DNA of 64,000 nucleotides from Natrinema pallidum DSM 3751 (GTDB taxonomy: Archaea > Halobacteriota > Halobacteria > Halobacteriales > Natrialbaceae): NCBI RefSeq assembly GCF_000337615.1, contig NZ_AOII01000072.1, forward strand, positions 1 through 64,000, written 5' to 3'. The translations under genes and the position numbers were made by a program. Of the stretch, positions 1-64,000 are shown piece by piece. The notes beneath the pieces are model-generated. The model was not told the origin of the DNA. It searched no databases and saw only the letters and a program-made list of their open reading frames with translations. Positions within the stretch are counted from its first letter, which is position 1. Every line of letters begins with the position of its first letter.

Positions 1-25
1 GCTCAGAGATGTGTATAAGAGACAG
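1..25 (+). other. Tn5/Nextera adapter remnant (assembly artefact)
   Basis: Bases 7-25 are identical to the 19-bp Tn5 mosaic end used in tagmentation libraries, and bases 1-6 differ by one base from the end of the standard adapter arm. This is library adapter left on a contig edge, not genomic DNA. The genome starts at about base 26, so nothing about the organism should be inferred from the first 25 bases. Confidence 0.95.
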
Positions 26-145
26 GAGGAGATCAGCCCTCACAGCGACGCGGGAGTCACGGTCGAGGTTCAGTACGTCGTTACCCAACAGCGAGGGGGT
101 AACGGCGACCAGCAGGTGGCGGTTCGATCCACGGACGGCCCATGA
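26..145 (+). CDS. C-terminal fragment of an unidentified protein
   Basis: One frame is open from the adapter junction to a TGA at 143-145, giving 39 residues. The tail alternates hydrophobic and polar residues (VTVEVQYVV) and ends in a Gln/Gly-rich stretch and STDGP. G/C-rich third positions support coding. The 5' end is lost at the contig edge. No family can be assigned from so short a piece; the beta-strand-like pattern would suit an exported or surface domain, but that is a guess. Confidence 0.4.
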   Translation, partial: EEISPHSDAGVTVEVQYVVTQQRGGNGDQQVAVRSTDGP

Positions 146-154
146 GGGGGCGTA

Positions 155-268
155 TCAGTGTAGCGCCGCTTCGAGGCCGGCACCGATCGCGATGCCCCTT
201 CCGAGAGGTGTCTCATCGGCGTCGTCTCCCCCCAGTGCAGTCGTCGGATCGTCCGCCCGTTCGACCAT
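155..268 (-). CDS. Small Gly-rich protein fragment (37 aa)
   Basis: A minus-strand ATG at 266-268 opens a 37-residue frame with an acidic start and the run PLGRGIAIGAGLEAAL, then TGA. Haloarchaea have many short proteins in which an acidic head precedes a glycine-zipper membrane segment of this kind. Here the frame stops just where the membrane segment should continue, so this is either a decayed copy or a truncated gene. Assignment rests on composition only. Confidence 0.3.
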   Translation of the reverse strand: MVERADDPTTALGGDDADETPLGRGIAIGAGLEAALH

Positions 269-346
269 GGGTCGCCGAGAACGCCGAGCACTAACGCGGG
301 TTCCGGTTCGGGGACCGGCAGGACGGAATCGGTCCGTCTCGAGAGG

Positions 347-553
347 CTACCGCTGGAGTCCGAACGAGACGTGAATCGTCGTCGTGTACTCCTGAATCCG
401 GCCGCCCTGTACGTCGGCCGTCTGGGACTCGATTTCGATCCCGCTGCTCCCCTCGAGCGTCTCGTCCGCGTCGTCGAGCGCGGATTGTGCGGCGTCTTCC
501 CACGATTCGGTCGAAGTACCGACCAGTTTGATGACTTTGGCTGTTTCGCTCAT
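347..553 (-). CDS. Dodecin family protein
   Basis: A 68-aa protein starting MSETAKVIKLVGTS, with the GTSxESWEDAA helix start and the closing strand TTIHVSFGLQR of dodecins, small proteins that form hollow dodecamers. In Halobacterium they store riboflavin or lumichrome. I chose the inner ATG because it gives the usual family length. By alignment from memory, the tryptophan that stacks on flavin in the Halobacterium protein (W36) corresponds to Gly38 here, so flavin binding may be lost or different. The gene stands alone, upstream of the MATE gene's 3' end on the same strand. Confidence 0.88.
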   Translation of the reverse strand: MSETAKVIKLVGTSTESWEDAAQSALDDADETLEGSSGIEIESQTADVQGGRIQEYTTTIHVSFGLQR

Positions 554-634
554 GGTGCGCGGGAACGGATGCCGCCGGCGAACATCGTCCTTGGCCGGAG
601 GCATGCCGGCACGGGGTGTCCCACCCAGGGGACG

Positions 635-2065
635 TTAGCCGGGTCCGGAAGACGGCCGGTACCGGCGGCTCACCGCCTTCCAGCGACCGCTCCGGAACAG
701 CCAGTAGTTGATCCCGCCCGGGACGGCGGTCTCGAGGAACAGTGCCAGATAGAGTCCGCCGATGCCAAGCGGCGTGACGAGTCCGAGCGCGGCCGCCGGG
801 AGCGCGAAGGCGTAGCGACCGAGCAGGGAGGCGACGAACGGCCAGCGAGTGTCGCCGGCTCCCAGTAGCGCCCCCGCGGCGGCCCCGTCGATGCCGTAGC
901 CGATCGAACTGAGCGCGCCGACGGCGACGAAGACGGCAGCCTGTGCGACCGCCGCGGGATCGGTGACGAACAGCCCCGCGATCGGCCGCGCGAAGAGCAC
1001 GACCAGGACGGTCACCGCGGTGTAGATCACCGCCGAGAGCCGAATGATTCCCGCGCCGTACGCTCCCGCCTCGGTTTCCTCGCCGGCACCGAGGTGTTGC
1101 CCGACGAGCGAACTCGAGGCGAGCGACAGCCCCCAGTTGACGCTGTTGATCAGGGCCCGAACCCGACGGCCGACCTCGAGGGCCGTGACGACGACCGGGC
1201 CGAACGAGGCGGCGATCCAGAGCAGCGGGAAAACGATCGCGCCCTGTGCGAGCCGGCGGCCGATCTCCGGCAGCGAAATCTCGATCAGTTGGCGGAGCAG
1301 CGGCGGCTCGAACCAGGGGCCGCCGCGAGCGATCGGGACGGGGCTTGGCTCCATCCCGAGCCGGCCGTACGACCGGCCGACCATCCCCCATGCGAGGACG
1401 AGCGTCACGAACCCGCTCGCGAGTGTCGTCCCGATCGCTGCGCCCGCAGCACCGAGTCCGAACCCGAAGATGAGCGCACCGCTGAGGACGATATTGAGGA
1501 GCGCGCCGCCGGCACGGGCGACCATTTCGGTGAACGTGTCGCCGACGCCGGTATACGTTCGACTGGCGATGAGGTTGAGGAGTTCGAAGACCACGGCCGG
1601 CGCGACGTAGACGAGGTAGGCGCTCCCGTGACGGAGCGCGGCCGGCCCCGCACCGAGCAGGCCGATCAGCGTGTCGGGGACGGCGAGAAAGATCCCCACG
1701 ATGGGAAGCGCGAAGCCGATCGCGAGCAGGACGCTCTGATTGACCGCCAGCGACGCGCGGGCGGTTTCCTCACCGCCGTAGTTCTGCGAGACGAGCGTCA
1801 CGGTGCCCCCAGCGAGGCCGAGCCCCAGCAGCGTCACGATCTGCCAGTAGCCGAGCGCGAACGCCAACCCCGCGGACCCCGCCGTCCCGACGGCGATGCC
1901 GACCATGGCGAGGTCGGCCGTCTGCTTGGACATGATCGCGAAGCCGGTGACGATCCGGGGCCACGCCAACTCCATCGTCGGGCGAAACCGCTCGGCGTCG
2001 ATGATCCCGCAGCGCTCGAGCGTGCGTGCGACGAACTCGACCGCGGTCCTGCGCCGCCCAGTCAT
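635..2065 (-). CDS. MATE family multidrug/toxin efflux transporter
   Basis: A 476-aa polytopic membrane protein with about twelve hydrophobic segments in two similar halves, as in MATE (NorM/DinF-type) cation-coupled exporters. The first helix region contains the motif ELAWPRIVTGF near residue 32, followed by LAMVGIAVGTAGSAGLAFALG. It would export drugs or organic cations across the cytoplasmic membrane using a Na+ or H+ gradient. The ATG at 2063-2065 gives normal family length. Substrate cannot be read from sequence. Confidence 0.9.
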   Translation of the reverse strand: MTGRRRTAVEFVARTLERCGIIDAERFRPTMELAWPRIVTGFAIMSKQTADLAMVGIAVGTAGSAGLAFALGYWQIVTLLGLGLAGGTVTLVSQNYGGEETARASLAVNQSVLLAIGFALPIVGIFLAVPDTLIGLLGAGPAALRHGSAYLVYVAPAVVFELLNLIASRTYTGVGDTFTEMVARAGGALLNIVLSGALIFGFGLGAAGAAIGTTLASGFVTLVLAWGMVGRSYGRLGMEPSPVPIARGGPWFEPPLLRQLIEISLPEIGRRLAQGAIVFPLLWIAASFGPVVVTALEVGRRVRALINSVNWGLSLASSSLVGQHLGAGEETEAGAYGAGIIRLSAVIYTAVTVLVVLFARPIAGLFVTDPAAVAQAAVFVAVGALSSIGYGIDGAAAGALLGAGDTRWPFVASLLGRYAFALPAAALGLVTPLGIGGLYLALFLETAVPGGINYWLFRSGRWKAVSRRYRPSSGPG

Positions 2066-2210
2066 CCCTCGCCCGTTGCGGCAGGGGCCCCTTCGGTCTG
2101 TCGTTCGCCGAACCGACTCACGAATATGGAATAGCGTCTACACTTAACCTGCTTCGATGTGAGGTGCCAGACGTATGCGTCCGCCCTTCACCTCCGGCCG
2201 TGCCGTAGCG

Positions 2211-2756
2211 ATGACGCCGCCGTCGATCGCGAGCTACGAGTCATCGGTGCCGGTGGCACTGCACGATTTCGACGACATCGAAACCGTCATCGATGCGGTC
2301 GCCGGCTCCCCGTGGTTCGTCCAGTCGACCATCGCCGGGTTGCTCACGCTCGGTATCGGTGGTCTCCTGATCGCGACCGCACCGGCCGGAACGCGACGGC
2401 GGACGGACCGGGCGCTCGAGGACCCCCTCACCGCGTTTCTATACGGGTGTCCGATCTTGAGCGGCGTCATCGGCCTGTCGCTGCTGATCGCGATGACGGT
2501 AACCGAACGGACGCTCGTCGTTTTCGCGGTCGTCGCGTCGCTCCTCGTGGCAGTGGTCGTCAGCGTGCCCGGCTATCTGGCGATCGGCCGCCTCGTCGCC
2601 GACGACTGGCTGCCGGCGCTGGGCGTCGCAGTCGCCGTTTCCGCGGCCGTCGGTGCCGTTCCCACCCTCGGACCCCTGGCCGGGTTTCTGATCAGTAGCT
2701 TCGGGATCGGCACGGTCGTCATGGGCCTGGGACACGGCCGCGGCTCAGCGACGTGA
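2211..2756 (+). CDS. Haloarchaeal membrane protein of unknown function
   Basis: A protein of 181 aa (193 if the upstream ATG at 2175 is used) with about five hydrophobic segments, including FVQSTIAGLLTLGIGGLLIA, a long VVFAVVASLLVAVVVSV helix and a C-terminal Gly-rich helix. The last 12 bases overlap the 3' end of the convergent geranylgeranyl reductase gene. I do not recognise the family. Spacing and base composition are ordinary for the host, so it looks like a resident gene. Confidence 0.7.
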   Translation: MTPPSIASYESSVPVALHDFDDIETVIDAVAGSPWFVQSTIAGLLTLGIGGLLIATAPAGTRRRTDRALEDPLTAFLYGCPILSGVIGLSLLIAMTVTERTLVVFAVVASLLVAVVVSVPGYLAIGRLVADDWLPALGVAVAVSAAVGAVPTLGPLAGFLISSFGIGTVVMGLGHGRGSAT

Positions 2757-3830
2757 AAGCATCGTCTTGAGGTGCTCGAGCGAGACGAGCGACGTCGGTC
2801 GATCCATGTGGACGCCGATTTCGCCCGACAACGCCCCCAGCCCGAGCCGCTGGACGGGTTCGGGCAGCGAGTACGCCCGCCGAATCCAGCGGCCGAGTTG
2901 CTGTTCGCGCTCGAGATCGGCGCGCCAGGCGCGCTCGTAGGCTGCGAGCGTGGCCGGTCGATCGGGGTCGATCTCGCGGACCGCGTGATCGGCGCTGGTC
3001 ATGCCGTAGAGGATGCCGCCGCCGGTGAAGGGCTTGGTCTGGGCAGCCGCGTCGCCGATGAGAAAGACCCGACGGGTCGTCACGCGGTCGGGCGGGCCGA
3101 TCGGGATGGCTCCCGAGCACCGGTGGGCGACGTCGATCTCGTAACCGTCGATCAGGTCCTCGAAATGCTTGGTGACCTGTACGCCCGGCGGGGCCGCCAG
3201 CCCGTACTCGACGCCGGCCTCGCCGCGGGGGATTCGCCACGCGAAGAAAGTCGGCGGCGTGAGGTGGACGTCGACGAAGTCCTGGTGGTCGTCCTCCTCG
3301 GAGAACGCGAGCACCCCGTGAAGCAACTCCTCGGGCTGGGGAAGGTCGAGTTCGTCCCGGACCCTCGAGCGCGGGCCGTCACAGCCCGCGAGCATCTTCG
3401 CCTCGAACTCGTGGGTCCCGTCGGGTCCGCTGGCGACGACCGTGACGCGGTCGCGGTGTTCGGTGACCGAAGTGACCGTGTGTGCCTCGCGAACGTCCGC
3501 GCCCGCCTCGCGGGCCATCGTCGCGAGATGACGGTCCAACCCCACGCGGTCGATGACGTTCGACGCGACGTCCGTCTTGTAGAACGGGTAGGCGTCGCTA
3601 GTGGGGCCGCCGACGTGGAACCGCGCGCCGTAGATCTCGTTTTGAAACAGGTCCTTGCGAGCGTCTTCGCCCGTGAACTCCCAGATATCCGTACTCACGT
3701 GGCCCGAACAGGCCAGCGGCTCGCCGACCCGTCCCTTCTCGAGGGCGAGGACATCGTAGCCCTCCGCGGCGGCTCGACGGGCGAAGCGCGCGCCCGGCGG
3801 GCCGACGCCGACGACGAGGAAATCGTACAT
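2745..3830 (-). CDS. Geranylgeranyl reductase family FAD-dependent oxidoreductase
   Basis: A 361-aa flavoprotein. Residues 3-15 form the FAD-binding Rossmann turn VVGVGPPGARFAR, the family Cys/Gly motif ACSGHVS lies near residue 43, and the second FAD motif FLIGDAAAQTKPFTGGGI near residue 270. Members saturate the isoprenoid chains of archaeal lipids or reduce menaquinone and related geranylgeranyl chains. I used the inner ATG because the upstream 28 codons are not family-like. Haloarchaea carry several paralogues, so the exact substrate is uncertain. Confidence 0.9.
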   Translation of the reverse strand: MYDFLVVGVGPPGARFARRAAAEGYDVLALEKGRVGEPLACSGHVSTDIWEFTGEDARKDLFQNEIYGARFHVGGPTSDAYPFYKTDVASNVIDRVGLDRHLATMAREAGADVREAHTVTSVTEHRDRVTVVASGPDGTHEFEAKMLAGCDGPRSRVRDELDLPQPEELLHGVLAFSEEDDHQDFVDVHLTPPTFFAWRIPRGEAGVEYGLAAPPGVQVTKHFEDLIDGYEIDVAHRCSGAIPIGPPDRVTTRRVFLIGDAAAQTKPFTGGGILYGMTSADHAVREIDPDRPATLAAYERAWRADLEREQQLGRWIRRAYSLPEPVQRLGLGALSGEIGVHMDRPTSLVSLEHLKTMLSRR

Positions 3831-3943
3831 GCTCGGCACGTTCACGGCGGACGGTAAATAGGTTCTCGAGATACGACCGGTATCACCATGGATGCCGCGT
3901 GTCGAGGGCCGCATAAACGAACCGGTACCGCCGGCGGGGCTGC

Positions 3944-4036
3944 GTGTTGGAGTTCGGGCAGCGGTTCAAGGACGGGGACGCAGTCGCATTCGAGATCGCG
4001 GGGATCGGCACGCTCGAGCACACTGTCGTGGAGTAA
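3944..4036 (+). pseudogene. 3' remnant of a fumarylacetoacetate hydrolase family gene
   Basis: A 30-codon frame ending in TAA reads FGQRFKDGDAVAFEIAGIGT then LEHTVVE. This is the typical C-terminus of FAH-family hydrolases (a D-G-D-x-V then E-I-x-G-I-G-T-L motif). No start codon and no upstream catalytic domain exist, and the frame is closed by TAA at 3914-3916. I read it as the tail of a deleted gene. It explains why the 220-base gap between the reductase and the next gene contains coding-like sequence. Confidence 0.5.
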
Positions 4037-4054
4037 GCGGTCACCATCGACCGA

Positions 4055-4411
4055 TTACGGTGATCGACGCCCGTCACGCCGATCGCACGCGGCGCTGGCG
4101 GTGAGGAGGAAGCCGATCACGCCGAGATAGCCGACGAAGGGGACAACGCCGAGTCCGTCGGTGTCGAAGACCGTCGCGCCGAAGAGACTCGCCCCGACGA
4201 GGCCGATCGCGTACCCGATCCTGTCCGGCGTCCGCTCGAACGTGAGCCCCTCGAGCGAGAGCAGGTCGGGCGTCCGGACGGCGAAATACGACCAGCCGGT
4301 GTATAGCGCGCTCACGCCGAGACACACGCCCCACGTGGCGTCGGCGAGGAGCGATGCAGCCGTTCCAACGCCGATGCCGATACCGACCGCGATCGGGAGG
4401 GCACGATCCAT
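4055..4411 (-). CDS. Small four-helix membrane protein, unknown function
   Basis: A 118-aa protein starting MDRALPIAVGIGIGVGTAAS with about four hydrophobic segments and a charged C-terminus (CDRRDGRRSP). I use the ATG at 4409-4411 rather than the TTG two codons upstream. The family is not recognised; short proteins of this shape are common in haloarchaea. It ends 18 bases from the FAH remnant on the opposite strand. Confidence 0.65.
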   Translation of the reverse strand: MDRALPIAVGIGIGVGTAASLLADATWGVCLGVSALYTGWSYFAVRTPDLLSLEGLTFERTPDRIGYAIGLVGASLFGATVFDTDGLGVVPFVGYLGVIGFLLTASAACDRRDGRRSP

Positions 4412-4493
4412 GAGCAAACCGTCACCGCTGTCCCGGATAAGAGCGACGGCCCCGAGCGGCTAGCCCGGCCGCGGTCGACTCGCGGCCGACGCG

Positions 4494-5081
4494 CTACGCC
4501 CCGTCGTCCGCATCCTCGAGGAGCGCCCAGAATCGGTCGGTGTCGCCCTCGAAGCGCTCGAGCAGGTCGCGCATCTCGGCGCGGTGGTCGTCGGCAACTT
4601 TCACGTGGACCATCCCCTCGTCGGGCTGGCCGTAGACGACGCTCGCGCCCTCGGGCGCGGCGACGATCGCCGGCAGCGCGACGAGGTCCTCCTCGCCGTC
4701 GACCAGAATCGTGGTGGGGTCGTCGGTCGAGAGCGCACGCCGGAGTGCCCGGACGACCGGCGCGCCGAGTTCGGCCGGCGGGTTCCGGGTCTCGATACTC
4801 GCGCCCTCGGTGACCGCATCGTGGATCTCCTCGTCGACCGCGCTGCGTTTCGTTCGGCCGTCGACGAGCGCGACGGCGGGACGGTGGCCCGCCTGCAGGA
4901 GGTGGTAGGTGACGACATCGCCGACGGCGATGACCGGACCGTCGACGGCCTCGAGGAGCCGTTCGGCGTCGGTCTCGATCGGGCCCATCGGCTCCTTGAG
5001 TTCGTGACGGAGGTCGTCCGGCAAAACCAGTAGCTGTTCGTCGGCGGCGAGCGTCGGCGCTTCGTCGTCGTCGCGGGTCAC
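4494..5081 (-). CDS. GTP-dependent dephospho-CoA kinase (DUF359 family)
   Basis: A 195-aa protein matching the archaeal DUF359 family, shown in Thermococcus to phosphorylate dephospho-CoA using GTP, the last step of CoA synthesis. Family landmarks are GDVVTYHLL near residue 54, DGRTKR near 74, NPPAELG near 100 and the closing VYGQPDEGMV near 148. The start is a GTG at 5079-5081, five bases from the spt4 stop. It is the last gene of the aif2g - PIN - rpo7 - spt4 operon, an arrangement shared by many archaea. Confidence 0.9.
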   Translation of the reverse strand: MTRDDDEAPTLAADEQLLVLPDDLRHELKEPMGPIETDAERLLEAVDGPVIAVGDVVTYHLLQAGHRPAVALVDGRTKRSAVDEEIHDAVTEGASIETRNPPAELGAPVVRALRRALSTDDPTTILVDGEEDLVALPAIVAAPEGASVVYGQPDEGMVHVKVADDHRAEMRDLLERFEGDTDRFWALLEDADDGA

Positions 5082-5086
5082 GCGAG

Positions 5087-5284
5087 TCAGCGAACCTTCA
5101 GAGCGTACGCGCCCGGTTCGGTGATCTGCATCTCCGTCGCGATCTGACTCTCTTCGGGGTGGGCGATGATGACGTAGCCCGCCCAGTCTTCGGTCAGCGA
5201 CGAGGAGTTACAGGCGTCACAGGTCTCGTTATCCGGTTCGTTGACCCGGTGACACTCGCGACAGACGAGACGGTCGGATGCCAT
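5087..5284 (-). CDS. spt4: Transcription elongation factor Spt4 (RpoE2)
   Basis: A 65-aa zinc protein with CREC at residues 8-11 and CDAC at 23-26, followed by the Spt4 core DWAGYVIIAHPEESQIA. Spt4 pairs with Spt5 and binds the RNA polymerase clamp to keep elongation processive. It begins two bases after the rpo7 stop, so the two are translated from one message. Length and zinc ligands are exactly those expected. Confidence 0.97.
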   Translation of the reverse strand: MASDRLVCRECHRVNEPDNETCDACNSSSLTEDWAGYVIIAHPEESQIATEMQITEPGAYALKVR

Positions 5285-5286
5285 GG

Positions 5287-5856
5287 TTATTCACCTGCGG
5301 CCGCTTCGCGTTTTTCGCGTTCGTCCTCGAGCCAGCCGTGCTTGCCGAGCCCGGGCTGTTTCGCGGTGAGCCCGATCTTCGAGTCGCGGGGATTGCGCTC
5401 GTCGATGCTCTTGGTGACGATGCGGGCCCGGACGGCGTCCTCGACGCCGAGCGAGCGGGCGGATTCGTTCGAGGCGAGTTGCTGGTTCTCGCCGTCGAAG
5501 GCGAGATACTCGTCGCTGATCTGCGAGACGTGCAGCAATCCGTCGACGGGACCGATCCCGACGAAGGCACCGAACTCGACGACTTCGACGACGGTGCCGT
5601 CGACGACCTCCTGCATCTGCGGATCGAAGGTGACGGCGTCGAACTCGGCCTCGTAATAGACGCCCGGACGGTTCGGCAACACCGTTCCTTCACCGATATC
5701 GTGGACCTCGGTGACGGAGACGATGCTGCCGACCTCTTCGTCCATCCGCCCCTCGAGTTTGTCCTGGAGCAGTCGTTTGACTCGATCCGGCGAAACGTCG
5801 CCGAGCTCTTCCGGCGGTACTTCCACTGTGTCCTTCAGTCTAACCCGTTTGTACAT
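5287..5856 (-). CDS. rpo7: DNA-directed RNA polymerase subunit Rpo7 (E')
   Basis: A 189-aa subunit of the polymerase stalk. The N-terminal RNP-like half starts MYKRVRLKDTVEVPPEE, and an S1 RNA-binding domain occupies roughly residues 80-165, with the S1 signature GAFVGIGPVDGLLHVSQIS. With Rpo4 it assists open-complex formation and binds nascent RNA. Its ATG directly abuts the stop of the upstream PIN gene and its stop lies two bases before spt4, showing a tight operon. Confidence 0.97.
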   Translation of the reverse strand: MYKRVRLKDTVEVPPEELGDVSPDRVKRLLQDKLEGRMDEEVGSIVSVTEVHDIGEGTVLPNRPGVYYEAEFDAVTFDPQMQEVVDGTVVEVVEFGAFVGIGPVDGLLHVSQISDEYLAFDGENQQLASNESARSLGVEDAVRARIVTKSIDERNPRDSKIGLTAKQPGLGKHGWLEDEREKREAAAGE

Positions 5857-6249
5857 CTATGGTTGAGTGATCGCTAACTTGTTTCTCCCGCGTAATGCAA
5901 TTACCGGTCTGCTCGCTTCGAGCACGCGGTCGCGCAGCGGGCGGTCGTTCGTGACGACGTAGTCGACGGTCCCCTTGCAGGCGAGTTCGACCAGCGCGTC
6001 GTCGGCGTACGATGCCTCCGTGTCGACGACGAGACAGCGTTCGGTCGCCAGGTCGTAACCAACGGTCGCGGCCGTCCCCTCCTGGCCGCCCTTTTCGGAG
6101 AGCCGCCGAAGTTCCTCGAGGACTGCCTGTGGGATGGTCGGCTCGTAGCTCTCCAAGAGCCGCTCGAGTTCCTCGAACAGCCGCACGTCGAGTTCGACGG
6201 GCATCATGAGCGCGCTCGTGTCAATGGCGACCCGCGTCGGCGTGCCCAT
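5857..6249 (-). CDS. PIN-domain ribonuclease (VapC9/Fcf1-like)
   Basis: A 130-aa single-domain PIN protein. The first acidic residue sits in VAIDTSALMMP near residue 9 and the last acidic cluster in VVTNDRPLRDRV near 100-110; Glu/Asp residues between complete the metal site. This type is conserved in archaea between aIF2 gamma and Rpo7 and is closer to Fcf1/Utp24 PIN domains than to typical toxin VapCs. No antitoxin gene is adjacent. A role in rRNA or other RNA processing is likely from context. Confidence 0.85.
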   Translation of the reverse strand: MGTPTRVAIDTSALMMPVELDVRLFEELERLLESYEPTIPQAVLEELRRLSEKGGQEGTAATVGYDLATERCLVVDTEASYADDALVELACKGTVDYVVTNDRPLRDRVLEASRPVIALRGRNKLAITQP

Positions 6250-6253
6250 CGCG

Positions 6254-7486
6254 TCAATCCGTGAGCGTTCCCAGGCCGATCAGCCGCCAGCGCGCGCCGA
6301 TACGGCGGTTGATCGCGATTTTCGTACCCGGATCGGCCGCGACGGGCCGCTTGAGTGCGACCTCGCATTCGCCCTCGCGAGCGCTGGTAACCGAGCCGAC
6401 GGTCGTCGCCGTCCCGACGGTCATCATCAGCGGCTCGCCCGTGCTGATCTCGTCGACCGTCTCGCCGCTCTCCGCCCCGACGACCCGCTCGAGGAGGTCG
6501 ACGTCCATGGTGAACTCGTTCCACGTCGGCGGGAGCGAGCCCGGCGGACCGGCCATCCGGCCGGCCAGCGCGTCGCCTTTGGTCAGCGAGGGGTCGAGCC
6601 CGGTCCCGACGCCGAGCAGCCCGCCCGGCGTGACGGTGTCGACGGCTTCGCCGCCGGCCTGCAGCGATCGAATGGTCGTCTCGATCGGGACGTACTCGGT
6701 CTTGCCGCCTTCCTCGACTTCGCGGCCGGGTCGAATCTCGATATCGTCGCCGACCTCGAGTTCGCCTTGCACGAGGCTGCCGCCGAGAACACCGCCGGCG
6801 AGGTCCGTCGCGGTCGTCCCGGGTTTGTTGATGTCGAAACTGCGGGCGACGTGCATCCGGGGGTCTGCGTCGGGGTCCCGATCCGGCGTGGGAATCTCCT
6901 CTTCGATGGCCTGCATGAGCAGGTCGAGGTTGACCTCCTGGCCCGCGGAGACGGGGACGATCGGGGCGTCTTCCGCGACGGTCCCTTCCACGAACTCCTT
7001 GATCTGCTCGTAGTTGTTCCGCGCGGTCTCGCTGTCGACGAGATCCACCTTGTTCTGTGCGATGACGATGTTGTCGATCCCGATGATGTCGAGCGCCATC
7101 AGGTGCTCTTCGGTCTGGGGCTGTGGGACGGGTTCGTTGGCGCTGACCACCAACACGGCACCGTCCATCAGCGACGCGCCCGACAGCATCGTCGCCATCA
7201 GGGTTTCGTGCCCCGGGGCGTCGACGAACGAAACGGTCCGGAGCGGCTCGCTCGGCGTGCCGTCCGCACACTCCTCTTCGACGGTGTAACACTCGGGTTC
7301 GTCCAGTCCCTCGCAGTGACGGAACGTGGCGTCGGCGTAGCCGAGCCTGATCGAGATCCCGCGTTTCATCTCTTCGCTGTGTTGGTCCGTCCACGAGCCG
7401 CTGAGCGCTTGCACCAGCGTCGTCTTGCCGTGGTCGACGTGACCGACGAGCCCGATGTTCACCTCCGGTTGTCGATTTCCTACCAT
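6254..7486 (-). CDS. eif2g: Translation initiation factor aIF2 subunit gamma
   Basis: A 410-aa GTPase that delivers initiator Met-tRNA to the small ribosomal subunit. GTPase motifs are visible in order: GHVDHGKTT near residue 15, DAPGHE near 91 and NKVD near 147. A Cys pair near residue 60 (CYTVEEEC) belongs to the knuckle region of the archaeal protein. The C-terminal beta-barrel domains follow. It is the first gene of the five-gene minus-strand operon that runs to 4494. Confidence 0.98.
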
Positions 7487-7727
7487 AAGACGATGAGTAA
7501 TCTTGGGTATTGATTCCGCTGTGCGACTGATAAAGGTTGCGAGCTATCGCTTGGCTCGGACGAAACGGTATGCTGACAGTTCCCATCCGACCGAACGCCT
7601 CTCACGGGACGGGTCCGGCGGTCGTCCGTAGCGCAGTCGGCCACCAGTGCAGGGGCGGCCGACGATTCGACTCCCTCGAGTGGGGACGCGAATGCGGGCG
7701 CAGCGTCGCGGCCCGCCGAACCCGACG

Positions 7728-7737
7728 ACTTATTTCG
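7728..7737 (+). promoter_or_regulatory. TATA element for the gene starting at 7759
   Basis: The sequence ACTTATTTCG has its centre about 27 bases before the GTG at 7759. That is the distance expected when transcription starts at the start codon itself, so the message is probably leaderless. This supports the GTG over upstream in-frame starts. Confidence 0.55.
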
Positions 7738-7758
7738 GTTCCCACACTCCCTGTGACC

Positions 7759-8757
7759 GTGTCGGAGTTCGCCTTCGAACTCGAGTTGTGCGCCCGCCTC
7801 GAGGAGCGACGCGACGGACTCGTCGCTCGCCAGCTCGGCGGCGGCGTCGCCGAACCCGGTGGGCGAATCCTCGATATCGTCCGTGTCGAACCCGGACCCG
7901 AATTCGAAGACCGCGTCGCGATCACGAGCGAGACGATCCCGGACGCCGCCATCGAGTCGGCCGTCGGCACCGGGCAGGCGCGCTACTGGAAGGACGCCTT
8001 CGACTGTCATCCCGAGCGCGCTCGCAGCGCCACGGAGCGGGCGCTCGAGATCGGCTTCTTCGAACGCGACCACAGCGCCAGCGCGGCCAGCAGCCGCGAG
8101 TACGTCCGCCAGGTTGCCCGCTACCCCGAGTGGTACGACCGCATCGTCGGGATCGAGAACAAGCCCGATCTCGGCCGCCCGGGAGATCTCGAGGCCCAAC
8201 TGCGGACGGACGTGAGCCTCGCGCTGGTCGACGAAGTCGTGCTCGCGACCGAGAGCTACGTGACGCGCGCCCATCTGCACCGGCTCCCCGAGGCGGTCGG
8301 CGTCTGGCGGCTCCACCGCGACGGGGCGGACGCGGGTCGCTCGCTCGAGATCGAGGTGCTCCGCGAGCCGACGCCGTTGGCGGTCGACGAGCCCGGGATC
8401 GAGCCCCTCGAGTCCCACCCCGGTCGGACGGAGATCGCGCCCGTCTCGCCCGCCGCGAAGGCGCGGGCCCGCCGACGGATCGCCGAACGGGCCTATGGAA
8501 AGGGCTGGCGAACGTACGACTTCCCCGAGTGTGCGGCCTGCCGCCCGGACGACGCGAGCGGTGCGACGCTACCGTACTGCGAGTGGAACGGTCGCGTGAT
8601 CGACGCCGGATCGGAGTGTGGGAGCGCGTGTCCGGGCTACGAGGCGGCGTCGGCGACCGCCGTCGATCTCGAGGCCGAGCGCGATCGGCGAACGTCGTGG
8701 GAGGCCGAGCCGAGCGGAAAGCGTCGACGGCAGTCGGGGCTGGATCGGTTCGGCTGA
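7759..8757 (+). CDS. DUF5787-like haloarchaeal protein
   Basis: A 332-aa soluble protein starting VSEFAFELELCARLEE. Residues 30-180 contain a pattern seen in nuclease-like domains: a strand-rich EFEDRVAITS and later IVGIENKPDLGRPGDLEAQL, where E-N-K could be an ExK catalytic pair. A Cys cluster follows (CAACRPDD near 257, then CEWNG and CGSACPGYE), suggesting a metal site. It resembles the haloarchaeal family annotated DUF5787. Function is unknown; a PD-(D/E)XK-like fold is my inference from the ExK motif. Confidence 0.75.
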   Translation: MSEFAFELELCARLEERRDGLVARQLGGGVAEPGGRILDIVRVEPGPEFEDRVAITSETIPDAAIESAVGTGQARYWKDAFDCHPERARSATERALEIGFFERDHSASAASSREYVRQVARYPEWYDRIVGIENKPDLGRPGDLEAQLRTDVSLALVDEVVLATESYVTRAHLHRLPEAVGVWRLHRDGADAGRSLEIEVLREPTPLAVDEPGIEPLESHPGRTEIAPVSPAAKARARRRIAERAYGKGWRTYDFPECAACRPDDASGATLPYCEWNGRVIDAGSECGSACPGYEAASATAVDLEAERDRRTSWEAEPSGKRRRQSGLDRFG

Positions 8758-8791
8758 CGCTCGCGGCCGCGGCGTCGACGGCAGGTCGCGG

Positions 8792-9616
8792 TCACAGGAC
8801 GTACTGTTCGCCGTCGATCGCCAGCGGCTCCTCGAACGCCTCTGCGGCGGGATAGAAGTGAGCTAGATGGACCAGCCGCGTCCGCGTGGCGTCCAGTTCC
8901 GCGGCCAGTGCGAGGGCTCCCTCTCGTGTCATGTGTTTCGTGCCGAACGTCCGGGCGACGCCGGTGGCGTCCTCGTGGCGGCCGCCGAGGGGGTGATGGT
9001 CGCAGAGGCTCGCCGGGACGATCGCGTCGGCCAGCAGGAGATCCGGATCGGCCAACACTGCGCGGGACTCCTCGGGAACCGCGTAGCTCGTATCGCCAGT
9101 AATCGACAGTTTCGCGCCCGTCTCCGGGTCTTCGACGGCGAGTCCGTAACAGATCAGCGGCGGATGCTCGACCGGCACCAGCGTCACGTCGAGCCCGCAG
9201 ATCCGTTCGGTCTCGAGGGGCGTCGTCGGTACGACAGTAACGCGATCGAGGTAGTGATAGTCGGCGCGAACCGTCTCAGCGACGCTCGCGCCCGTCTCGG
9301 GGTCGGTCTCGTCGGCCGCATAGACCGACAGGTCGTCCAATACGCGAAAGACGTTGCCCAACCCGTCGAGGTGGTCGAAGTGGATGTGGGTAATGACGGC
9401 GGCATCGGGCAGCGGGACCTCGTCGCGGAGGAACTGATACCGGAAGTCGGGGCTGAAGTCGATAAGCAGCGACTCGTCGGTCCGCTCGTTCTCGACGTGG
9501 ACGGAGAATCGCGTGCGCTCAACGCCGCGCTCTCGAGCGGCGGTACAGGTGTCACAGTCGCAGCCGACGGTCGGCGTCCCCGTCGTGTCGCCGGTTCCGA
9601 GCAGGGTTACCCGCAT
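8792..9616 (-). CDS. MBL-fold metal-dependent hydrolase (PhnP-like)
   Basis: A 274-aa metallo-beta-lactamase-fold protein. It opens with MRVTLLGTGDTTGTPTVGC, has a CDCDTC cysteine cluster near residue 22 as in PhnP-type phosphodiesterases, and carries the metal motif HIHFDHLDG near residue 78. A later D (ITGDTSYA) and terminal His residues (HLAHFYP) complete the two-metal site. PhnP relatives cleave cyclic phosphodiesters. The ATG at 9616 is preferred to the GTG two codons upstream. No phn genes are nearby, so substrate is open. Confidence 0.85.
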   Translation of the reverse strand: MRVTLLGTGDTTGTPTVGCDCDTCTAARERGVERTRFSVHVENERTDESLLIDFSPDFRYQFLRDEVPLPDAAVITHIHFDHLDGLGNVFRVLDDLSVYAADETDPETGASVAETVRADYHYLDRVTVVPTTPLETERICGLDVTLVPVEHPPLICYGLAVEDPETGAKLSITGDTSYAVPEESRAVLADPDLLLADAIVPASLCDHHPLGGRHEDATGVARTFGTKHMTREGALALAAELDATRTRLVHLAHFYPAAEAFEEPLAIDGEQYVL

Positions 9617-9652
9617 CGTCACTGCGGCCCTCCGGCCCGCTCGCGTGTGCGA

Positions 9653-9979
9653 TTACACATACGATCGCCCTTCCGCGAACGCCCGCCGGAGCAGCGGATG
9701 GTCCTCCCGTTCGTCGACTCGTTCGGCGGGGAGGACGTACGGCGAGAAGACGACGCCGTACTCGGCCCCGACGGTCTTGGCCAGTTGCTCGAGTTGCCGT
9801 TCGCGCTCCTCGTCGGCCGCCTCGAGGACGATCAACACCTCGGCCTCGGCGTGGACATCGCGATCGCCCTGGATGGCGTCGCCGAACACGACGAGTTCAC
9901 GGATCGACTTGCCGTAGTCGGCCCGTGCCCGGGCCGCGAACGCGTCCGCGGCGTCCCCCTGTGGTGGGTCATCGCTCAT
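9653..9979 (-). CDS. Nucleotidyltransferase-like domain protein (degenerate active site)
   Basis: A 108-aa protein with the minimal nucleotidyltransferase (MNT) outline: a helix ending SIRELVVFGDAIQGDRDVHAEAEVLIVLE. The normal signature is G-S followed by D-x-D. Here Ser is replaced by Asp (FGDAIQGD) and the paired Asp residues are replaced by Glu (AEAEVLIV). Catalysis is therefore doubtful. No HEPN partner gene lies next to it, so a MNT/HEPN toxin-antitoxin role is not supported. Confidence 0.7.
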   Translation of the reverse strand: MSDDPPQGDAADAFAARARADYGKSIRELVVFGDAIQGDRDVHAEAEVLIVLEAADEERERQLEQLAKTVGAEYGVVFSPYVLPAERVDEREDHPLLRRAFAEGRSYV

Positions 9980-10035
9980 AGAGGGTGATTGACAGCCGTC
10001 GCATAAAGGGTATTCCCCGCGAGACGGGGGAATCC

Positions 10036-10431
10036 CTACACCGTCCCGTGATCGGCGTCATCGCCGGGGTCGTACTCGTGGTCGCGAAGGAGGTCCGGAT
10101 CGACGTCGCGCAGGACCGCCTCGTGGGTCGCCTCGAGCACGACCGGTGGCGCGCAGTCGGCTTCCTCGGCCTCGATCCAGCGGCCGAGACAGAGACACCA
10201 TTGATCGCCGGGTTCGAGTCCCGGAAACTCGAACTCCGGTTTCGGCGTGGTAAGGTCGTTTCCTTGCGCCCGACTGAATCGGAGAAATTCCTCGGTCATC
10301 ACGGCACAGAGTTCGTGTCGGCCCCGATCGGACTCGACCCGGCGACAGCACCCGTCCCGCAGGAATCCCGTCATCGGATCGGTACAGCAGGGCTCGAGTT
10401 CGGTCCCGTATACGTTCCGGTCGTCGGGCAT
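10036..10431 (-). CDS. DUF2237 family protein
   Basis: A 131-aa protein matching DUF2237: NVYGTELEPCCTDPMTGFLRDGCC near the N-terminus (four cysteines), then HELCAVMTEEFLRFSRAQGNDL and PGDQWCLCLGRW. The clustered cysteines and the CLC pair suggest a metal or redox site. The family is widespread in bacteria and archaea and has no established function. Length is normal. Confidence 0.88.
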   Translation of the reverse strand: MPDDRNVYGTELEPCCTDPMTGFLRDGCCRRVESDRGRHELCAVMTEEFLRFSRAQGNDLTTPKPEFEFPGLEPGDQWCLCLGRWIEAEEADCAPPVVLEATHEAVLRDVDPDLLRDHEYDPGDDADHGTV

Positions 10432-10599
10432 GTGACTCGCAACGGCAGGCGGGTGGAAAAGCGTGGCGTCGAGCGGCCGTCGGGCAGCCGCGCCGCCCTC
10501 GAGTCCGAATCCGTCGCGGCGGCGAAAACCGTTCGTGCGACCGTCTCCGGTTCGGAACTCGGGGACGGCAGCGACCCCGTTATCTCGGTGTACGCAGCG

Positions 10600-10932
10600 T
10601 TATTGCTGTGCAACAGCGTTGATCCCGGTCTGGACCCAGTACCAGGAGATGATCGGGAAGAAGATGAAAAGCAGGAAAATCGGCATCGCTCCCTGGTCCG
10701 TGACACTCTCTGCTGCGTTGGAAATCTGCCAGAAGACGATAATGTTTACGAACGGAATGATCGCCAGAATCGGGGACAGATCTTGGTTCGTTCCCTGATC
10801 GAGCGCCTTTGCAGTCTTGTACGTCCAGTAGATCGGGTACAGTCCAAGTGTGATGATTGTGAGGACAACCTGTTTGACAAGCGATCCGGTTGTGAATGCT
10901 GATTTGTCTGTAATTTTTGATGTTTCAGACAT
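10600..10932 (-). CDS. DUF4234-like small membrane protein
   Basis: A 110-aa protein starting MSETSKITDKS with three hydrophobic segments: VVLTIITLGLYPIYWTYKTAK, ILAIIPFVNIIVFWQI and MPIFLLFIFFPIISWYWVQ. The GLYPIYWTYK motif is typical of DUF4234 proteins. Codons are markedly more A/T-rich than in neighbours and the flanks are AT-rich, so the gene was probably acquired. A TATA-like run near 10957-10969 lies about 30 bases upstream of the ATG, suggesting a leaderless message. Confidence 0.75.
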   Translation of the reverse strand: MSETSKITDKSAFTTGSLVKQVVLTIITLGLYPIYWTYKTAKALDQGTNQDLSPILAIIPFVNIIVFWQISNAAESVTDQGAMPIFLLFIFFPIISWYWVQTGINAVAQQ

Positions 10933-11407
10933 ATACGAGATATTTTTACTCCGTACATATATGTCTTCTTGAGTATCGCGGCTTTGGGCCCATATAGAAA
11001 TGAATGTTATATTAAATTTACCATAGAATATCGGCAAACGTGATGCTAATAGCGGATGATAATATACTCACAGGTTTCTGGGACAGGCAAAAAAGCACTC
11101 CACTACATTATTCTCCATTACTGACTAAATCCGCTGAATCTCTGGTACATCATTTAAAAATCCCAGTAGAAATATCTACCATACTATGGTAAACACTGAA
11201 ACGATTCACACACTGATCGCGAAGCCGTCATCTGACCAGGTGTGCGATAACGGTCAGTAGTGACTATATTCTCCGCTGTAATACCACCCCGACAACACGG
11301 ATTCGCTACTATCGCCACCGGGGACTATCCAATCCGTCGGAGACGACTCGTATACGATGCCGGTGCGAAAACAAGGATAGAAGTCTAATCCAGTTTCGAG
11401 TCAGGCG
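10933..11407. other. AT-rich intergenic region
   Basis: This gap lies between the DUF4234-like gene and the 3' end of the AAA ATPase gene. It is much richer in A/T than the chromosome around it and holds no convincing gene. Its recognisable content is the promoter of the upstream gene and the 84-bp palindromic repeat at 11185-11268. A 24-codon frame starting at 11186 lies wholly inside that repeat and is not counted as a gene. Confidence 0.7.
11185..11268 (+). repeat. 84-bp palindromic repeat, copy A
   Basis: This stretch has 15-bp imperfect terminal inverted repeats (TATGGTAAACACTGA against TATAGTCACTACTGA) around an inner inverted repeat built from CACACTGATCGC and a partner ending CAGGTGTGC. 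A second copy, also exactly 84 bp, lies in inverted orientation at 48774-48857 and shares the central block almost base for base. Fixed length plus terminal repeats suggest a miniature mobile element (MITE); a conserved hairpin RNA is an alternative. Confidence 0.7.
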
Positions 11408-12874
11408 TCAGTGATCGTGGTCGTGATCGTGTGAGTGGCCACCGTCGGCCCCGTGGTCTGACGACGATCGTCTCGCATCGCTTGGCTCACCCCCGTCGCT
11501 AGCCTTGTCGATGTCGCCGCCGGCGACGAGCGCGTCGTGGTCCCCCTCCATCATGTCCATGTTCTTCAGCGTGTCCCGTTCCTCGAACTCCTCGACGGCG
11601 TTCAAGAGATCCTCCTGGGTCAGCGTCGTTCGGTCCTCGGTCAGCGCCTCGAGCACCGCTTCCCGGAGCACCATCCGGAGGTCGCTGCCGGTCAGCCCTT
11701 CCGTGACCTCGGCGATGAGATGCGGATCGAACTCGTCGATGTCCATCGTTCGCGTGATGAGGCCGAGAATGTCGGCCCGCATGCCCGAATCGGGTTTGGG
11801 GAAGTTGATGATCTCGTCGAACCGTCGCCAGGCGGCGTCGTCTAACTGGTCGGGATGGTTGGTCGCGCCGATGAGCAAGACATCGTCATCGATGAGCGAG
11901 ATGTTGTCGATGCTCTTGAGAAGGGTGTTGACCGCGCGCTTGAGCGCGGCGTGTTCGTCGCTGCGGCGGGTCTTGGCGACGAAGTCGAACTCGTCGATAA
12001 AGAGGATACAGGGCGACAGTCGTTTCGCGACTTCGAACGTCTTGTCGACGTTTTTCGCCGTTTCGCCCAAATACTGGCTCGTGATCATCGAGAGTTTGAC
12101 CTCGACGAACGGCAGGTCCATGTCCTGTGCCAGCGCCTGCGCGGTGGACGTCTTCCCGGTTCCTGGCGGCCCGACGAACAGCAGTTTCCCGATCTCTCGC
12201 AGCCCGATATCGGCGAGATAATCCCGGTGTTCGATCGCTTTCGAAATCTTGTCGAGTTCGTTCTGCTGATCCTCGGTGAGCACGAGGTCGTCGAGGGACA
12301 TGTCGACCTCTTCGGGCGCGCGAACTTCCACGAGGTCCAACATCTCCTCGTCGTCCTCCTCGTCGAAGTACTCGTTGAGGAGGCCGTCGATCCAGACGCG
12401 ATCGGCCTGAATCGGTCGGTTCCGCTCGCGTGCCGCCTCGTGAGTTACGTCGAACTCGTAGTCGTCGTGGGACGCGAAGTGTTTCGCCAGCGTCGGGTTC
12501 TCGAGCAATCGGTCCGCGTCGACGCGCTCGGCGAACCATTCCTCGGCCATCCCCTGCTGGGCGAGGGTGATCGTCCCGGAGAACTCGTCGCGTTCGGTGA
12601 ACATCAGTTCGGAGACCGCCTCCCACGGGCGGTCGACGCCGGTCGCCTCGCGGGCGGTAGTGGTCGTGACCGATAGCGGACGGTCGATGCCGGCGGGTTT
12701 TCGAGTGCCCCCGTTGCCGCCCTCGGTGTCGCTCCCGTCATCGTCGGCGACACCACCGGTCCAGTAGACCTGCCGGAACGACGGCGGGAGGTCGTTCTCG
12801 TCTAGCGTCCGGTCGTCCGAATACACGCTCGTCGTGAGCAGGAACTCCACGACATCGAGCGCTGCATCACTCAT
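11408..12874 (-). CDS. AAA+ family ATPase with His-rich tail
   Basis: A 488-aa ATPase of the classical AAA type (Cdc48/FtsH-like module). Walker A is GPPGTGKT at residues 235-242 and Walker B ILFIDEFD at 290-297; NHPDQLDDAAWRRFDE downstream carries sensor and arginine-finger regions. The first 200 residues are an acidic non-catalytic domain with no recognised family. The C-terminus ends in an HSHDHDHDH tail, which could bind Ni, Co or Zn. I chose the ATG at 12874 (MSDAALDVV). It is divergent from the UspA gene. Substrate unknown. Confidence 0.88.
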   Translation of the reverse strand: MSDAALDVVEFLLTTSVYSDDRTLDENDLPPSFRQVYWTGGVADDDGSDTEGGNGGTRKPAGIDRPLSVTTTTAREATGVDRPWEAVSELMFTERDEFSGTITLAQQGMAEEWFAERVDADRLLENPTLAKHFASHDDYEFDVTHEAARERNRPIQADRVWIDGLLNEYFDEEDDEEMLDLVEVRAPEEVDMSLDDLVLTEDQQNELDKISKAIEHRDYLADIGLREIGKLLFVGPPGTGKTSTAQALAQDMDLPFVEVKLSMITSQYLGETAKNVDKTFEVAKRLSPCILFIDEFDFVAKTRRSDEHAALKRAVNTLLKSIDNISLIDDDVLLIGATNHPDQLDDAAWRRFDEIINFPKPDSGMRADILGLITRTMDIDEFDPHLIAEVTEGLTGSDLRMVLREAVLEALTEDRTTLTQEDLLNAVEEFEERDTLKNMDMMEGDHDALVAGGDIDKASDGGEPSDARRSSSDHGADGGHSHDHDHDH

Positions 12875-13021
12875 TCGGTGCATGTAGTCACTACACGTTC
12901 TTAACAGCGTCGTCCCGTGCAACGTATGTGAGTGAGTTTCACTCCCGGCGGTCGCGCTGGTAGCGTGTCGGCCCCGGACATCGGCACAACCGTTTTCGTG
13001 TACGGGCGCACAGTCACCCGT

Positions 13022-13393
13022 ATGAACGTGTTGCTGGGTCTCGGCGGCAGCGACGAGTCAGTGAAGACGCTCCGGCGAACCCTCGATCGAACGCGCGAGG
13101 TCGGTGACGAGTTGACGATCGTCGTCGTCGAGAAACCCGAGTCGAAACGCTCACAGGAGGAGATGTACCGACAGGCGGTCGACGCCCTCGAGGAGGCCGG
13201 CATCACCGATGTCGAAGTGGAGAAACTCGACGGCGATCCCGGAAGCGCGCTGGTCAACTACGCCGAGCAGGGGGACTACGACCAGCTGGTCATCGGCGGC
13301 GGAACCCTGAGCCCGATGGGGAAGATTCAGCTCGGGCCGATCACCGAATTCGTCCTGCTGAACGCCCCGACGACGGTCAAACTGGTGCGATAA
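13022..13393 (+). CDS. Universal stress protein family (UspA) protein
   Basis: A 123-aa single UspA domain: N-terminal strand MNVLLGLGGSDES, then the C-terminal nucleotide-loop region LVIGGGTLSPMGKIQLGPITEFVLLNA. The loop differs from the ATP-binding consensus G-x2-G-x9-G-S/T, since Pro-Ile-Thr follows the second glycine. It ends with a typical V-x-LVR strand. The stop is two bases before the GNAT gene, so the two are co-transcribed. A TATA-like CCGTTTTCG lies about 29 bases before the ATG. Confidence 0.88.
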   Translation: MNVLLGLGGSDESVKTLRRTLDRTREVGDELTIVVVEKPESKRSQEEMYRQAVDALEEAGITDVEVEKLDGDPGSALVNYAEQGDYDQLVIGGGTLSPMGKIQLGPITEFVLLNAPTTVKLVR

Positions 13394-13395
13394 CG

Positions 13396-13992
13396 ATGGC
13401 CGGTACGCGTCAGTATCCCGACGAACCGTCCGGCCCCTTCCCCTCGCCCCCGACGACGGTCGAGGATCGAGACGGACGGTCGATCGAGGTTCGGACAGCC
13501 GAGTCGTTCACCGGTGAGACGCTCGACGACGTCGTCGGGATGTACACCGCGTTCGATCCGACCGACCGCGCACAGGGGATCCCGCCGACCGGCGAGGAAC
13601 GGATCCGGACCTGGCTCGAGACGATCGGTGACGACAGCGTCAACGTCGTCGCGCGCCACGACGGGGACGCGATCGCCCACGCGATGCTCGTTCCCGATAC
13701 CGACGATCCGGCCGCGGTCGAACACGCATCCGACATCGAGTGGGAACTCGCGATCTTCGTCCTGCAGGCCTACCAGCGGGCCGGGATCGGGACGGTCCTG
13801 CTGAAGAACCTCCTGGGCCACGCGATCGATGTCGGCATCGAGCGAGTGTGGCTGACGGTCGAACGCTGGAACAACCCGGCGATCGCGCTCTACGAGCGGG
13901 TCGGGTTCGAGTCGACCGGCACCGAGAGCTTCGAACAGGAGATGGCGATCCGCCTCGAGAGCGACGATAACGGCGTGACCGACGGCGGTTGA
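13396..13992 (+). CDS. GNAT family N-acetyltransferase
   Basis: A 198-aa protein with a GNAT domain in residues 60-185. The acetyl-CoA binding turn is seen as LQAYQRAGIGTVLLKNLL (R/Q-x-x-G-x-G/A), and the last conserved element is WNNPAIALYERVGFE, the usual N-x-x-A-x-x-x-Y-x-x-x-G-F. It would transfer an acetyl group to a small molecule or protein amine. It is coupled to the UspA gene, a frequent haloarchaeal pairing, and its acceptor is unknown. Confidence 0.9.
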   Translation: MAGTRQYPDEPSGPFPSPPTTVEDRDGRSIEVRTAESFTGETLDDVVGMYTAFDPTDRAQGIPPTGEERIRTWLETIGDDSVNVVARHDGDAIAHAMLVPDTDDPAAVEHASDIEWELAIFVLQAYQRAGIGTVLLKNLLGHAIDVGIERVWLTVERWNNPAIALYERVGFESTGTESFEQEMAIRLESDDNGVTDGG

Positions 13993-14134
13993 CCGCGTCG
14001 GACTCCCATACCAATTGTGTAAATACAGTTTATTTATTTAACGTAATGAGAGAAACAATATGCGATAATATGGCGGCGAACTCAGTAAATATTCTGATGT
14101 GGTTGGCACTCGGTGCTGAATAGAGAGGATATGT

Positions 14135-14425
14135 TCAGCAATGGATTCTACTTTGAGGGGTAGTACGGGTGCAGACGAAGCCTCCCAACGGATTCCGGGA
14201 GACCGGCATCCTTCTGGAAGTGCCGAACAACTGCCCCTTGATCCCGAGGTACCACCATTCGTTCAGTATCATCACCATCTCAGGACCCGACGAGTTGTAG
14301 ATGGTAGAACCAGATATTTGCCCAAGATTCGTCGCGCGTTCGAGTTTGTTAGCGGCCTCTTCGCCCTGATCGTCGTCAGGTACGTTGGTCACCCCATTCG
14401 CCGTCATCGTCGAAAGGCGACCCAT
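14135..14425 (-). CDS. Hypothetical protein of the 14-kb cassette
   Basis: A 96-aa frame starting six bases after the stop of the wHTH gene on the same strand. The N-terminal half is acidic and Asn-rich (NVPDDDQGEEAANKLERATN), followed by SGPEMVMILNEWWYLGIKGQL. A second ATG lies at 14407. Base composition is lower in G/C than the core genome. I do not recognise a family; operon-like spacing is the main reason to believe it. Confidence 0.5.
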   Translation of the reverse strand: MGRLSTMTANGVTNVPDDDQGEEAANKLERATNLGQISGSTIYNSSGPEMVMILNEWWYLGIKGQLFGTSRRMPVSRNPLGGFVCTRTTPQSRIHC

Positions 14426-14431
14426 CGTCCG

Positions 14432-14662
14432 TCATTCCTCAGCAGACCAGACTAGAGAATTCCCGACTTTCTTCTTTGAGACACGTCCGTTATCCAGAAG
14501 ACGTCGAAGCCGATAGTCCGCACTCTGGCGCGCAATCCCGAGTTCGTCGGCAACTTCTTTTGTGCCCGCGGGCTCGTGTTTTCGAACCGCATTAAATACT
14601 TCCTCATCGGTGTGTTCGGGCTCAAATCGCCCGTCTTCGTTTCTTTCCCGGTCTTCATCCAT
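14432..14662 (-). CDS. Winged helix-turn-helix DNA-binding protein
   Basis: A 76-aa protein whose residues 18-72 form a wHTH: TDEEVFNAVRKHEPAGTKEVADELGIARQSADYRLRRLLDNGRVSKKKVGNSLVW, with recognition helix RQSADYRLRRLL and a short wing. Proteins of this size and sequence style are typical of haloarchaeal proviruses and integrative elements, where they control the element's own genes. It is divergent from the structured-RNA transcript starting near 14751, which it is placed to regulate. Confidence 0.8.
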   Translation of the reverse strand: MDEDRERNEDGRFEPEHTDEEVFNAVRKHEPAGTKEVADELGIARQSADYRLRRLLDNGRVSKKKVGNSLVWSAEE

Positions 14663-14750
14663 TAGTCTCTAGGTCGCAAGGTTCTCCCATCAACCTTCTG
14701 CTCAAAGGCAGATGGCACAACACTTAATGCGGTATGCTACATAGCAGAAG

Positions 14751-14871
14751 GTGCGAAGAAAGTCCGGCCTCTCGGGGCGTGACCGTCATAGGAAACGCCT
14801 GGGTGTTGGAGCCATCCAGGCCGGGCTTCTGAGGCCAGAAACCCATGAAGATATCCGCCCTCGCCGGACTT
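14751..14871 (+). ncRNA. Candidate structured RNA / leader with RNase P-like segment
   Basis: A TATA-like CACTTAATG at 14721-14729 predicts a start near 14751. The RNA can form an outer stem (14760-14768 with 14863-14871, nine pairs), a GGCGT/ACGCC hairpin (14776-14780 with 14795-14799) or alternatively GCCTGG/CCAGGC (14797-14802 with 14816-14821), and a stem 14823-14831 with 14836-14844. The order GAAGAAAGUCCGG, then AAACGCCUGGG 28 bases later, then GAAACCCA mirrors the P4-P9 part of bacterial RNase P RNA as I remember it. The 3' half of RNase P RNA is not visible. It overlaps the next gene's start. Confidence 0.4.
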
Positions 14872-15009
14872 CAACCCTCCGGCACGACGGTCGAATCGAC
14901 TACTGAAGATAACTGTGACGAGTGCGCGAAGTTTGAGGACGGCTTCGCGTGCGCTGATCGCTCATCTTCGGCCGCAAGGACTTCTCGGGTGACTTCTGAT
15001 GAGCGGTGA
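14845..15009 (+). CDS. 54-aa Cys-containing mini-protein of the cassette
   Basis: ATG at 14845 opens a 54-residue frame containing CDECAKFEDGFACAD, a CxxC pair plus a third Cys nine residues later, like half a zinc finger. It overlaps the next gene by eleven bases (its TGA is at 15007-15009, the next ATG at 14999), a sign of translational coupling. Its start codon lies inside the predicted RNA structure, so folding could control translation. Similar small Cys proteins are common in haloarchaeal mobile elements. Function unknown. Confidence 0.55.
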   Translation: MKISALAGLQPSGTTVESTTEDNCDECAKFEDGFACADRSSSAARTSRVTSDER

Positions 15010-15376
15010 GGACGTCGATCCCGAGAAGGCTGAATCCCTCGCTTGTGACTGCCTGGTGGAATATTTCCGGCACCCCGCGGAGTCCACCCGGAGCGATGTC
15101 GCCCGACTCGCCGAACTGACTTCGTCCATCAAGGTCGCCCTGGAGCGCGGCGAGACACCCGAAAAGCACAACATCGAAGAGGCTCGCTTCTACATCCGGC
15201 AGGTCGAAAAGCGGCTTGACGAAGTGACCGCGCTGTTCGGCTGGAACCCGTGGGATACGGGCGCGACATGGAGCGAACTCACCGACGAACAGCAGGCCGA
15301 AATCGAAGAACGTGACCGCCAGCGACTCGGTGACGACATCGACCCGGAGACGGGCATCAAGGAGGAGTGCGAATGA
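14999..15376 (+). CDS. Hypothetical acidic helical protein of the cassette
   Basis: A 125-aa protein, strongly helical and charged: LACDCLVEYFRHPAESTRSDVARLAELTSSIKVALERGETPEKHNIEEARFYIRQVEKRLDEVTALFG. The long amphipathic stretch suggests a coiled coil or helical bundle. It overlaps both neighbours (start inside the upstream gene, stop overlapping the next ATG as ATGA), so the three are one operon. I do not recognise the family, but this arrangement of overlapping small genes is typical of provirus or integrative-element cargo. Confidence 0.7.
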   Translation: MSGEDVDPEKAESLACDCLVEYFRHPAESTRSDVARLAELTSSIKVALERGETPEKHNIEEARFYIRQVEKRLDEVTALFGWNPWDTGATWSELTDEQQAEIEERDRQRLGDDIDPETGIKEECE

Positions 15377-15535
15377 TGTACGACAACGTCCGCGTGACGG
15401 CCCGTATCGTCCGCACCGACGACGGCAGAACTACACGAGTATCGCGTCGGTGGCGTTTCGTACCTCTCGGCTGAGGGGCCGCGAGACGCGCTGAACACCC
15501 ACGACATCCACGGCCAGGTGGTCGCCTACGAATAA
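15373..15535 (+). pseudogene. Small cassette gene with a one-base frameshift
   Basis: ATG at 15373 overlaps the upstream stop. The first frame reads MMYDNVRVTARIVRTDDG and then becomes Arg-rich and ends early. Moving to another frame at about 15430 restores a natural sequence, ELHEYRVGGVSYLSAEGPRD, ending HGQVVAYE and TAA at 15533-15535. Total length is 163 bases, one more than a multiple of three, so a single extra base explains it. It may be decay, a sequencing error or programmed shifting; no slippery run is evident. Family unknown. Confidence 0.6.
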
Positions 15536-15564
15536 CGAAATCGTATTTGCAACAACTGAGACGG

Positions 15565-16023
15565 TTAGACCGAGAGGACGGGTTGGCTCGCGTAGGAGAG
15601 GACGTACTCGGCGGCTTTCTCGAGGACCTCCGCTTCGGTTTCGGTAACCGGTTCCCGGGGGAGGACGATGAAGTCGGCGTCGATGTCGTCGGCGGTGTCG
15701 AGCACGACGTTGCCCGGATGACGCGTCTTCCGCGTTTGCGAGAAGCCCTCGTCGACGGAGGTCGCAAGCGGTACGTCCGCGTCAGCGGCGATGTCGCCGA
15801 TATCATCGAAAAACCCCTGCGTGTTCTCCGCGACGGCGGTCTCGTCGACCGTACCGGCGTCCAGTCCCCGGACGACGCCGCGTCCGAGGACGAACAGCGC
15901 GTGGACGGAGGCGTCGTAGCGGTCGGCGACGGCGACGGCGTATTCGACGGCGGTGGCTGACTCGTCGCTCCCGTCGACCGGTGCGAGAACGGTGTCGACG
16001 GTAAACGGCTCGCTGGCGTCCAT
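15565..16023 (-). CDS. Universal stress protein family (UspA) protein
   Basis: A 152-aa UspA-domain protein: VDTVLAPVDGSDESATAVEYAVAVADRYDASVHALFV at the N-terminus and FIVLPREPVTETEAEVLEKAAEYVLSYASQPVLSV at the end. The ATP-binding glycine loop is absent, so it belongs to the non-ATP-binding branch. I chose the ATG at 16023, because the upstream extension is not family-like. Its 3' end lies only 29 bases from the end of the mobile cassette. It is divergent from a second UspA gene at 16140. Confidence 0.85.
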   Translation of the reverse strand: MDASEPFTVDTVLAPVDGSDESATAVEYAVAVADRYDASVHALFVLGRGVVRGLDAGTVDETAVAENTQGFFDDIGDIAADADVPLATSVDEGFSQTRKTRHPGNVVLDTADDIDADFIVLPREPVTETEAEVLEKAAEYVLSYASQPVLSV

Positions 16024-16106
16024 ACGCGGCAGTGGGTGGCCGGTCACAAAAAAGCCACCCCACCACTCCGGCGACGGGTCGGCTGCCACGGCCCGATCGA
16101 ACGGGG

Positions 16107-16116
16107 GTCTTTAAGC
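16107..16116 (+). promoter_or_regulatory. TATA element for the UspA gene at 16140
   Basis: GTCTTTAAGC has its centre about 28 bases upstream of the ATG at 16140, matching a leaderless haloarchaeal promoter. The divergent UspA gene starts at 16023, so the 116-base spacer probably holds promoters for both directions. Confidence 0.5.
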
Positions 16117-16139
16117 AACCGTGAGCGTAACCGCTACAT

Positions 16140-16607
16140 ATGTTCGATACGGTCGTGGTCGCCACCGACGGCTCCGACAGCGTGAAACGGGCCGTCGACA
16201 TCGCGCTCGATCTCGCCGACCGGTTCGATGCCGAGGTCCACGCGCTCTCGGTGATCGACGCCAGCGAGGTCGACGCCTCACCCCAGCAGCTCCGGGACGA
16301 ACTCCGCACCGCGCTCGAGACGACCGCCGACGCCGCGCTCACGACCGTCGAGGAGCGGGCGGATAGGGACGTGACGACGGCTGTCCGCGAGGGACGGCCC
16401 GCCGCCGAGATCTGCGACTACGCCCGCGAGGTCGACGCCGACGTGGTCGCGACCGGCACCCGCGGTCGTCACGGCGAGAACCGTCTCCTGCTCGGCAGCG
16501 TCGCCGAACGGATCGTTCGCACCTCGCCGGTCCCCGTACTAACGGTGCGGCAACTCGCGCCCGCGGGCGAAGACGACGGGGACGACGGGAACGCGACCGT
16601 CGCCTGA
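16140..16607 (+). CDS. Universal stress protein family (UspA) protein, ATP-binding type
   Basis: A 155-aa UspA domain with a full set of landmarks: start MFDTVVVATDGSDSVKRAVD, and the nucleotide loop VATGTRGRHGENRLLLGSVAERIVRTSPVPVLTVR, which fits G-x2-G-x8-G-S. It should bind ATP and act in stress tolerance. An acidic tail (GEDDGDDGNATVA) follows the domain. The gene is divergent from the UspA gene at 15565-16023; the pair probably arose by duplication. Confidence 0.92.
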   Translation: MFDTVVVATDGSDSVKRAVDIALDLADRFDAEVHALSVIDASEVDASPQQLRDELRTALETTADAALTTVEERADRDVTTAVREGRPAAEICDYAREVDADVVATGTRGRHGENRLLLGSVAERIVRTSPVPVLTVRQLAPAGEDDGDDGNATVA

Positions 16608-16774
16608 CCGCCCGTCCCATACGACCGCGCTCGCCGACCGGCGGTGACGATCGACGAGCGCGTCGGAGACGCGTGTCCGGGCTCGGGCGGCGTCGCACGA
16701 CGACTCGGCGCAGCGACCGAGCGACGAGCCGCGAGACCGGCGATTACTTCCCGGGCGGTCTCCCAGTACGCAGC

Positions 16775-17965
16775 ATGTACGACGAACTCATTCGGAGTGG
16801 CGATCTGTCGCTCTCGCGGAAGTCCGTCCTGCCGGGGACCGGTTTCTTCCTGCCCGATGCGCTCGAGGACGACCTCACGGAGCAACGAACCGAGGCCGCA
16901 CTCGAGGGGGCCGACGCTGCGGTCATCGCCGATCCGGACGCCGACGGGCTGGCCTGTGTCGCGCTCATTCGAGAGGCCTACGACGACGTGCGGAACGTCC
17001 CGGAACCGGACGAGATCGAGGGCGACGCGACGGACGCGGCCGGCGAACCGCTCGAGGAGCCCGAGCCGACGCCCCACGGCGTCGCGTTGCTCCCTGCCAG
17101 TCCCCACGACGTGGAGGACGCGCTGGCTCGCGTTGCCGAGTACGGCGACAACGGGATCGATATCTTCGTGTGCGATCTCGCGCCCGATCGGTACGAGTAC
17201 GTCGAGGAGGAACTCGCGGCCGCGCTCGAGATCGCCGACCGTCTCGCGTGGTACGACCACCATCAGTGGGGCGACGACGTCGCACGGGCGGTCCGGGAGG
17301 CCGGAGTCGACCTCGTGATCGGCGATTCCGACGAGGAGTGTAGCGCCGACGTGGTCGCTCGCTCGCTCGAGTACGGGTTCGGGCCGATGTACGAAGAACT
17401 GGCCGCCGTGACCAGGGACCACGACCTCTGGCTACGCGAGGACCCGCGCAGCGACGACCTCGCGGATTACGCGTACTGGACCGATCCCGGGGAGTACGTC
17501 GAGGTCGTCCGCGAGTACGGCGTCGACCTCCCCGAATGGGTCGAGGAGTACATCGCCGAGCGCCGCGTCGAGAAGGAGGCACTCATCGATCAAGCCGTTG
17601 GCCGGGCCGAACTCCGCGAGATCGGCGGCTACACGGTCGGGATCACTTACGGTCGCTGTTCGCAAAACGAGGTCGCGGAGGCGATGCGTGAACGCGGTGC
17701 CGACGCCTCGATCATCGTCAAGCCCGCCGGTTCAGCCTCGATTCGCGGAACCGACGAGTTCGAACGCTGCCACGAGGTCGCGGGCAAGGTCAACGGCGGC
17801 GGCCACCCCAAGGCCGCGGGCTGCAAGCCCGACATCTACGACGACATGCTCGACTACGCGAACCACTGGACGACGCGGGGTGCCGTGACGAAACGCGTCA
17901 TCCTCGACGCCTTCCGTGACGTCGTTACGGAAGCGGCCGCGGAAGCCGACGACAGCGCGACCTGA
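16775..17965 (+). CDS. DHH/DHHA1 family phosphoesterase
   Basis: A 396-aa protein of the DHH superfamily (RecJ/nano-RNase/c-di-nucleotide phosphodiesterase relatives). Motif I DPDADG is at residues 53-58, the DHH motif in WYDHHQWGDD at 161-163, and the DHHA1 substrate loop GGGHPKAAGCK near residue 350. All metal ligands look present. It is an archaeal branch likely to cleave short RNA, DNA or cyclic dinucleotides. I chose the ATG at 16775 (MYDELIRSG); a TATA-like GATTACTTC lies about 30 bases upstream. Confidence 0.9.
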   Translation: MYDELIRSGDLSLSRKSVLPGTGFFLPDALEDDLTEQRTEAALEGADAAVIADPDADGLACVALIREAYDDVRNVPEPDEIEGDATDAAGEPLEEPEPTPHGVALLPASPHDVEDALARVAEYGDNGIDIFVCDLAPDRYEYVEEELAAALEIADRLAWYDHHQWGDDVARAVREAGVDLVIGDSDEECSADVVARSLEYGFGPMYEELAAVTRDHDLWLREDPRSDDLADYAYWTDPGEYVEVVREYGVDLPEWVEEYIAERRVEKEALIDQAVGRAELREIGGYTVGITYGRCSQNEVAEAMRERGADASIIVKPAGSASIRGTDEFERCHEVAGKVNGGGHPKAAGCKPDIYDDMLDYANHWTTRGAVTKRVILDAFRDVVTEAAAEADDSAT

Positions 17966-17998
17966 CCGCTGTACGGAGGCTCCCGACTCGACTCGGGA

Positions 17999-18436
17999 CT
18001 ACTTGTCGGTCTCGTCGGTCACGTTCCACCGATCCGAAAACGCCGTTCCGCACGTACACTGGGCGTAGGCGTGGACGACGGCACCGTCGGCGTAGATGCC
18101 GCCGACCTCCTCGTTTTGATCCTCGGCGAACGCGAAAACGAACTGAACCGCGTGCTCCTCGTCGTCCGCCGCGTCCGGACACCGACCGCCCGCCAGATCG
18201 GCCGTGATCTCCCCCTCGTTGCTCATTGCGGACTTGGCGAACTCCATCGCACCGGTTCCCGTCGCCGCCTGAAAGGCGCTCCGGCCGCGCTCGCCGTCGA
18301 CCACGATCACGATCCCGTCGTCAACGCGATCGCCGAACCGTTCGAGTCGATCGTCCGAGACGTAAGAGTCCGCCAGAAACAGCGCAACGTCCTCGAGGCG
18401 GTCGCCCGCCAGAAACTCCTCGCGTGGGTTACTCAT
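17999..18436 (-). CDS. Conserved haloarchaeal protein (DUF5807-like)
   Basis: A 145-aa acidic protein: MSNPREEFLAGDRLEDVALFLADSYVSDD, a strand DDGIVIVVDGERGRSAFQAATG, then AQFVFAFAEDQNEEVGGIY and a Cys pair AQCTCGTAFSDRW near the C-terminus. It resembles the haloarchaeal family called DUF5807, from memory. No enzyme motif is visible apart from the CTC pair, which could bind metal. The ATG at 18436 is chosen; upstream codons are not coding-like. Confidence 0.75.
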   Translation of the reverse strand: MSNPREEFLAGDRLEDVALFLADSYVSDDRLERFGDRVDDGIVIVVDGERGRSAFQAATGTGAMEFAKSAMSNEGEITADLAGGRCPDAADDEEHAVQFVFAFAEDQNEEVGGIYADGAVVHAYAQCTCGTAFSDRWNVTDETDK

Positions 18437-18734
18437 GGCCACGGATTGATGCTCGACGTGGAAAAAGGGCGGTATTCGCGTCGCTCCGTTCGGGACCGAC
18501 ACCGGACCAACGGTCACCCGTCCGGGTACAGTCGTGTTAGCAGTTAACATTTGTCGTTTTCAACACGATATCTTAATTTATGAGGTCGGATGACCGTTCG
18601 TTTCCCTGCCGCTTAATACGTCACAGTGACACGGGCTCAGTAGTCGTATCTCCATCCCGCGCTCGCTCCCCCGTTGGTCGACCACAGCCGGCGGCCGAGG
18701 ACGACCATCTCACGACCTCCACCAGTGATCGTCA

Positions 18735-19235
18735 ATGTATGAAAACAGCCGCACCGTCGAATCCGTGCTCGACGAACTCACGAGGAGCATACTCACGGAC
18801 AGTCAGTCGAACCCGTCCGATCCCGCCCTCGAGTCGACTGAGGACGCACCGAAAGACATCGAACGGCAACTCGACGAACTCATAGAGCAAGTCCACGGAG
18901 CGTTCCCGGCCGACGATGTCCAGTTCGACGAGGCCATCGTCAGGGACAATCTGGAGGAACTCCTCCTGGTGCTCATCGCGCTTCACGGGGAGACCCACGG
19001 CAAGGAACTCATCTCGGCGTTGACCTCCCTCTTCGAGACACAACTCAGTCCGGGGACCGTCTATCCGACCCTCCACGAGTTAGAGGAAGCGGACGTACTG
19101 TCGATGCACGCCAAGGTTCGAACCAAGGAGTACTCGATCGCCGACGAGGCGTACGTGCGTTCGACCGTCGAACGGACGATGGTCCGACACCTCGCCTTCG
19201 GGCTCTTGCTGTCCGCCGTCCTCCCGCGACTGTAA
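18735..19235 (+). CDS. PadR family transcriptional regulator
   Basis: A 166-aa regulator. After an acidic N-terminal segment of about 70 residues comes a PadR wHTH: LLLVLIALHGETHGKELISALTSLFETQLSPGTVYPTLHELEEADVLSMHAKVRTKEYSIADE, where PGTVYPTLHEL is the recognition helix region. The last 20 residues are hydrophobic (VRHLAFGLLLSAVLPRL) and may form a dimer or membrane-contact helix. Target genes are unknown. AT-rich stretches around 18545-18590 may contain its promoter and binding sites. Confidence 0.9.
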   Translation: MYENSRTVESVLDELTRSILTDSQSNPSDPALESTEDAPKDIERQLDELIEQVHGAFPADDVQFDEAIVRDNLEELLLVLIALHGETHGKELISALTSLFETQLSPGTVYPTLHELEEADVLSMHAKVRTKEYSIADEAYVRSTVERTMVRHLAFGLLLSAVLPRL

Positions 19236-19241
19236 CTCGGG

Positions 19242-19679
19242 CTACTCGTCTTCGAGGCTGTCCGCGATCTCGCTCAGGCTCTCGGTTGGCGGCTCGCGTG
19301 CGTCGTAGTAGGTCGTCTCGCCGGGCGAGCGGAGACCATAAAGGAACTCGGGTTCGACGACGTCGATCAGGACCGAGCCGCCCGCCGGAACGTCGTGGTC
19401 GGCGGTCCACTCGGTGAGTCGGTCGGTCCCGCCGCTGGGGTCTCGAGCCAGGTCCGGCGTGTCGTAGACGCCCGGGATCGACAGGTCGTCGCCGGTCAAC
19501 GCCCGTTCGACTCGCGCGAACAGTTCCTTGCCGTCGAGGACGACTCGGACGACCTCGTCGGTCGGGAACGCCTCGCGGTCGTCGGCTGGCACCTCGAGTT
19601 TGACGCCCGTCGCCGTCTCCGTACACGTCGACCGGACAGTCGGGACCGAGGGATGGTCGCTCGCAACTCTGTCAGTCAT
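19242..19679 (-). CDS. Conserved haloarchaeal protein of unknown function
   Basis: A 145-aa acidic, strand-rich protein: VKLEVPADDREAFPTDEVVRVVLDGKELFARVERAL, then GGSVLIDVVEPEFLYGLRSPGETTYYDAREPPTESLSEIADSLEDE. No catalytic motif is visible. Its stop lies six bases from the convergent PadR gene and its start 27 bases from the end of the S6e gene, so it probably shares the S6e message. The pairing with a ribosomal protein suggests a housekeeping role, which is inference. Confidence 0.75.
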   Translation of the reverse strand: MTDRVASDHPSVPTVRSTCTETATGVKLEVPADDREAFPTDEVVRVVLDGKELFARVERALTGDDLSIPGVYDTPDLARDPSGGTDRLTEWTADHDVPAGGSVLIDVVEPEFLYGLRSPGETTYYDAREPPTESLSEIADSLEDE

Positions 19680-19706
19680 TGCAAACGAATGAATGCGGGT
19701 GGCGAC

Positions 19707-20105
19707 TTACTCGTCGTCGCCGTCGTCGCCGAGCAGTTCGTCGACGTCGGTACTGCCGCGGTCGACGATCGAGGCGTTGATCTGGGCGACGGCGTCGGAC
19801 ACTTCGCGGCCGCGGACGGTGATCCGGCGTCGCTCGCCGTCACGGGACGGTTTGTAGCCCGTCTGCTCGTCTTTCATCATGACTTCCTTCAGGTTCGGTC
19901 CCGCAACCTCGTCGGTGAGCGGGCGGCCGGCCTCGTCGGAGCCGCCGGTGATCTCGAGCGTGTAGCCGTCGAGCCCGACCGCGCTCCCGTCGACTTCCTC
20001 GCCGATGGACTTCCCGATAAAGCGGTTCGCGTCCTGTTCCTCGGCCTCGAGCTGGTGGGCCAACCCGGACTCCGGGTCGCCGACAACGACAGTGAAACTT
20101 GCCAT
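19707..20105 (-). CDS. rps6e: 30S ribosomal protein S6e
   Basis: A 132-aa protein with the S6e pattern: [51 protein letters not shown] and the basic loop [24 protein letters not shown]. It is a component of the small ribosomal subunit. The acidic tail DDGDDE is a haloarchaeal feature. Start chosen at 20105, where the conserved sequence begins; the frame upstream is not coding-like. Confidence 0.95.
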
Positions 20106-20440
20106 GCCCGACGGAAGACGGCCGTCGCTCAAAAGATCATCGATCGTCACCCAACTTTTGCGCTGCGGGCCGGCTTCGCCGACCCTCGGCAAAACTTGGA
20201 TGAAAAGCACTCCTCCCTCCGTTTCGTTCACTGCGTTCACTCCACATCGGTCGTCGGCCCGCTCGCTCCCTGCGGTCGCTCGCGGTCGGATCGAGTGAGC
20301 GCCTGCCCTCCCCCGGGTCGGACGGCTCTCGCAACGCTCGAGCCGTCCTCCCGGCCACCGAACTGGACCGCGATCCCTCTACGCCCGTCTCCGCAAGTCC
20401 CGCTCGAACAGTCAAGTAGCTGCAACGCCTACCTCGAGCC
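20106..20440. other. Intergenic region with imperfect short repeats
   Basis: This gap contains the S6e upstream region and then a stretch (about 20220-20310) of repeated short words such as CGTTCACTGCGTTCACTC and GCTCGCTCCCTGCGGTCGC. Such low-complexity sequence is common between haloarchaeal genes and creates long false frames on both strands. No gene was found. The repeated words could form hairpins and act as a terminator or spacer. Confidence 0.5.
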
Positions 20441-20719
20441 GTGTTCATCGACTCCGAGCGACTCGAGGGTCGCCTGCGTGAGGAGTTCGGCGGGACGACG
20501 GACCAATCGCGGGTCGTCGTCCGGCAAGCCGTCGATCTCGCGGACTCGGGCGCGTACGAATCGGACGTCGGGACCGCCCTGACCAACGAGATCGTCCTCG
20601 AGGAGCTGGCCGACGCTCCCGAAGGGACCCCGCCGGAACGGTGGAACTGGTGGATCGGCTCGCTCGAACTTGCATACGGCGGCTACAACCGGTTCGATAT
20701 TCAGCGCTATCGGGGATAG
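20441..20719 (+). CDS. Small conserved haloarchaeal protein
   Basis: A 92-aa protein with a GTG start at 20441 (VFIDSERLEGRLREEFGGTTDQSRVVVRQAVDLADSGAY). It is helical and ends in an aromatic segment, PERWNWWIGSLELAYGGYNRFDIQRYRG. No motif or family is recognised. Third-position G/C is high and the frame is uninterrupted, so it is a real resident gene. Confidence 0.75.
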   Translation: MFIDSERLEGRLREEFGGTTDQSRVVVRQAVDLADSGAYESDVGTALTNEIVLEELADAPEGTPPERWNWWIGSLELAYGGYNRFDIQRYRG

Positions 20720-20772
20720 CGACCCGCAGCGAAGGGCAACACCGATTGTCCTCCGGACCGTAGAGAGCCCCG

Positions 20773-21117
20773 ATGAGCGAACTGTCGCGACCGGTCTGGC
20801 CGGCATACCCGCTGTCGGTCCTCGTCGCGGGACTCGGTCACTGTTATCTCGGCCGATGGAAGCGCGGCGGGATCTGGTTCCTCTGTTACGGCCTCGCGCT
20901 CGTGTTCCTGAGCGCGCGAACCGTCTCGGGTGCGCTCAGCCTCGAGGAGCCGTTCGTGGTAACCGCACTGCAGTTCGACGCCGTGAGCTACACGGACGTG
21001 GCCATCCCACTGACGATCCTCCTGGTCTGTCTGCTCGACGTCTATCTCATCGGGCTTGTCGAACGGACCACGCTCCCGCCGGCCGGCGCGGACGACCGTC
21101 GCTCGAACAGTCCCTGA
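20773..21117 (+). CDS. Small membrane protein, TM2-like
   Basis: A 114-aa protein with about three hydrophobic segments. The first part, VAGLGHCYLGRWKRGGIWFLCYGLALVFL, has the G-x-G-H-x-Y-L-G-x-x-x-x-G pattern of small TM2-like membrane proteins. The second half holds one long helix, IPLTILLVCLLDVYLIGLVE. It lies 53 bases after the previous gene on the same strand. Function unknown. Confidence 0.7.
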   Translation: MSELSRPVWPAYPLSVLVAGLGHCYLGRWKRGGIWFLCYGLALVFLSARTVSGALSLEEPFVVTALQFDAVSYTDVAIPLTILLVCLLDVYLIGLVERTTLPPAGADDRRSNSP

Positions 21118-21192
21118 CGTTCCCACGTCGGCGACGCCGGGTTCGAGTGGCGGCCCCGCGTGGTTTTTGTGCTCGTCGACCGAACGACGAGT

Positions 21193-21609
21193 ATGGGACG
21201 TCTCAGTTCCGTCCTGCTCAAAGGGCTCGGCGCACTCGTCCTCGTGATCGTCGTGCTGAGCGTCGTCGGCACGATCGTCGGCATCGCCCTCTCGGTGATC
21301 GCGGCCGTCCTCTCGCTGGTCCTGACGCTGGCCGTCCTGTCGGTGCTCGCGCTGGCGGCCGTTGGACTGCTCTCGCTGTTCGGTTCGGACTCGAGCGCCG
21401 GGAACAGCTCGGACACCCCGACCGAAAACCGCCCCGATCCCGAAGAACGCGTTCGCTCCCGGTACGTCGACGGCAACCTCGACGACGAGGCGTTCGAACG
21501 GGAACTCGAGCGAGTCCTCGACACCGAGGACCGATCGACCCGACCGGATGTCGACGGGTCGCGGACCCGTGGCCCGGCGAGCGAGCGGGATCGACTTCGA
21601 GATCGGTGA
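21193..21609 (+). CDS. Membrane-anchored SHOCT-domain protein
   Basis: A 138-aa protein. The first 65 residues form two hydrophobic helices (LVLVIVVLSVVGTIVGIALS and VLTLAVLSVLALAAVGLLSL). After a Ser/Asp-rich linker comes a SHOCT motif, RYVDGNLDDEAFERELERVL, a short helix-turn-helix-like oligomerisation module often found at the ends of membrane proteins. A charged tail follows. The ATG at 21193 is preferred to a GTG at 21160. A second SHOCT membrane protein lies at 41742-42251. Confidence 0.75.
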   Translation: MGRLSSVLLKGLGALVLVIVVLSVVGTIVGIALSVIAAVLSLVLTLAVLSVLALAAVGLLSLFGSDSSAGNSSDTPTENRPDPEERVRSRYVDGNLDDEAFERELERVLDTEDRSTRPDVDGSRTRGPASERDRLRDR

Positions 21610-21782
21610 CGGGCCGGGATGGCTCGACCGCCCCGCAAGGAGATCGAACGCGAGTTCGGCGAGAGTCTTCGGCCGACGATCTGGGTTGGGTTCGAATATC
21701 GCCCTCGGTTGTGTGGGCACCCTCTACGGATAACGGCGGGTCGATCGACGAAGAAAAGCAGTTGGCGAGCATACGTCCGGTA

Positions 21783-23015
21783 ATGGACATTCAGTTTCTC
21801 GGCGGCGCACGTGAGATCGGCCGAAGCGCCATTCTCGTGGACGATTCTCTCCTACTCGATTTCGGGATGGTGACGGACACACCGCCGCAGTTTCCGGTAC
21901 AAACACCGACCCCGGATGCAGTCGTTGTTTCGCACGGACATCTCGATCACGTCGGGACGATCCCGTCCCTGCTTTCCGGTGACGCACGGCCGTCGATTCA
22001 TTGGACCCCCCCGACGTACGAGCTGACGCTGACGCTCGCGCGGGACACACTCAAACTACACGGGGGATCATACAACTGCCCGTTCACCGAGACCGATCTC
22101 AAGCGCGTTACACAGGTGTCGAAAACACACGCGTATCGGGACTCCTTCGAAGCGGCTGGCTATGACGTGACGTTCTACAACGCAGGACACATTCCGGGAA
22201 GCGCTCACGTGCTCGTTGACGATGGGGAGACACGGCTGCTCTACACGGGCGATTTCCACACTGACGATCAACGTTTGGTTTCGGGGACGACTGCACGACC
22301 CGATGCCGACATCGTCATTTGCGAGAGCACATACTCCGACGTGGAGCATGCGGACCGATCCGTGGTGGAGGAGCGATTCGCCGAGAGCGTCGAGACGACG
22401 CTCTGGGAAGGGGGGACAGTCGTCGTCCCCGCGTTCGCGATCGGCCGGACACAGGAGATGATGCTCATCTGTGACGCGTACGACATCCCGTGTTACGTCG
22501 ACGGGATGGGGCAACGGGTGACCGAGATGCTTCAGCAGTATCCCGAGTTCGTTCGCGACGCAGATGCGTTTCAACGAGCGAAATCCCACGCGCGGTTCGT
22601 CACCGGACGTAACGGTCAGCGAAAGCGGATTACTGAACAGAAGGCAGCGATCATCACCACCAGCGGAATGCTGTCCGGGGGCCCTGCGATGACCTATATT
22701 CCCGAAATTCGGGCGAATCCGACGAACAAGATCGCGATGACCGGCTACCAGGTCGAGGGGACGCCCGGCCGGGATCTGCTCGAGACCGGCAGCGCCGACA
22801 TCGACGGCCGAACGCTGCCGATCAGCGCGCAGGTCGAGCAGTACGACTTCTCCGCACACGCGGACCGCGACGGGCTCCGGACGTTCCTCGCGGGCTACGA
22901 GGACGCACGAATCCTCGTCAATCACGGTGACCGCTGCGAGGCGTTCGCCGCTGCGCTTCGCGAGGATGGCCTCGACGCCGCCGCGCCGGCACTCGGCGAC
23001 CGCCTCGAGTGGTGA
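21783..23015 (+). CDS. MBL-fold beta-CASP RNase (archaeal CPSF/RNase J-like)
   Basis: A 410-aa nuclease. The MBL motif HGHLDHVG lies near residue 54, further metal ligands in GHIPGSAHV and YTGDFHTDD near 140-160, and the beta-CASP motifs in VVPAFAIGRTQEM, ITTSGMLSGGPA and the final FSAHADRDGL. Relatives process RNA ends as endo- or 5'-exonucleases. It lacks the KH domains of the larger archaeal CPSF1. Codon usage in its first part is slightly less G/C-biased than in neighbours, a weak hint of transfer. Confidence 0.9.
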   Translation: MDIQFLGGAREIGRSAILVDDSLLLDFGMVTDTPPQFPVQTPTPDAVVVSHGHLDHVGTIPSLLSGDARPSIHWTPPTYELTLTLARDTLKLHGGSYNCPFTETDLKRVTQVSKTHAYRDSFEAAGYDVTFYNAGHIPGSAHVLVDDGETRLLYTGDFHTDDQRLVSGTTARPDADIVICESTYSDVEHADRSVVEERFAESVETTLWEGGTVVVPAFAIGRTQEMMLICDAYDIPCYVDGMGQRVTEMLQQYPEFVRDADAFQRAKSHARFVTGRNGQRKRITEQKAAIITTSGMLSGGPAMTYIPEIRANPTNKIAMTGYQVEGTPGRDLLETGSADIDGRTLPISAQVEQYDFSAHADRDGLRTFLAGYEDARILVNHGDRCEAFAAALREDGLDAAAPALGDRLEW

Positions 23016-23236
23016 CGAGCGGACCGGACGGTCGCCCGGCCCAGTCCAGCACGTTCACCGTCGGCCGTTGTCATCCACGTTGGCGTCGTGATTTCGATCG
23101 CCGATTCGGACATCAGCGATCAGTCGACGCGGGCAGAGCGACGGTGGCCGACGGGCTCGATCACGTGACCGCGTCCACCAGACACGACGGGTCCGCGACC
23201 GTACTCGAGACGGTGCGGAGCGAGGCCGACTGTCGC

Positions 23237-24529
23237 TCAGTCCTCCTCGCCGGGTTCGCCCGCTGTCGGCGCATCCGCGCCGGTCGGTCGCGTGTGATTC
23301 CGGCGCTCGCTCGGAGCCGGGCCCCCGTCACCGGCCGCGTCCGCTTCGGACCCGGTCTCGGAACTCGAGTCCGGCCGGTCACTGATGTCGTCGTCGACCG
23401 CAATCGACGGCGGTCGCGGCGGTTCGAAGACGGCCACGAAGTCGTCACGGCGAACGGCGTATACCGACCGGTCCGGGTCGAAGACGATCGCGGTGTCGAC
23501 GTCGATACCGTACGCGGCCAGCGCCGCCAGGGTGTCCACGTGCGCCTGAGGCCCCTCGAGCGCCGCGTCGGGAAGCAGTAGGACCGTGATGACCTCGTCG
23601 AACTGCTCGCGGTCGTCGCGGTACGCGAGCCACTCGCGGTCGGCCGCCGTCGGTTCCCCGAACCGACGCGAGGCGACCACGAGCGCACCGAGGCCGCCGA
23701 GCCCGGCCGCGACGAGCAACGGTCCGCCGAGGGATCGCATGGGGCCAGCAGCGGGGGACGCGGAGACGGCTTCGTACTCCTCGTAGGACTCGTCGTACGC
23801 GTCGCTCGCTCCGTCCTCGACTCGATAGGTCCCGTCCGCGACGGCGATCGGGACCGTATAGTCCTCCGCGACCGACCGCTCCGCGCCGTCGATCGTCCCG
23901 TCGATCCCTCGCTCGAGGACGAGGAGGAGTTCCGTTTCCCCGGGACTCGCCCCGAGGTCGGATTCGATCCGGTCGATCCGTGCCGTGACGGCGGAGACGT
24001 TGACGTCGAACGCCGCGGTGACGGGCTCGCCCGGTTGGACCGCCGTTTCGTTCGTCGCCGCGAGCGGTTCGCGCTCGCGCCAGTACACGGTCCCGTTGTC
24101 GGGGTCGACCGACTGATACACCAACTCGACCGTCAGGGAGACGCTCACGTCCGCGGCGCTGTCGGCCGCATAGCCCCCCACGAACGTTCCGTTGACCGTC
24201 GGACTGACCGCCGAGTAGTACAGCGGTTCGTTCTCGAGTCGCGCCCCCGCCGGATAGACCGCGGTCGGTTCGGTGACGGAAGCGCCATGCGAGATGTTCC
24301 CCGTGGCGGTCCAGGTCGTCTCGACCTGACGGGCCGTTTCCGCCTCCCCAGTCGGGGCCGCGTAGGCGCCGTAACTCACCCACGCACCCGCTGCGAGTAG
24401 GCAAACCAGGACAACGACGGCCCCCGTTCGATACGTCGCTAGCAGGACGCGGAGTCGCACCCGATGCTCCGCGTCCGCCCTCGTTCGTTCCTCCGTCGCG
24501 CCGTCAGTTTCGGTCGATCGGAACCACAT
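23237..24529 (-). CDS. DUF5305 family membrane-anchored exported protein
   Basis: A 430-aa protein starting MWFRSTETDG. One N-terminal membrane helix (TGAVVVLVCLLAAGAWVSYGAYA) is followed by a large extracellular beta-rich domain (VETTWTATGNISHGASVTEPTAVYPAGARLENEPLYYSAVSP) and a second helix (GGPLLVAAGLGGLGALVVASRRF), then a cytoplasmic tail with an acidic disordered end. This matches haloarchaeal DUF5305. It sits 23 bases downstream of the signal peptidase gene, so both come from one message and probably act on the DUF1102 proteins encoded next door. Confidence 0.85.
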   Translation of the reverse strand: MWFRSTETDGATEERTRADAEHRVRLRVLLATYRTGAVVVLVCLLAAGAWVSYGAYAAPTGEAETARQVETTWTATGNISHGASVTEPTAVYPAGARLENEPLYYSAVSPTVNGTFVGGYAADSAADVSVSLTVELVYQSVDPDNGTVYWREREPLAATNETAVQPGEPVTAAFDVNVSAVTARIDRIESDLGASPGETELLLVLERGIDGTIDGAERSVAEDYTVPIAVADGTYRVEDGASDAYDESYEEYEAVSASPAAGPMRSLGGPLLVAAGLGGLGALVVASRRFGEPTAADREWLAYRDDREQFDEVITVLLLPDAALEGPQAHVDTLAALAAYGIDVDTAIVFDPDRSVYAVRRDDFVAVFEPPRPPSIAVDDDISDRPDSSSETGSEADAAGDGGPAPSERRNHTRPTGADAPTAGEPGEED

Positions 24530-24552
24530 AGGTCGTGCTCTGATACGCGGTC

Positions 24553-25713
24553 TCAGTACAACCGCCGGACAAGCGATTGCGCCCCTGTACACCGACTGCG
24601 GATCGCCGCCCGTTTCGAGCGGGCGTCGCCCGGACCGACGAGCCGTCGACTCAGCAGATAACTCCCGCCTCCGAGCAGCGACACGATCGTCGCGAACGGG
24701 AGCCACGGGTGGCACTCGTAGAGTGCGTCGATGACCGGCGCTGGAAGGACGCACAGATAGCGATACTCGGTGACGTACGTCGGGTAGTGGCCCGTTTCGT
24801 CCGGGGCCGTGATCGAAACCGCAACCGTCCTCTCTCCGCGTGGCCCGACCGTCGCCCGTTCGGGCTCGAGGCGGACGTTCTCGTCGCCGGACTCGACGTA
24901 GGACCGCGTCGGAACGAGCCCGCCGTTGGAAATCGAATAGGGGACCTCGTCGGTCGTCCCTCGCTCGATCACCAGCGGGCGGTCCGACTCGAACTCCGCG
25001 CTGATGACGTCGTAGGACTGAGTTCCGGCCGGGACGATCATCGCCGCGGCGGCGGCGAGAACGATCAGAAGCGCGAACCCCACCGCGAGCAACCAGGGAT
25101 CGGTCCAGCCGTCTCCGGTCCCGCGCCCGTCGTCGGTCCCCCTCGACTCGAGGGAGGGAGAGCGCCGCTCGCGAACCGTTTCGACGGCGTAGAGGACGAC
25201 CGAGAGTCCGAGGATCGGCAGCGCGAGTGCCGACGCGTCGCCGGATTCGCTGACGCCGAGTCGGGTCCCGATGCGCTCGATCGTCTCACCTGCCGTCATC
25301 ACGGTCGTCCCCAGCAGCGGCACCGTCACGACCTCGCCGTTCACTCGCCAGCCTTCGGCGACGATCTGGGCGTCCCGGACGTGGGGCTCGCCGCTGTCCT
25401 GATCAGTAAACGGGTTCGCGTCCCCGCGCGTGACGTAGCCCTGCGGGGTCTCCTCGACGACCCGATGAGTCGTGAGACCGCCGCCCTGGATTTTCGTCGC
25501 CTCGAAGACGATGACGTCGCCCGGCTCGGGATCGTCGGTCAGTTCGCTGGGGAGCGCCACGAACCCATCGCCGGTATCGATCGTCGGCTCCATGCTCCCC
25601 GTTTCGACGAATCCCAGCAGGACCGGCTGCCCGAGTAGCTGCCCGACGACGAGAGCACCGAGGGTAACCAGTACAACGACCTGGCCCCCTCGTATCACCC
25701 CTCGCCGAATCAT
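24553..25713 (-). CDS. Signal peptidase I, S26B (SipW/ER-type), extended
   Basis: A 386-aa membrane peptidase. The N-terminal anchor is followed by the nucleophile in FVETGSMEPT (Ser40), the general base in LTTHRVV (His83) and RGDANPFTD (Asp98), the S26B arrangement used by archaeal and SipW-type enzymes. After a second helix near residue 155 the protein adds an unusual extracellular beta domain (SYDVISAEFESDRPLVI and RYLCVLPAP) and a final helix. It leads the operon with DUF5305. Proximity to three DUF1102 genes suggests a dedicated peptidase. Confidence 0.92.
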   Translation of the reverse strand: MIRRGVIRGGQVVVLVTLGALVVGQLLGQPVLLGFVETGSMEPTIDTGDGFVALPSELTDDPEPGDVIVFEATKIQGGGLTTHRVVEETPQGYVTRGDANPFTDQDSGEPHVRDAQIVAEGWRVNGEVVTVPLLGTTVMTAGETIERIGTRLGVSESGDASALALPILGLSVVLYAVETVRERRSPSLESRGTDDGRGTGDGWTDPWLLAVGFALLIVLAAAAAMIVPAGTQSYDVISAEFESDRPLVIERGTTDEVPYSISNGGLVPTRSYVESGDENVRLEPERATVGPRGERTVAVSITAPDETGHYPTYVTEYRYLCVLPAPVIDALYECHPWLPFATIVSLLGGGSYLLSRRLVGPGDARSKRAAIRSRCTGAQSLVRRLY

Positions 25714-25733
25714 GTCTCATCTAGTGCAGCAAT

Positions 25734-25746
25734 ATTATACTATTTA
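25734..25746 (-). promoter_or_regulatory. TATA element for the signal peptidase operon
   Basis: On the minus strand an A/T run (TATAAATAGTATAATA) is centred about 26 bases before the ATG at 25713, in an otherwise G/C-rich area. This fits a leaderless transcript of the peptidase-DUF5305 operon. Confidence 0.6.
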
Positions 25747-25953
25747 TACATTTGTGATAGGTATCATACCGAGTGGATAGAAGCGTGTCCCTCACAGTTC
25801 GAGGCCACCGCCGATCGGGTCCGAACTCGGCCTGTCGCCCCTTCCACCGATGACTCGAGGTGGGGATACCCGTGGTCGCATCCGTGGGAGTGGACCAATC
25901 GTCGAAGCTGGGCCCCATTTTTTATCGAGTCAGAAAGAAATGTGGACGGCCTG

Positions 25954-26499
25954 TTAGGTTGCCCTGGCCCTCACTGTCGCGTCCGCATCGAAGTTCTCAA
26001 CGGCCGACTCTCCGGTCTCGATTCTGAGGCCGATCACTTGCGCGGTGCCCGTTTCGAGGGTGATGGGATCGTCGTGAAGTGGGCTATCGACGTCGGTCCC
26101 GGGGTAGAACTGGACGGTCAGTCCACTCGCAGTCGGGTCGAAGTCGCCGTCCGCCAACTCACCGATCGACACCTCGATCTCCTGGGTGCCCTGGTTCTCG
26201 ATCCGGAACAGTTCGTCGAACTCGTAGACCGAATTCGGCCCGACGCCGTCGCCGTTGTCCGCCGTTCCAGTCGCATCGTTGATGTCGATCGAAAGTTCAT
26301 TGTTGGCGCCGCTGTCCTGGTTGACGAACGTCGCATTCGCCGCCTGCGTCGGGCTGAGTGCGAGGTACGCCTGATCCTCGTCGGCGACGGTGACCCCGAC
26401 CGATCGATCGGCTTCGGCGCTCGTGAACGCACCCGTCCCGAGCGCGACGCCGCTGGTAGCGACCGCGCCGAGTCCGGCCAACAGCCGTCTCCGATTCAT
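25954..26499 (-). CDS. DUF1102 family exported protein (copy 1)
   Basis: A 181-aa secreted protein. It starts MNRRRLLAGLGAVATSGVALGTGAFTSAEADRSV: a basic head, a hydrophobic helix, then GTGAFTS-x-EADR. That junction resembles the SipW-processed signals of Bacillus TasA/camelysin proteins. The mature part is a strand-rich domain (VADEDQAYLALSP, IENQGTQEIEVSIGE, DADATVRARAT) typical of DUF1102. It is 14 bases after the second DUF1102 gene. The family resembles filament-forming archaeal TasA-like proteins, so a surface-fibre role is inferred. Confidence 0.88.
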   Translation of the reverse strand: MNRRRLLAGLGAVATSGVALGTGAFTSAEADRSVGVTVADEDQAYLALSPTQAANATFVNQDSGANNELSIDINDATGTADNGDGVGPNSVYEFDELFRIENQGTQEIEVSIGELADGDFDPTASGLTVQFYPGTDVDSPLHDDPITLETGTAQVIGLRIETGESAVENFDADATVRARAT

Positions 26500-26513
26500 A
26501 CTCGGCGACCTCG

Positions 26514-27041
26514 TCAGGCCTCCGCTCCGATCGTCAGCGTCCCCGAGAGGTTCGACGTCCCGGAGTTGATGGCGAAGTCCACGTTGACCGACTTGCCGAC
26601 CCCGAGTTCGTAGGTGTCGTCACCATCGCCGTCGTCCTCCGCGAGCGCGACGGTGAGACCGTCCGAGCCCGGTGCCGAGATACTCCCCGGTAACTGCGTA
26701 CTCAGGTCACCCGACCCGCTCAGACTGACCTCGACGGGTTGAGTCCCCTGATTCGTGATCGTAAACACGTCCTCGGCGACGGTGTCCGCGTTCGGGTTCA
26801 CGCCGTTGCCGCCGTTGCCGGAGTCGGTGAAGTCGACGGCGTACTCGTCGCCGGTCGTGTCGAAGTACATATCGTTCGCCTCCCCCGAGTTGTCCAGTCC
26901 GAGGTACGCGTTGGCGTCCTCGGTGACCTGCACGTCGACCTGTCGGTCGGCCTCGACGCTCGAGAATGCGCCGGTACCGATAACCGCGGCTGTTCCCGAT
27001 GCCAGTGCTCCCATTCCGATGACGAATTTGCGTCGTTGCAT
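26514..27041 (-). CDS. DUF1102 family exported protein (copy 2)
   Basis: A 175-aa paralogue of the neighbouring gene. MQRRKFVIGMGALASGTAAVIGTGAFSSVEADRQVDVQV carries the same signal plus GTGAFSS-x-EADR junction, and the core repeats LGLDNSGEAND, VFTITNQGTQPVEVSLSG and a final strand LSGTLTIGAEA. The two genes are one operon; this one is first. A TATA-like ATTACAATAT on the minus strand near 27155 suggests a leader of roughly 90 bases. Duplicated subunits fit major and minor components of one filament. Confidence 0.88.
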   Translation of the reverse strand: MQRRKFVIGMGALASGTAAVIGTGAFSSVEADRQVDVQVTEDANAYLGLDNSGEANDMYFDTTGDEYAVDFTDSGNGGNGVNPNADTVAEDVFTITNQGTQPVEVSLSGSGDLSTQLPGSISAPGSDGLTVALAEDDGDGDDTYELGVGKSVNVDFAINSGTSNLSGTLTIGAEA

Positions 27042-27560
27042 TGGTGAATGCTCCGTTGTCGTGTGTCGCTCGCGTGTGACCGCTCGTCGCCTCTGCTGCG
27101 ACTCGTCGCGTCTGATCCCCGCCGCGGGGATCACGGATCAGGGATGGCTGACAAGGGATATTGTAATACGTTCGTGTCCGACCTCTCAACTCCTCCTTCG
27201 GCGTATTCAACCGTTCCCCGACCGGCTCGGAACGAGCGGCTATGCTCGATTGACCCGCCCGAAGCGGGATTCAAGATCGGATGCCCTACGGCCCGGTGTC
27301 CGTTGGTTCGGAGGTAACGGGTCACTGACCGACCGATCAGTGCGGTATCGGGATCGTTGACTCCCGTTTCCGGTCGTCCCTGTAGCGTCGGGAGACGGTC
27401 TATCGACGGTTGACACGTCGGTCTGCCAGGATTTCGTCTCACGATACCGGTCGCCACAGGAGAAAGGAGTCGATGAACACGGGATTTTCGAACCGGCCAC
27501 GGGCAATTACTTATTTATGTCCCAACATTTTTATCGGGGAATGTAGTACACCGATCCGAA
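27042..27560. other. Regulatory region between divergent surface-protein genes
   Basis: This 519-base gap separates the DUF1102 operon (minus) from the membrane HTH gene (plus). Apart from TATA-like elements near 27155 (minus) and around 27505-27535 (plus) I see no gene: frames on both strands are Arg/Pro-rich shadows without family sequence. The length suggests a complex control region, possibly the target of the adjacent regulator. Confidence 0.5.
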
Positions 27561-28229
27561 ATGGGGGCAACTCAGATCGAACCGTCCGGGGACGCTGACG
27601 CATCGAAACCGGACCCGGACCCCGAATCGGACGAAATGGGGACGAACGCCTCGGCGGCGGCCGACTCGCTCACCGAGGACGAACTCTTTACGATCCTCTC
27701 GAACCGACGACGGCGGTACATCCTCCACGAGTTGATGCGGGCGGACGAACGGCTCGACATCGGTACCCTCTCGCAGGAGATCGCCGCCTGTGAGGACGAT
27801 ATCGAACTCACGGCGGTCTCGAGCAGCGACCGCAAACGGGTGTACACGGCGCTTCGCCAGTCGCATCTCCCGAAGATGGACGAGGCCGGCGTCGTCGATT
27901 TCGACCGCGACCGGGGAACGGTCGAACCGACCCCAGCCCTCGAGGACGTCGAAATTTACATGGACATCGTCCGTGGGCGCGAGATTCCCTGGAGCGACTA
28001 CTATCTCGGATTGGTGGTGCTTTCCGGCCTCGTATTTGCGGTCGTGTCGTTCGGACCCGGCCCGTTCGCGTCGCTCTCGCCGTCGGCGTGGGGGCTGTTC
28101 GTCGTCGTCTCCTTCGGCGTCTCCGCGGTCGCCCACCGCTACTATGCGCGCCGAACCCGACTCGGAATCGGCGACGACCCGTCGGCCGTGGCCCTCGAGT
28201 ACCGGGACGAAACGGACCTGGACGGCTGA
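27561..28229 (+). CDS. Membrane-bound HTH regulator (DUF7344-like)
   Basis: A 222-aa protein. Residues 35-125 form a winged helix with the haloarchaeal signature LFTILSNRRRRYILHELMRAD, then SSSDRKRVYTALRQSHLPKMDEAGVVDFDRDRGTVE. Two membrane helices follow (YLGLVVLSGLVFAVVSFG and WGLFVVVSFGVSAVA), so DNA binding may be tied to the membrane. It lies between DUF1102 genes and is the obvious candidate to control them. The ATG has AT-rich TATA candidates about 30 bases upstream. Confidence 0.85.
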   Translation: MGATQIEPSGDADASKPDPDPESDEMGTNASAAADSLTEDELFTILSNRRRRYILHELMRADERLDIGTLSQEIAACEDDIELTAVSSSDRKRVYTALRQSHLPKMDEAGVVDFDRDRGTVEPTPALEDVEIYMDIVRGREIPWSDYYLGLVVLSGLVFAVVSFGPGPFASLSPSAWGLFVVVSFGVSAVAHRYYARRTRLGIGDDPSAVALEYRDETDLDG

Positions 28230-28317
28230 TGGCGCGTCGACCGGTCGGCGCGGCCTCGAGACCGCACGTGCCATCGGCAGTGCCCCCGCCAGCGAACCCA
28301 CTGGATACGAACGGCCC

Positions 28318-28893
28318 ATGAAACGAACTCGGCGTGCCGCGCTGGCCCTGATCGCCGGTTCGAGTAGCGTCCTCGCCGTCGAGACGTTCGGGTTCTCGAG
28401 CGCGGACGCCGATCGCGACGTTCGCGTCGCCCCCGTCGGCGACGCACACGCCTACCTCGGATTGACCGAGGACGGGGACGAGGACGACGGCGTGCTGTTC
28501 GGCGGGGGTCCGCGCCACCCGCCCGTCCGGTTCGATCTCAGCAATCAGTGTCCGGCGTCGCTCACGGTCGCACTGACCGTCGACCCGTTCCGCCTTCAGT
28601 CGGTCGACGGGGAATCGATCGACGGCACCCGGTTCGTCATCGACGGCGGGACCGGGGGATTGGGACCGGGCGAGCGGGTCGACGCCGTGACGATCGGGGT
28701 CCCGCCGGACTCGGTCGACGGCGGGGGGACGATCACCGGACTGGTCGCGATCGATGCGCGGGGGGACGACATCCGCATCGAAGCCGAGCGCGAGCTTACG
28801 GTCACGGTCCCCGATACGCGGTCGGGACAGCAACGCTCGGTCACGACCGGGCAGTCGGGGGCAGTGCCGGCTTCGAACGCGAGCGAGTCCTGA
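28318..28893 (+). CDS. DUF1102-like exported protein (copy 3, divergent)
   Basis: A 191-aa secreted protein starting MKRTRRAALALIAGSSSVLAVETFGFSSADADRDV. The FGFSSADADRDVRVAPVGDAHAYLGLTEDG junction parallels the two DUF1102 proteins encoded 1.3-2.4 kb upstream, but the GTGAF Gly-Thr-Gly is replaced by ETFGF. The C-terminal 30 residues are Ser/Thr/Gln-rich, unlike the paralogues. It follows the HTH gene by 88 bases on the same strand. Probably a minor or capping subunit, by inference. Confidence 0.75.
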   Translation: MKRTRRAALALIAGSSSVLAVETFGFSSADADRDVRVAPVGDAHAYLGLTEDGDEDDGVLFGGGPRHPPVRFDLSNQCPASLTVALTVDPFRLQSVDGESIDGTRFVIDGGTGGLGPGERVDAVTIGVPPDSVDGGGTITGLVAIDARGDDIRIEAERELTVTVPDTRSGQQRSVTTGQSGAVPASNASES

Positions 28894-29008
28894 CGAACGC
28901 GGTCCGTCGGCGAGCTTCGGCGGCGAAAACCGGGCCTAACGGAGCGGCCGTGAAACGCATCGGGGGGTGGGTTCCGGACCTCGCTCGAAGTACTGCCACC
29001 GAACGCGA

Positions 29009-29932
29009 CTACAGTTCGCCGATGATCTCGTCGGCGAACGTCGACAGCGCCGCCTCCCGGTCGTCGTTTTGGAGGCCGATAATCGCGTGGTCGAGCCCGG
29101 CGTCCGCGAGTCGGGCGAAGTACGCCCGGAACCACTCGACGCCGGCGTGAAAGCCGAGGTGGAGCGGCTCCGGCTCGGCCGTCGGATCGTCGGCCAACTC
29201 GACCCGGACGGCGATAGCGAACGGCTTCTCGCCGGCGACCTCGCGCCAGTCCACGAGGTAGTCCTCGAGCGTCCGTTCGGGCAGGTGATAGAACAGCCAG
29301 CCGTCGCCGTGCTCGGCGATCCACTCCCGGGACTGCCGGGCGTGGCCGGTCGGGAGCAGCGGCAACGTCTCCGTCGTCGGCTTCGGAACCACGTCGAGAT
29401 CGCCCTCGAGCCGTCCCCATCGCCCCTCGAGTTCGGGAAAGTCCTCGCGCCAGACGGCGCGAATCGTCTCGACGGACTCGCGGAACAGGTGGCCACGCTC
29501 CTCGCGATCGACGTCGAAGGCGGGGTACTCGGGGTCGCGGTCGCCGGAGGCGACGCCGAGGACGAGCCGACCGTCCGAGAGGCGGTCGACCGTCGCCGCG
29601 GACTTCGCGACGTGGAGGGGATGGCGGAGCGTGAGCACGACGCTCGAGGTCCCCAGCGCGATGTCGTCGGTGTGGGCGGCGACGTGCGAGAGCCACGACC
29701 ACGTCTCGAACGTCTGGCCGGCATCACCGAACGCCGGCCAGTAGGTCGGGACATCGCGAGCCCAGAGCCCGTCGAACCCGACCGACTCGGCGTGCTTCGC
29801 GAGGTGCAGTTCGTCGTCGATGGTCGGCGACGAACGGGTCGCTCCCGTGAGCGGAAAGCCGGCACCGAAGGTCAGCCCGTCGCGATCGAACAGGCGTCGA
29901 TAGCCAGCGTTTTCGTGTCCACCGGCAGGCAT
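29009..29932 (-). CDS. Luciferase-like monooxygenase (LLM class) oxidoreductase
   Basis: A 307-aa flavin-dependent TIM-barrel protein. Landmarks are DGLTFGAGFPL, AESVGFDGLWARDVPTYW, ALGTSSVVLTLRHPLHVAKSAATVDRLSDGRLVLGVASGDRDPEY and the later RQSREWIAEHGDGWLFY. Such enzymes use FMN or F420; the sequence does not decide which. No partner reductase gene is adjacent. The start at 29932 gives normal length. Confidence 0.88.
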   Translation of the reverse strand: MPAGGHENAGYRRLFDRDGLTFGAGFPLTGATRSSPTIDDELHLAKHAESVGFDGLWARDVPTYWPAFGDAGQTFETWSWLSHVAAHTDDIALGTSSVVLTLRHPLHVAKSAATVDRLSDGRLVLGVASGDRDPEYPAFDVDREERGHLFRESVETIRAVWREDFPELEGRWGRLEGDLDVVPKPTTETLPLLPTGHARQSREWIAEHGDGWLFYHLPERTLEDYLVDWREVAGEKPFAIAVRVELADDPTAEPEPLHLGFHAGVEWFRAYFARLADAGLDHAIIGLQNDDREAALSTFADEIIGEL

Positions 29933-30103
29933 TCGCCTGTGCTATCGGCCGGAACGGTATGACGATGGCGTTGCCCGGCCGTCGTTGCCGGTACCGCGGC
30001 GCTCGAGATCGTGCGGACGGGAGCGCCGTCGCGCGGGCTCTCGAGGAGCGTCGTCACTCCGCGGCGATGAGAAAAAGGGAGAATCGAGAGCGTCGCCGGG
30101 TCC

Positions 30104-32077
30104 TCAGTCGTCGGCGGGCGTCGCGCCGCTGCCGCCTTCGGCCTGGTCTTTCGTCCAGGACAGCTTGCCGCCGGCAGCGAGGATTGCGCGCTCGCGCTCG
30201 GAGGCGTCGAGCGTCGCCGTGTACTCGTCCTCGCCGTTGATGCGGACGGTGAACTCCTCCTGGCCGCTGGTGACGGCGTCGTAGACGTCGTCGACGATCT
30301 CCACGTCGTCGCCCTGATCGATGTTCTCGTAGGTGTCCTCGTCGATCGTCAGCGGGACGATCCCGAAGTTGAAGAGGTTCGCACGGTGGATGCGTGCGAA
30401 GCTCTGTGCGAGGACGCCCTCGATACCGAGGTACATCGGACACAGCGCGGCGTGTTCTCGCGAGGAGCCCTGGCCGTAGTTCTCGCCGGCAACGAGGAAG
30501 CCGCCGTCGGCCTCGAGTGCGCGGTCGGCGAAGGTCTCGTCGACCCGGGAGAGGGTGAACTCGGAGAGCTTGGGGACGTTCGACCGGTACATCAGGATGT
30601 CCTGGGTCGCGGGGATGATGTGGTCGGTCGTGATGTTGTCCTCCATCTTCAGGAGCGCTTCACCCTGAATGTCCGTACCGAGCTGGTCTTTCAGCGGCAC
30701 GTCGCCGATGTTCGGGCCCTTGATGAGTTCGTCGTCGACGGCCTCGTCGGGACTGATGAGGTCCGTCTTGGAGCCGTCGTACTCGTCGGGGAGTTCGACG
30801 CCGGGTGCCTCGAGATCGTCGAGGTCGTCGGCGAGGTCTCGCGGATCGACGATTTCGCCCTTGAGCGCGGCCGCGGCCGCGACCTCCGGCGAGCAGAGGT
30901 AGACGTTGTCGTCTTCGATCCCCGAGCGGCCCTCGAAGTTGCGGTTGAAGGTCCGCAGCGAGACCGAATCCGAAGAGGGGACGTGGCCGATGCCGATACA
31001 GGCACCGCACGTCGCCTCGGAGAAGTTGACGCCGGCGGCCATCATCTCCGAAACCCAGCCCTCGCGGGCGAGCATCTCGGAGGCCTGCTTGGAGCCGGGC
31101 GCGACGATCGTGTCGGTCTCCATCGAGGTCTCGCGACCCTCGAGCATCTTGGCGACGGGGAGGATGTCCTCGTAGCCGCCGTTCGTACAGGAGCCGACGA
31201 TGACCTGCTCGACGTCCTCGCCAGCGGCCTCGCTGACGGGCACGACTTTGTCCGGCATCGAGGGCTGTGCGATCAGCGGCTCGAGGTCGGAGAGGTCGAC
31301 GACGATCTCGTCGTCGTACTCGGCGTCGTCGTCGGGCTGAAGTTCGACGTACTCGTCGCCGCGGCCGACGCGCTGGAGGTAATCCTCGGTCTGCTCGTCG
31401 GTCGGGAAGATCGACGTGGTCGCACCGAGTTCGGTGCCCATGTTGGTGATGGTCATCCGCTCGGGTGCGGTCAGGGTCTCGACGCCCGGACCGGTGTACT
31501 CGAGGATCTTGCCGACGCCGCCCTTGACCGAGAGGCGACGGAGGAGCTCGAGGATGACGTCCTTCGCGGTGGCCCACTCGGGGAGCTCGCCCTCGAGACG
31601 GACGTTGACGACTTCGGGCATCTCGATGTAGTACGGTGCGCCGCCCATGGCGACGGTAACGTCGATCCCGCCGGCACCGATGGCGAGTTCGCCGAGGCCG
31701 CCGGGCGTGGGCGTGTGGCTGTCCGAACCCAGCAGCGTCTTGCCGGGGGCCGCGAAGTTCTCGCGGTGGACGTTGTGACAGATACCGTTACCGGGTCGGG
31801 AGAAGTGAGCGCCGTATTTGCCGGCCGCAGAACGCAGGAAGCGGTGGTCGTCGGTATTCTTAAAGTCGAACTGATAGGTCTGGTGGTCGCAGTACTGCGC
31901 CGCGATCTCGGTCTGGACCTCGTCCAGCCCCATCGCTTCGAACTGGAGCCAAACCATGGTCCCGGTCGTGTCCTGGGTAAGTACCTGGTCGATCTCGATC
32001 CCGATCTCCTCGCCGGTCTCGAGTTCGCCCTCGACGAGGTGGTCGTCGAGAATCTTCTCGGTGAGAGTCTGTCCCAT
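30104..32077 (-). CDS. acn: Aconitate hydratase
   Basis: A 657-aa TCA-cycle enzyme interconverting citrate and isocitrate. Iron-sulfur cysteines occur in VGSCTNGGYED and TCGACIGIGH, with LGSDSHTPTPGGLG and the C-terminal swivel domain GQGSSREHAALCP. The length is that of the shorter mitochondrial-like archaeal/bacterial type rather than AcnA (about 900 aa). I chose the ATG at 32077 (MGQTLTEKILDDHL); the 160 upstream codons are not conserved. It stands alone. Confidence 0.96.
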   Translation of the reverse strand: MGQTLTEKILDDHLVEGELETGEEIGIEIDQVLTQDTTGTMVWLQFEAMGLDEVQTEIAAQYCDHQTYQFDFKNTDDHRFLRSAAGKYGAHFSRPGNGICHNVHRENFAAPGKTLLGSDSHTPTPGGLGELAIGAGGIDVTVAMGGAPYYIEMPEVVNVRLEGELPEWATAKDVILELLRRLSVKGGVGKILEYTGPGVETLTAPERMTITNMGTELGATTSIFPTDEQTEDYLQRVGRGDEYVELQPDDDAEYDDEIVVDLSDLEPLIAQPSMPDKVVPVSEAAGEDVEQVIVGSCTNGGYEDILPVAKMLEGRETSMETDTIVAPGSKQASEMLAREGWVSEMMAAGVNFSEATCGACIGIGHVPSSDSVSLRTFNRNFEGRSGIEDDNVYLCSPEVAAAAALKGEIVDPRDLADDLDDLEAPGVELPDEYDGSKTDLISPDEAVDDELIKGPNIGDVPLKDQLGTDIQGEALLKMEDNITTDHIIPATQDILMYRSNVPKLSEFTLSRVDETFADRALEADGGFLVAGENYGQGSSREHAALCPMYLGIEGVLAQSFARIHRANLFNFGIVPLTIDEDTYENIDQGDDVEIVDDVYDAVTSGQEEFTVRINGEDEYTATLDASERERAILAAGGKLSWTKDQAEGGSGATPADD

Positions 32078-32363
32078 AGCACTCTGAACTCGGCCGTCCG
32101 TCCTGATAAATCCAGCGTGTTTCTGTGAGCAACGACCGGCGTGTGGGGGGGTTGAAACGGGGGGTTTCGAGTAAGTATTGCCGGCCGAGCGAACGGGCGT
32201 CGAGAAGGTTCTAATAGCCCGCCATATGACCCCAAAAAACGGCCGCGCGCTCGGCTCGAACAGTCGTGCCCATATCTGTCGTGGTGGGTGGTACCGAACC
32301 GGAGGGTCGATTCGAACGGATACGTTTTTCTCGTCGCCGCGGCGTTGGGTTGACAGACAACGT

Positions 32364-32846
32364 ATGTTCCGTTCCGGTGCCTTCGTCGCCGACCACGTCT
32401 CGCCGACGACCGACGCGCAGATCCAGCCCAACGGGGTGGATCTGACCGCCGACGTCGTCTTCGAGCAGTTGGAGCCGGGCCGTCTCGGCCGGGACGGCAA
32501 ACAGATCGGCGACCGCGTCGCTCGCCCGCTCGAGGAACTCGAGGAGGCCGACCCCGACACCTACTACCTGCCGACAGGGGCCTACATCGTCCGCTACGGC
32601 GAACGGATCGCGATCCCCGAGGGGCATATCGGCTTCGTCTACCCGCGCTCGTCGCTCATGCGCAACTCCTGTATGCTCAATACGGCGGTGTGGGACGCGG
32701 GCTACGAGGGGCGCGGTGAGGGACTGTTACAGGTCCACCACGATATCGAACTCGAGCGCGGTGCCCGAATCGCCCAACTGGTCTTCGCCGAGGCCGACCA
32801 CGAGGGCGTCTACGATGGGAGCTACCAGGGCGAAAACGTCGAGTGA
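32364..32846 (+). CDS. dut: dUTP diphosphatase (dCTP deaminase superfamily)
   Basis: A 160-aa trimeric nucleotide hydrolase: AQIQPNGVDLTAD, IGFVYPRSSLMRNSCMLNTAVWDAGYEGRGEGLLQVHHDIELERGARIAQLVFAEAD. The NTAVWDAGYEG segment, in place of the dCTP deaminase motif with its catalytic Glu, suggests dUTPase rather than deaminase activity. It keeps uracil out of DNA. The ATG at 32364 begins the conserved sequence. A bifunctional enzyme remains possible. Confidence 0.88.
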   Translation: MFRSGAFVADHVSPTTDAQIQPNGVDLTADVVFEQLEPGRLGRDGKQIGDRVARPLEELEEADPDTYYLPTGAYIVRYGERIAIPEGHIGFVYPRSSLMRNSCMLNTAVWDAGYEGRGEGLLQVHHDIELERGARIAQLVFAEADHEGVYDGSYQGENVE

Positions 32847-32925
32847 AATCGCGCCTGCGCGTTCGAATCCCTGCCGGTTCGCGTACCGTTTTGCCGTTCG
32901 CTCGCGTTCCCTCGAGTGACACACG

Positions 32926-33480
32926 ATGATGGCGACCACCCACGTGTTCGCGGGACTCGCGGTCGTCGCGCCGATCGCGTACGTCGTACCCGAGTTCGCA
33001 GTCGCGCTCGCGGTGGGTGCGATCCTCGGCGGCCTCGCTCCCGATTTCGATCTCGTTTTCGTCCACCGGCGGACCTTCCACTTTCCCGTCGCAGGACTCG
33101 GGGTCGCCGTCCCGGCGGTCGGCGTCGCGGTCGTCGCTCCCTCGGCGCTCACGCTCGCAGTGGCCGCCTTCATCGTCGCGGCTTGGCTCCACGCCGCGAG
33201 CGATTCGATCGGCGGCGGCCCCGAACTCGACCCGTGGAACGAACGCACTGAGCGGGCGGTCTACGATCACGTCCGCGGACGATGGCTCCGCCCACGACGG
33301 TGGATTCGCTACGACGGCGCACCCGAGGACGCCGCCCTCGGACTCGCGCTCGCGGGGCCGGCGCTGCTCGTCTTCGACGGCCGACTCCCCGCCGTGATCG
33401 TCGCCGGGATCGGCGTCTCGCTGCTCTACGCGAGCTGTCGGCGTCGGCTGGTCGCGTGGACACCCGACTGGCTCAAGTGA
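32926..33480 (+). CDS. YdjM-like metal-dependent hydrolase, membrane-bound
   Basis: A 184-aa membrane protein: MMATTHVFAGLAVVAPIAYVV with an early conserved His, ILGGLAPDFDLVFVHRRTFHFPVAGLG containing the family P-D-x-D and H-x3-F-H motifs, and AAWLHAASDSIGGGPELDPW with a further His and Asp. This matches the YdjM family (PF04307-type), whose catalytic role is not well defined. About five helices are predicted. Confidence 0.8.
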   Translation: MMATTHVFAGLAVVAPIAYVVPEFAVALAVGAILGGLAPDFDLVFVHRRTFHFPVAGLGVAVPAVGVAVVAPSALTLAVAAFIVAAWLHAASDSIGGGPELDPWNERTERAVYDHVRGRWLRPRRWIRYDGAPEDAALGLALAGPALLVFDGRLPAVIVAGIGVSLLYASCRRRLVAWTPDWLK

Positions 33481-33604
33481 GTGACGCAGGGTGCGCGCTC
33501 CGACGGCCGGCGACCGCATCCCGCGCTCGGACGTGACAGCGTTTCCAACTGTCCCTCGGCCGGAAGTCGGAACGCTGATACGCCCGCTGACCAACCGGCC
33601 CCGT

Positions 33605-34069
33605 ATGGTCGACGTGCTCGCCGCCAGAACGGCACACCTGGTCTTTGCCGCCCTCTGGGCTGGCAGTGTCTGTTTCGTCGCCGCCGTCATCGTTCCGCTC
33701 GCACGCGACGGCGCGTTCAACAGGACTCAGCCGCTCGAGGTCATCTCGGGGAAACTGACGAATATTTCGCGGGTGAGTTCGCTCGTTCTCCTTCTCACCG
33801 GGGGCCATCTGGCGGGGAACGGCTACAATATCGAGGGACTCGTCGGCACGACCAACGGCCGACTGGTGCTCACGATGGTCGCGCTCTGGCTGCTCCTGAC
33901 GGCGCTCGTCGAGATCGGCGTGAAACGGTTCGAAACCGGCCTCACCGGAAAGAAAATCCGTGAACCGGCCCGGGACGCGCTCCCGGTGTTCCGCGCGGCG
34001 GCCGTCGCCGCGATCGCCTTGCTGATCGTCGCGGGCTTGCTCTCGGCCAACGTCGCTCGCCTGCTCTGA
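33605..34069 (+). CDS. CopD-like integral membrane protein
   Basis: A 154-aa protein with four helices: ARTAHLVFAALWAGSVCFVAAVIVPLA, ISRVSSLVLLLTGGHLAG, LVLTMVALWLLLTALVEIG and FRAAAVAAIALLIVAGLLSANV. The H in RTAHLVFAALWAG and the layout recall the CopD copper-export domain and related heme/copper membrane proteins. The ATG at 33605 is used because the frame upstream overlaps the previous gene and is not hydrophobic. Function is inferred only from this pattern. Confidence 0.7.
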   Translation: MVDVLAARTAHLVFAALWAGSVCFVAAVIVPLARDGAFNRTQPLEVISGKLTNISRVSSLVLLLTGGHLAGNGYNIEGLVGTTNGRLVLTMVALWLLLTALVEIGVKRFETGLTGKKIREPARDALPVFRAAAVAAIALLIVAGLLSANVARLL

Positions 34070-34164
34070 TCGCCGCTCCCGGCGTTTTCTTCCCATCATC
34101 CGACACGTCAACGCAGGACATTCTTGCGAAAGATACTTAGCCGGTTGCTGTAACGTACTCGCTA

Positions 34165-34602
34165 ATGATCAGGGGTAAAGACATCGCCCTGTCGGTCCTC
34201 GCGGTGGGGACGGCTGCCGTGGCCGGCTACGTCCTGCACTCGGAGCGGTCGGCGAGCCACACGTCGCGATCGAAGGCGGACCTCGGTGCGCGAGTCATCG
34301 GGCCCGACGACATCCCGGACGACGCGACGATCGTCGACGCGTCCGCACAACGACTCGGCGAGATTCCCGGCGCGCGGCGGGCGCTCGACCGGGCGATCCG
34401 CAACAGTGCACGCGAGGAATGGGAACACATCACCCTCGAGCGCGACGGTGCCTGGTCCGTCGTCGATCGAGTCCGCCAGACGCTGCCCTACTACGACGCC
34501 GACGGCGACGGCGAGTACAACGGCGTTTACGTCCGGTACAACGATCGAATCCTCGTTCTCGATGCGATCGGCTGGGCTCGACTCGAGGAACCGATCGCGT
34601 AG
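34165..34602 (+). CDS. Exported/anchored hypothetical protein
   Basis: A 145-aa protein with one N-terminal membrane helix (IALSVLAVGTAAVAGYVL) and a soluble domain: IGPDDIPDDATIVDASAQRLGEIPGARRALDRAIRNS, LERDGAWSVVDRVRQTLPYYDADGDGEYNGVYVRYNDRILVLDAIGW. YDADGDGEYNG resembles a calcium-binding loop but no second copy exists. A TATA-like AGATACTTAG lies about 29 bases before the ATG. Family not recognised. Confidence 0.7.
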   Translation: MIRGKDIALSVLAVGTAAVAGYVLHSERSASHTSRSKADLGARVIGPDDIPDDATIVDASAQRLGEIPGARRALDRAIRNSAREEWEHITLERDGAWSVVDRVRQTLPYYDADGDGEYNGVYVRYNDRILVLDAIGWARLEEPIA

Positions 34603-34704
34603 GCGTTTCGCCGACGGCTGCGCTCGCTCCGTTTCACGACGGTCGCGGCCGTCGACCGCCGCGGAACCGCAATCACTACCACACCGGGCGGCCGACGCCT
34701 ATCC

Positions 34705-35604
34705 ATGCAACTGGGCCTGATCGGACTCGGACGGATGGGACGGATCGTCGTCGACCGCACGCTCGCAGCCGGCCACGACGTGGTCGCTTTCGATCTGGAC
34801 GACGCGGCCGTCGAACGGGCTGCCGACGCCGGTGCCGAGCCCGCCGACTCGATCGACGACTTCGTCGATCGGCTGGGCGCGACCAAGCGCATCTGGCTGA
34901 TGGTCCCCGCCGGGGACGCGATCGACGTCACGCTCGAGGAACTCGAGCCCCACCTCGACGGCGACGATATCGTCGTCGACGGTGGCAACTCCTACTTCGA
35001 GGACTCCGTCCGCCGCGCCGAATCCTGTCCCGCGGCGTATCTCGATTGCGGCACGTCCGGCGGTCCTGCGGGGGCCGAACTGGGGTTCTCACTGATGGTC
35101 GGCGGCCCACAGTGGGCCTACGACGAACTCGAGCCGGTCTTCGACGCGGTCGCGACCGGACCCGACGGGCACGAGCGAATGGGAGCCGCCGGCTCGGGCC
35201 ACTACGTCAAGATGATTCACAACGGCGTCGAGTACGCCCTGATGCAGACCTACGGCGAGGGGTTCGAGTTGCTTCACGAGGGTCGGTACGACCTCGACCT
35301 CGAGGCCGTGGCCTCGGTCTGGAACAACGGTGCGGTGATCCGCTCGTGGCTGCTCGAACTCTGTGAAGAGGCCTTCCGCGAGGAAGGAACCGACCTCGGC
35401 ACCGTGGCCGACCGCATCGAGGGCGGGTCGACCGGCACGTGGACCGTCCAGGAGGCCCTCGAGCAGGAGGTCCCCCTGCCGCTGATTTACACGGCGCTGT
35501 CCGAACGGTTCGGCTCGCGGGCCGACGACGGCCGGTTCTCGCGACGGCTGGCGAACCGGCTCCGCTACGGCTTCGGCCGCCACGAGGTCCCGCGCCGCGA
35601 GTAG
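34705..35604 (+). CDS. gnd: 6-phosphogluconate dehydrogenase (decarboxylating), short NAD type
   Basis: A 299-aa oxidoreductase of the oxidative pentose phosphate pathway. N-terminal Rossmann motif LGLIGLGRMGRIVVDR, substrate motif DCGTSGGPAGAELGFSLMVGG near residue 118, catalytic Lys in GSGHYVKMIHNGVEYALMQ near 171. The short length marks the Gnd-like group that in haloarchaea uses NAD. It produces ribulose 5-phosphate for nucleotide synthesis. Confidence 0.94.
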   Translation: MQLGLIGLGRMGRIVVDRTLAAGHDVVAFDLDDAAVERAADAGAEPADSIDDFVDRLGATKRIWLMVPAGDAIDVTLEELEPHLDGDDIVVDGGNSYFEDSVRRAESCPAAYLDCGTSGGPAGAELGFSLMVGGPQWAYDELEPVFDAVATGPDGHERMGAAGSGHYVKMIHNGVEYALMQTYGEGFELLHEGRYDLDLEAVASVWNNGAVIRSWLLELCEEAFREEGTDLGTVADRIEGGSTGTWTVQEALEQEVPLPLIYTALSERFGSRADDGRFSRRLANRLRYGFGRHEVPRRE

Positions 35605-35772
35605 GGACCGCTACGAGCGCGTCTCGGAACACGGATATACGACCTCGGACTACTGGATTACAGTCGTCCTCGCCCGACCGGTGTTCCGGCGTATCGGATC
35701 ATTCTTTTCTCCATGTATAAATGGTTGAAACATTGGGACATCTTCTTTACTCTTGGTCCCCGACCAGGAGTT

Positions 35773-36078
35773 ATGAATTCGCTCGAACCCGCAGCAGACC
35801 TCGACACAACCGACGATCGACTGAGTATGGCCGTCATCGATCTCGTCGCCCGGACCAGCGACACCGATCCGGTCGAGTTGGAACCGCTGTACGACGCGAT
35901 CGATCCCGATCTCCTCGATTCGCTTCCGGCCGAGGCCGGCTTTACCAGTCTCGAGTTCGCATATCACGGCTATACCGTAACGGTCTCTGCCACGGGCGAG
36001 AGCGTCGGGATAACACTCGAGGACGCGGAGGGTTCAGCCGACGAGTCGACGGGGAATCGCATCGATCCGTCTCCGTAA
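35773..36078 (+). CDS. HalOD1 output domain protein
   Basis: A 101-aa protein that is essentially one HalOD1 domain: LSMAVIDLVARTSDTDPVELEPLYDAIDPDLLDSL and LEFAYHGYTVTVSATGESVGITLE. HalOD1 is a haloarchaeal output module usually at the end of signalling proteins; stand-alone copies are abundant and uncharacterised. The ATG at 35773 is preferred; TCTTTACTC about 26 bases upstream can serve as TATA. It borders the origin region. Confidence 0.85.
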   Translation: MNSLEPAADLDTTDDRLSMAVIDLVARTSDTDPVELEPLYDAIDPDLLDSLPAEAGFTSLEFAYHGYTVTVSATGESVGITLEDAEGSADESTGNRIDPSP

Positions 36079-36134
36079 GCCGCCTGAGACCCCAGCGGAT
36101 GGCGGGCGGACCTGGTCGTCTCCGACGACCCGTG

Positions 36135-36185
36135 GTTTCGATTGTGGGGTCGTGTTTCGATCATGGAGTCGGGTTTCGATCGTGA
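36135..36185 (+). repeat. Three 19-bp tandem repeats at the edge of the origin
   Basis: The word GTTTCGAT begins at 36135, 36154 and 36173, exactly 19 bases apart, with the rest of each unit (NRTGRRGTCG) also similar. Nineteen bases is not quite two helical turns. It lies 110 bases outside the first origin box and could be a protein-binding array for replication control or for the gene ending at 36078. Confidence 0.6.
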
Positions 36186-36294
36186 TTACGTGAGCATCGA
36201 TGGGGCCGTCTGGTTCGTCGCGGCGCGTCGATCACTGGTCCCGATCGACCGATGCAGACGCTACGAGTCGTGGCCGACGGGACGGAACGTAACA

Positions 36295-36319
36295 GACACA
36301 CACCACTGTTACAAGTGAA
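36295..36319 (-). repeat. Origin recognition box L1
   Basis: On the minus strand this reads TTCACTTGTAACAGTGGTGT then GTGTC, a full match to the local box. It faces toward box L2 across about 270 bases containing no gene. Confidence 0.8.
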
Positions 36320-36585
36320 GTGCCGTTGGGCAGGGTGGGACGAGGAGTTCCGCGATAACTGACCCGTTGTCGGTCGTCGTCCAATGCCTCGAACCGGTTT
36401 CGCACTCGAGAAGAGCCGTCTCACGGCATGTCGGTCCGTGTATTTGGAAACCGAGCCGCAGATGCTGAAACCAACCGCAGTTCCGAGAACGTATTCGCAG
36501 TTCCGTCTCTCCGCAGTCCGTGGAAAGTATCACTGATTTAGATGAAAGTGCGGACTGTTCTCTAGTCCTCCCCCCTACACTAGTC

Positions 36586-36608
36586 TTCACGTGAAACAGT
36601 GGTGTGTC
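36586..36608 (+). repeat. Origin recognition box L2
   Basis: Reads TTCACGTGAAACAGTGGTGT then GTC, about 30 bases upstream of the cdc6 TATA box, so Orc1/Cdc6 binding here could also repress its own gene. A half box (TTCACTTGCA) follows at 36613. Confidence 0.8.
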
Positions 36609-36636
36609 TGAGTTCACTTGCATCATATGAAAAGGT

Positions 36637-36649
36637 GGTTTTAAATATT
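36637..36649 (+). promoter_or_regulatory. TATA element of orc1/cdc6
   Basis: GGTTTTAAATATT is centred about 27 bases before the ATG at 36670, giving a leaderless message. It lies next to box L2, suggesting autoregulation. Confidence 0.65.
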
Positions 36650-36669
36650 GTATCTCGCTTGGTACGGAC

Positions 36670-37896
36670 ATGCCTCGGTTCGAGCGGAAGCAGAACATCT
36701 TCCAGAACAAGGACGCCCTCGGGGAATCGTATCAGCCCGAGCGGATCGAAGAGCGGGACGAGGAAATCGAGGCGTACATGGACGCGCTCCAACCGATCAT
36801 CGACGGCTGGGAGCCGAACAACATCTTTCTCTACGGGAATACGGGCGTCGGAAAGACCGCCGTCACCGAGTATCTCTTGGACGTCCTCCAGGAAGACGCG
36901 ACCGAGTACGACGACGTCGACCTCTCGGTGTTGGGCGTCAACTGCAAGACGCTCAACTCGTCGTATCAGGTCGCGGTCGAACTCGTCAACACCCTTCGGC
37001 CCGCCGGTGCCGAGATCAGCACGACCGGCTACCCCCAACAGACCGTTTTCAAGAAGCTCTACGGCGAACTGGAAGCGCTCGGCGGAACGGTGGTTATCGT
37101 CCTCGACGAGATCGATTCGATCGGCGACCGCGACGAACTGCTGTACGAACTCCCGCGAGCCCGCTCGAACGGCTACCTCGAGTCGACGAAGGTCGGCCTC
37201 ATCGGCATCAGCAACGACTTCAAGTTCCGCGAACAGCTCGATCCGCGCGTTCAGGACACGCTCTGCGAGCGCGAACTGCAGTTTCCCCCCTACGAAGCGT
37301 CCGAACTGACCAACATCCTCGAGTCTCGAGCCGAGGTCGCGATCACAGAGGGCGGCTGCGACGCCGGCGTCCTGAACCTCTGTGCCGCGCTCGCCGCTCG
37401 CGACAGCGGGAGCGCCCGCCAGGCACTGGACTTGCTCCGCCTGGCCGGCGAAGTGGCGGAGAACAACGACGACGCCGGAATTCGGGAGGAGCACGTCGAA
37501 CGAGCGCGGTCGAAACTCGAGCAGGAGCGAGTCGAGGAGGGTATGCGGGAACTGACCACGCACGGTCGCCTCGCCCTGTTGGCGGTCGTCTCGAAGGCCG
37601 CCAAGGAGTCGACGCCCTGCCGAACGCGGGAACTCTATCAGGAGTACGAGGCGCTCTGTGAGTCGTCGGGAACCGACTCGTTGGCCCAGCGGTCGGTCCA
37701 CAACCATCTCTCCGATCTCCGGATGCTCGGCATCCTCTCGGCGAAGGAAAACCGAAGCGGTTCCCGGGGGAACTACTACAGCTACGAACTCGACGTCCCC
37801 TTCTCGAGCGCCGTCGACGCGATGGCCGACGTGCTCTATCTCGACGCCGAGATCGAGACGATCCGCGACATCGCGCGGATGAACAGCGTCGCCTGA
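36670..37896 (+). CDS. orc1: Orc1/Cdc6 family replication initiator
   Basis: A 408-aa AAA+ ATPase that binds origin boxes and loads the MCM helicase. Walker A GNTGVGKT is at residues 56-63, Walker B VLDEIDSIG with DEID at 146-149, sensor 1 in GISNDFKF, and the initiator-specific region before a C-terminal winged helix (LAQRSVHNHLSDLRMLGILS). Haloarchaea have many paralogues; those adjacent to ORB arrays usually act on that origin. The first residues MPRFERKQNIFQNKDAL are standard for the family. Confidence 0.96.
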   Translation: MPRFERKQNIFQNKDALGESYQPERIEERDEEIEAYMDALQPIIDGWEPNNIFLYGNTGVGKTAVTEYLLDVLQEDATEYDDVDLSVLGVNCKTLNSSYQVAVELVNTLRPAGAEISTTGYPQQTVFKKLYGELEALGGTVVIVLDEIDSIGDRDELLYELPRARSNGYLESTKVGLIGISNDFKFREQLDPRVQDTLCERELQFPPYEASELTNILESRAEVAITEGGCDAGVLNLCAALAARDSGSARQALDLLRLAGEVAENNDDAGIREEHVERARSKLEQERVEEGMRELTTHGRLALLAVVSKAAKESTPCRTRELYQEYEALCESSGTDSLAQRSVHNHLSDLRMLGILSAKENRSGSRGNYYSYELDVPFSSAVDAMADVLYLDAEIETIRDIARMNSVA

Positions 37897-37946
37897 GTCG
37901 GGTTCCGTAGCGGTGGCTCCGGAGACCGACGGACGTGGGACCGTCC

Positions 37947-37970
37947 GCCCACACCACCGTTGCAAGTGAA
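37947..37970 (-). repeat. Origin recognition box R1
   Basis: On the minus strand it reads TTCACTTGCAACGGTGGTGT then GGGC. It is the only downstream box in this orientation and lies 50 bases after the cdc6 stop. Confidence 0.8.
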
Positions 37971-38018
37971 CGGCGACCGACACGACGCCGACCGCCGCTC
38001 CGTGCTGTCGATGTCCGG

Positions 38019-38042
38019 TTTCACTTGTATCGGTGGTGTGTC
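38019..38042 (+). repeat. Origin recognition box R2
   Basis: Reads TTTCACTTGTATCGGTGGTG then TGTC. It forms an inverted pair with R1 at a 48-base gap. Confidence 0.8.
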
Positions 38043-38103
38043 ACGGTGACCCATTTCAGACGACTGCGTTCGATCGACACCCGATCGCGTCGTTGTCGAC
38101 CTG

Positions 38104-38126
38104 TTTCACGCGAAACGGTGGTGTCT
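38104..38126 (+). repeat. Origin recognition box R3
   Basis: Reads TTTCACGCGAAACGGTGGTG then TCT, 85 bases after R2 in the same orientation. Confidence 0.75.
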
Positions 38127-38177
38127 CGAGTGACCGCTTCGCAGGGATTAGGTCACCGCGCCATGACGGCGCGTCCG

Positions 38178-38199
38178 TTCACGTGCAGGAGTGGTGTCC
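38178..38199 (+). repeat. Origin recognition box R4 (degenerate)
   Basis: Reads TTCACGTGCAGGAGTGGTGT then CC, 74 bases after R3. The central AAC is replaced by AGG, so binding may be weaker. Confidence 0.65.
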
Positions 38200-38242
38200 G
38201 TTGATCCTGACTCCGAGCGCCCCTCCCACCTGTCCCCGCTCG

Positions 38243-38265
38243 TTCAGATGTAACCGTGGTGTGTC
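38243..38265 (+). repeat. Origin recognition box R5
   Basis: Reads TTCAGATGTAACCGTGGTGT then GTC, 65 bases after R4 in the same orientation. Confidence 0.75.
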
Positions 38266-38390
38266 TCCGTCTGAGTCGGCTCCGTCCGACCGTTTCCCCG
38301 TATGTACCGCTCTCATCCCCCTCCGGTTCGACTCTATCGCGTTCACATCACCGCTCCTGCACCCGGAATCCGCGAGCCAGTCGTCTCGGT

Positions 38391-38414
38391 TTTCAGTTGC
38401 AGCGGTGGTGTGTC
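38391..38414 (+). repeat. Origin recognition box R6
   Basis: Reads TTTCAGTTGCAGCGGTGGTG then TGTC. It lies 148 bases after R5, twice the typical 74-base spacing, as if one box between them had been lost. Confidence 0.75.
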
Positions 38415-38499
38415 GGCGGTCGAAGCGACTCCAAGGTGTCCGACCTCGACCGACCGGCAGTCGGAGTGCGCGGATCGGAGCGGTGTCTCGGCGTCGGCG

Positions 38500-38865
38500 C
38501 TACGCGTCCTCGTCCGGTTCGTAGTCGTCGTAGATGCGGTCCATCCGAGCGGCCATCACGAAATCGGTCTTGCGGAGGCCGTCGATCTTGTGCGTCCACA
38601 TTTCGATCGTCACCTCGCCCCACTCGAGTTCGATATCCGGATGATGCCACTCCGCCTCCGCCAACTCGCCCACCTCGTAGGTGAACTCGAGGGCGTCGCG
38701 GAAGTCCGCAAACGCGTAGGTACCCTCGAGATGGTGGTCATCGATCACCGTCCAGACGTCGTCGCGGATCTCCGCACGGTAGTCGGCGTATTCGTCGGGC
38801 TCGAGGGGGTCGTCCTCGGTCGTGCAGGCCTCACACTCCTGATCGGCGAGCGCTGGCTCGGACAT
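38500..38865 (-). CDS. Pterin-4a-carbinolamine dehydratase family protein
   Basis: A 121-aa protein with the PCD core [25 protein letters not shown]; the key histidines are at residues 74-75 and 92. PCD enzymes dehydrate 4a-hydroxytetrahydrobiopterin and can be transcription cofactors. The N-terminal 25 residues add a Cys pair (CEAC at 11-14), an extension not seen in the classic enzyme. The ATG at 38865 is used. It lies directly downstream of the origin boxes. Confidence 0.88.
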
Positions 38866-38941
38866 GCGACGAGCTACCACGGGGACCGACGTGAAGATTC
38901 GCATGGGACTGCTCTCTTGAGGTGGGGCCGTCGTGCCGCCC

Positions 38942-38951
38942 GTTTTATATG
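38942..38951 (+). promoter_or_regulatory. TATA element of the SRA-HNH gene
   Basis: GTTTTATATG is centred about 32 bases before the ATG at 38979. This favours the 38979 start over the in-frame ATG at 38949, which lies within the box itself. Confidence 0.5.
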
Positions 38952-38978
38952 ACGACCGCGCAACGACAGCAGTATCGG

Positions 38979-40430
38979 ATGCCATCGACGGAAGAAAACA
39001 AACGACACATCGCAGTTCGGTTTTTCGGTGGTGCGGGGAACTATACGAGCGTCCTCGAGCGCCTCTGTAAGTACGTCCTCGCCGATTCTCCGACCGAAGC
39101 GGCGGTTCTCGAGTGGCTCAAATCGAACACGCGAGCGACCAGTGACGACGGCATTCGGCGTCGCCTGACCTTTCTCGAGGGGATCGGACTTCTCGAACAC
39201 GATGGCGATAGCGTTCGACTCACCCAGCAAGGGATGGCGTGGCTTTCGGAGACGGAGCCGGCAGTACTCTACGAGTTGCTCTCGAGCAACGTCCACGGAT
39301 TCGACACGATACTCGAGGCGCTCCTCGACGGGCCGAAGACGGACGCCGAACTGGGCGACGCGATCGGGTCCGAGCATCCGACATTCGATTGGAACGATAC
39401 GTCCGGACCCGCCCAACACAGGGGCTGGCTGCAGAGTCTGGGCTACGTCGAGCGCTCCGACGGTGCGAATTGGCTAACCGACAGCGGTCGAGAACTGGCG
39501 CGGCGTCGGTCCTCCGTGTATCCGAACCTCGAGCGGGGCGAACGCTATGCGCAGACCGACCTCGAGAACGCGTTCGACACGAGTTTCGGCTCGTACATCA
39601 AGGGAATTAGTCCGCGGACGGACGACGAGGGAGACCTGGCGTACATCATCGTCAAAGCCCGCGAGGACGGCCCCTACGGCGACGAACTCGATGGCGAGCG
39701 GTTCATCTACATTGGGGAAGGCGTCCCGGAGAAGGGGGACCAGCAGTTGACCGGTGCCAATGGAGCGCTCCTCGAGCAGGCCGACCGATCGACCGTCCCG
39801 GTGTACTTCTTCTACCAGCCGGCCGACAGCGATGACCTCCGGTACGAGGGACTGGTCGACGTCGTTGACGCCGAGTACGTCTCACGGGACGGGCGGATGA
39901 TCTATCAGTTCACGATGGAACGACTCGGGCTCGAGCCAGCCGAATTCGAGGCGCTCTCGGAGTCGGTATCCGAGGGGCTCGCGGACGACGAGGACGACGA
40001 ACTGCCGCTCACCGACGACGAGGAAGAGTTCACCGCGGTCCAGCGACGGGTTCGCTCGAGCGTGTTCCCGAAGGAAGTCACGGCCGCCTACGACGGCCAA
40101 TGTGCGATCTGCGGCAAATCGCGTGAATCGCCGAGCGGGAGGATCGACATCGAGGCGGCCCATATCTATCCGAAGCAGGCGAACGGCCGGGACAACGTGC
40201 AAAACGGCCTCGCGCTCTGTCGGCTCCACCACTGGGCGTTCGACACCGGCTGGCTCGCGGTATCCGACGACTATCGGATTCTCGTCGCCGACCGCCCCGA
40301 TCTCGAGGGCTACCGGGAGTTTGCGGCGCTCGAGGGGGATTCGCTGACGCTGCCAGCGGACGAGGACCGCCGTCCGCATGCGACGTTCCTCGCCGCACAT
40401 CGGGAACGGCATGGGTTCGAATCGCCGTAA
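38979..40430 (+). CDS. Modification-dependent restriction endonuclease-like protein (wHTH + SRA-like + HNH)
   Basis: A 483-aa multidomain protein. Residues 25-175 hold two winged-helix units ([25 protein letters not shown] and [25 protein letters not shown]). Residues 195-315 resemble the SRA/YDG fold of ScoMcrA-type enzymes that read modified cytosine ([24 protein letters not shown] and PVYFFYQP). Residues 355-430 form an HNH nuclease: CAIC at 375-378, AAHIYPK at 393-399, [14 protein letters not shown]. All HNH ligands are present. It likely cuts modified (foreign) DNA as a type IV restriction enzyme. No methylase is adjacent, as expected for that type. Confidence 0.85.
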
Positions 40431-40504
40431 CTGTCCAATGCAGAACAGCTGCACAGACGGACGGAGACGAATATTGACACGCGGACCCATCCGCGGTGGC
40501 GAAG

Positions 40505-40948
40505 TCATTCGTCGACACAGTCATCCCTACGCACCCCGCGCTGGCGCTCGAGTTCGCGCTCGTGGGCCTCCGCGGCGGGTCCGCGATAGGCCGTCGTAAA
40601 CGAGCGCGACCGATCGGTCGGCGACGGATCGCGGTCGGGAGCGTCACCTGGTCGGTAGGGGATCATCGCCTCGGGACCGACCAGCAACAGCGCGACCTGG
40701 CAGGCCTCCGATCTGATCCCGCGGACGTGCCGCGCGGCTTTGCGACGCGCCTCGCGGTCGGTGTGCTCGAGGGCCGCGTCCTCGTCCTGGATGGCCGCGA
40801 GCAGCGTGCGCGTGAGGTAATCGATCGACGCGAGACAATCGCGGATGGATTCGGGTTGGTGCCCACCATCGGCGCGGACTCGAGCGTTCGTCGGCGATGC
40901 ATCTACTCGGTCGGGGCCTTCAAGGCCCCGCGAAGTGTGGTCGGACAT
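40505..40948 (-). CDS. Hypothetical haloarchaeal protein
   Basis: A 147-aa protein starting MSDHTSRGLEGPDRVDAS. The middle is helical: SIRDCLASIDYLTRTLLAAIQDEDAALEHTDREARRKAARHVRGIRSEACQVALLLVGPEAM. The C-terminal 50 residues are Arg/Asp-rich and probably disordered. No family is recognised. It converges on the SRA-HNH gene with a 74-base gap. Confidence 0.6.
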   Translation of the reverse strand: MSDHTSRGLEGPDRVDASPTNARVRADGGHQPESIRDCLASIDYLTRTLLAAIQDEDAALEHTDREARRKAARHVRGIRSEACQVALLLVGPEAMIPYRPGDAPDRDPSPTDRSRSFTTAYRGPAAEAHERELERQRGVRRDDCVDE

Positions 40949-41209
40949 GGCTTCCGGAGCGCTGATACGGGAGCTACTGCGGATCGGTGCCGTGAACACC
41001 GGTCCGTTTCTCGAAGCATCCCACCTGACCGAGCGGGGGATTCCGTAGCTTCCGTCCGGATCGCATTTCGCGTCCGATTGACTTAGTACCTTTGCATATA
41101 CAAACTCAAAACTTCACAAATACGAATTTGAAGATGCTGAAATACGCAGATACGAGTGGTTTCGGTCGCATGGGCGGGTTCTATTGGCAAGTAGCACACG
41201 GACTCCGGT

Positions 41210-41467
41210 ATGCGAGAACGCGCCGACTGGATGGTTCCGACCGACGATGCGATTCTGGAGTACGTCCGGGATGCAGGCGAAGTCCCACCGGCAGTTATTG
41301 GACGCAATATCGATTCCCATCCGAACTATACCGGTCAGCGCTGCCGCAACCTTGCCGATAACGGGCTACTCGACCGCAAAAGTGACGGTTACTATTCGCT
41401 CACGGAGCTAGGTGCCCGCTATCTCGATGAAGACATCGATACAGGCGAGTTAGATACTGACCACTGA
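41210..41467 (+). CDS. PhiH1 repressor-like winged helix protein
   Basis: An 85-aa wHTH protein: MVPTDDAILEYVRDAGEVPPAVIGRNIDSHPNYTGQRCRNLADNGLLDRKSDGYYSLTELGARYLDEDID. This layout, with the helix PAVIGRNI, recognition helix YTGQRCRNLADNGLL and a tyrosine-rich wing, is that of the halophage phiH repressor family. TTCTATTGG about 27 bases upstream can be its TATA. The AT-rich stretch at 41085-41160, with repeated AAATACG and AGATAC words, may hold operators. It is coupled to a 39-aa gene. Confidence 0.85.
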   Translation: MRERADWMVPTDDAILEYVRDAGEVPPAVIGRNIDSHPNYTGQRCRNLADNGLLDRKSDGYYSLTELGARYLDEDIDTGELDTDH

Positions 41468-41586
41468 TGTCTACTCGGAGATTGGTTACGCGACTCGAGC
41501 ACGGCTACTACGAGACCGACGACCCCGGTGTGCAGTCTCTCGAGGGTGACCTCGACGGAGCCGACCTCGAAGCGGACGACGACTAA
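41467..41586 (+). CDS. 39-aa acidic protein coupled to the repressor-like gene
   Basis: ATG at 41467 overlaps the upstream TGA by one base, so the two are translationally coupled. The peptide is MSTRRLVTRLEHGYYETDDP followed by an acidic tail GADLEADDD. A basic first third plus a very acidic end could bind the DNA-binding partner or mimic DNA. Family not recognised. Third-position G/C is high, supporting a real gene. Confidence 0.55.
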   Translation: MSTRRLVTRLEHGYYETDDPGVQSLEGDLDGADLEADDD

Positions 41587-41741
41587 TTGCTGCGTAGACC
41601 GCGGACACTGGGATGCGCGACCGCGTGAATCGACAGGACCGCTGACGACGCGATTCCGACTCGAACACGGCGTTCGGGTCGCCGTTGTCCTGACTGCGCT
41701 ACGGCACCGGCCGCCCGAAGCCGATCCGCGACAGCAGCCGC

Positions 41742-42251
41742 TTACCGGGGACGGTCCTCGATGTCGCTGATCGACTGCGACTCGGACTGTGATCGGCCAT
41801 CCGACGACTCGTCCATCAATTCGGCCACTTGCCGTTCGAATTCGGAGTCACTGATTTCGCCCGCAACGTACTGCTCTCTGAGCTGTTGTTTCCGATCGTC
41901 GGCCGTCGGTTCGACTTTCTCGGCGGCATCGAACTGTCGGAGCAGCGGGTACCGCTGTTCGAGCCGTGTGACGATCGAGACGAGTCGATCGTCACGCGGG
42001 AGCGACGCACTCCGGAAGACGGAGACGACGGTTGCGGCGAGAAATCCCACCGCGATCACGCCGAGGACGAAGACGACCAGAATCCACTCGGCGGCTGCGC
42101 CGAGCATCGTCAACACGATCAGCACCTCGTTGGCAGGGACACCGCCGGAAAGTGCCGCCAGCCCGTCCAGTATGCCGATCAATCCGGCCCCGGCTGCCAG
42201 AATGCCGGTGACGACGAACCCGGCGAAATATACCCAGTGTCGAGCGCCCAT
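41742..42251 (-). CDS. Membrane-anchored SHOCT-domain protein
   Basis: A 169-aa protein with two N-terminal helices (HWVYFAGFVVTGILAAGAGLIGIL and WILVVFVLGVIAVGFLAATVVSVF), a cytoplasmic linker, and a SHOCT motif LREQYVAGEISDSEFERQVAELM at residues 122-144, then a Ser/Asp-rich tail. It parallels the SHOCT protein at 21193-21609 in layout. SHOCT motifs mediate oligomerisation; no catalytic residues are visible. Confidence 0.8.
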   Translation of the reverse strand: MGARHWVYFAGFVVTGILAAGAGLIGILDGLAALSGGVPANEVLIVLTMLGAAAEWILVVFVLGVIAVGFLAATVVSVFRSASLPRDDRLVSIVTRLEQRYPLLRQFDAAEKVEPTADDRKQQLREQYVAGEISDSEFERQVAELMDESSDGRSQSESQSISDIEDRPR

Positions 42252-42508
42252 ATCTCACTGCAAAGCGCGGAGCGGGATTAAATCCACAGGATCGCGGACA
42301 CAGTTTAGTTCGAATCCGGTGCATCCGTCCTGTGCGTGCGTGTTCGACCGGACGGTCCGATGCGCCGCTCGCTCATCGTGCCGACGTACACGAGCGGCAG
42401 AGCCGCGGGTCCGTTGCTCGCCGCGTTCACGGTTCACGGCCGGCACGCGACGGGGCATCGTCACCTCCGCCCGAAATACCGACGCGCCGGGGGCCACGAC
42501 GAACCACC

Positions 42509-43768
42509 TCAGACAGGGTTCCGAAGCGCCCAGACGTCCGCGCGGGGCTCGAGCCGGCTCGGTTCCGCCCCACGCTGCGTAAGGATGCCCGCGTGGTACA
42601 GCATCGCCTTCAGTTGGAACACCGTCGGCGAGTGGTAGACGGAACCGTCCTCGAGTGCCGCGGGTCGAAGCTCACCGTCTTCGGTAAGCACGCGGCTCCG
42701 GACGCCGTCGGTCCCGCGGATGAACAACTCGACGGTGAACGACGGATGCAATCCGTGGAGGTAGTCCACGACAGCCACGAGCGACGGCTCCGCGAACTCG
42801 TCCTCGTGCATGCACTGGAGTTCGTGGACGAGCAACGCCGTCGCCTCGTAGTCGAACAGCACGCGGCGGGCCAACTGGCCCCACGCCGGCGCGAGATCGG
42901 CGAACCGCTTTCCGGAGCGGTACCAGTTCTCGAACTCCGCGAGGGCCGCCTCGACGGACCCGTAGCGCCCCATCGCGAATCGGACGACTTCCTCGCCGAG
43001 CGAGGTCAGTTCGACACCCGCGCTGCCCTCGACATCGACACCCTCCTCGATCAACCCGAGGAACGCGGCCCCCTGCCGGGCGCTATCGACGGCACTTACG
43101 ACCTTGTACTCCGACAGCAGCGTCTCGGTGTCACCGGCCGCGTAGTGTGCCAACGGATAGCCCAGATAGTTCTTCGGATGGTTCAGGCCGAACGACGCGT
43201 CCGCGACCCCCTGTGCGCTCGCCTGAAACCGCAGCGCCGTCGCCTCGGTCGTCGTCCGATTGCCGACGACGCGGGGCACCTCGAGCGGGTCCACGCTCCC
43301 GGCGGCATCGACGCCGAGCACGCCGACGTTCAACTCCCGCGCGAGCGTCCGATCGGTCTCGGAGATGGCGGCCGCCGGCGCGGCGAGATACGCCGCGTTC
43401 GCCTCGTGAAGTCGATCGTAGGCCTGGAGGATACCACGCTGCGTATCGACGCCGCCGCTGGTCTCCCCTTTCGCCTCGATGGCGATCAGCGGCGGCTCGT
43501 CGCCCAGCCGCTCGACGGCGAGGAGATCGGACTCGAGGTCGCGGACCCCGACGAGGTCGGGATACCCGCTTCCGATCCGAACGTGGTTAAACGGTGCCAG
43601 ACGGTCGCGGACGGCCGGGTCGACGGGCTGTCCGGGGAGCCACTCCGCCATGGCGAACTGGGTGTCGGCCACCGCGTAGGCGGTCGACTCGTCCTCGTCG
43701 GGAAAGAGCCGCCGCTTCGTGTGGGCCAGCACCTGCGGTTCCGACAGCGACCGGGCCGCGCTACTCAT
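42509..43768 (-). CDS. PD-(D/E)XK nuclease-like protein, unknown function
   Basis: A 419-aa soluble protein. Residues 65-130 look like a restriction-type nuclease core: GYPDLVGV with Asp71, then PPLIAIEAKGE with Glu98 and Lys100, and a following helix GVDTQRGILQAYDRLHEANAAYLAAP. That is the D...ExK arrangement plus a conserved Gln. The remaining 290 residues have no recognised family and include winged-helix-like stretches (GVELTSLGEEVVRFAMGRYG). Position 2 kb from an SRA-HNH enzyme makes a defence role plausible, but no partner gene is adjacent. Confidence 0.7.
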   Translation of the reverse strand: MSSAARSLSEPQVLAHTKRRLFPDEDESTAYAVADTQFAMAEWLPGQPVDPAVRDRLAPFNHVRIGSGYPDLVGVRDLESDLLAVERLGDEPPLIAIEAKGETSGGVDTQRGILQAYDRLHEANAAYLAAPAAAISETDRTLARELNVGVLGVDAAGSVDPLEVPRVVGNRTTTEATALRFQASAQGVADASFGLNHPKNYLGYPLAHYAAGDTETLLSEYKVVSAVDSARQGAAFLGLIEEGVDVEGSAGVELTSLGEEVVRFAMGRYGSVEAALAEFENWYRSGKRFADLAPAWGQLARRVLFDYEATALLVHELQCMHEDEFAEPSLVAVVDYLHGLHPSFTVELFIRGTDGVRSRVLTEDGELRPAALEDGSVYHSPTVFQLKAMLYHAGILTQRGAEPSRLEPRADVWALRNPV

Positions 43769-43890
43769 GGCTCAGCATTGGCCACCGGTCCCAATAATGT
43801 TCTGGCGAGCGAATCGATCGCGCCCAGCTCGTGGCGTGCACCTGTCACTGCCGAACCGGTCGGCCGGGGACCGTCGCGGGCCATGCGTTT

Positions 43891-44190
43891 GTGTCTCGAG
43901 CCCGTACAGACGAGGATGACCGAGGCGACATTCGTCTACGCGACGGCTGCGGCTTCTGTACGTGGTGGCCGGCGGACGTCGACGAGCGAACGGCCCTCCG
44001 CATCGTCGGCTTCAGCGACTGTACCGACGTCGCCGAGCCGGTGAGGGATGCCGTCGAGTTCCTCCGTCAGTTCGAGGACGACGAACGCATCCGCGAGCGC
44101 TCCTCCCAGTGGGTTGCCGACAACCGCGGCCGTTTGGGAACGTCTCTCTCGAAGACGCCGCCGGCGCGCCAGCAGTCCGACGACGGCTGA
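43891..44190 (+). CDS. Small Cys-containing hypothetical protein
   Basis: A 99-aa frame from a GTG at 43891. The core has very strong G/C third positions: DGCGFCTWWPADVDERTALRIVGFSDCTDVAEPVRDAVEFLRQFEDDERIRERSSQWVADNRGRL. The CGFC pair plus a later Cys could bind metal. The first 15 residues are less coding-like, so the true start may lie elsewhere. It overlaps the following gene's presumed 5' end. Family unknown. Confidence 0.55.
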   Translation: MSRARTDEDDRGDIRLRDGCGFCTWWPADVDERTALRIVGFSDCTDVAEPVRDAVEFLRQFEDDERIRERSSQWVADNRGRLGTSLSKTPPARQQSDDG

Positions 44191-44647
44191 CCGAGCGACG
44201 GTCGACGCCCAGGGGCGACCGCACGCGGTCCCGATCTGTTTCGCGGTGCTCGAGCCCGCGGCTCGAGCGGTTCGGCCGGAGCCGGCGAACGCGAGTGGGA
44301 CCGGGAACGGTACACCGGACGACGGAACCGGCGGTATCAGACTCGTCTCGGCGATCGACGAGAAGCCGAAATCGACCGCCGACCTCCAGCGCGTGCGGAA
44401 CGTTCGGGCGAACCCGCGCGTGACGGTGCTCGTCGACCGCTACCGCGAGGACTGGTCGCGTCTCGCCTGGCTTCAGGGTCGCGGCTGGGCGCGGATTCTC
44501 GAGTCCGACGCATCGAGCTACGCCGACGCCGTGAGCGCGCTCGAGGCGAAGTACGACCAGTACGGACGCCACGAACTCGGCGACCGTCCGATCGTCTCGA
44601 TCGCGATCGGGCGGACCGTCTCGTGGGGAACGCTCGCGGACGGATAA
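44109..44647 (+). CDS. PPOX-class F420-dependent oxidoreductase, 5' end apparently frameshifted
   Basis: From about 44195 the frame reads ATVDAQGRPHAVPICFAV, then KPKSTADLQRVRNVRANPRVTVLVDRYREDWSRLAWLQGRGWARIL, the flavin/F420 split-barrel of the PPOX family (TIGR03668-like). The family needs about 20 more residues before ATVDA. They appear in another frame, from a GTG at 44109 through LEDAAGAPAVRRRL, so removing five bases (ACCGA, about 44190-44194) would join RRL to ATVDA. I read this as a damaged or misread 5' end. If the shift is real, the enzyme is probably inactive. Confidence 0.65.
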
Positions 44648-44663
44648 GCGCGTGCGAATGCGG

Positions 44664-47228
44664 TCAGTCGTCGACGAGCGATCGCTCCGCGTTCCCGACG
44701 ATGAGAAGGGTCCCTGCGACGACGGCGACGGTCGTCACCAGCGGGTTTACGACGCCGAGGGCGGCCGCGGGGACGGCGATCGCGTTGTAGACGAACGCGA
44801 GCCCGAGGTTCTGCCTGAGCCGGGCGCGTGCGGCCCTCGCCAGGGCGAACGCACGTTCGACCGACGCGAGGTCGTCGTCGACGATCGCGATGTCGGCGGC
44901 ATCGGCGGCGAGCGCCGTCCCGCTGCCAAGCGAGATGCCCAGATCGGCCGCGGCGAGCGCGGGTGCGTCGTTCGTCCCGTCGCCGACCATCGCCACGCGG
45001 TCCTCGACCTGCATCCGCTCGACCGCCGCCGTCTTGCCGTCCGGCGAGACGCCCGCGAAGACGTGATCGACGCCCGGGTGCCGGTCGAAGACGTCGGCCG
45101 CCGTCCCGTCGTCACCGGTCAGGACCACGATGTCGACCCCGTCTTCGTCCAGGGCCGCGACCGTCTCGTCCCACGCCTCGCGGGGTTCGTCGCCGACGAT
45201 CACGACGCCCTCGGCGGCCCCGTCTCGGCCGACGACGACCGGGAGCCGGCCGGTCTCGCGCGCCCGTTCGATCGTCGCCTCGAGATCGGACGCGAGCGTC
45301 CACCCGCGGTCCCGAAAGAGGTCGGGATGGCCGACCAGTACCGGCCGGCCGTCGACGATGCCCTCGACGCCGGTCGCGTGGGTGTGAAACTCCCGGACCG
45401 GTAACTCGCCGGGGACGGCCGATCCGCCGTCGGTACGGGCCGTTCCGTCGGCGTCGACCGCATCACCGTCGCCGCCGAACGCCGCGGCGATCGCCGCCGC
45501 GGCCGGGTGGGCCGCTCGCTGCTCGAGGGCGGCGGCGGCCGCGAGCAGGTCGTCGGGAGCGTCGGCTTCGCGAACGGTCATCTCCCCGGTCGTGAGCGTC
45601 CCGGTCTTGTCGAAGACGACGATGTCGACCGCGCGCAGGCGCTCGAAGACGGTCTCGTCGAAGACCACGATCCCGCGCTCGAGGGCCGCCTCCAGGCTCG
45701 CGGCGACGGAGTACGGCGTCGCGAAGCCGAGCGCCCACGGGCTGGCGACCATGAGCGTCATGAGGGCGGCCAGGGCGGCGGTCAGCCCGCTCGCCCCGGT
45801 GAGGAACACGCCCGCGCCGACGACGATCGCGGCGGCGATGACGATCGGGACGAGGGTCGCGGCGAACTCGTCGGCCCGGTGTGTGACCCCGTGGTCCGCG
45901 CTCTGGACGTTCCAGACGACCCGCGTGAGCCGCTCGATGCTGCTGGTCGTTCGCTCGCCGACGTCGACCACCGCCGCATCGGTGGTGACGACCGACCCCC
46001 CGACCACGTCGTCGCCCGCCGTTTTCGAGACCGGGAGGGACTCGCCCGTCACGACGGCCTCGTCGACCGCACAGTCGCCCTCGGACAGCGTCCCGTCGAC
46101 GGGGATGCGCTCGCCCTCCCGGACGAGCACGCGGTCGCCGGACTCGAGGTCGGCGACGGGGAGTTCCGTCGTCGAGCCGTCATCGGCGTACAGCCGAGCG
46201 GTGTCGACCTGCGAGACGGTGAGGTCGGTCAACCGGTCCGTCGCGCGGCGCTTGACCGTCGCCTCGTAGTAGGTCGCGCCCATCACGACCGAGGCGACGA
46301 TGATCGTCAGATCGAAGTAGAGATTGGTCTGCCCGAGAGCGGAGACGAGGACGCTGAAGACGTACGCGCTGAGTACCGTCAGGGCCGCGAGCAGGTCCGT
46401 CGTGGGCCGTCGGAGTTTCAGACTGACGTACGCGCCCCGCAGGAGCGGGCCGCCGGTCAGGTAGACGATCGCGCCGGTCATGAACAGAAACAGGGGCAGA
46501 TACAGCGGCCCGCTGAAGCCGGTGAACGCACCCTCGAAGTGCTCGATCGCCCCCCAGTCGGTAAACGACGTCAGAAACATCGGGTAGAGGACGGCCACGA
46601 ACGGCAACAGGAGGAACGAGCCGAAGACGACGCCGACGACGTACCGCATCTCGAGCATGTCCTCCGAGCGGCGCTTGCGAAGCCCGGACATCTCCCGGGA
46701 GCGGCGGGTGCCGCCGGTCTCGTCGTCGGCAGTCGCGTCCTCCCGGAGATACGCCGTGTAGCCGAGCGTACTCAACGCGTCCGCGAGCGCGTCGGTCGCG
46801 ATCCGTTCGGGATCGTGATCGACGCGGATCGTCTCCGTGACGTAACTCGCCTCGGCCTCGCAAACGCCGTCGCGACCCTCGGCGACGGCCTCGAGGAAGG
46901 CCTCGCAGGTCGCGGAGTGCATGCCGTCGATCCGGAAGAACGTGCGGACGGTCCCGGCCGGTCGTTCGTCGCCCGTTGCGGTCGGCTGCGGGTCGGTCTG
47001 CGGGTCCGTGGACTGCGAGGGGTCGCCGTCGTCCACGGCGGAGCCGCCGCCGTCGTCGCTCGTCCCGAACTCGGCGGCCACGTCTCGGCAGCCGGCCGAG
47101 CAGAACTCGTCCGGGGCCGACTCGGCGTCGGGCTCCGAGTGCGGTGTCCCGCACAGCCGACAGCGGTCGTCCCAGTCGCCGCCCGTGCGTCGATCGCTCA
47201 CAGTGGTAGCTGTGGGTTCGACGGCCAT
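44664..47228 (-). CDS. Heavy-metal P1B-type ATPase with SPW motif
   Basis: An 854-aa transporter. The N-terminus has a Cys4 zinc-ribbon-like unit (CRLC at 23-26, FCSAGC at 42-47) and a degenerate HMA domain with one Cys (IDGMHSATCEAFLE). Catalytic motifs are intact: TGES, DKTGTLTTGE and GDGTNDAPALAAADLGI. The metal-site motif in helix 6, normally CPC, CPH or SPC, is SPW (LMVASPWALGFATP). HP-containing AAHPAAAAI is present. About eight helices. Probably exports or delivers copper, but lacking Cys in the site makes the metal uncertain. Confidence 0.9.
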   Translation of the reverse strand: MAVEPTATTVSDRRTGGDWDDRCRLCGTPHSEPDAESAPDEFCSAGCRDVAAEFGTSDDGGGSAVDDGDPSQSTDPQTDPQPTATGDERPAGTVRTFFRIDGMHSATCEAFLEAVAEGRDGVCEAEASYVTETIRVDHDPERIATDALADALSTLGYTAYLREDATADDETGGTRRSREMSGLRKRRSEDMLEMRYVVGVVFGSFLLLPFVAVLYPMFLTSFTDWGAIEHFEGAFTGFSGPLYLPLFLFMTGAIVYLTGGPLLRGAYVSLKLRRPTTDLLAALTVLSAYVFSVLVSALGQTNLYFDLTIIVASVVMGATYYEATVKRRATDRLTDLTVSQVDTARLYADDGSTTELPVADLESGDRVLVREGERIPVDGTLSEGDCAVDEAVVTGESLPVSKTAGDDVVGGSVVTTDAAVVDVGERTTSSIERLTRVVWNVQSADHGVTHRADEFAATLVPIVIAAAIVVGAGVFLTGASGLTAALAALMTLMVASPWALGFATPYSVAASLEAALERGIVVFDETVFERLRAVDIVVFDKTGTLTTGEMTVREADAPDDLLAAAAALEQRAAHPAAAAIAAAFGGDGDAVDADGTARTDGGSAVPGELPVREFHTHATGVEGIVDGRPVLVGHPDLFRDRGWTLASDLEATIERARETGRLPVVVGRDGAAEGVVIVGDEPREAWDETVAALDEDGVDIVVLTGDDGTAADVFDRHPGVDHVFAGVSPDGKTAAVERMQVEDRVAMVGDGTNDAPALAAADLGISLGSGTALAADAADIAIVDDDLASVERAFALARAARARLRQNLGLAFVYNAIAVPAAALGVVNPLVTTVAVVAGTLLIVGNAERSLVDD

Positions 47229-47345
47229 AACAGTGACCGATCGTACCGCCCGCCGAGGTGGCCGGCTCGCCGCCGAGTCGCGTCCTCCGCCGACGTTTTG
47301 GCGTCCAGGCCGTTCGCGAGCGGGGATGTCGCCCCGTCGCGGCGC

Positions 47346-48572
47346 TCAGCGTCGTTCGACGACGGTCCCCTTCTCGCCGACCGCGACCGCTCGCTCGCCG
47401 GTGGTCGCCGTCGAAACGGCGATGAGTGCGTCCGGTGCCTGCGTCCCGACCCGGTCCCAGCCGGCCGCACGCGTTCGTTCGTAGAGCACGCCGTCCGCGT
47501 CGCAGGCGATCGTCTCCCCCTCGCGGCGGGCGATCCCGCAGATCGCCTCGTCACCGACCCGGTCCGGCGTCCACGTCGAGCCCCCGTAGCGGTGGACGAC
47601 CCCGTCGTCGTCGCTCACCAGACAGTCGCCCCGTCCCAGCGTCGCGAGGGCCTCGAGCGTGCCGTCGGCCCCGTCGAGACCGACGCGATCGAACGAGTGG
47701 CCGCCGTCGGTCGTCTCGAAGACGCTGTCGTTCGTGTCACAACAGTAGCCGACCGACGCATCCGCGAGCGCGATCGCGCTCAGACTCGCGCCGCTGCCCG
47801 GCGTGATCGGGTCGTCCCACGCGCACTTGCCGTCACGATACCGTCCGCGGAGGACGGTCCCGGAGCCGGTGATCAACAGAACCGTCTCGTCCCCGCTCGT
47901 CCCGCCGACGGCGACCCCCACCCAGTTGTCAGTGCTGTCGGCGGGTGCCGTGTAGTCCGTGTGACGCCCCGTCTCGGCCTCGAGCCGGCCCAGCGAGCCG
48001 CTGTCGCCTGCGACCCAGACCGCCTCGCCCCCGTCGGTGGCGTCGACGCCGGTGAGTTCGTCGCCCGCGGCGGCCGGCCCGTCCTCGAGAACGATCGACC
48101 ACGCACCGGTGTCGGCACCGTCGACCGGCGCTCCCGCGAGGACCAGCCCGTTTTCGCCCACTGCGTAGACCGCTCCGGCGTCGGTCACGCAGACGTCCCG
48201 GAGCGTCGCGTCGGTCGGCACATCGACGAGGTGCCAGTCAGCGTCGCGGTCGTCCTCGCCCGCGGCGGCCGGACCGTCCCCGGCCCCGGTCCGCTCGAGG
48301 GGCGGGCCACCGCCACCCGCGATAGCCGCATCGCCTTCCCCCTCGGCAGCCGTATCGCCGTCGGTTCGACCCGCCGACGGCCGCCACAGGTAGAGCGCGA
48401 TCGGGGGCACGATGTAGGTGGCCAGCGCGAGGGCGATGAACCCGCGATGGAAGACTGCCAACGTCCCGAACGCCGTCAGACCCGCCGTCGCGACCGCGTG
48501 GACCCATGTCTTCGTGTAGTCGCGAAAGAACGAGACGAAACCGCCGCGCGGGCGCGTATCCTGGGTCGCCAT
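47346..48572 (-). CDS. Membrane-anchored beta-propeller-like protein
   Basis: A 408-aa protein. Two N-terminal helices (WVHAVATAGLTAFGTLAVF and GFIALALATYIVPPIALYLW) anchor it. Then come about six repeats of 40-50 residues with patterns such as VYAVGENGLVLAGAP, VWVAGDSGSLGRLEAETG, VFETTDGGHSFDRVGL and AVAVGEKGTVVERR, typical of BNR/YCF48-like propellers. It likely faces outward. No catalytic residues. It lies downstream of the P-type ATPase gene on the chromosome but is transcribed toward it. Confidence 0.8.
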   Translation of the reverse strand: MATQDTRPRGGFVSFFRDYTKTWVHAVATAGLTAFGTLAVFHRGFIALALATYIVPPIALYLWRPSAGRTDGDTAAEGEGDAAIAGGGGPPLERTGAGDGPAAAGEDDRDADWHLVDVPTDATLRDVCVTDAGAVYAVGENGLVLAGAPVDGADTGAWSIVLEDGPAAAGDELTGVDATDGGEAVWVAGDSGSLGRLEAETGRHTDYTAPADSTDNWVGVAVGGTSGDETVLLITGSGTVLRGRYRDGKCAWDDPITPGSGASLSAIALADASVGYCCDTNDSVFETTDGGHSFDRVGLDGADGTLEALATLGRGDCLVSDDDGVVHRYGGSTWTPDRVGDEAICGIARREGETIACDADGVLYERTRAAGWDRVGTQAPDALIAVSTATTGERAVAVGEKGTVVERR

Positions 48573-48773
48573 TGGGCGTGGCTGCTCGAGTGAGCGTACC
48601 GGACTGGCGCGCAAAAACGTACTGCCGGCACGTCCGGTTCGGGACGGGCGCTCGATCGTCTCCGCGTCCGGGTCCCGATCGACGCGGGCCGCGTCGATCT
48701 CGAGGTCGTCCGCGAAGTCGTCTACGGAATCGGCTGGCTGGGTGCCACCAGTCCTGGTTTCGATAGAATCGGC

Positions 48774-48857
48774 TATCGTAGCGACTGACAGTCGATGCAC
48801 ACCTGATCGCACGAGGGCGTTGCGATCAGTGTGTAAACCGTTTCAGTTGCTACTATA
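48774..48857 (-). repeat. 84-bp palindromic repeat, copy B
   Basis: Terminal repeats are TATCGTAGCGACTGA at 48774-48788 and, inverted, TATAGTAGCAACTGA at 48843-48857. The middle is a long hairpin (CACACCTGATCGC against GCGATCAGTGTG). It matches copy A at 11185-11268 in length (84 bp) and central sequence. Its right end supplies the stop codon of the truncated arsC, so it entered or recombined into that gene. The 14 bases CAGTTGCTACTATA recur at 51168-51181 on the other side of the arsenic island. Confidence 0.75.
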
Positions 48858-48960
48858 ACTCTCGGATATCACGCTCGCGCTCAGCGAAGGCAGATGCCAT
48901 CTGCGAGCGCCCAGCGTTCTGTATACAGACGAACGCGATACATGTCGTGTTCTTACTCAT
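48853..48960 (-). pseudogene. arsC: Truncated arsenate reductase (LMW-PTP type)
   Basis: ATG at 48960, 17 bases after the acr3 stop, opens MSKNTTCIAFVCIQNAGRSQ then MASAFAERERDIREL and TAG. VCIQNAGRSQMASAF is the phosphate/arsenate loop C-x5-R-S of arsenate reductases of the protein-tyrosine-phosphatase fold, which convert arsenate to arsenite for export by Acr3. Only 35 of about 130 residues remain; the frame is cut by the end of the 84-bp repeat. The active-site loop is intact but the protein cannot fold, so arsenate reduction must rely on another gene. Confidence 0.85.
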
Positions 48961-48977
48961 AGTGTGGTTGCTGTTGA

Positions 48978-50141
48978 TTAGTCGTCTTCTGATACGGCTG
49001 TCTCGGTTGGATCGACTATCTGTCCCGTCTCAAAGCCGTCCCAATCGAACGTACGTTGGAAGTACAGCGCCACATGGACGAGTGCGAGCAAGACGGGTAC
49101 TTCGATAAGCGGGCCGACGACGGTCGCGAAGGCGACACTAGATCCGACTCCAAAGACGGCGACTGAAACGGCAATCGCCAACTCAAAATTATTCGATGCC
49201 GCGGTGAATCCGATTGCGGTCGTCGTTGAGTAGTCCGCTCCAATGCCGCGACCCATCCCGAAGCTTACGAGGAACATCACAACGAAGTAAATCGTCAGTG
49301 GGACGGCAATCAACAGAACGTCTGCTGGGGCCCCGACAATGTTCTCGCCTTGCGTGGCGAACATTACAATGATGGTGAACAGCAATGCGATCAGCGTCAG
49401 TGGATCAATTTTGGGAACAAATTCGTCGTCATACCACTCCTCGCCCTTCGTTCGCGTTCCGACATACCGAGTAAGGAACCCACCTGCAAAGGGGATACCA
49501 AGGAAAATAACGATTGCTTCGAACACTTGCATCGGCGTGATATCGAAGGTCGTAATCCCGGTGACAAGCGTCTCCATACCCAATAGCGGCGGGAGGAAGA
49601 GGGCAAAGAACCAGACGTACACCCCATAGGTGAGGATCTGAAAGAGACTATTGAACGCGACTAAGCCGGTAACATACTCAGTCGATCCTTCAGCAAGTTC
49701 GTTCCAGACCAGCACCATCGCGATACACCGGGCCATTCCGATGAATATGAGTCCAAGGAAATACTCGGGACGAGCCGGTAGACCGGGTACAAGCCCGCTG
49801 AAGAAGATGGTTGCAAGCCCGAACATTAGCGTCGGGCCAATCAGCCAGTTCTGAATGAGGCTCAACCCGAGAACCCGCCAGTTACTGAATACAGTCGGAA
49901 GCCGCGAGTAGTCCGCCTTCGCCAACGGTGGGTACATCATTAAGATAAGACCGAGTTCGACGAGGTGGAGGTCCTGAATTGGTCGGGTCACTGACGGAGC
50001 GGCATAGCCGATGCCGACACCAATCGCCATCGCACCGAAGATCCAGACAGTGAGATACTTATCCAGAAAGTCCATTGACCGTGGATCGCCACAGCTCTCG
50101 CAGCCGCAGTTCGGGCCGTGTTCGTGGGTAGTGTTACTCAT
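48978..50141 (-). CDS. acr3: ACR3 family arsenite efflux transporter
   Basis: A 387-aa carrier with ten helices. Landmarks are IGYAAPSVTRPIQD, LIQNWLIGPTLMFGLA, FIGMARCIAMVLVWNELAEG with the essential Cys, and FTAASNNFELAIAVSVAVFG. It exports arsenite using the proton gradient. The N-terminus has a short Cys/His-rich leader (HEHGPNCGCESCGD) that may bind metalloid. It overlaps arsR by eight bases. Codons are clearly richer in A/T than in the core genome, pointing to acquisition. Confidence 0.95.
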   Translation of the reverse strand: MSNTTHEHGPNCGCESCGDPRSMDFLDKYLTVWIFGAMAIGVGIGYAAPSVTRPIQDLHLVELGLILMMYPPLAKADYSRLPTVFSNWRVLGLSLIQNWLIGPTLMFGLATIFFSGLVPGLPARPEYFLGLIFIGMARCIAMVLVWNELAEGSTEYVTGLVAFNSLFQILTYGVYVWFFALFLPPLLGMETLVTGITTFDITPMQVFEAIVIFLGIPFAGGFLTRYVGTRTKGEEWYDDEFVPKIDPLTLIALLFTIIVMFATQGENIVGAPADVLLIAVPLTIYFVVMFLVSFGMGRGIGADYSTTTAIGFTAASNNFELAIAVSVAVFGVGSSVAFATVVGPLIEVPVLLALVHVALYFQRTFDWDGFETGQIVDPTETAVSEDD

Positions 50142-50532
50142 CGTTCACGCTCCCTCCGAGGACTGTTACGAGGGCGACAGCACGCTTGGTCGCTCGGTAC
50201 TTCTTCCAGCGTCCGTCGTTCCGACTCGAGACAAGCCCCGCTTCGACGAGTGCTGAGAGCGCATGGCTGAGACCACTCTCGGTCACATCGACGACCGCGT
50301 TCAATTCGCAGACGCAGAGTTCCGTTTCTGCGGCGACGAGAACGCGAACGAGCGTATATCGCGTCTCGTTGGCCAGCGCTGAAAGAACGTCGAGTTCGGC
50401 GTTGACCTGTTCCGGCCCAATCGCTGCTTCGAGCGTGCTGAGTTCGTTGAGCCGTTCTTCGAGATCCTCGTTGCGACACTCTCCGAGTTCGTCTTCGAGA
50501 TATCGTTGTAGTCGGTCCGTTGCTTGCGCCAT
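50134..50532 (-). CDS. arsR: ArsR family arsenic-responsive repressor
   Basis: A 132-aa winged-helix regulator. The metal site ELCVCELNAVVDV (Cys-x-Cys) is in the position used by classical ArsR sensors, followed by the recognition helix ESGLSHALSALVEAGLVSSRNDGRWKKYRATKRA. The first 55 residues form a helical extension (ATDRLQRYLEDELGECRNEDLEERLNE) with another Cys. It is the first gene of arsR-acr3-arsC. Arsenite binding would release it from the AT-rich promoter around 50535-50600. Confidence 0.93.
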   Translation of the reverse strand: MAQATDRLQRYLEDELGECRNEDLEERLNELSTLEAAIGPEQVNAELDVLSALANETRYTLVRVLVAAETELCVCELNAVVDVTESGLSHALSALVEAGLVSSRNDGRWKKYRATKRAVALVTVLGGSVNDE

Positions 50533-50672
50533 CACCAGTCGATTGATGAGATACTAAATTAATACTTCCGGTAGAAATCTGCTGTATCGAGTATGTGGTC
50601 TACGTACGGGAAGTATCCACACTATTAGAATAGACCCCAATATTTTTGATTGAGCACTCTCTAAACTCTCCT

Positions 50673-51092
50673 ATGGAAAACAAGCAAAGAGCTGAGTCCC
50701 GTCCTGTTCGTATCAGTGAAACCAGTCGGAAGCAACGGAACGGATCGGAGTTCGTTGGTGCGTTCGGGAAGAAAACCGGGAGTTCTGATCTTCTTTTTAC
50801 TGAGGGCCTACTTCCAGAACAGGATGGCACAGTCGCTCGTAACGAACCACCGTCGCGGCAGTTAGAAATTTGTCTCGAAAAACTCGAGGCGGAACTGAAC
50901 CGATATGGCAAAGGCTTGGATAACGTTCTCCAATTAACACTATATCTTACAGATATGGATGCGTATGAGGAGATCAATGAGACTTACGAGCAATTTTTCG
51001 ACACGACGTGTCCTGCGCGGACAACAGTAGGTGTTTGCGAACTGCTCGGTGGTGCGGTGGTGACTGTTGATGGTGTTATCGCCATTGAATGA
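50673..51092 (+). CDS. RidA/YjgF family deaminase
   Basis: A 139-aa protein with a RidA domain over residues 25-139: FTEGLLPEQDGTVARNEPPSRQLEICLEKLEAELNRYGKGLDNVLQLTLYLTDMDAYEEINETYEQFF and the active-site Arg in CPARTTVGVCELLGGAVV. RidA hydrolyses reactive enamines. The final family Glu is within DGVIAIE. Codon usage is A/T-rich like the ars genes, so it belongs to the same acquired block. It is divergent from arsR with a shared AT-rich promoter region (TATTTTTG at 50641 is about 30 bases before the ATG). Confidence 0.9.
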   Translation: MENKQRAESRPVRISETSRKQRNGSEFVGAFGKKTGSSDLLFTEGLLPEQDGTVARNEPPSRQLEICLEKLEAELNRYGKGLDNVLQLTLYLTDMDAYEEINETYEQFFDTTCPARTTVGVCELLGGAVVTVDGVIAIE

Positions 51093-51099
51093 AGTATTA

Positions 51100-51190
51100 C
51101 GTTCGCACACCTACCTAACAGCTGTGTCACCGGATACGATGTCTAACGAATCGGGTTTCAACAGAGCCAGTTGCTACTATACTCGTCGCT
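51100..51190 (-). mobile_element. IS6-family insertion sequence end and repeat fragment
   Basis: On the minus strand GGCTCTGTTGAAACCCG begins at 51167. As I recall it, this is the terminal inverted repeat style of haloarchaeal IS6-family elements. It directly abuts TATAGTAGCAACTG (51168-51181), the same sequence that ends repeat copy B. So an IS appears to have inserted into a third copy of the 84-bp repeat and most of both has since been lost. No transposase frame remains. Confidence 0.5.
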
Positions 51191-51307
51191 CATCGTCGTA
51201 CCCGCGATTCGACACCTCGCGGGATCAATCTCGGGCAAGCGAATACCGGCTACCGGAGTCGAGCGGTCGGATCGGCCCGCTCGAGGCCGTGTGGTCCGGA
51301 CTACCGA

Positions 51308-51604
51308 TCACTCCGTGCGGGGCCGCGTGACCAGCGAGACGGTGAGAATACCGTTGTTGTAGCTCGCCTCGCGATCCTCGCCGAATGCGAGGTCCGACGT
51401 GAGCGGTGTGACGGTCCGCTCGAGGACGTGGTCCCCCCGGTCGACGGTGAGTCGGAGGCGACGGGAGTCGGCTTCGATCGTCACGTCGTCGATTCCTGCG
51501 GGGGCGATGTCGACGACGGCTCGGAACCGGTCGGCCGCGTCCTCGTAGACGAACTGCGTCGGGAAGGGAAACGACGCCGCGTCGGGTGCCGAACTGGCGG
51601 ACAT
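51308..51604 (-). CDS. Hsp20/CS-domain small protein
   Basis: A 98-aa protein with an alpha-crystallin-like beta sandwich: FPTQFVYEDAADRFRAVVDIAPAGIDDVTIEADSRRLRLTVDRGDHVLERTVTPL and the closing strand ASYNNGILTVSLVTR, which matches the Hsp20 pattern (Y-x-N-G-x-L-x-V). It is shorter than typical Hsp20 proteins because the C-terminal I-x-I tail is missing. Probably a small chaperone or a GvpH-like relative. No gas vesicle genes are nearby. Confidence 0.8.
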   Translation of the reverse strand: MSASSAPDAASFPFPTQFVYEDAADRFRAVVDIAPAGIDDVTIEADSRRLRLTVDRGDHVLERTVTPLTSDLAFGEDREASYNNGILTVSLVTRPRTE

Positions 51605-51855
51605 GAGACGGCGTTCCGCCGACGGACGGAAGGGTCCCAGGGTGAACAGGTGTACGTTTGATATCCCTGTCGAGCACGGGACGGACGGCAGCCGCCCGGC
51701 GGTCCGACCGCGCAGTGGGGACGATCGGGACCGGCCACCGGTCCCCAAGTCACTGTCGCGATCGAGCGGGAGACGCGAACGGGCGTCGTATACTGGTTTT
51801 ATACCTCACATATCGGAACAGCAGTCATATTGTCCTCCAATGGGAATCAGTACTC

Positions 51856-52596
51856 GTGACTACTAAACTCAATCTCAGCGATGCACTCAGCTACGGGCTC
51901 GATCGGATCACGACCCGTGGCGGAGCGATCCTCGTCGTCGTCTACGCACTCTTCCAACTCGCCATGCAGGTGAGCGTGCAATCGCTCTTTTCGCGGGTGC
52001 TCGCGGACGTGTTCCCCGACGAGAAGTCCTCACAGCTCTATCCACTCGCCGTCGACCTGCCGATCGCCGTCAGTGCCGGGGTAACCGCCCTCCTCGTGCT
52101 CGTCGGGGCCGTTATCGGAGTCGTGACGATACGGGCGCTATACGCGGGAATCAACGACGTTCCGACGGCGGACCATACCCGTCGACTCGCCCGAACCGCC
52201 GGCGTGACGGTCATCGTCTCCGTCGTCACCTTCGTTGCAGTGCTGGTCGGGACGGCCTTTCTCATCTTCCCCGGCATCTTCCTCGCGGTCAGTCTGGTAT
52301 TCGCCACCGTCGTCGTTATCATCGAGGACGCTGGCGTCATCGAATCGCTCGAGCGGAGTTGGGAACTCTCGTCCGGACATCGGTTTCGCCTCCTCGTTCT
52401 CGGGGTGATTATCGGTGCCGGCGGCGGGCTGGTTAGGCTCGCGTTCGGCATCGTCGGCGTGTTCGCTCCCGTCGTCGGCGAGCTAGCGACGACGGTCACG
52501 TCCGGCGTTCTCTCCCTGTTCGGTGCCGCGGTTCTCGTCGGTGCGTACCGACAACTCGCCGGGGATCGAGAACCGCGCAGTCCGTCCGAGTGGTGA
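51856..52596 (+). CDS. Six-helix membrane protein (DUF7847-like)
   Basis: A 246-aa protein from a GTG at 51856. It starts TTKLNLSDALSYGLDRITTRGGAILVVVYALFQLAM and has about six helices. VIIEDAGVIESLERSWELSSGHRFRLLVLGVIIG matches the conserved E-x-x-x-x-S-x-x-R-S-W/L motif of haloarchaeal glycerophosphodiester-phosphodiesterase-like membrane domains and related stress proteins. TTTTATACC about 55 bases upstream is AT-rich. Function unknown. Confidence 0.75.
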   Translation: MTTKLNLSDALSYGLDRITTRGGAILVVVYALFQLAMQVSVQSLFSRVLADVFPDEKSSQLYPLAVDLPIAVSAGVTALLVLVGAVIGVVTIRALYAGINDVPTADHTRRLARTAGVTVIVSVVTFVAVLVGTAFLIFPGIFLAVSLVFATVVVIIEDAGVIESLERSWELSSGHRFRLLVLGVIIGAGGGLVRLAFGIVGVFAPVVGELATTVTSGVLSLFGAAVLVGAYRQLAGDREPRSPSEW

Positions 52597-52692
52597 CGGC
52601 GGTCCGACCGACGCGGTGATGAGTGTGATTCGACCGGCGGCGATTACGACGGGGGAGCGAGCCACTGTCCCCGCGTCGTCCCGCGGCACTCC

Positions 52693-54282
52693 TCAGAGGT
52701 AGCCGAGGTCCGCCAGCCGCTCTTTGGTCCCGTCGCGCATCTCGACCTCGCCCGCGCCGCTCGCCTCGGCGAGCGGGTCGAACCGGTCCTCGAGTCGCCG
52801 CCGCAACGTCCGGACCCGTTCGGGTTCTGCGTCGCTGATATCGGTGTGTTCGAGCGGATCGGTTCGCACGTGGTGGAGCCGCTCGGAGCCGTCGTCGCCG
52901 CGGACGTACTTGTACTCGCTCGTGCGGATCGCCCGCAGCCGGCGGTCGAACTCCCGAACGGCTGCCGGAACCTCGCCGAACCGGGCTTCGAGGCGCTCGA
53001 TCGAGGGCTGCGGCGCGACGTACTCGGCGAAGACGGCGTCGCGGTTCCGGACATCGGACGCGGGGTGGAGCGACCGACTCGACCACTGCTCGCGGAGCTC
53101 GGGATCGTCGATTCCGGCCGTCTCGAGCAGCGTCGCCGGGAGGTCGAGCAGTTGGGCGAGGTCGGACCGTCGCCCGCCGCCGGTGAACGGACCCCCGTGA
53201 CAGACCAGCGGGACGGTCAGCAACGTGTCGTAGAGGTTGTACTGGTGGCCGAAGAAGCCGTGTTCGCCGATGTGCTCGCCGTGGTCGCCACAGACGACGA
53301 ACAGGGTGTCCGGCCACTCGCCCGCGTCCTTGAGAGCGGTTCGGAGCCGACCGAGTTGGGCGTCGACGTAGGCGAGTTCGGCGCGGTAGAGTCCCCGGAG
53401 CAGGGCGAACTCGTGATCGGAGATGTCGTAGTCGTCACAGTCGTAGGCGCGGGGGTCCTGCCTGATCGCGGTCGCCTCCTCGTAGCTGGCTCCCACGGGG
53501 AGGAACCGTTCGGCGTACTCCCGCGGCGGGTCGTACTCGACGTGGGGTTCGATGAAGTTGCAGAACAGAAAGAACGGACGGCCATCGTCGCGGTCGCCGA
53601 GCCAGTCGGCGATCCAGTCGACCGCGCGGGCGGAGCCATCGTCGCCGGCTGGCTGGAACAGTTCGCTGTAGAGGATGTTGGCGGCGTTGACGACGGGGTT
53701 GCCGTCGAAGAGACGTGCGCGGGTCGCGAGGAGTTTCTCACGGATGTCCTCGCCGCGGACGACCGCGCCCATGTCGGCGTCGGACTGAATGTACTGCCAG
53801 CCCTTGCGGAGGTCCGCGAAGCCGCGATCGAAGCCGAACTCCGCGGTGATCCAGGTATTGTTCGAGACGCCGATCGTCTCGAACCCCGCGTCGGCGAAGG
53901 CCTCGGGAACGGTTCGCAACTCGTCGTCGAGATAGGTGTGGCCGCCGTGCGTGCCGTGTTCGGACGGATAGGTTCCGGTAAAAAGCGACGCATGAGAGGG
54001 AAGCGTCCAGGGCGCGGTCGCGAACGCGTTTTCGAACGCGGTTCCCTCCTCGGCGAGTCGTGTCAGTGTCGGCGTCGGGTGCGTGCCAACGGAATCGTCG
54101 CTCGAGGCGGGTCGGTCGTCCGGTGCCGAGCGGAGCCCGACGGAACCGGTCGGGGCCGCGTTTCGCTCGGCTGGCACCGACTGCGTCCCGACGCTTTTCG
54201 CCCGCGCCGTATCGAGGACGACGAGAACGACGTTCCGCACAGCACGATGTGACTCGTCGTCACGTCCGTTGGAGTCCGACAT
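52693..54282 (-). CDS. Sulfatase-like alkaline-phosphatase-superfamily hydrolase
   Basis: A 529-aa protein. Metal and active-site motifs are VVLVVLDTARAKS near residue 20, APWTLPSHASLFTG near 90 and VVCGDHGEHIGEHGFFGHQ near 330. The position of the catalytic Cys/Ser of true sulfatases (C/S-x-P-S-x-R) is Thr in TLPSH, so no formylglycine can form. It is more likely a phosphodiesterase or phosphotransferase using Thr. Haloarchaea often encode such proteins near surface glycan genes. No Tat or Sec signal, so cytoplasmic as read. Confidence 0.88.
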   Translation of the reverse strand: MSDSNGRDDESHRAVRNVVLVVLDTARAKSVGTQSVPAERNAAPTGSVGLRSAPDDRPASSDDSVGTHPTPTLTRLAEEGTAFENAFATAPWTLPSHASLFTGTYPSEHGTHGGHTYLDDELRTVPEAFADAGFETIGVSNNTWITAEFGFDRGFADLRKGWQYIQSDADMGAVVRGEDIREKLLATRARLFDGNPVVNAANILYSELFQPAGDDGSARAVDWIADWLGDRDDGRPFFLFCNFIEPHVEYDPPREYAERFLPVGASYEEATAIRQDPRAYDCDDYDISDHEFALLRGLYRAELAYVDAQLGRLRTALKDAGEWPDTLFVVCGDHGEHIGEHGFFGHQYNLYDTLLTVPLVCHGGPFTGGGRRSDLAQLLDLPATLLETAGIDDPELREQWSSRSLHPASDVRNRDAVFAEYVAPQPSIERLEARFGEVPAAVREFDRRLRAIRTSEYKYVRGDDGSERLHHVRTDPLEHTDISDAEPERVRTLRRRLEDRFDPLAEASGAGEVEMRDGTKERLADLGYL

Positions 54283-54542
54283 GGATACGCTACTTCCACG
54301 GCAGGCAGGGAAGGTCACCAGCCCGGAGTATGCAGGGCGTCGATGGCTGTTACCGGCTGATTTCCCGACGGATACGCCGAGCACGGGACGATCCGAGATC
54401 GGTCCGGGAACCGCGGCGGCCCGACCCTACGGGTCGAGTCGTCACCGTCGACCGCCCCTTCGTCCGGCTGGGGTCCACGAGCGGACGCTGCTGGACCCGG
54501 ACGCGGACCCGATTCCCCACGGAGCGGCACTCGAGAGCGCGT

Positions 54543-55448
54543 TCAGAGATCGCTGCCGCGCTCCGAGTAGAGCACGGGAAGTGTGACGAACGCGGCGACG
54601 GCGAGCCCGAGGACGCCGCTCCCGGCGAGCGACGAGATGGGCCAGTAGTAGCCCGAGATCGCGAGCAGGGACACGACACCGGCGGCGACGGCCGCGGCTC
54701 TCGCGGTGAGGGCGCGGCTCCCGTGAATCGGGCCACGACCCGCGTCGACCTCTCGAGCGAGGGCGGCGAACTGCCAGCCGGCGAACGCGCCGACCGACGC
54801 GCCGACGAGCAGGACGGCGTCGGAAGCGGCTCCGCTCGTGACGAACGCGACGGCGGCGAGGGCGACGGCCAGTCCGAACCCGAGCGTGCCCCGCCGAGCC
54901 GGGTACCGATCCAGAAGCCGCCAGACGAGGAGGAGAAAGACCAGTCCGATGCCGACGCCGGCGACGACGTCGACGAGGTAATGGACTCCGAGGCCGACCC
55001 GGGAGAAACAGACCACCGTCACGATTCCGGCGGCTCCGACGTATCGCTGGCGGCGCGTGCCGACGGAGCCGTACTCGGCCAGGCTCAGGTAGACGATCGT
55101 CGTCAGCAGGGCGTGGCCGCTCGGAAACCCGTACCCGGTCGCCGTCGCGGTGGCCTCGTACAGCGGGTGGACCGCTTCCGGGAGCGCCTCGATGTCCACG
55201 AGCGTCCGCTCCGGCCGCGGCAGCGCGAAGACGTGTTTCAGCGCCGTGATGAGCGACAGGCCGGCCAGCAGTAATCCGAAGACGGCGGCGATCCGGTCTC
55301 GGTTGTCGGTCTCCAGCCAGTAGCTGGTCCCGACGAGCGCCCCCAGGAACCACACGTCGCCGAGTTGGGTCACCACCCCGAGTACGACGACGGCCCACTC
55401 GGGGGCCACCTCGCGGAACGCGTCGAACCAGCCGATCCCTCGAGTCAT
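54543..55448 (-). CDS. PAP2 superfamily membrane phosphatase
   Basis: A 301-aa integral membrane phosphatase with the three PAP2 motifs: KHVFALPRPER (K-x6-R-P), GYGFPSGHA (P-S-G-H) and SRVGLGVHYLVDVVAG (S-R-x5-H-x3-D). It would remove phosphate from lipid or polyprenyl phosphates at the membrane. About seven helices, with an extra hydrophobic C-terminal part. It lies 260 bases upstream of the sulfatase-like gene on the same strand; glycan or lipid recycling would link them, by inference. Confidence 0.92.
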   Translation of the reverse strand: MTRGIGWFDAFREVAPEWAVVVLGVVTQLGDVWFLGALVGTSYWLETDNRDRIAAVFGLLLAGLSLITALKHVFALPRPERTLVDIEALPEAVHPLYEATATATGYGFPSGHALLTTIVYLSLAEYGSVGTRRQRYVGAAGIVTVVCFSRVGLGVHYLVDVVAGVGIGLVFLLLVWRLLDRYPARRGTLGFGLAVALAAVAFVTSGAASDAVLLVGASVGAFAGWQFAALAREVDAGRGPIHGSRALTARAAAVAAGVVSLLAISGYYWPISSLAGSGVLGLAVAAFVTLPVLYSERGSDL

Positions 55449-55633
55449 ACTTACGCTACGGACGACGACGCATATAAGCGATTCCGCTCGGCCGGACGGC
55501 CGACGCCGCGAGCGGCCCCCGATCGATGTCGTTCACTCGCCGCGGACCGTCACGCGAACGCGGGAAAACCCTCATTTCCGTGTCACTTGTAGGTTTCCGA
55601 GACGCGCCATCGCTCGGCGTACGAGGGACCCTC

Positions 55634-57319
55634 ATGAGTGAGATATCGGAGCCCCAGCGCGGGCGTATCGATCCGGAGTACGACCACCGGCGCGTGGACG
55701 GCGTCGACGAGGGGCGACTCGAGACGCTGCTCTCCGAGTACGCGATCGGTCGGGACGATCACGAGAACGCGCCCGCGTTCGTGATCCGACCGGACGACGT
55801 GCAGGCGGTGATTCGCCTGTTGCGCGACGAAGCCGGGTTCGACCACCTCTCGTGTATCACGTCCCAACAGTACGAGGATCGCTACGAGTCGATCATCCAC
55901 ATGACCAAATACGATCGGCGGACCCACGAGGTGACGCTGATCGTTCCGTTACCGCCGGCCGAGCCGGTCTGTGAATCCGCCGAACCGGTCTTCCGGACCG
56001 CCGACTGGCACGAGCGGGAGGCCTACGACCTCGTCGGCATCGAGTACGCCGGCCACCCGGACCTCCGTCGAATTCTCCTCCCTGAATCGTGGCAGGGACA
56101 CCCGCTCGCACTCGAGTACGACCAGGACAAACCGCAGGTCGTCAGCTACAGCGAACACGCGAACCCGCTCGCGGCGGACCACCGCGTCACCGAGTCGGAC
56201 ACGATGTTGCTCAATATCGGGCCACATCACCCGGCAACCCACGGCGTGCTCCACCTCGAGACGGTACTGGACGGCGAGTCGGTCGTCGAGGTCGACCCCG
56301 ATATCGGCTACCTCCACCGGTGTGAGGAACAGATGTGCCAGAACGGCACCTATCGTCACCAGATCATTCCGTACTCGAACCGCTGGGACTACACGGCGAA
56401 CCTGCCCAACGAGTGGGCGGTCGCCCGGGCGATCGAGGACATCGCCGACATCGAGGTTCCCGAGTACGCGCAGGTCCTGCGGACGATGGCGACCGAGTTC
56501 GGCCGACTGCTCGGCCACTTCCTCGCGGTTTCGACGTTCGCCCTCGACGTCTACGGCGACTTCACGGCCATCTTCCAGTACGGCATGCGCGATCGCGAAG
56601 TCGTCCAGGACATCTTGGAGGACCTGACCGGCCAGCGGATGATGTTCTACTTCTTCCGGCTGGGTGGCGTCTGCTGGGACCTGCCCGACCCCCGCGCGGC
56701 GTTCATCGAGAAGTGCCGGGACTTTCTCGACGAACTCCCCGCAAAGGTCGACGAATACCACGATCTGCTGACCGGCAACGAGATATTCCAGATTCGAAGC
56801 ATCGATACCGGTGTCCTCGAGCCAGCAGTCGCCAAAGAGTACGGCTGTACGGGCCCCGTCGCTCGTGGTTCCGGGATCGACTACGATATCCGACGGGACA
56901 ACCCCTACGGCTACTACGACGATCTGGAATGGGATGTCGTCACCGAGGACGGCTGTGACAACTACGCGCGTGTCCTGGTCCGCCTCCGCGAGGTCGAGGA
57001 GTCGGCGAAGATCATCGAGCAGTGTCTCGACTTGCTCGAGGACTGGCCCGAGGACGAGCGGACGGTCCAGAGTAACGTCCCGCGGACGCTCAAGCCGGAC
57101 GCCGGAACCGAGACCTATCGCGCCGTCGAGAGCGCGAAGGGCGAACTCGGGATCTACATCCGTGCGGACGGCTCGAACTCGCCGGCGCGGTTCAAGATCC
57201 GCAGCCCGTGTTTTCACAATCTCTCAGCGCTGCCGGAGATGGCCGAGGGCGAGTACGTCGCGGACCTGATCGCGTCGCTCGGGAGTCTCGACATCGTGCT
57301 GGGAAGCGTCGACCGGTGA
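55634..57319 (+). CDS. nuoCD: NADH dehydrogenase-like subunit CD (NuoCD), isolated
   Basis: A 561-aa fusion of complex I subunits C and D. The C part (residues 30-165) has FDHLSCITSQQYEDRYESIIHMTKYD and RTADWHEREAYDLVGIEYAGHPDLRRILLPESWQGHPL. The D part has NIGPHHPATHGVLHLETVLDGE, GYLHRCEEQMCQNGTYRHQI and ARGSGIDYDIRRDNPYGYYD. In haloarchaea NuoCD normally sits in a nuoA-N operon that oxidises an unknown donor. Here no other nuo gene is near, so this is probably a second, free-standing paralogue. ATG at 55634 chosen. Confidence 0.93.
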   Translation: MSEISEPQRGRIDPEYDHRRVDGVDEGRLETLLSEYAIGRDDHENAPAFVIRPDDVQAVIRLLRDEAGFDHLSCITSQQYEDRYESIIHMTKYDRRTHEVTLIVPLPPAEPVCESAEPVFRTADWHEREAYDLVGIEYAGHPDLRRILLPESWQGHPLALEYDQDKPQVVSYSEHANPLAADHRVTESDTMLLNIGPHHPATHGVLHLETVLDGESVVEVDPDIGYLHRCEEQMCQNGTYRHQIIPYSNRWDYTANLPNEWAVARAIEDIADIEVPEYAQVLRTMATEFGRLLGHFLAVSTFALDVYGDFTAIFQYGMRDREVVQDILEDLTGQRMMFYFFRLGGVCWDLPDPRAAFIEKCRDFLDELPAKVDEYHDLLTGNEIFQIRSIDTGVLEPAVAKEYGCTGPVARGSGIDYDIRRDNPYGYYDDLEWDVVTEDGCDNYARVLVRLREVEESAKIIEQCLDLLEDWPEDERTVQSNVPRTLKPDAGTETYRAVESAKGELGIYIRADGSNSPARFKIRSPCFHNLSALPEMAEGEYVADLIASLGSLDIVLGSVDR

Positions 57320-57498
57320 TCGGTCGGACGCACGCGGCTCCCGTCTCGGCCGATCGACACCGAACGCCGAGTCCTCGAGCGGCGTCGCAAGGAACCGACC
57401 GGTCACGACACCCGTCCGCCGCAAGTAGCAGCAATATAGTCCGCTATCTCCGACGAGAGGGAGAACTATTAACTGTCGCGGTATCAGGAGTCGAACGT

Positions 57499-57642
57499 AT
57501 GTCGATGTCGATCGATCGGTGGCGGTGGAGTACCGTCATCAGAGATCGCTGGACAGCGCTCGAGCGCGACTGGCAGAGCGTCGTCGTCGGTGCAACGATC
57601 GTCGGACTCGTCAGCGTTCTCGGCCTGCCGATCCCCTGGTGA
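57499..57642 (+). CDS. 47-aa membrane peptide upstream of YeiH
   Basis: MSMSIDRWRWSTVIRDRWTA then LERDWQSVVVGATIVGLVSVLGLPIPW: an amphipathic basic/Trp-rich start and one membrane helix. The TGA is three bases before the YeiH ATG, so the two are co-translated. A separate single-helix peptide attached to YeiH genes could be an accessory subunit, or the first helix of YeiH split into its own frame. I favour an accessory peptide because YeiH has its own start. Confidence 0.6.
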   Translation: MSMSIDRWRWSTVIRDRWTALERDWQSVVVGATIVGLVSVLGLPIPW

Positions 57643-57645
57643 CGA

Positions 57646-58629
57646 ATGGGCGTCCGCCGACTCCTTCCGGGGATCGTCGCGCTCTGTCTCGGTGCCGTCC
57701 TGGCCCGGTGGGTCGCCCGCGTCGTCGGCGTCAACCACCTGCTCGTCGCCATCGCGCTGGGCGTCGTCGTCTCGAACGCCGTCGGCCTCCCGGACGACTG
57801 TGACCCCGGCGTCGCGACGCACAAGCTGTGGCTCGGGTCCGGGATCGTCCTCATGGGTGCGTCGATATCGACCGCGACGGTTCTCGAGGTCGGGGGACCG
57901 GTCTTTCTCGTCGTGCTCGCCGTTACCGGGATCACGCTCGTCGTCGTGGAACTCCTCGCGCGAAACGTCTTCGGCCTGACCGAACGGCTGGGGACGCTGC
58001 TCGCGGCCGGGGCGAGCATCTGTGGCGTCTCGGCGGTCGTCGCGGTCGCCGGTGCCGTCCGGGCGACGGAAGACCAGGTCGCCTACGCGGCGGCGACGGT
58101 CCTGCTGTTCGACGCGATTACGATCGTCGTCTACCCGATCGTCGGCGACCTGCTCGACCTATCCGGCGCGGTCTTCGGAACGTGGGCCGGCGTCAGTATG
58201 TTCTCGACCGGGCCGGTCGTCGCGGTCGGCTTCGCCTACTCCGACGCCGCCGGTCAGTGGGCGACGATGACCAAACTCTCGCGAAACGCCCTGATCGGGG
58301 TCGTCGTTCTCGGGTACGCGAGCTACTACGCACAACGTGGAGACGACGGCGCAGCCTCCATCCGGACCCTCTGGGCCGAGTTCCCGAAGTTCGTGCTCGG
58401 CTTTCTCGCCCTCGCCGCGCTCTCGAGTCTCGGCGTCTTTTCGTCGGCCCAGCAGGCCTCGATCGAACACGCGTACAACTGGTTGTTCCTGCTTGCGTTC
58501 GTCGGCCTCGGGACCGAAATCCGCCTCGCCGACATCAAGAGCACCGGGCTACTGCCCGCGGTCGTCGTATTGCTGGCGTTGCTCGTCGGGAGCCTCCTCT
58601 CGTTGACCGTCCTCTCCGTGCTGTTCTGA
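57646..58629 (+). CDS. YeiH family (UPF0324) putative exporter
   Basis: A 327-aa protein with about ten helices: LLPGIVALCLGAVLARWVARVVG, LLVAIALGVVVSNAVGLP, LGSGIVLMGASISTATVLEVGGP and GASICGVSAVVAVAGAVRATEDQVAYAAATVLLFDA. GASICGVSAVVA is the conserved UPF0324 motif. Members are annotated as sulfate exporters on weak evidence. It follows the 47-aa peptide gene. Confidence 0.88.
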   Translation: MGVRRLLPGIVALCLGAVLARWVARVVGVNHLLVAIALGVVVSNAVGLPDDCDPGVATHKLWLGSGIVLMGASISTATVLEVGGPVFLVVLAVTGITLVVVELLARNVFGLTERLGTLLAAGASICGVSAVVAVAGAVRATEDQVAYAAATVLLFDAITIVVYPIVGDLLDLSGAVFGTWAGVSMFSTGPVVAVGFAYSDAAGQWATMTKLSRNALIGVVVLGYASYYAQRGDDGAASIRTLWAEFPKFVLGFLALAALSSLGVFSSAQQASIEHAYNWLFLLAFVGLGTEIRLADIKSTGLLPAVVVLLALLVGSLLSLTVLSVLF

Positions 58630-58808
58630 ATTCGTCGCGAGGGGTGCCGATCCGGTCCCGTGGCTCCCGATCCGTTCGGAGACCGTGTCATCGGTGTCGG
58701 TAATACTTTCGGCCGCACCACGGGGGCCGCCGCGCCGCCGCTGGCTGCGAGGCTGAGCCCTCGAGCGCACGGAACTTACTTGACGATGAGCGCGCAACCA
58801 ACCGTCAT

Positions 58809-59960
58809 ATGTCCAACGGAACGTTCGAGGGCTACGGCGGGCGACACGTGCCGGAACCGCTTCGGGAACCGCTCGAGCGACTCGCGACGGTCTACGACGA
58901 TATCGCGGACACCGAGGCGTTCCAGTCCGAATTACGGGACGTGCTCGAGGAGTTCGCCGGGCGGCCGACGCCGCTGTACTACGCCCGAAACTTGAGCGAG
59001 CGCTACGGGGCCGAGATCTACCTCAAGCGGGAAGACCTGCTCCACGGCGGGGCCCACAAGATCAACAACGCGCTCGGTCAGGCGCTGCTGGCCAAGCGGG
59101 CGGGTCGCGACCGCCTCATCGCCGAAACCGGGGCCGGCCAGCACGGCACCGCGACCGCGATGGTCGGTGCCCTGCTGGGCCTCGAGACGGAGATCTACAT
59201 GGGGAAGAAAGACGTCGAGCGCCAGGAAATGAACGTCTTCCGCATGCGGCTCATGGGAGCCGAGGTCAACGAGGTTACCCGCGGCGACGAGGGCCTGGCC
59301 GATGCCGTCGACGCCGCGCTCGAGGACTTCGCCGAGAACGTCGAGGACACGCACTACCTGGTGGGCAGCGTCGTCGGCCCCGACCCGTTCCCGCGGATGG
59401 TTCGGGACTTCCAGAGCGTCATCGGTCGGGAGGCCCGCGAGCAAATACAGGAGCGGACCGGCGACCTGCCCGACGCCGCGGTCGCTTGCGTCGGCGGCGG
59501 GTCGAACGCGATCGGGCTCTTTCACGCGTTTCGGGACGATCCCGTCGCTTTCTACGGTGCCGAAGGCGGCGGCGACGGTGCGACCTCGAGCAAGCACGCG
59601 GCCCCGCTCGCGAAGGGGACTGACGACGTCATTCACGGCATGAAGACCCGCGTCATCGACGACGACGTCGAGGTCCACTCCGTCTCCGCGGGGCTCGACT
59701 ACCCCGGCGTCGGCCCCGAACACGCCATGTTCCGGGCCGTCGGTCGCTGCGACTACACCGGCGTCACGGACGACGAAGCGCTCGCGGCGTTCCGGGAACT
59801 GAGCGAGACCGAGGGGATCATTCCCGCACTCGAGTCCAGCCACGGGATCGCTCGCGCGATCGAACTGGCGGAGGCCGGCGAGCACGAAACCATCCTCGTT
59901 AACCTCTCGGGGCGCGGTGACAAGGACATGGAGACGGCAGCGGCGAAGTTCGAACTCTGA
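58809..59960 (+). CDS. trpB: Tryptophan synthase beta subunit
   Basis: A 383-aa PLP enzyme joining serine and indole. The PLP lysine is in GGAHKINNALGQALLAKRAG near residue 82, ETGAGQHGTATAM follows, and GGGSNAIGLFHAF holds the phosphate. GRGDKDM closes the protein. Length and motifs match the TrpB1 type that pairs with TrpA. No trpA is adjacent in this window, although haloarchaea usually keep trpCBA together, so this may be an extra or relocated copy. Confidence 0.95.
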   Translation: MSNGTFEGYGGRHVPEPLREPLERLATVYDDIADTEAFQSELRDVLEEFAGRPTPLYYARNLSERYGAEIYLKREDLLHGGAHKINNALGQALLAKRAGRDRLIAETGAGQHGTATAMVGALLGLETEIYMGKKDVERQEMNVFRMRLMGAEVNEVTRGDEGLADAVDAALEDFAENVEDTHYLVGSVVGPDPFPRMVRDFQSVIGREAREQIQERTGDLPDAAVACVGGGSNAIGLFHAFRDDPVAFYGAEGGGDGATSSKHAAPLAKGTDDVIHGMKTRVIDDDVEVHSVSAGLDYPGVGPEHAMFRAVGRCDYTGVTDDEALAAFRELSETEGIIPALESSHGIARAIELAEAGEHETILVNLSGRGDKDMETAAAKFEL

Positions 59961-60011
59961 GCGCCGACTCGAGACGCCACGGGCGGTCCACCGCTTGCGG
60001 AGCGCAGGCGG

Positions 60012-60422
60012 TCAGAGGTGCCCTCGGACGCGATTCCGCAGTTGTGTTGCCTCGTCGGCCTCGAGTCGGGTCCGCGGGAGCGATAGGGACACGTCGTCGT
60101 CCGCGAAGCGGGGCACGAGGTGGACGTGCGCGTGCTCGACGGTGCCGACGAGCGGCCCGCTGGTGTGAAAGACGCTGAACCCGCGCGGCTCGAGCGCCGT
60201 CTCCAGCGCGTTCGAGACGGTGCGGACCGTCTCGAAGACGGCCGTCGCGGTCGATTCGTCTATCGTCAGGACGTCCGACTCGTGGGTCCGCGGAACGACG
60301 AGGCTGTGTCCCGTCGTGGCCGGATTCTCGTCCAAAAACGCGACGGTGTGCTCGGTTTCGGACAGAACGTACGCCGATCGCTCGCCCGCGACGATCCGAC
60401 AGAACTCACAGTCGTCGTGCAT
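60012..60422 (-). CDS. HIT family nucleotide hydrolase
   Basis: A 136-aa protein of the HIT superfamily. The Zn/turn start CEFCRIVAGERSAYVLSE has two Cys, ENPATTGHSLVVPRTHESDVL is the core, and the catalytic motif is VEHAHVHLVPRF (H-x-H-x-H). It would hydrolyse dinucleotides or nucleotidyl amides. It converges on trpB with a 51-base gap. Confidence 0.92.
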   Translation of the reverse strand: MHDDCEFCRIVAGERSAYVLSETEHTVAFLDENPATTGHSLVVPRTHESDVLTIDESTATAVFETVRTVSNALETALEPRGFSVFHTSGPLVGTVEHAHVHLVPRFADDDVSLSLPRTRLEADEATQLRNRVRGHL

Positions 60423-60662
60423 ACCCGAATACGATCATGAACGAACATATAGGTATCTCCGGTCGATGCGGTGAGCCCGCTACCACTCTTCCGGCGCGGT
60501 CGCGGCTCGATGTCCCGTTCGACCGACTGCACGAACGGGACTGCAAGGGAGACGAGAACGACGGCCGAAAATACTCGTGTCACGGCCCGTCTCTGTCGGA
60601 AAGAAGACCGTGAAGTCGGACAGCAGCGCGGCTGAATGACGAACTCGTCTCCCCACCACCTG

Positions 60663-61724
60663 CTACAGTACGCCGTGCTCGTCGCGGAGCGCTCGGTACC
60701 GCTCGAGGTACCGGTCTGCCACCGCCGACCGGTCGTAGTCGGCGAACGCCTCGTCGTACGTGCGATGCTCGAGATCGCCCGCGGCGAGGATGGCCTCTGC
60801 GAGTTCGACCTCGCTGGTCGTTCGGAATCCTCGGTCCCTCCCTTCGACGAGTTCGTGTGCGCTGGAGTTGGCGTGGTACTCCACGATGCCGACACAGCCG
60901 GCGGCCAGCGCCCACAGCATCTCCGTCGGGAAGACACAGTGGTCGGCCGTCTGCGCGAAGACGTGAGCCCCGCGGTAGGCCGCGATCCGATCCTCGAGAT
61001 CGAGGTCGCCGACGAAGGTCACCCGGTCTTCGATCCGGAGGTCGGCCGTCAGTTGTTCGTACGCCGCTCGCTCGGGTCCGTCGCCGACGACCGTCGCTTG
61101 CCACTCGCGATCACGGAGTTCGGCCAGCCCCAACAGCAGGCTCTCGAGGTTGGCACCCGCATCGAGTCGCCGGGCGTAGATTACGTCGACTTCCGCGCCC
61201 GGTTCGACATCCCGAATCCGGTCGCAGTCGATCGGGTTCGGGATCGTCTCGATGCAGTCGCCGTCGGCCCCGAGTTCCCGGACCCACGTCCCGACGAGTT
61301 CCGACGGCGTGACGATCCGGTCGGGCCGCCCCGCGGCGAGCCGCGTCCACCGCGTGTCGTCGATGCCGCCGTCGCCGTACCACTCGAGGACGAGCGGTGC
61401 ACGGGCCATCGTCGCACCCAGTGTAGCGGCGACGACCTGGCTCGGCGGCTGGGGGCCGACGTGGATCACGTCCGGGCGCGTGGCCGCGAGGACGAACGGC
61501 AACCGCAGGAGGAACGAACTCCGGGCGTCCGTCCCGGTCGCGACTGCGTGGTACGTTATCCCGTCGTGTTCGTATGTCGACTCCTCGCCGGCCCAGAACC
61601 CGGCACAGTACCAGTGGACGTCGTGGCCGCGCTCCGCGAGGAGGTCACAGACGGTCCGAAACCGCTGGTTCGTCTCAGTATCGCGGTGGTGAACCGTTTC
61701 GAACGAGACGAACGCGATTCGCAT
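60663..61724 (-). CDS. Glycosyltransferase family 4 protein
   Basis: A 353-aa GT-B enzyme. N-terminal MRIAFVSFETVHHRDTETNQRFRTVCDLLAERGHDVHWYCAG is the acceptor domain; ETIPNPIDCDRIRD and ATVVGDGPERAAYEQLT mark the linker and donor domain; HCVFPTEMLWALAAGCVGIVEYHANSSAHELV holds the nucleotide-sugar E-x7-E region. It would add sugars to lipid or surface glycans. It is divergent from the S9 peptidase gene. ATG at 61724 begins the conserved sequence. Confidence 0.9.
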   Translation of the reverse strand: MRIAFVSFETVHHRDTETNQRFRTVCDLLAERGHDVHWYCAGFWAGEESTYEHDGITYHAVATGTDARSSFLLRLPFVLAATRPDVIHVGPQPPSQVVAATLGATMARAPLVLEWYGDGGIDDTRWTRLAAGRPDRIVTPSELVGTWVRELGADGDCIETIPNPIDCDRIRDVEPGAEVDVIYARRLDAGANLESLLLGLAELRDREWQATVVGDGPERAAYEQLTADLRIEDRVTFVGDLDLEDRIAAYRGAHVFAQTADHCVFPTEMLWALAAGCVGIVEYHANSSAHELVEGRDRGFRTTSEVELAEAILAAGDLEHRTYDEAFADYDRSAVADRYLERYRALRDEHGVL

Positions 61725-61881
61725 CTGCTCACAGCATCCCAGTGAAAGGATAAAAATCACCCTGTTTCCGTCGAAAGCGGGCCTGACAGTCACCGAGTTG
61801 CCGGTCGGTACGTCACGTTCGTCGCGGGCGGAACCGGTCCCGACCGAAACGACTACCCCCTCGAGTCCGTACGGCTCTGGC

Positions 61882-63693
61882 ATGCACAGCTACGACATCG
61901 AGCGCTACCTCAACATTCGGAGCGCCTACGGTGCCTCGTTCGGTCCCGACGGCGAACGGCTCTCTTTCCTGCTGGACACGACCGGCACGCCGCAGCTCTG
62001 GACGCTCGAGGAACCCCGCGGCTGGCCCGAACAGCGGACCTTCTACGACGAGCGGGTGACCTTCGCCTCGTGGTCGCCCGAGCGCCCGGAGCTGCTCTTC
62101 GGGATGGATGAGGGCGGCAACGAGCGCGCACAACTGTTCCGGCTCGATGCCGAAACCGGCGCGATCGAGAACGTGACGGCGATGCCGGAGGCCAAACACC
62201 GCTGGGGCGGCTGGAGCCACGACGGCGACCGGTTCGCGTTCACCTCGAACCGCCGGGACGAGTCCGTCTTCGACGTCTACGTCCAGAACCGCGACGAGAC
62301 CGGGAGCGATGCCGAACTCGTCTACGAGGGCGACGGCTGGCTCTCGCTGTCGGGCTGGAGTCCCGACGACTCCCGGCTGCTGGTCTCACAGGCCTACTCC
62401 AACTTCGATCAGGATCTGTCCGTGCTCGACCTCGAGACGGGTGATCTCGAGCACCTCACGCCCCACGATGGCGACGTACGCTACCAAAGCGCGAACTGGG
62501 CCCCGGACGGCGAGGGGATCTATCTCGTCACCGACGAGGGCGAGGCGGAGACGCTCTATCTCGCCTATCTCGACCTCGAGACGGGTGATCTCGAGCCCGT
62601 CGTCGACGGCGAGTGGAACGTCGACGGCATCGCGCTGGACGACGACACCGGCCGGTTCGTCTACTCGGAAAACGTCGAGGGATACACCGAGCTGACCGTC
62701 GGGGAGTTCGACGGGGCCGATCCGACCGCGTTCGAGACGTTCCCCGAACCCGACCTGCCGGGCGGCGTCTCCGGCGGCGTGAGTTTCGGTCCCGATGCCG
62801 AGCGGGTCGCGCTGTCGACGACCGGCGACGCGGTGCATACGAACGTCTTCGTCGTCGACATCGAAACCGGCGCGACCGAACGGTGGACCGACGCGCCGAC
62901 GGCGGGCGTGCCGCCCGAATCGTTCGCCGAATCGAACCTGGTCCACGTCGAGAGCTTCGACGATCTTTCGGTGCCCGGCTTCTTTACCCTCCCCGACGGT
63001 CACGAAGCCGGAGCCACGCCCGTGATCGTCGACATCCACGGCGGCCCCGAGAGTCAACGCCGGCCCTCGTTCTCGAGCGTCAAGCAGTACTTCCTCGATC
63101 GGGGCTACGCCTACTTCGAGCCGAACGTCCGCGGCTCGTCGGGCTACGGGGCCGAGTACGCGAGCCTCGACGATGTCGAGAAACGGATGGATTCGGTTGC
63201 GGACATCCGAGCCTGCGTCGAGTGGCTACAGGACCACCCCGCGATCGATCCGGACCGAATCGTCGCGAAAGGCGGCTCCTACGGCGGGTTCATGGTGCTT
63301 GCCGCGCTGACCGAGTATCCGGACCTCTGGGCGGCCGGAATCGACATCGTCGGCATCGCCAACTTCGTCACCTTCCTCGAAAACACGGGCGATTGGCGGC
63401 GCGAACTCCGGGAAGCCGAGTACGGGTCGCTCGCCGAGGACCGCGAGTTCCTCGAGGAGGTCTCGCCGATCAACCACATCGAAAACATCGACGCGCCGCT
63501 GTTCGTTCTCCACGGTGAGAACGACCCCCGCGTCCCGGTCGGCGAGGCCGAACAGATCGCCGAACAGGCCGCCGAGCAGGGCGTTCCCGTCCGGAAACTG
63601 CTCTTCGAGGACGAGGGCCACGGCTTCTCGAAACTCGAGAACCGCATCGAGGCCTATTCGGCGATCGCCGAGTTCCTCGACGAACACGTCTGA
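61882..63693 (+). CDS. S9 family prolyl oligopeptidase-type peptidase
   Basis: A 603-aa protein. The first 350 residues form a beta propeller with repeated blades (YGASFGPDGERLSFLLDTTG, RWGGWSHDGDRFAFTSNRRDE, GGVSFGPDAERVALSTTGD). The C-terminal 230 residues are an alpha/beta hydrolase with Ser in KGGSYGGFMVLAAL, Asp in ENDPRVP and His in DEGHGFSK. It cleaves short peptides or acyl-peptides in the cytoplasm. No signal peptide. Start ATG at 61882. Confidence 0.93.
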   Translation: MHSYDIERYLNIRSAYGASFGPDGERLSFLLDTTGTPQLWTLEEPRGWPEQRTFYDERVTFASWSPERPELLFGMDEGGNERAQLFRLDAETGAIENVTAMPEAKHRWGGWSHDGDRFAFTSNRRDESVFDVYVQNRDETGSDAELVYEGDGWLSLSGWSPDDSRLLVSQAYSNFDQDLSVLDLETGDLEHLTPHDGDVRYQSANWAPDGEGIYLVTDEGEAETLYLAYLDLETGDLEPVVDGEWNVDGIALDDDTGRFVYSENVEGYTELTVGEFDGADPTAFETFPEPDLPGGVSGGVSFGPDAERVALSTTGDAVHTNVFVVDIETGATERWTDAPTAGVPPESFAESNLVHVESFDDLSVPGFFTLPDGHEAGATPVIVDIHGGPESQRRPSFSSVKQYFLDRGYAYFEPNVRGSSGYGAEYASLDDVEKRMDSVADIRACVEWLQDHPAIDPDRIVAKGGSYGGFMVLAALTEYPDLWAAGIDIVGIANFVTFLENTGDWRRELREAEYGSLAEDREFLEEVSPINHIENIDAPLFVLHGENDPRVPVGEAEQIAEQAAEQGVPVRKLLFEDEGHGFSKLENRIEAYSAIAEFLDEHV

Positions 63694-63759
63694 GCGGCCC
63701 GGGCCGCCGTCGACCGGCTTTCAGTCGATAAGTATTTCCATGCTTTAATTTTAGAAGGG

Positions 63760-63771
63760 CTTATATTTACC
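63760..63771 (+). promoter_or_regulatory. TATA element of the ABC transporter gene
   Basis: GGCTTATATTTA is centred about 26 bases before the ATG at 63792, a strong leaderless haloarchaeal promoter in an AT-rich 50-base stretch. Confidence 0.65.
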
Positions 63772-63791
63772 GCGGCAGGGCTACCTCACGT

Positions 63792-64000
63792 ATGCCCGCT
63801 ATCGAAACGACTGCCCTGACCAAACGATACGGCGAGGACGTCATCGCCGTCGACGACCTTGACCTGACCGTCGAAGAGGGAGAGGTGTTCGGGTTCCTCG
63901 GTCCCAACGGGGCCGGAAAGTCGACGACGATCAACCTGTTGCTCGATTTCGTCCGCCCGACCGAGGGGGCCGCGACGGTGCTCGGTTACGACGTCCAGCG
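63792..64000 (+). CDS. ABC transporter ATP-binding protein (partial)
   Basis: The first 69 codons are present and the gene runs off the right edge. [37 protein letters not shown] is followed by Walker [10 protein letters not shown] and [24 protein letters not shown]. This is the ABC-2/NatA type, which drives export with a membrane permease that should be encoded just downstream. Substrate unknown. Confidence 0.93.

Follow-up and report, generated by a model that had tools for sequence, protein, structure and literature searches.

A putative bistable translational leader RNA on mobile cassettes of haloarchaea

A small operon on a mobile cassette of Natrinema pallidum DSM 3751 is preceded by a compact structured RNA, and this leader probably works as a bistable translational switch of the operon. 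Three of its strands matter for this reading. Strand B, the outer 3′ strand of the closing stem P1, has two complementary partners, the 5′ end of the RNA (strand A) and the nucleotides just ahead of the AUG (strand C). The leader lies in a stretch of 64,000 nucleotides, hereafter called the window, and was compared with its homologues in other haloarchaeal genomes, plasmids and viruses.

The leader RNA and its three-way junction

The leader in the window is made of the following parts, all on the forward strand:

14752..14844, +, structured leader RNA, the predicted whole 5′ UTR, about 93 nt, directly abutting the ATG at 14845
14758..14770, +, 5′ strand of P1 (strand A); compensatory changes in 13 of 13 P1 pairs (99 copies)
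14771..14774, +, J1/2, CUCG, the main conserved unpaired element of the junction
14775..14780, +, 5′ strand of P2, GGGCGU (99-copy alignment)
14795..14800, +, 3′ strand of P2, ACGCCU (99-copy alignment)
14801..14805, +, 5′ strand of P3, GGGUG; 99.4% of cells paired, compensatory changes in 5 of 5 pairs
14813..14817, +, 3′ strand of P3, CAUCC (99-copy alignment)
14818..14830, +, 3′ strand of P1, the outer half of which is the shared strand B
14823..14831, +, 5′ strand of P4, GGGCUUCUG (strand B); cognate C-B pairing z -12.6
14836..14844, +, 3′ strand of P4, CAGAAACCC (strand C), directly abutting the AUG

A query of 151 bases brought clear homologues in related genomes, and one of 1.16 kb led to Halobacterium plasmids and to the virus HJTV-4. 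Eleven homologous leaders formed the seed alignment, from which the covariance model R1 was built. RNAalifold analysis of these 11 leaders gives a three-way junction with compensatory changes, in which the long closing stem P1 holds P2 (GGGCGU/ACGCCC) and P3 (GCGUG/CACGC). The same type of junction is adopted by 95 of 98 copies folded singly, with a J1/2 joint of usually 3-5 nt (most often 4), J2/3 and J3/1 being usually 0. The first-pass annotation had proposed to look for compensatory changes among homologues of the cassette, and such changes are indeed found in 23 of the 24 consensus pairs of a 99-copy alignment. There, 92.3% of the cells are paired, versus 80.5% after shuffling and at most about 50% when slid by one column. 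An alignment fitted by a covariance model leans toward the modelled structure (P1, P3), with which the independent single folds agree; the score of P2 is not circular, because the alignment model held P1, P3 and an alternative hairpin, and not P2. An alternative set of stems (a hairpin of inner P1 and the P2 5′ strand, with an extended P3) is 92% pairable, and was rejected, its covariation of.199 against.181 reflecting almost only base composition.

The window leader scores 102.7 bits with R1 and 82.2 bits (E 5e-18) with R2, a refined model which includes the three-way junction (filters off, within the window). On this comparative evidence, the structured RNA family is real: the folded domain is conserved and backed by covariation, as is expected of a riboswitch. 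The unpaired core is moderately conserved, with 0.6-1.4 bits at the J1/2 positions and a P2 loop ranging from a few to about 14 nt.

The modelled element terminates at the ATG in 98 of the 99 copies, and in every seed sequence too. For HJTV-4 gp35, HJTV-4 ORF48 and the N. occultus plasmid, the predicted AUG is also where the annotated gene begins. This location, in the predicted 5′ UTR and immediately upstream of the start codon, is the one that a cis-regulatory leader would occupy. An independent and stable trans-acting RNA which merely precedes ORFs could equally be compact, strongly structured and multicopy; it is nevertheless very improbable, given the nearly constant end of the element at the ATG and the covariation of its last strand with B.

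Two stems compete for one strand

Because all copies are related, the two pairings were evaluated by comparing each copy's own strands with strands borrowed from other copies. The A-B pairing reaches -11.3 kcal/mol between cognate strands versus -7.4 between non-cognate ones (z -12.3), and the C-B pairing -10.3 versus -7.2 kcal/mol (z -12.6); the A-C control gives z +1.0. In a strict set of 11 copies with strongly different B strands, the values are z -4.2 for A-B and z -4.6 for C-B, with controls near zero (C versus the P2-P3 interior, z 0.0). The column-wise covariation score of P4 is.293, versus.160 when shuffled and at most.142 when slid. Examples of such pairings among the copies are GGGUUC/GAACCC, GGGUUGUU/AACAACCC, GGUCUGU/ACAGACC and GGUUUGU/ACAAACC. 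Both P1 and P4 can also be formed in four divergent leaders outside the alignment, including the one on pNRC200 of H. salinarum NRC-1. In divergent leaders such as that of VNG_RS11530 (pNRC200), GAAGC replaces AACCC ahead of the AUG and GCUUC replaces GGGUU in B. Since A-B and C-B both covary through the shared strand, two mutually exclusive folds are under selection, and such a pair of stems would correspond to the expression platform of a riboswitch.

In the first fold, strand A at the 5′ end of the transcript would pair with B as P1 and close the three-way junction P1-P2-P3. About 12 nt ahead of the AUG, and the AUG itself, would be left single-stranded, which presumably corresponds to the ON state. 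In the second fold, B would leave A and pair with C immediately upstream of the AUG. The resulting P4 is a hairpin of 7-10 bp at 0-2 nt from the start codon, on the site of the small ribosomal subunit, and would presumably be the OFF state. The only ground for this assignment of ON and OFF is how close P4 lies to the AUG. The earlier suggestion of a riboregulator masking the start codon at 14845 holds in essence, the stems concerned being P1 and P4 instead of the nine-pair stem then proposed.

The energy gap between the two folds has a median of 2.8 of about 45 kcal/mol and stays within 5 in 61 of 95 copies, as would be expected of a bistable switch, these energies referring to 37 °C and 1 M NaCl and not to molar KCl. 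The P1 fold is favoured in 75 of the 95 copies, so that P4 might be the minor form without a trigger. The balance would be set by an outside factor; a ligand, a protein or an intact 5′ end may be what shifts it. Lower temperature tips the folds slightly toward P4 (41/95 at 20 °C, 7/95 at 55 °C), an effect too small to build temperature sensing on.

Under another reading, the leader would be a fixed insulating hairpin of the kind known from bacterial insertion sequences, damping the translation of the cassette genes and sensing no signal. The RNA does lie on mobile DNA, and a stem beside the start codon would be enough for damping, but such a device needs only P4. It leaves unexplained how A and C have jointly kept their complementarity to B through large sequence change, and is an unlikely account of the family.

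Promoter, divergent regulator and downstream genes

The neighbourhood of the leader comprises:

14432..14662, -, divergent winged-helix (HTH_24/FaeA-like) regulator, 76 aa; HTH_24 22.4 bits over cut-off
14693..14702, +, left arm ACCTTCTGCT of a perfect 10-bp inverted repeat, probably operator-like
14723..14728, +, TATA-like box CTTAAT
14743..14752, +, right arm AGCAGAAGGT of the inverted repeat; the TATA box lies between the two arms
14845..15009, +, first ORF of the operon, 54 aa, beginning MKISALAGLQPSGTT...; no family match above cut-off
14999..15376, +, second ORF, 125 aa; no family

The TATA-like box and the start codon had been correctly placed in the first-pass annotation. Across the copies, the aligned T/A peak lies at -45 to -41 from the junction, and an A-rich (BRE-like) stretch precedes it. 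The usual archaeal spacing between TATA box and start puts the beginning of the transcript at the 5′ end of P1, probably near 14753 in the window. This spacing and the TATA position together imply that the RNA is the whole 5′ UTR.

The perfect 10-bp inverted repeat suggests a candidate operator. A homologous divergent winged-helix gene stands beside about 60 of 98 copies, its start lying mostly within about 130 nt upstream. The cassette promoter is probably repressed by this divergent protein at the inverted-repeat operators on both sides of the TATA box. The leader would add a translational gate, set by any factor that makes the three-way junction more stable or opens it.

Short operons encoding proteins mostly without known function follow the leader copies. 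In HJTV-4 (gp35) and in the H. salinarum plasmid, a small ORF homologous to the first ORF of the operon begins at the equivalent position. Searches against Pfam, NCBIfam, PADLOC and PHROGs reveal little about function: among 86 first ORFs, 10 encode SWIM zinc-finger proteins and 15 belong to a single viral family without a name. The SWIM zinc finger is the sole named domain that recurs downstream, and CxxC motifs occur in other ORFs. Among the first-ORF proteins of the 98 copies, which are otherwise unrelated, a short N-terminus of the type M(S/T)xN....QE is frequent, which looks as if the leader and the first codons were one exchangeable module.

These genes bear on what might tip the balance between P1 and P4. 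The junction could be bound, and this balance set, by an RNA-binding protein of the host or by one of the operon's own products, many of which are small zinc-finger proteins; we regard this possibility as tentative. The SWIM proteins and the CxxC motifs would suit it, and the helical shape is more conserved than the loops, as in protein-bound RNAs; on the other hand, a single RNA family precedes unrelated proteins, which argues against self-regulation by one protein type as a general rule. A small-molecule or ion riboswitch, with the three-way junction as aptamer and P4 as expression platform, would share the architecture of translational riboswitches (structured domain, shared strand, start-codon stem), and a single shared signal would be in keeping with many copies standing ahead of unrelated genes. 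Its unpaired nucleotides are however only moderately conserved, unlike known aptamer cores, no binding pocket is obvious and the genes downstream are not metabolic, all of which makes it rather improbable. For the bistable switch favoured here, the better conservation of helices than of loops leans slightly toward a protein or a purely structural trigger.

The mobile cassette

The cassette and its ends are as follows:

14012..15560, no strand, mobile cassette, 1.55 kb, between GNAT and Usp genes; the flanks are adjacent in relatives
14012..14045, +, left imperfect terminal inverted repeat, CAATTG-TGTAAATAC..., matching the right end when that is read as reverse complement
15527..15558, -, right imperfect terminal inverted repeat, pairing with the left end

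The Usp and GNAT flanks reported at first pass are confirmed. The cassette itself is a genuine insertion, its site being empty in congeners. Relatives align 13700-14011 and 15561-15900 as neighbours (for example G051:C1:397187-397498 and 397497-397836), and in a relative the sequence of the unoccupied site is directly visible. The score of the terminal repeats is equalled in 0 of 500 shuffles. No clean target duplication is seen at the cassette ends, and no transposase family match was obtained among the tested ORFs of the window cassette.

In an H. salinarum plasmid and in H. hubeiense, the winged-helix gene is directly followed by a DDE transposase, which suggests that the cassettes are mobilised by HTH-transposase elements. 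The one in the window may be related to these elements but non-autonomous. In HJTV-4 and pHG4, an HNH endonuclease gene is found close downstream of the HTH gene. A DDE transposase gene of about 610 aa lies directly behind the winged-helix gene at L002:3105-5225 and L342:265-2285.

Distribution of the family

All strong relatives of the window sequence lie within Halobacteria. R1 matches 226 of 391 Halobacteria genomes (E <= 0.1), often several times per genome and sometimes in tandem, and R2 matches 220 of the 391, in 69 of 86 genera (E <= 0.001); copies share descent, and their counts are not counts of independent events. In a phylum-wide sample of 295 genomes, every one of the 24 matches falls in the window's own order. 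The N. pallidum genome holds a second clear copy (C16:833-932), plus several weak, divergent ones.

Copies are carried by mobile DNA: two by HJTV-4 and others by plasmids, among them one of 12.9 kb in N. occultus, one of 6.95 kb in H. jeotgali and larger ones. The second HJTV-4 copy is weak (L323:17129-17226, HJTV-4 36128-36225) and lies directly 5′ of ORF48, with a divergent MarR-like remnant upstream. On viral contigs, a tighter DNA pattern pointed to six contigs, of which only the HJTV-4-like L056 has the RNA, the other five being without model match; nearly all matches of a loose DNA pattern on viral and genome contigs were due to chance. In phiCh1, ChaoS9 and NVIV-1, the surroundings of the HTH homologues lack the RNA.

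At L231 (G365:C108), L232 and L233 (G301) and L234 (G280), three or four leader-ORF units follow one another in tandem, all oriented alike; each leader has its own promoter, and the whole resembles a cassette array. The window's own genome also contains a divergent sub-family (L326, L327, L329, L330 and L331, at C67:50855 and 51337, C92:5670, C45:60608 and C89:48412). It shows a conserved ATGCTTGCATAC...GGGATATAAACG (or ATGATTCCG...) stretch 3′ of the RNA, containing a second TATA-like box, and a small CPxCG zinc-finger ORF downstream in the two loci checked. This sub-family is possibly chromosomal instead of mobile. A divergent leader copy, together with a divergent winged-helix gene, is present in the model strain H. 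salinarum NRC-1 (L341:2250-2560, pNRC200, VNG_RS11530 and VNG_RS13550).

A broader reading would see in these leaders a widespread natural class of haloarchaeal riboswitches multiplied by mobile elements, the three-way junction reading a ligand or cell-state signal and the strand exchange at the start codon deciding on the translation of accessory genes. We consider it doubtful.

Relation to RNase P RNA and other Rfam families

The first-pass annotation had compared the RNA with RNase P RNA because of three short strings, GAAGAAAGTCCGG (14755-14767), AAACGCCTGGG (14793-14803) and GAAACCCA (14838-14845), all of which are present. Its nine-pair stem, AAGUCCGGC (14760-14768) with GCCGGACUU (14863-14871), also exists and belongs to the minimum free energy fold of 14721-14871, which has -59.6 kcal/mol (z -2.72) and is matched in stability by 2 of 200 shuffles, but it is not a conserved structure. 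Pairing of its 5′ strand with the first 45 nt of the ORF gives z -1.7 in a set of 94 copies, among which the window copy is the most extreme. As closing stem it was discarded in favour of the conserved P1 (14758-14770 with 14818-14830).

The covariance search proposed at first pass gave no match to the Rfam RNase P models, either at the gathering score or at E up to 10, and these models likewise had no match at 20 loci with further copies. Where the window reads 'GAAAGUCCGG', its relatives read GGAAGCCCGG, GAGACAGACCGG and similar, and the CR-I string GAAAGUCC is found in the window copy and not in relatives. A full archaeal RNase P RNA is encoded elsewhere in the genome (C8:204-675, 111 bits). 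The likeness to archaeal RNase P RNA (RF00373) is limited to short strings, and is a coincidence of the three. Among the copies, that of the window alone has strings resembling RNase P RNA. The reading as an RNase P RNA that was captured or reduced has practically no credibility left.

No Rfam 15 family exceeds its gathering threshold for the leader; only neighbouring rRNA and tRNA were found. The best sub-threshold match, DUF3085 RNA (RF02959; 17.4 bits at 14800-14883, E 1.7, gathering score 40.6), was rejected; it spans the ORF start and uses none of P1, P2 and P3. The proposal of a new class of non-coding RNA is borne out by a large covarying family absent from Rfam 15.

Comparison with known systems

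According to a published statement, structured leaders are not typical of haloarchaea (PMC4983044), and the fluoride riboswitch of Thermococcus kodakarensis was, as of 2021, the only natural archaeal riboswitch determined experimentally (PMC8241225). In the light of both statements, a switch-like leader family in haloarchaea is unexpected. No description of this family was found in the open-access literature, subscription papers and preprints being mostly outside the scope of the search. The RNA family and its three-way-junction strand exchange appear to be new, the start-codon RNA switch as a kind being already known. If the proposed switch is true, structured translational control would be common in haloarchaea, mainly on mobile and accessory genes, and would bear on how plasmids, viruses and islands silence or switch on their accessory genes. 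The leader is testable with existing genetics, and the divergent copy of H. salinarum NRC-1 is convenient for such experiments.

With translational riboswitches, including that for fluoride in T. kodakarensis, the leader shares a structured 5′ position and a strand common to the folded domain and to the translation-start stem. It differs from the fluoride riboswitch in fold and sequence, in its restriction to Halobacteria (in this sample), in having no known ligand, and in being multicopy on mobile elements before non-metabolic genes.

In the leader hairpins of bacterial insertion sequences such as IS10 and IS200, a stem occludes the translation start on a mobile element; in the haloarchaeal leader, by contrast, the occluding strand has a covarying competitor, with which the 5′ end of the transcript forms a three-way junction. 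In hok/Sok-type mRNA leaders, two mutually exclusive metastable folds control access to the start codon of plasmid-borne genes. The haloarchaeal RNA differs from these by its junction at the 5′ end and its unrelated sequence, neither an antisense RNA nor a 3′-end processing element being seen.
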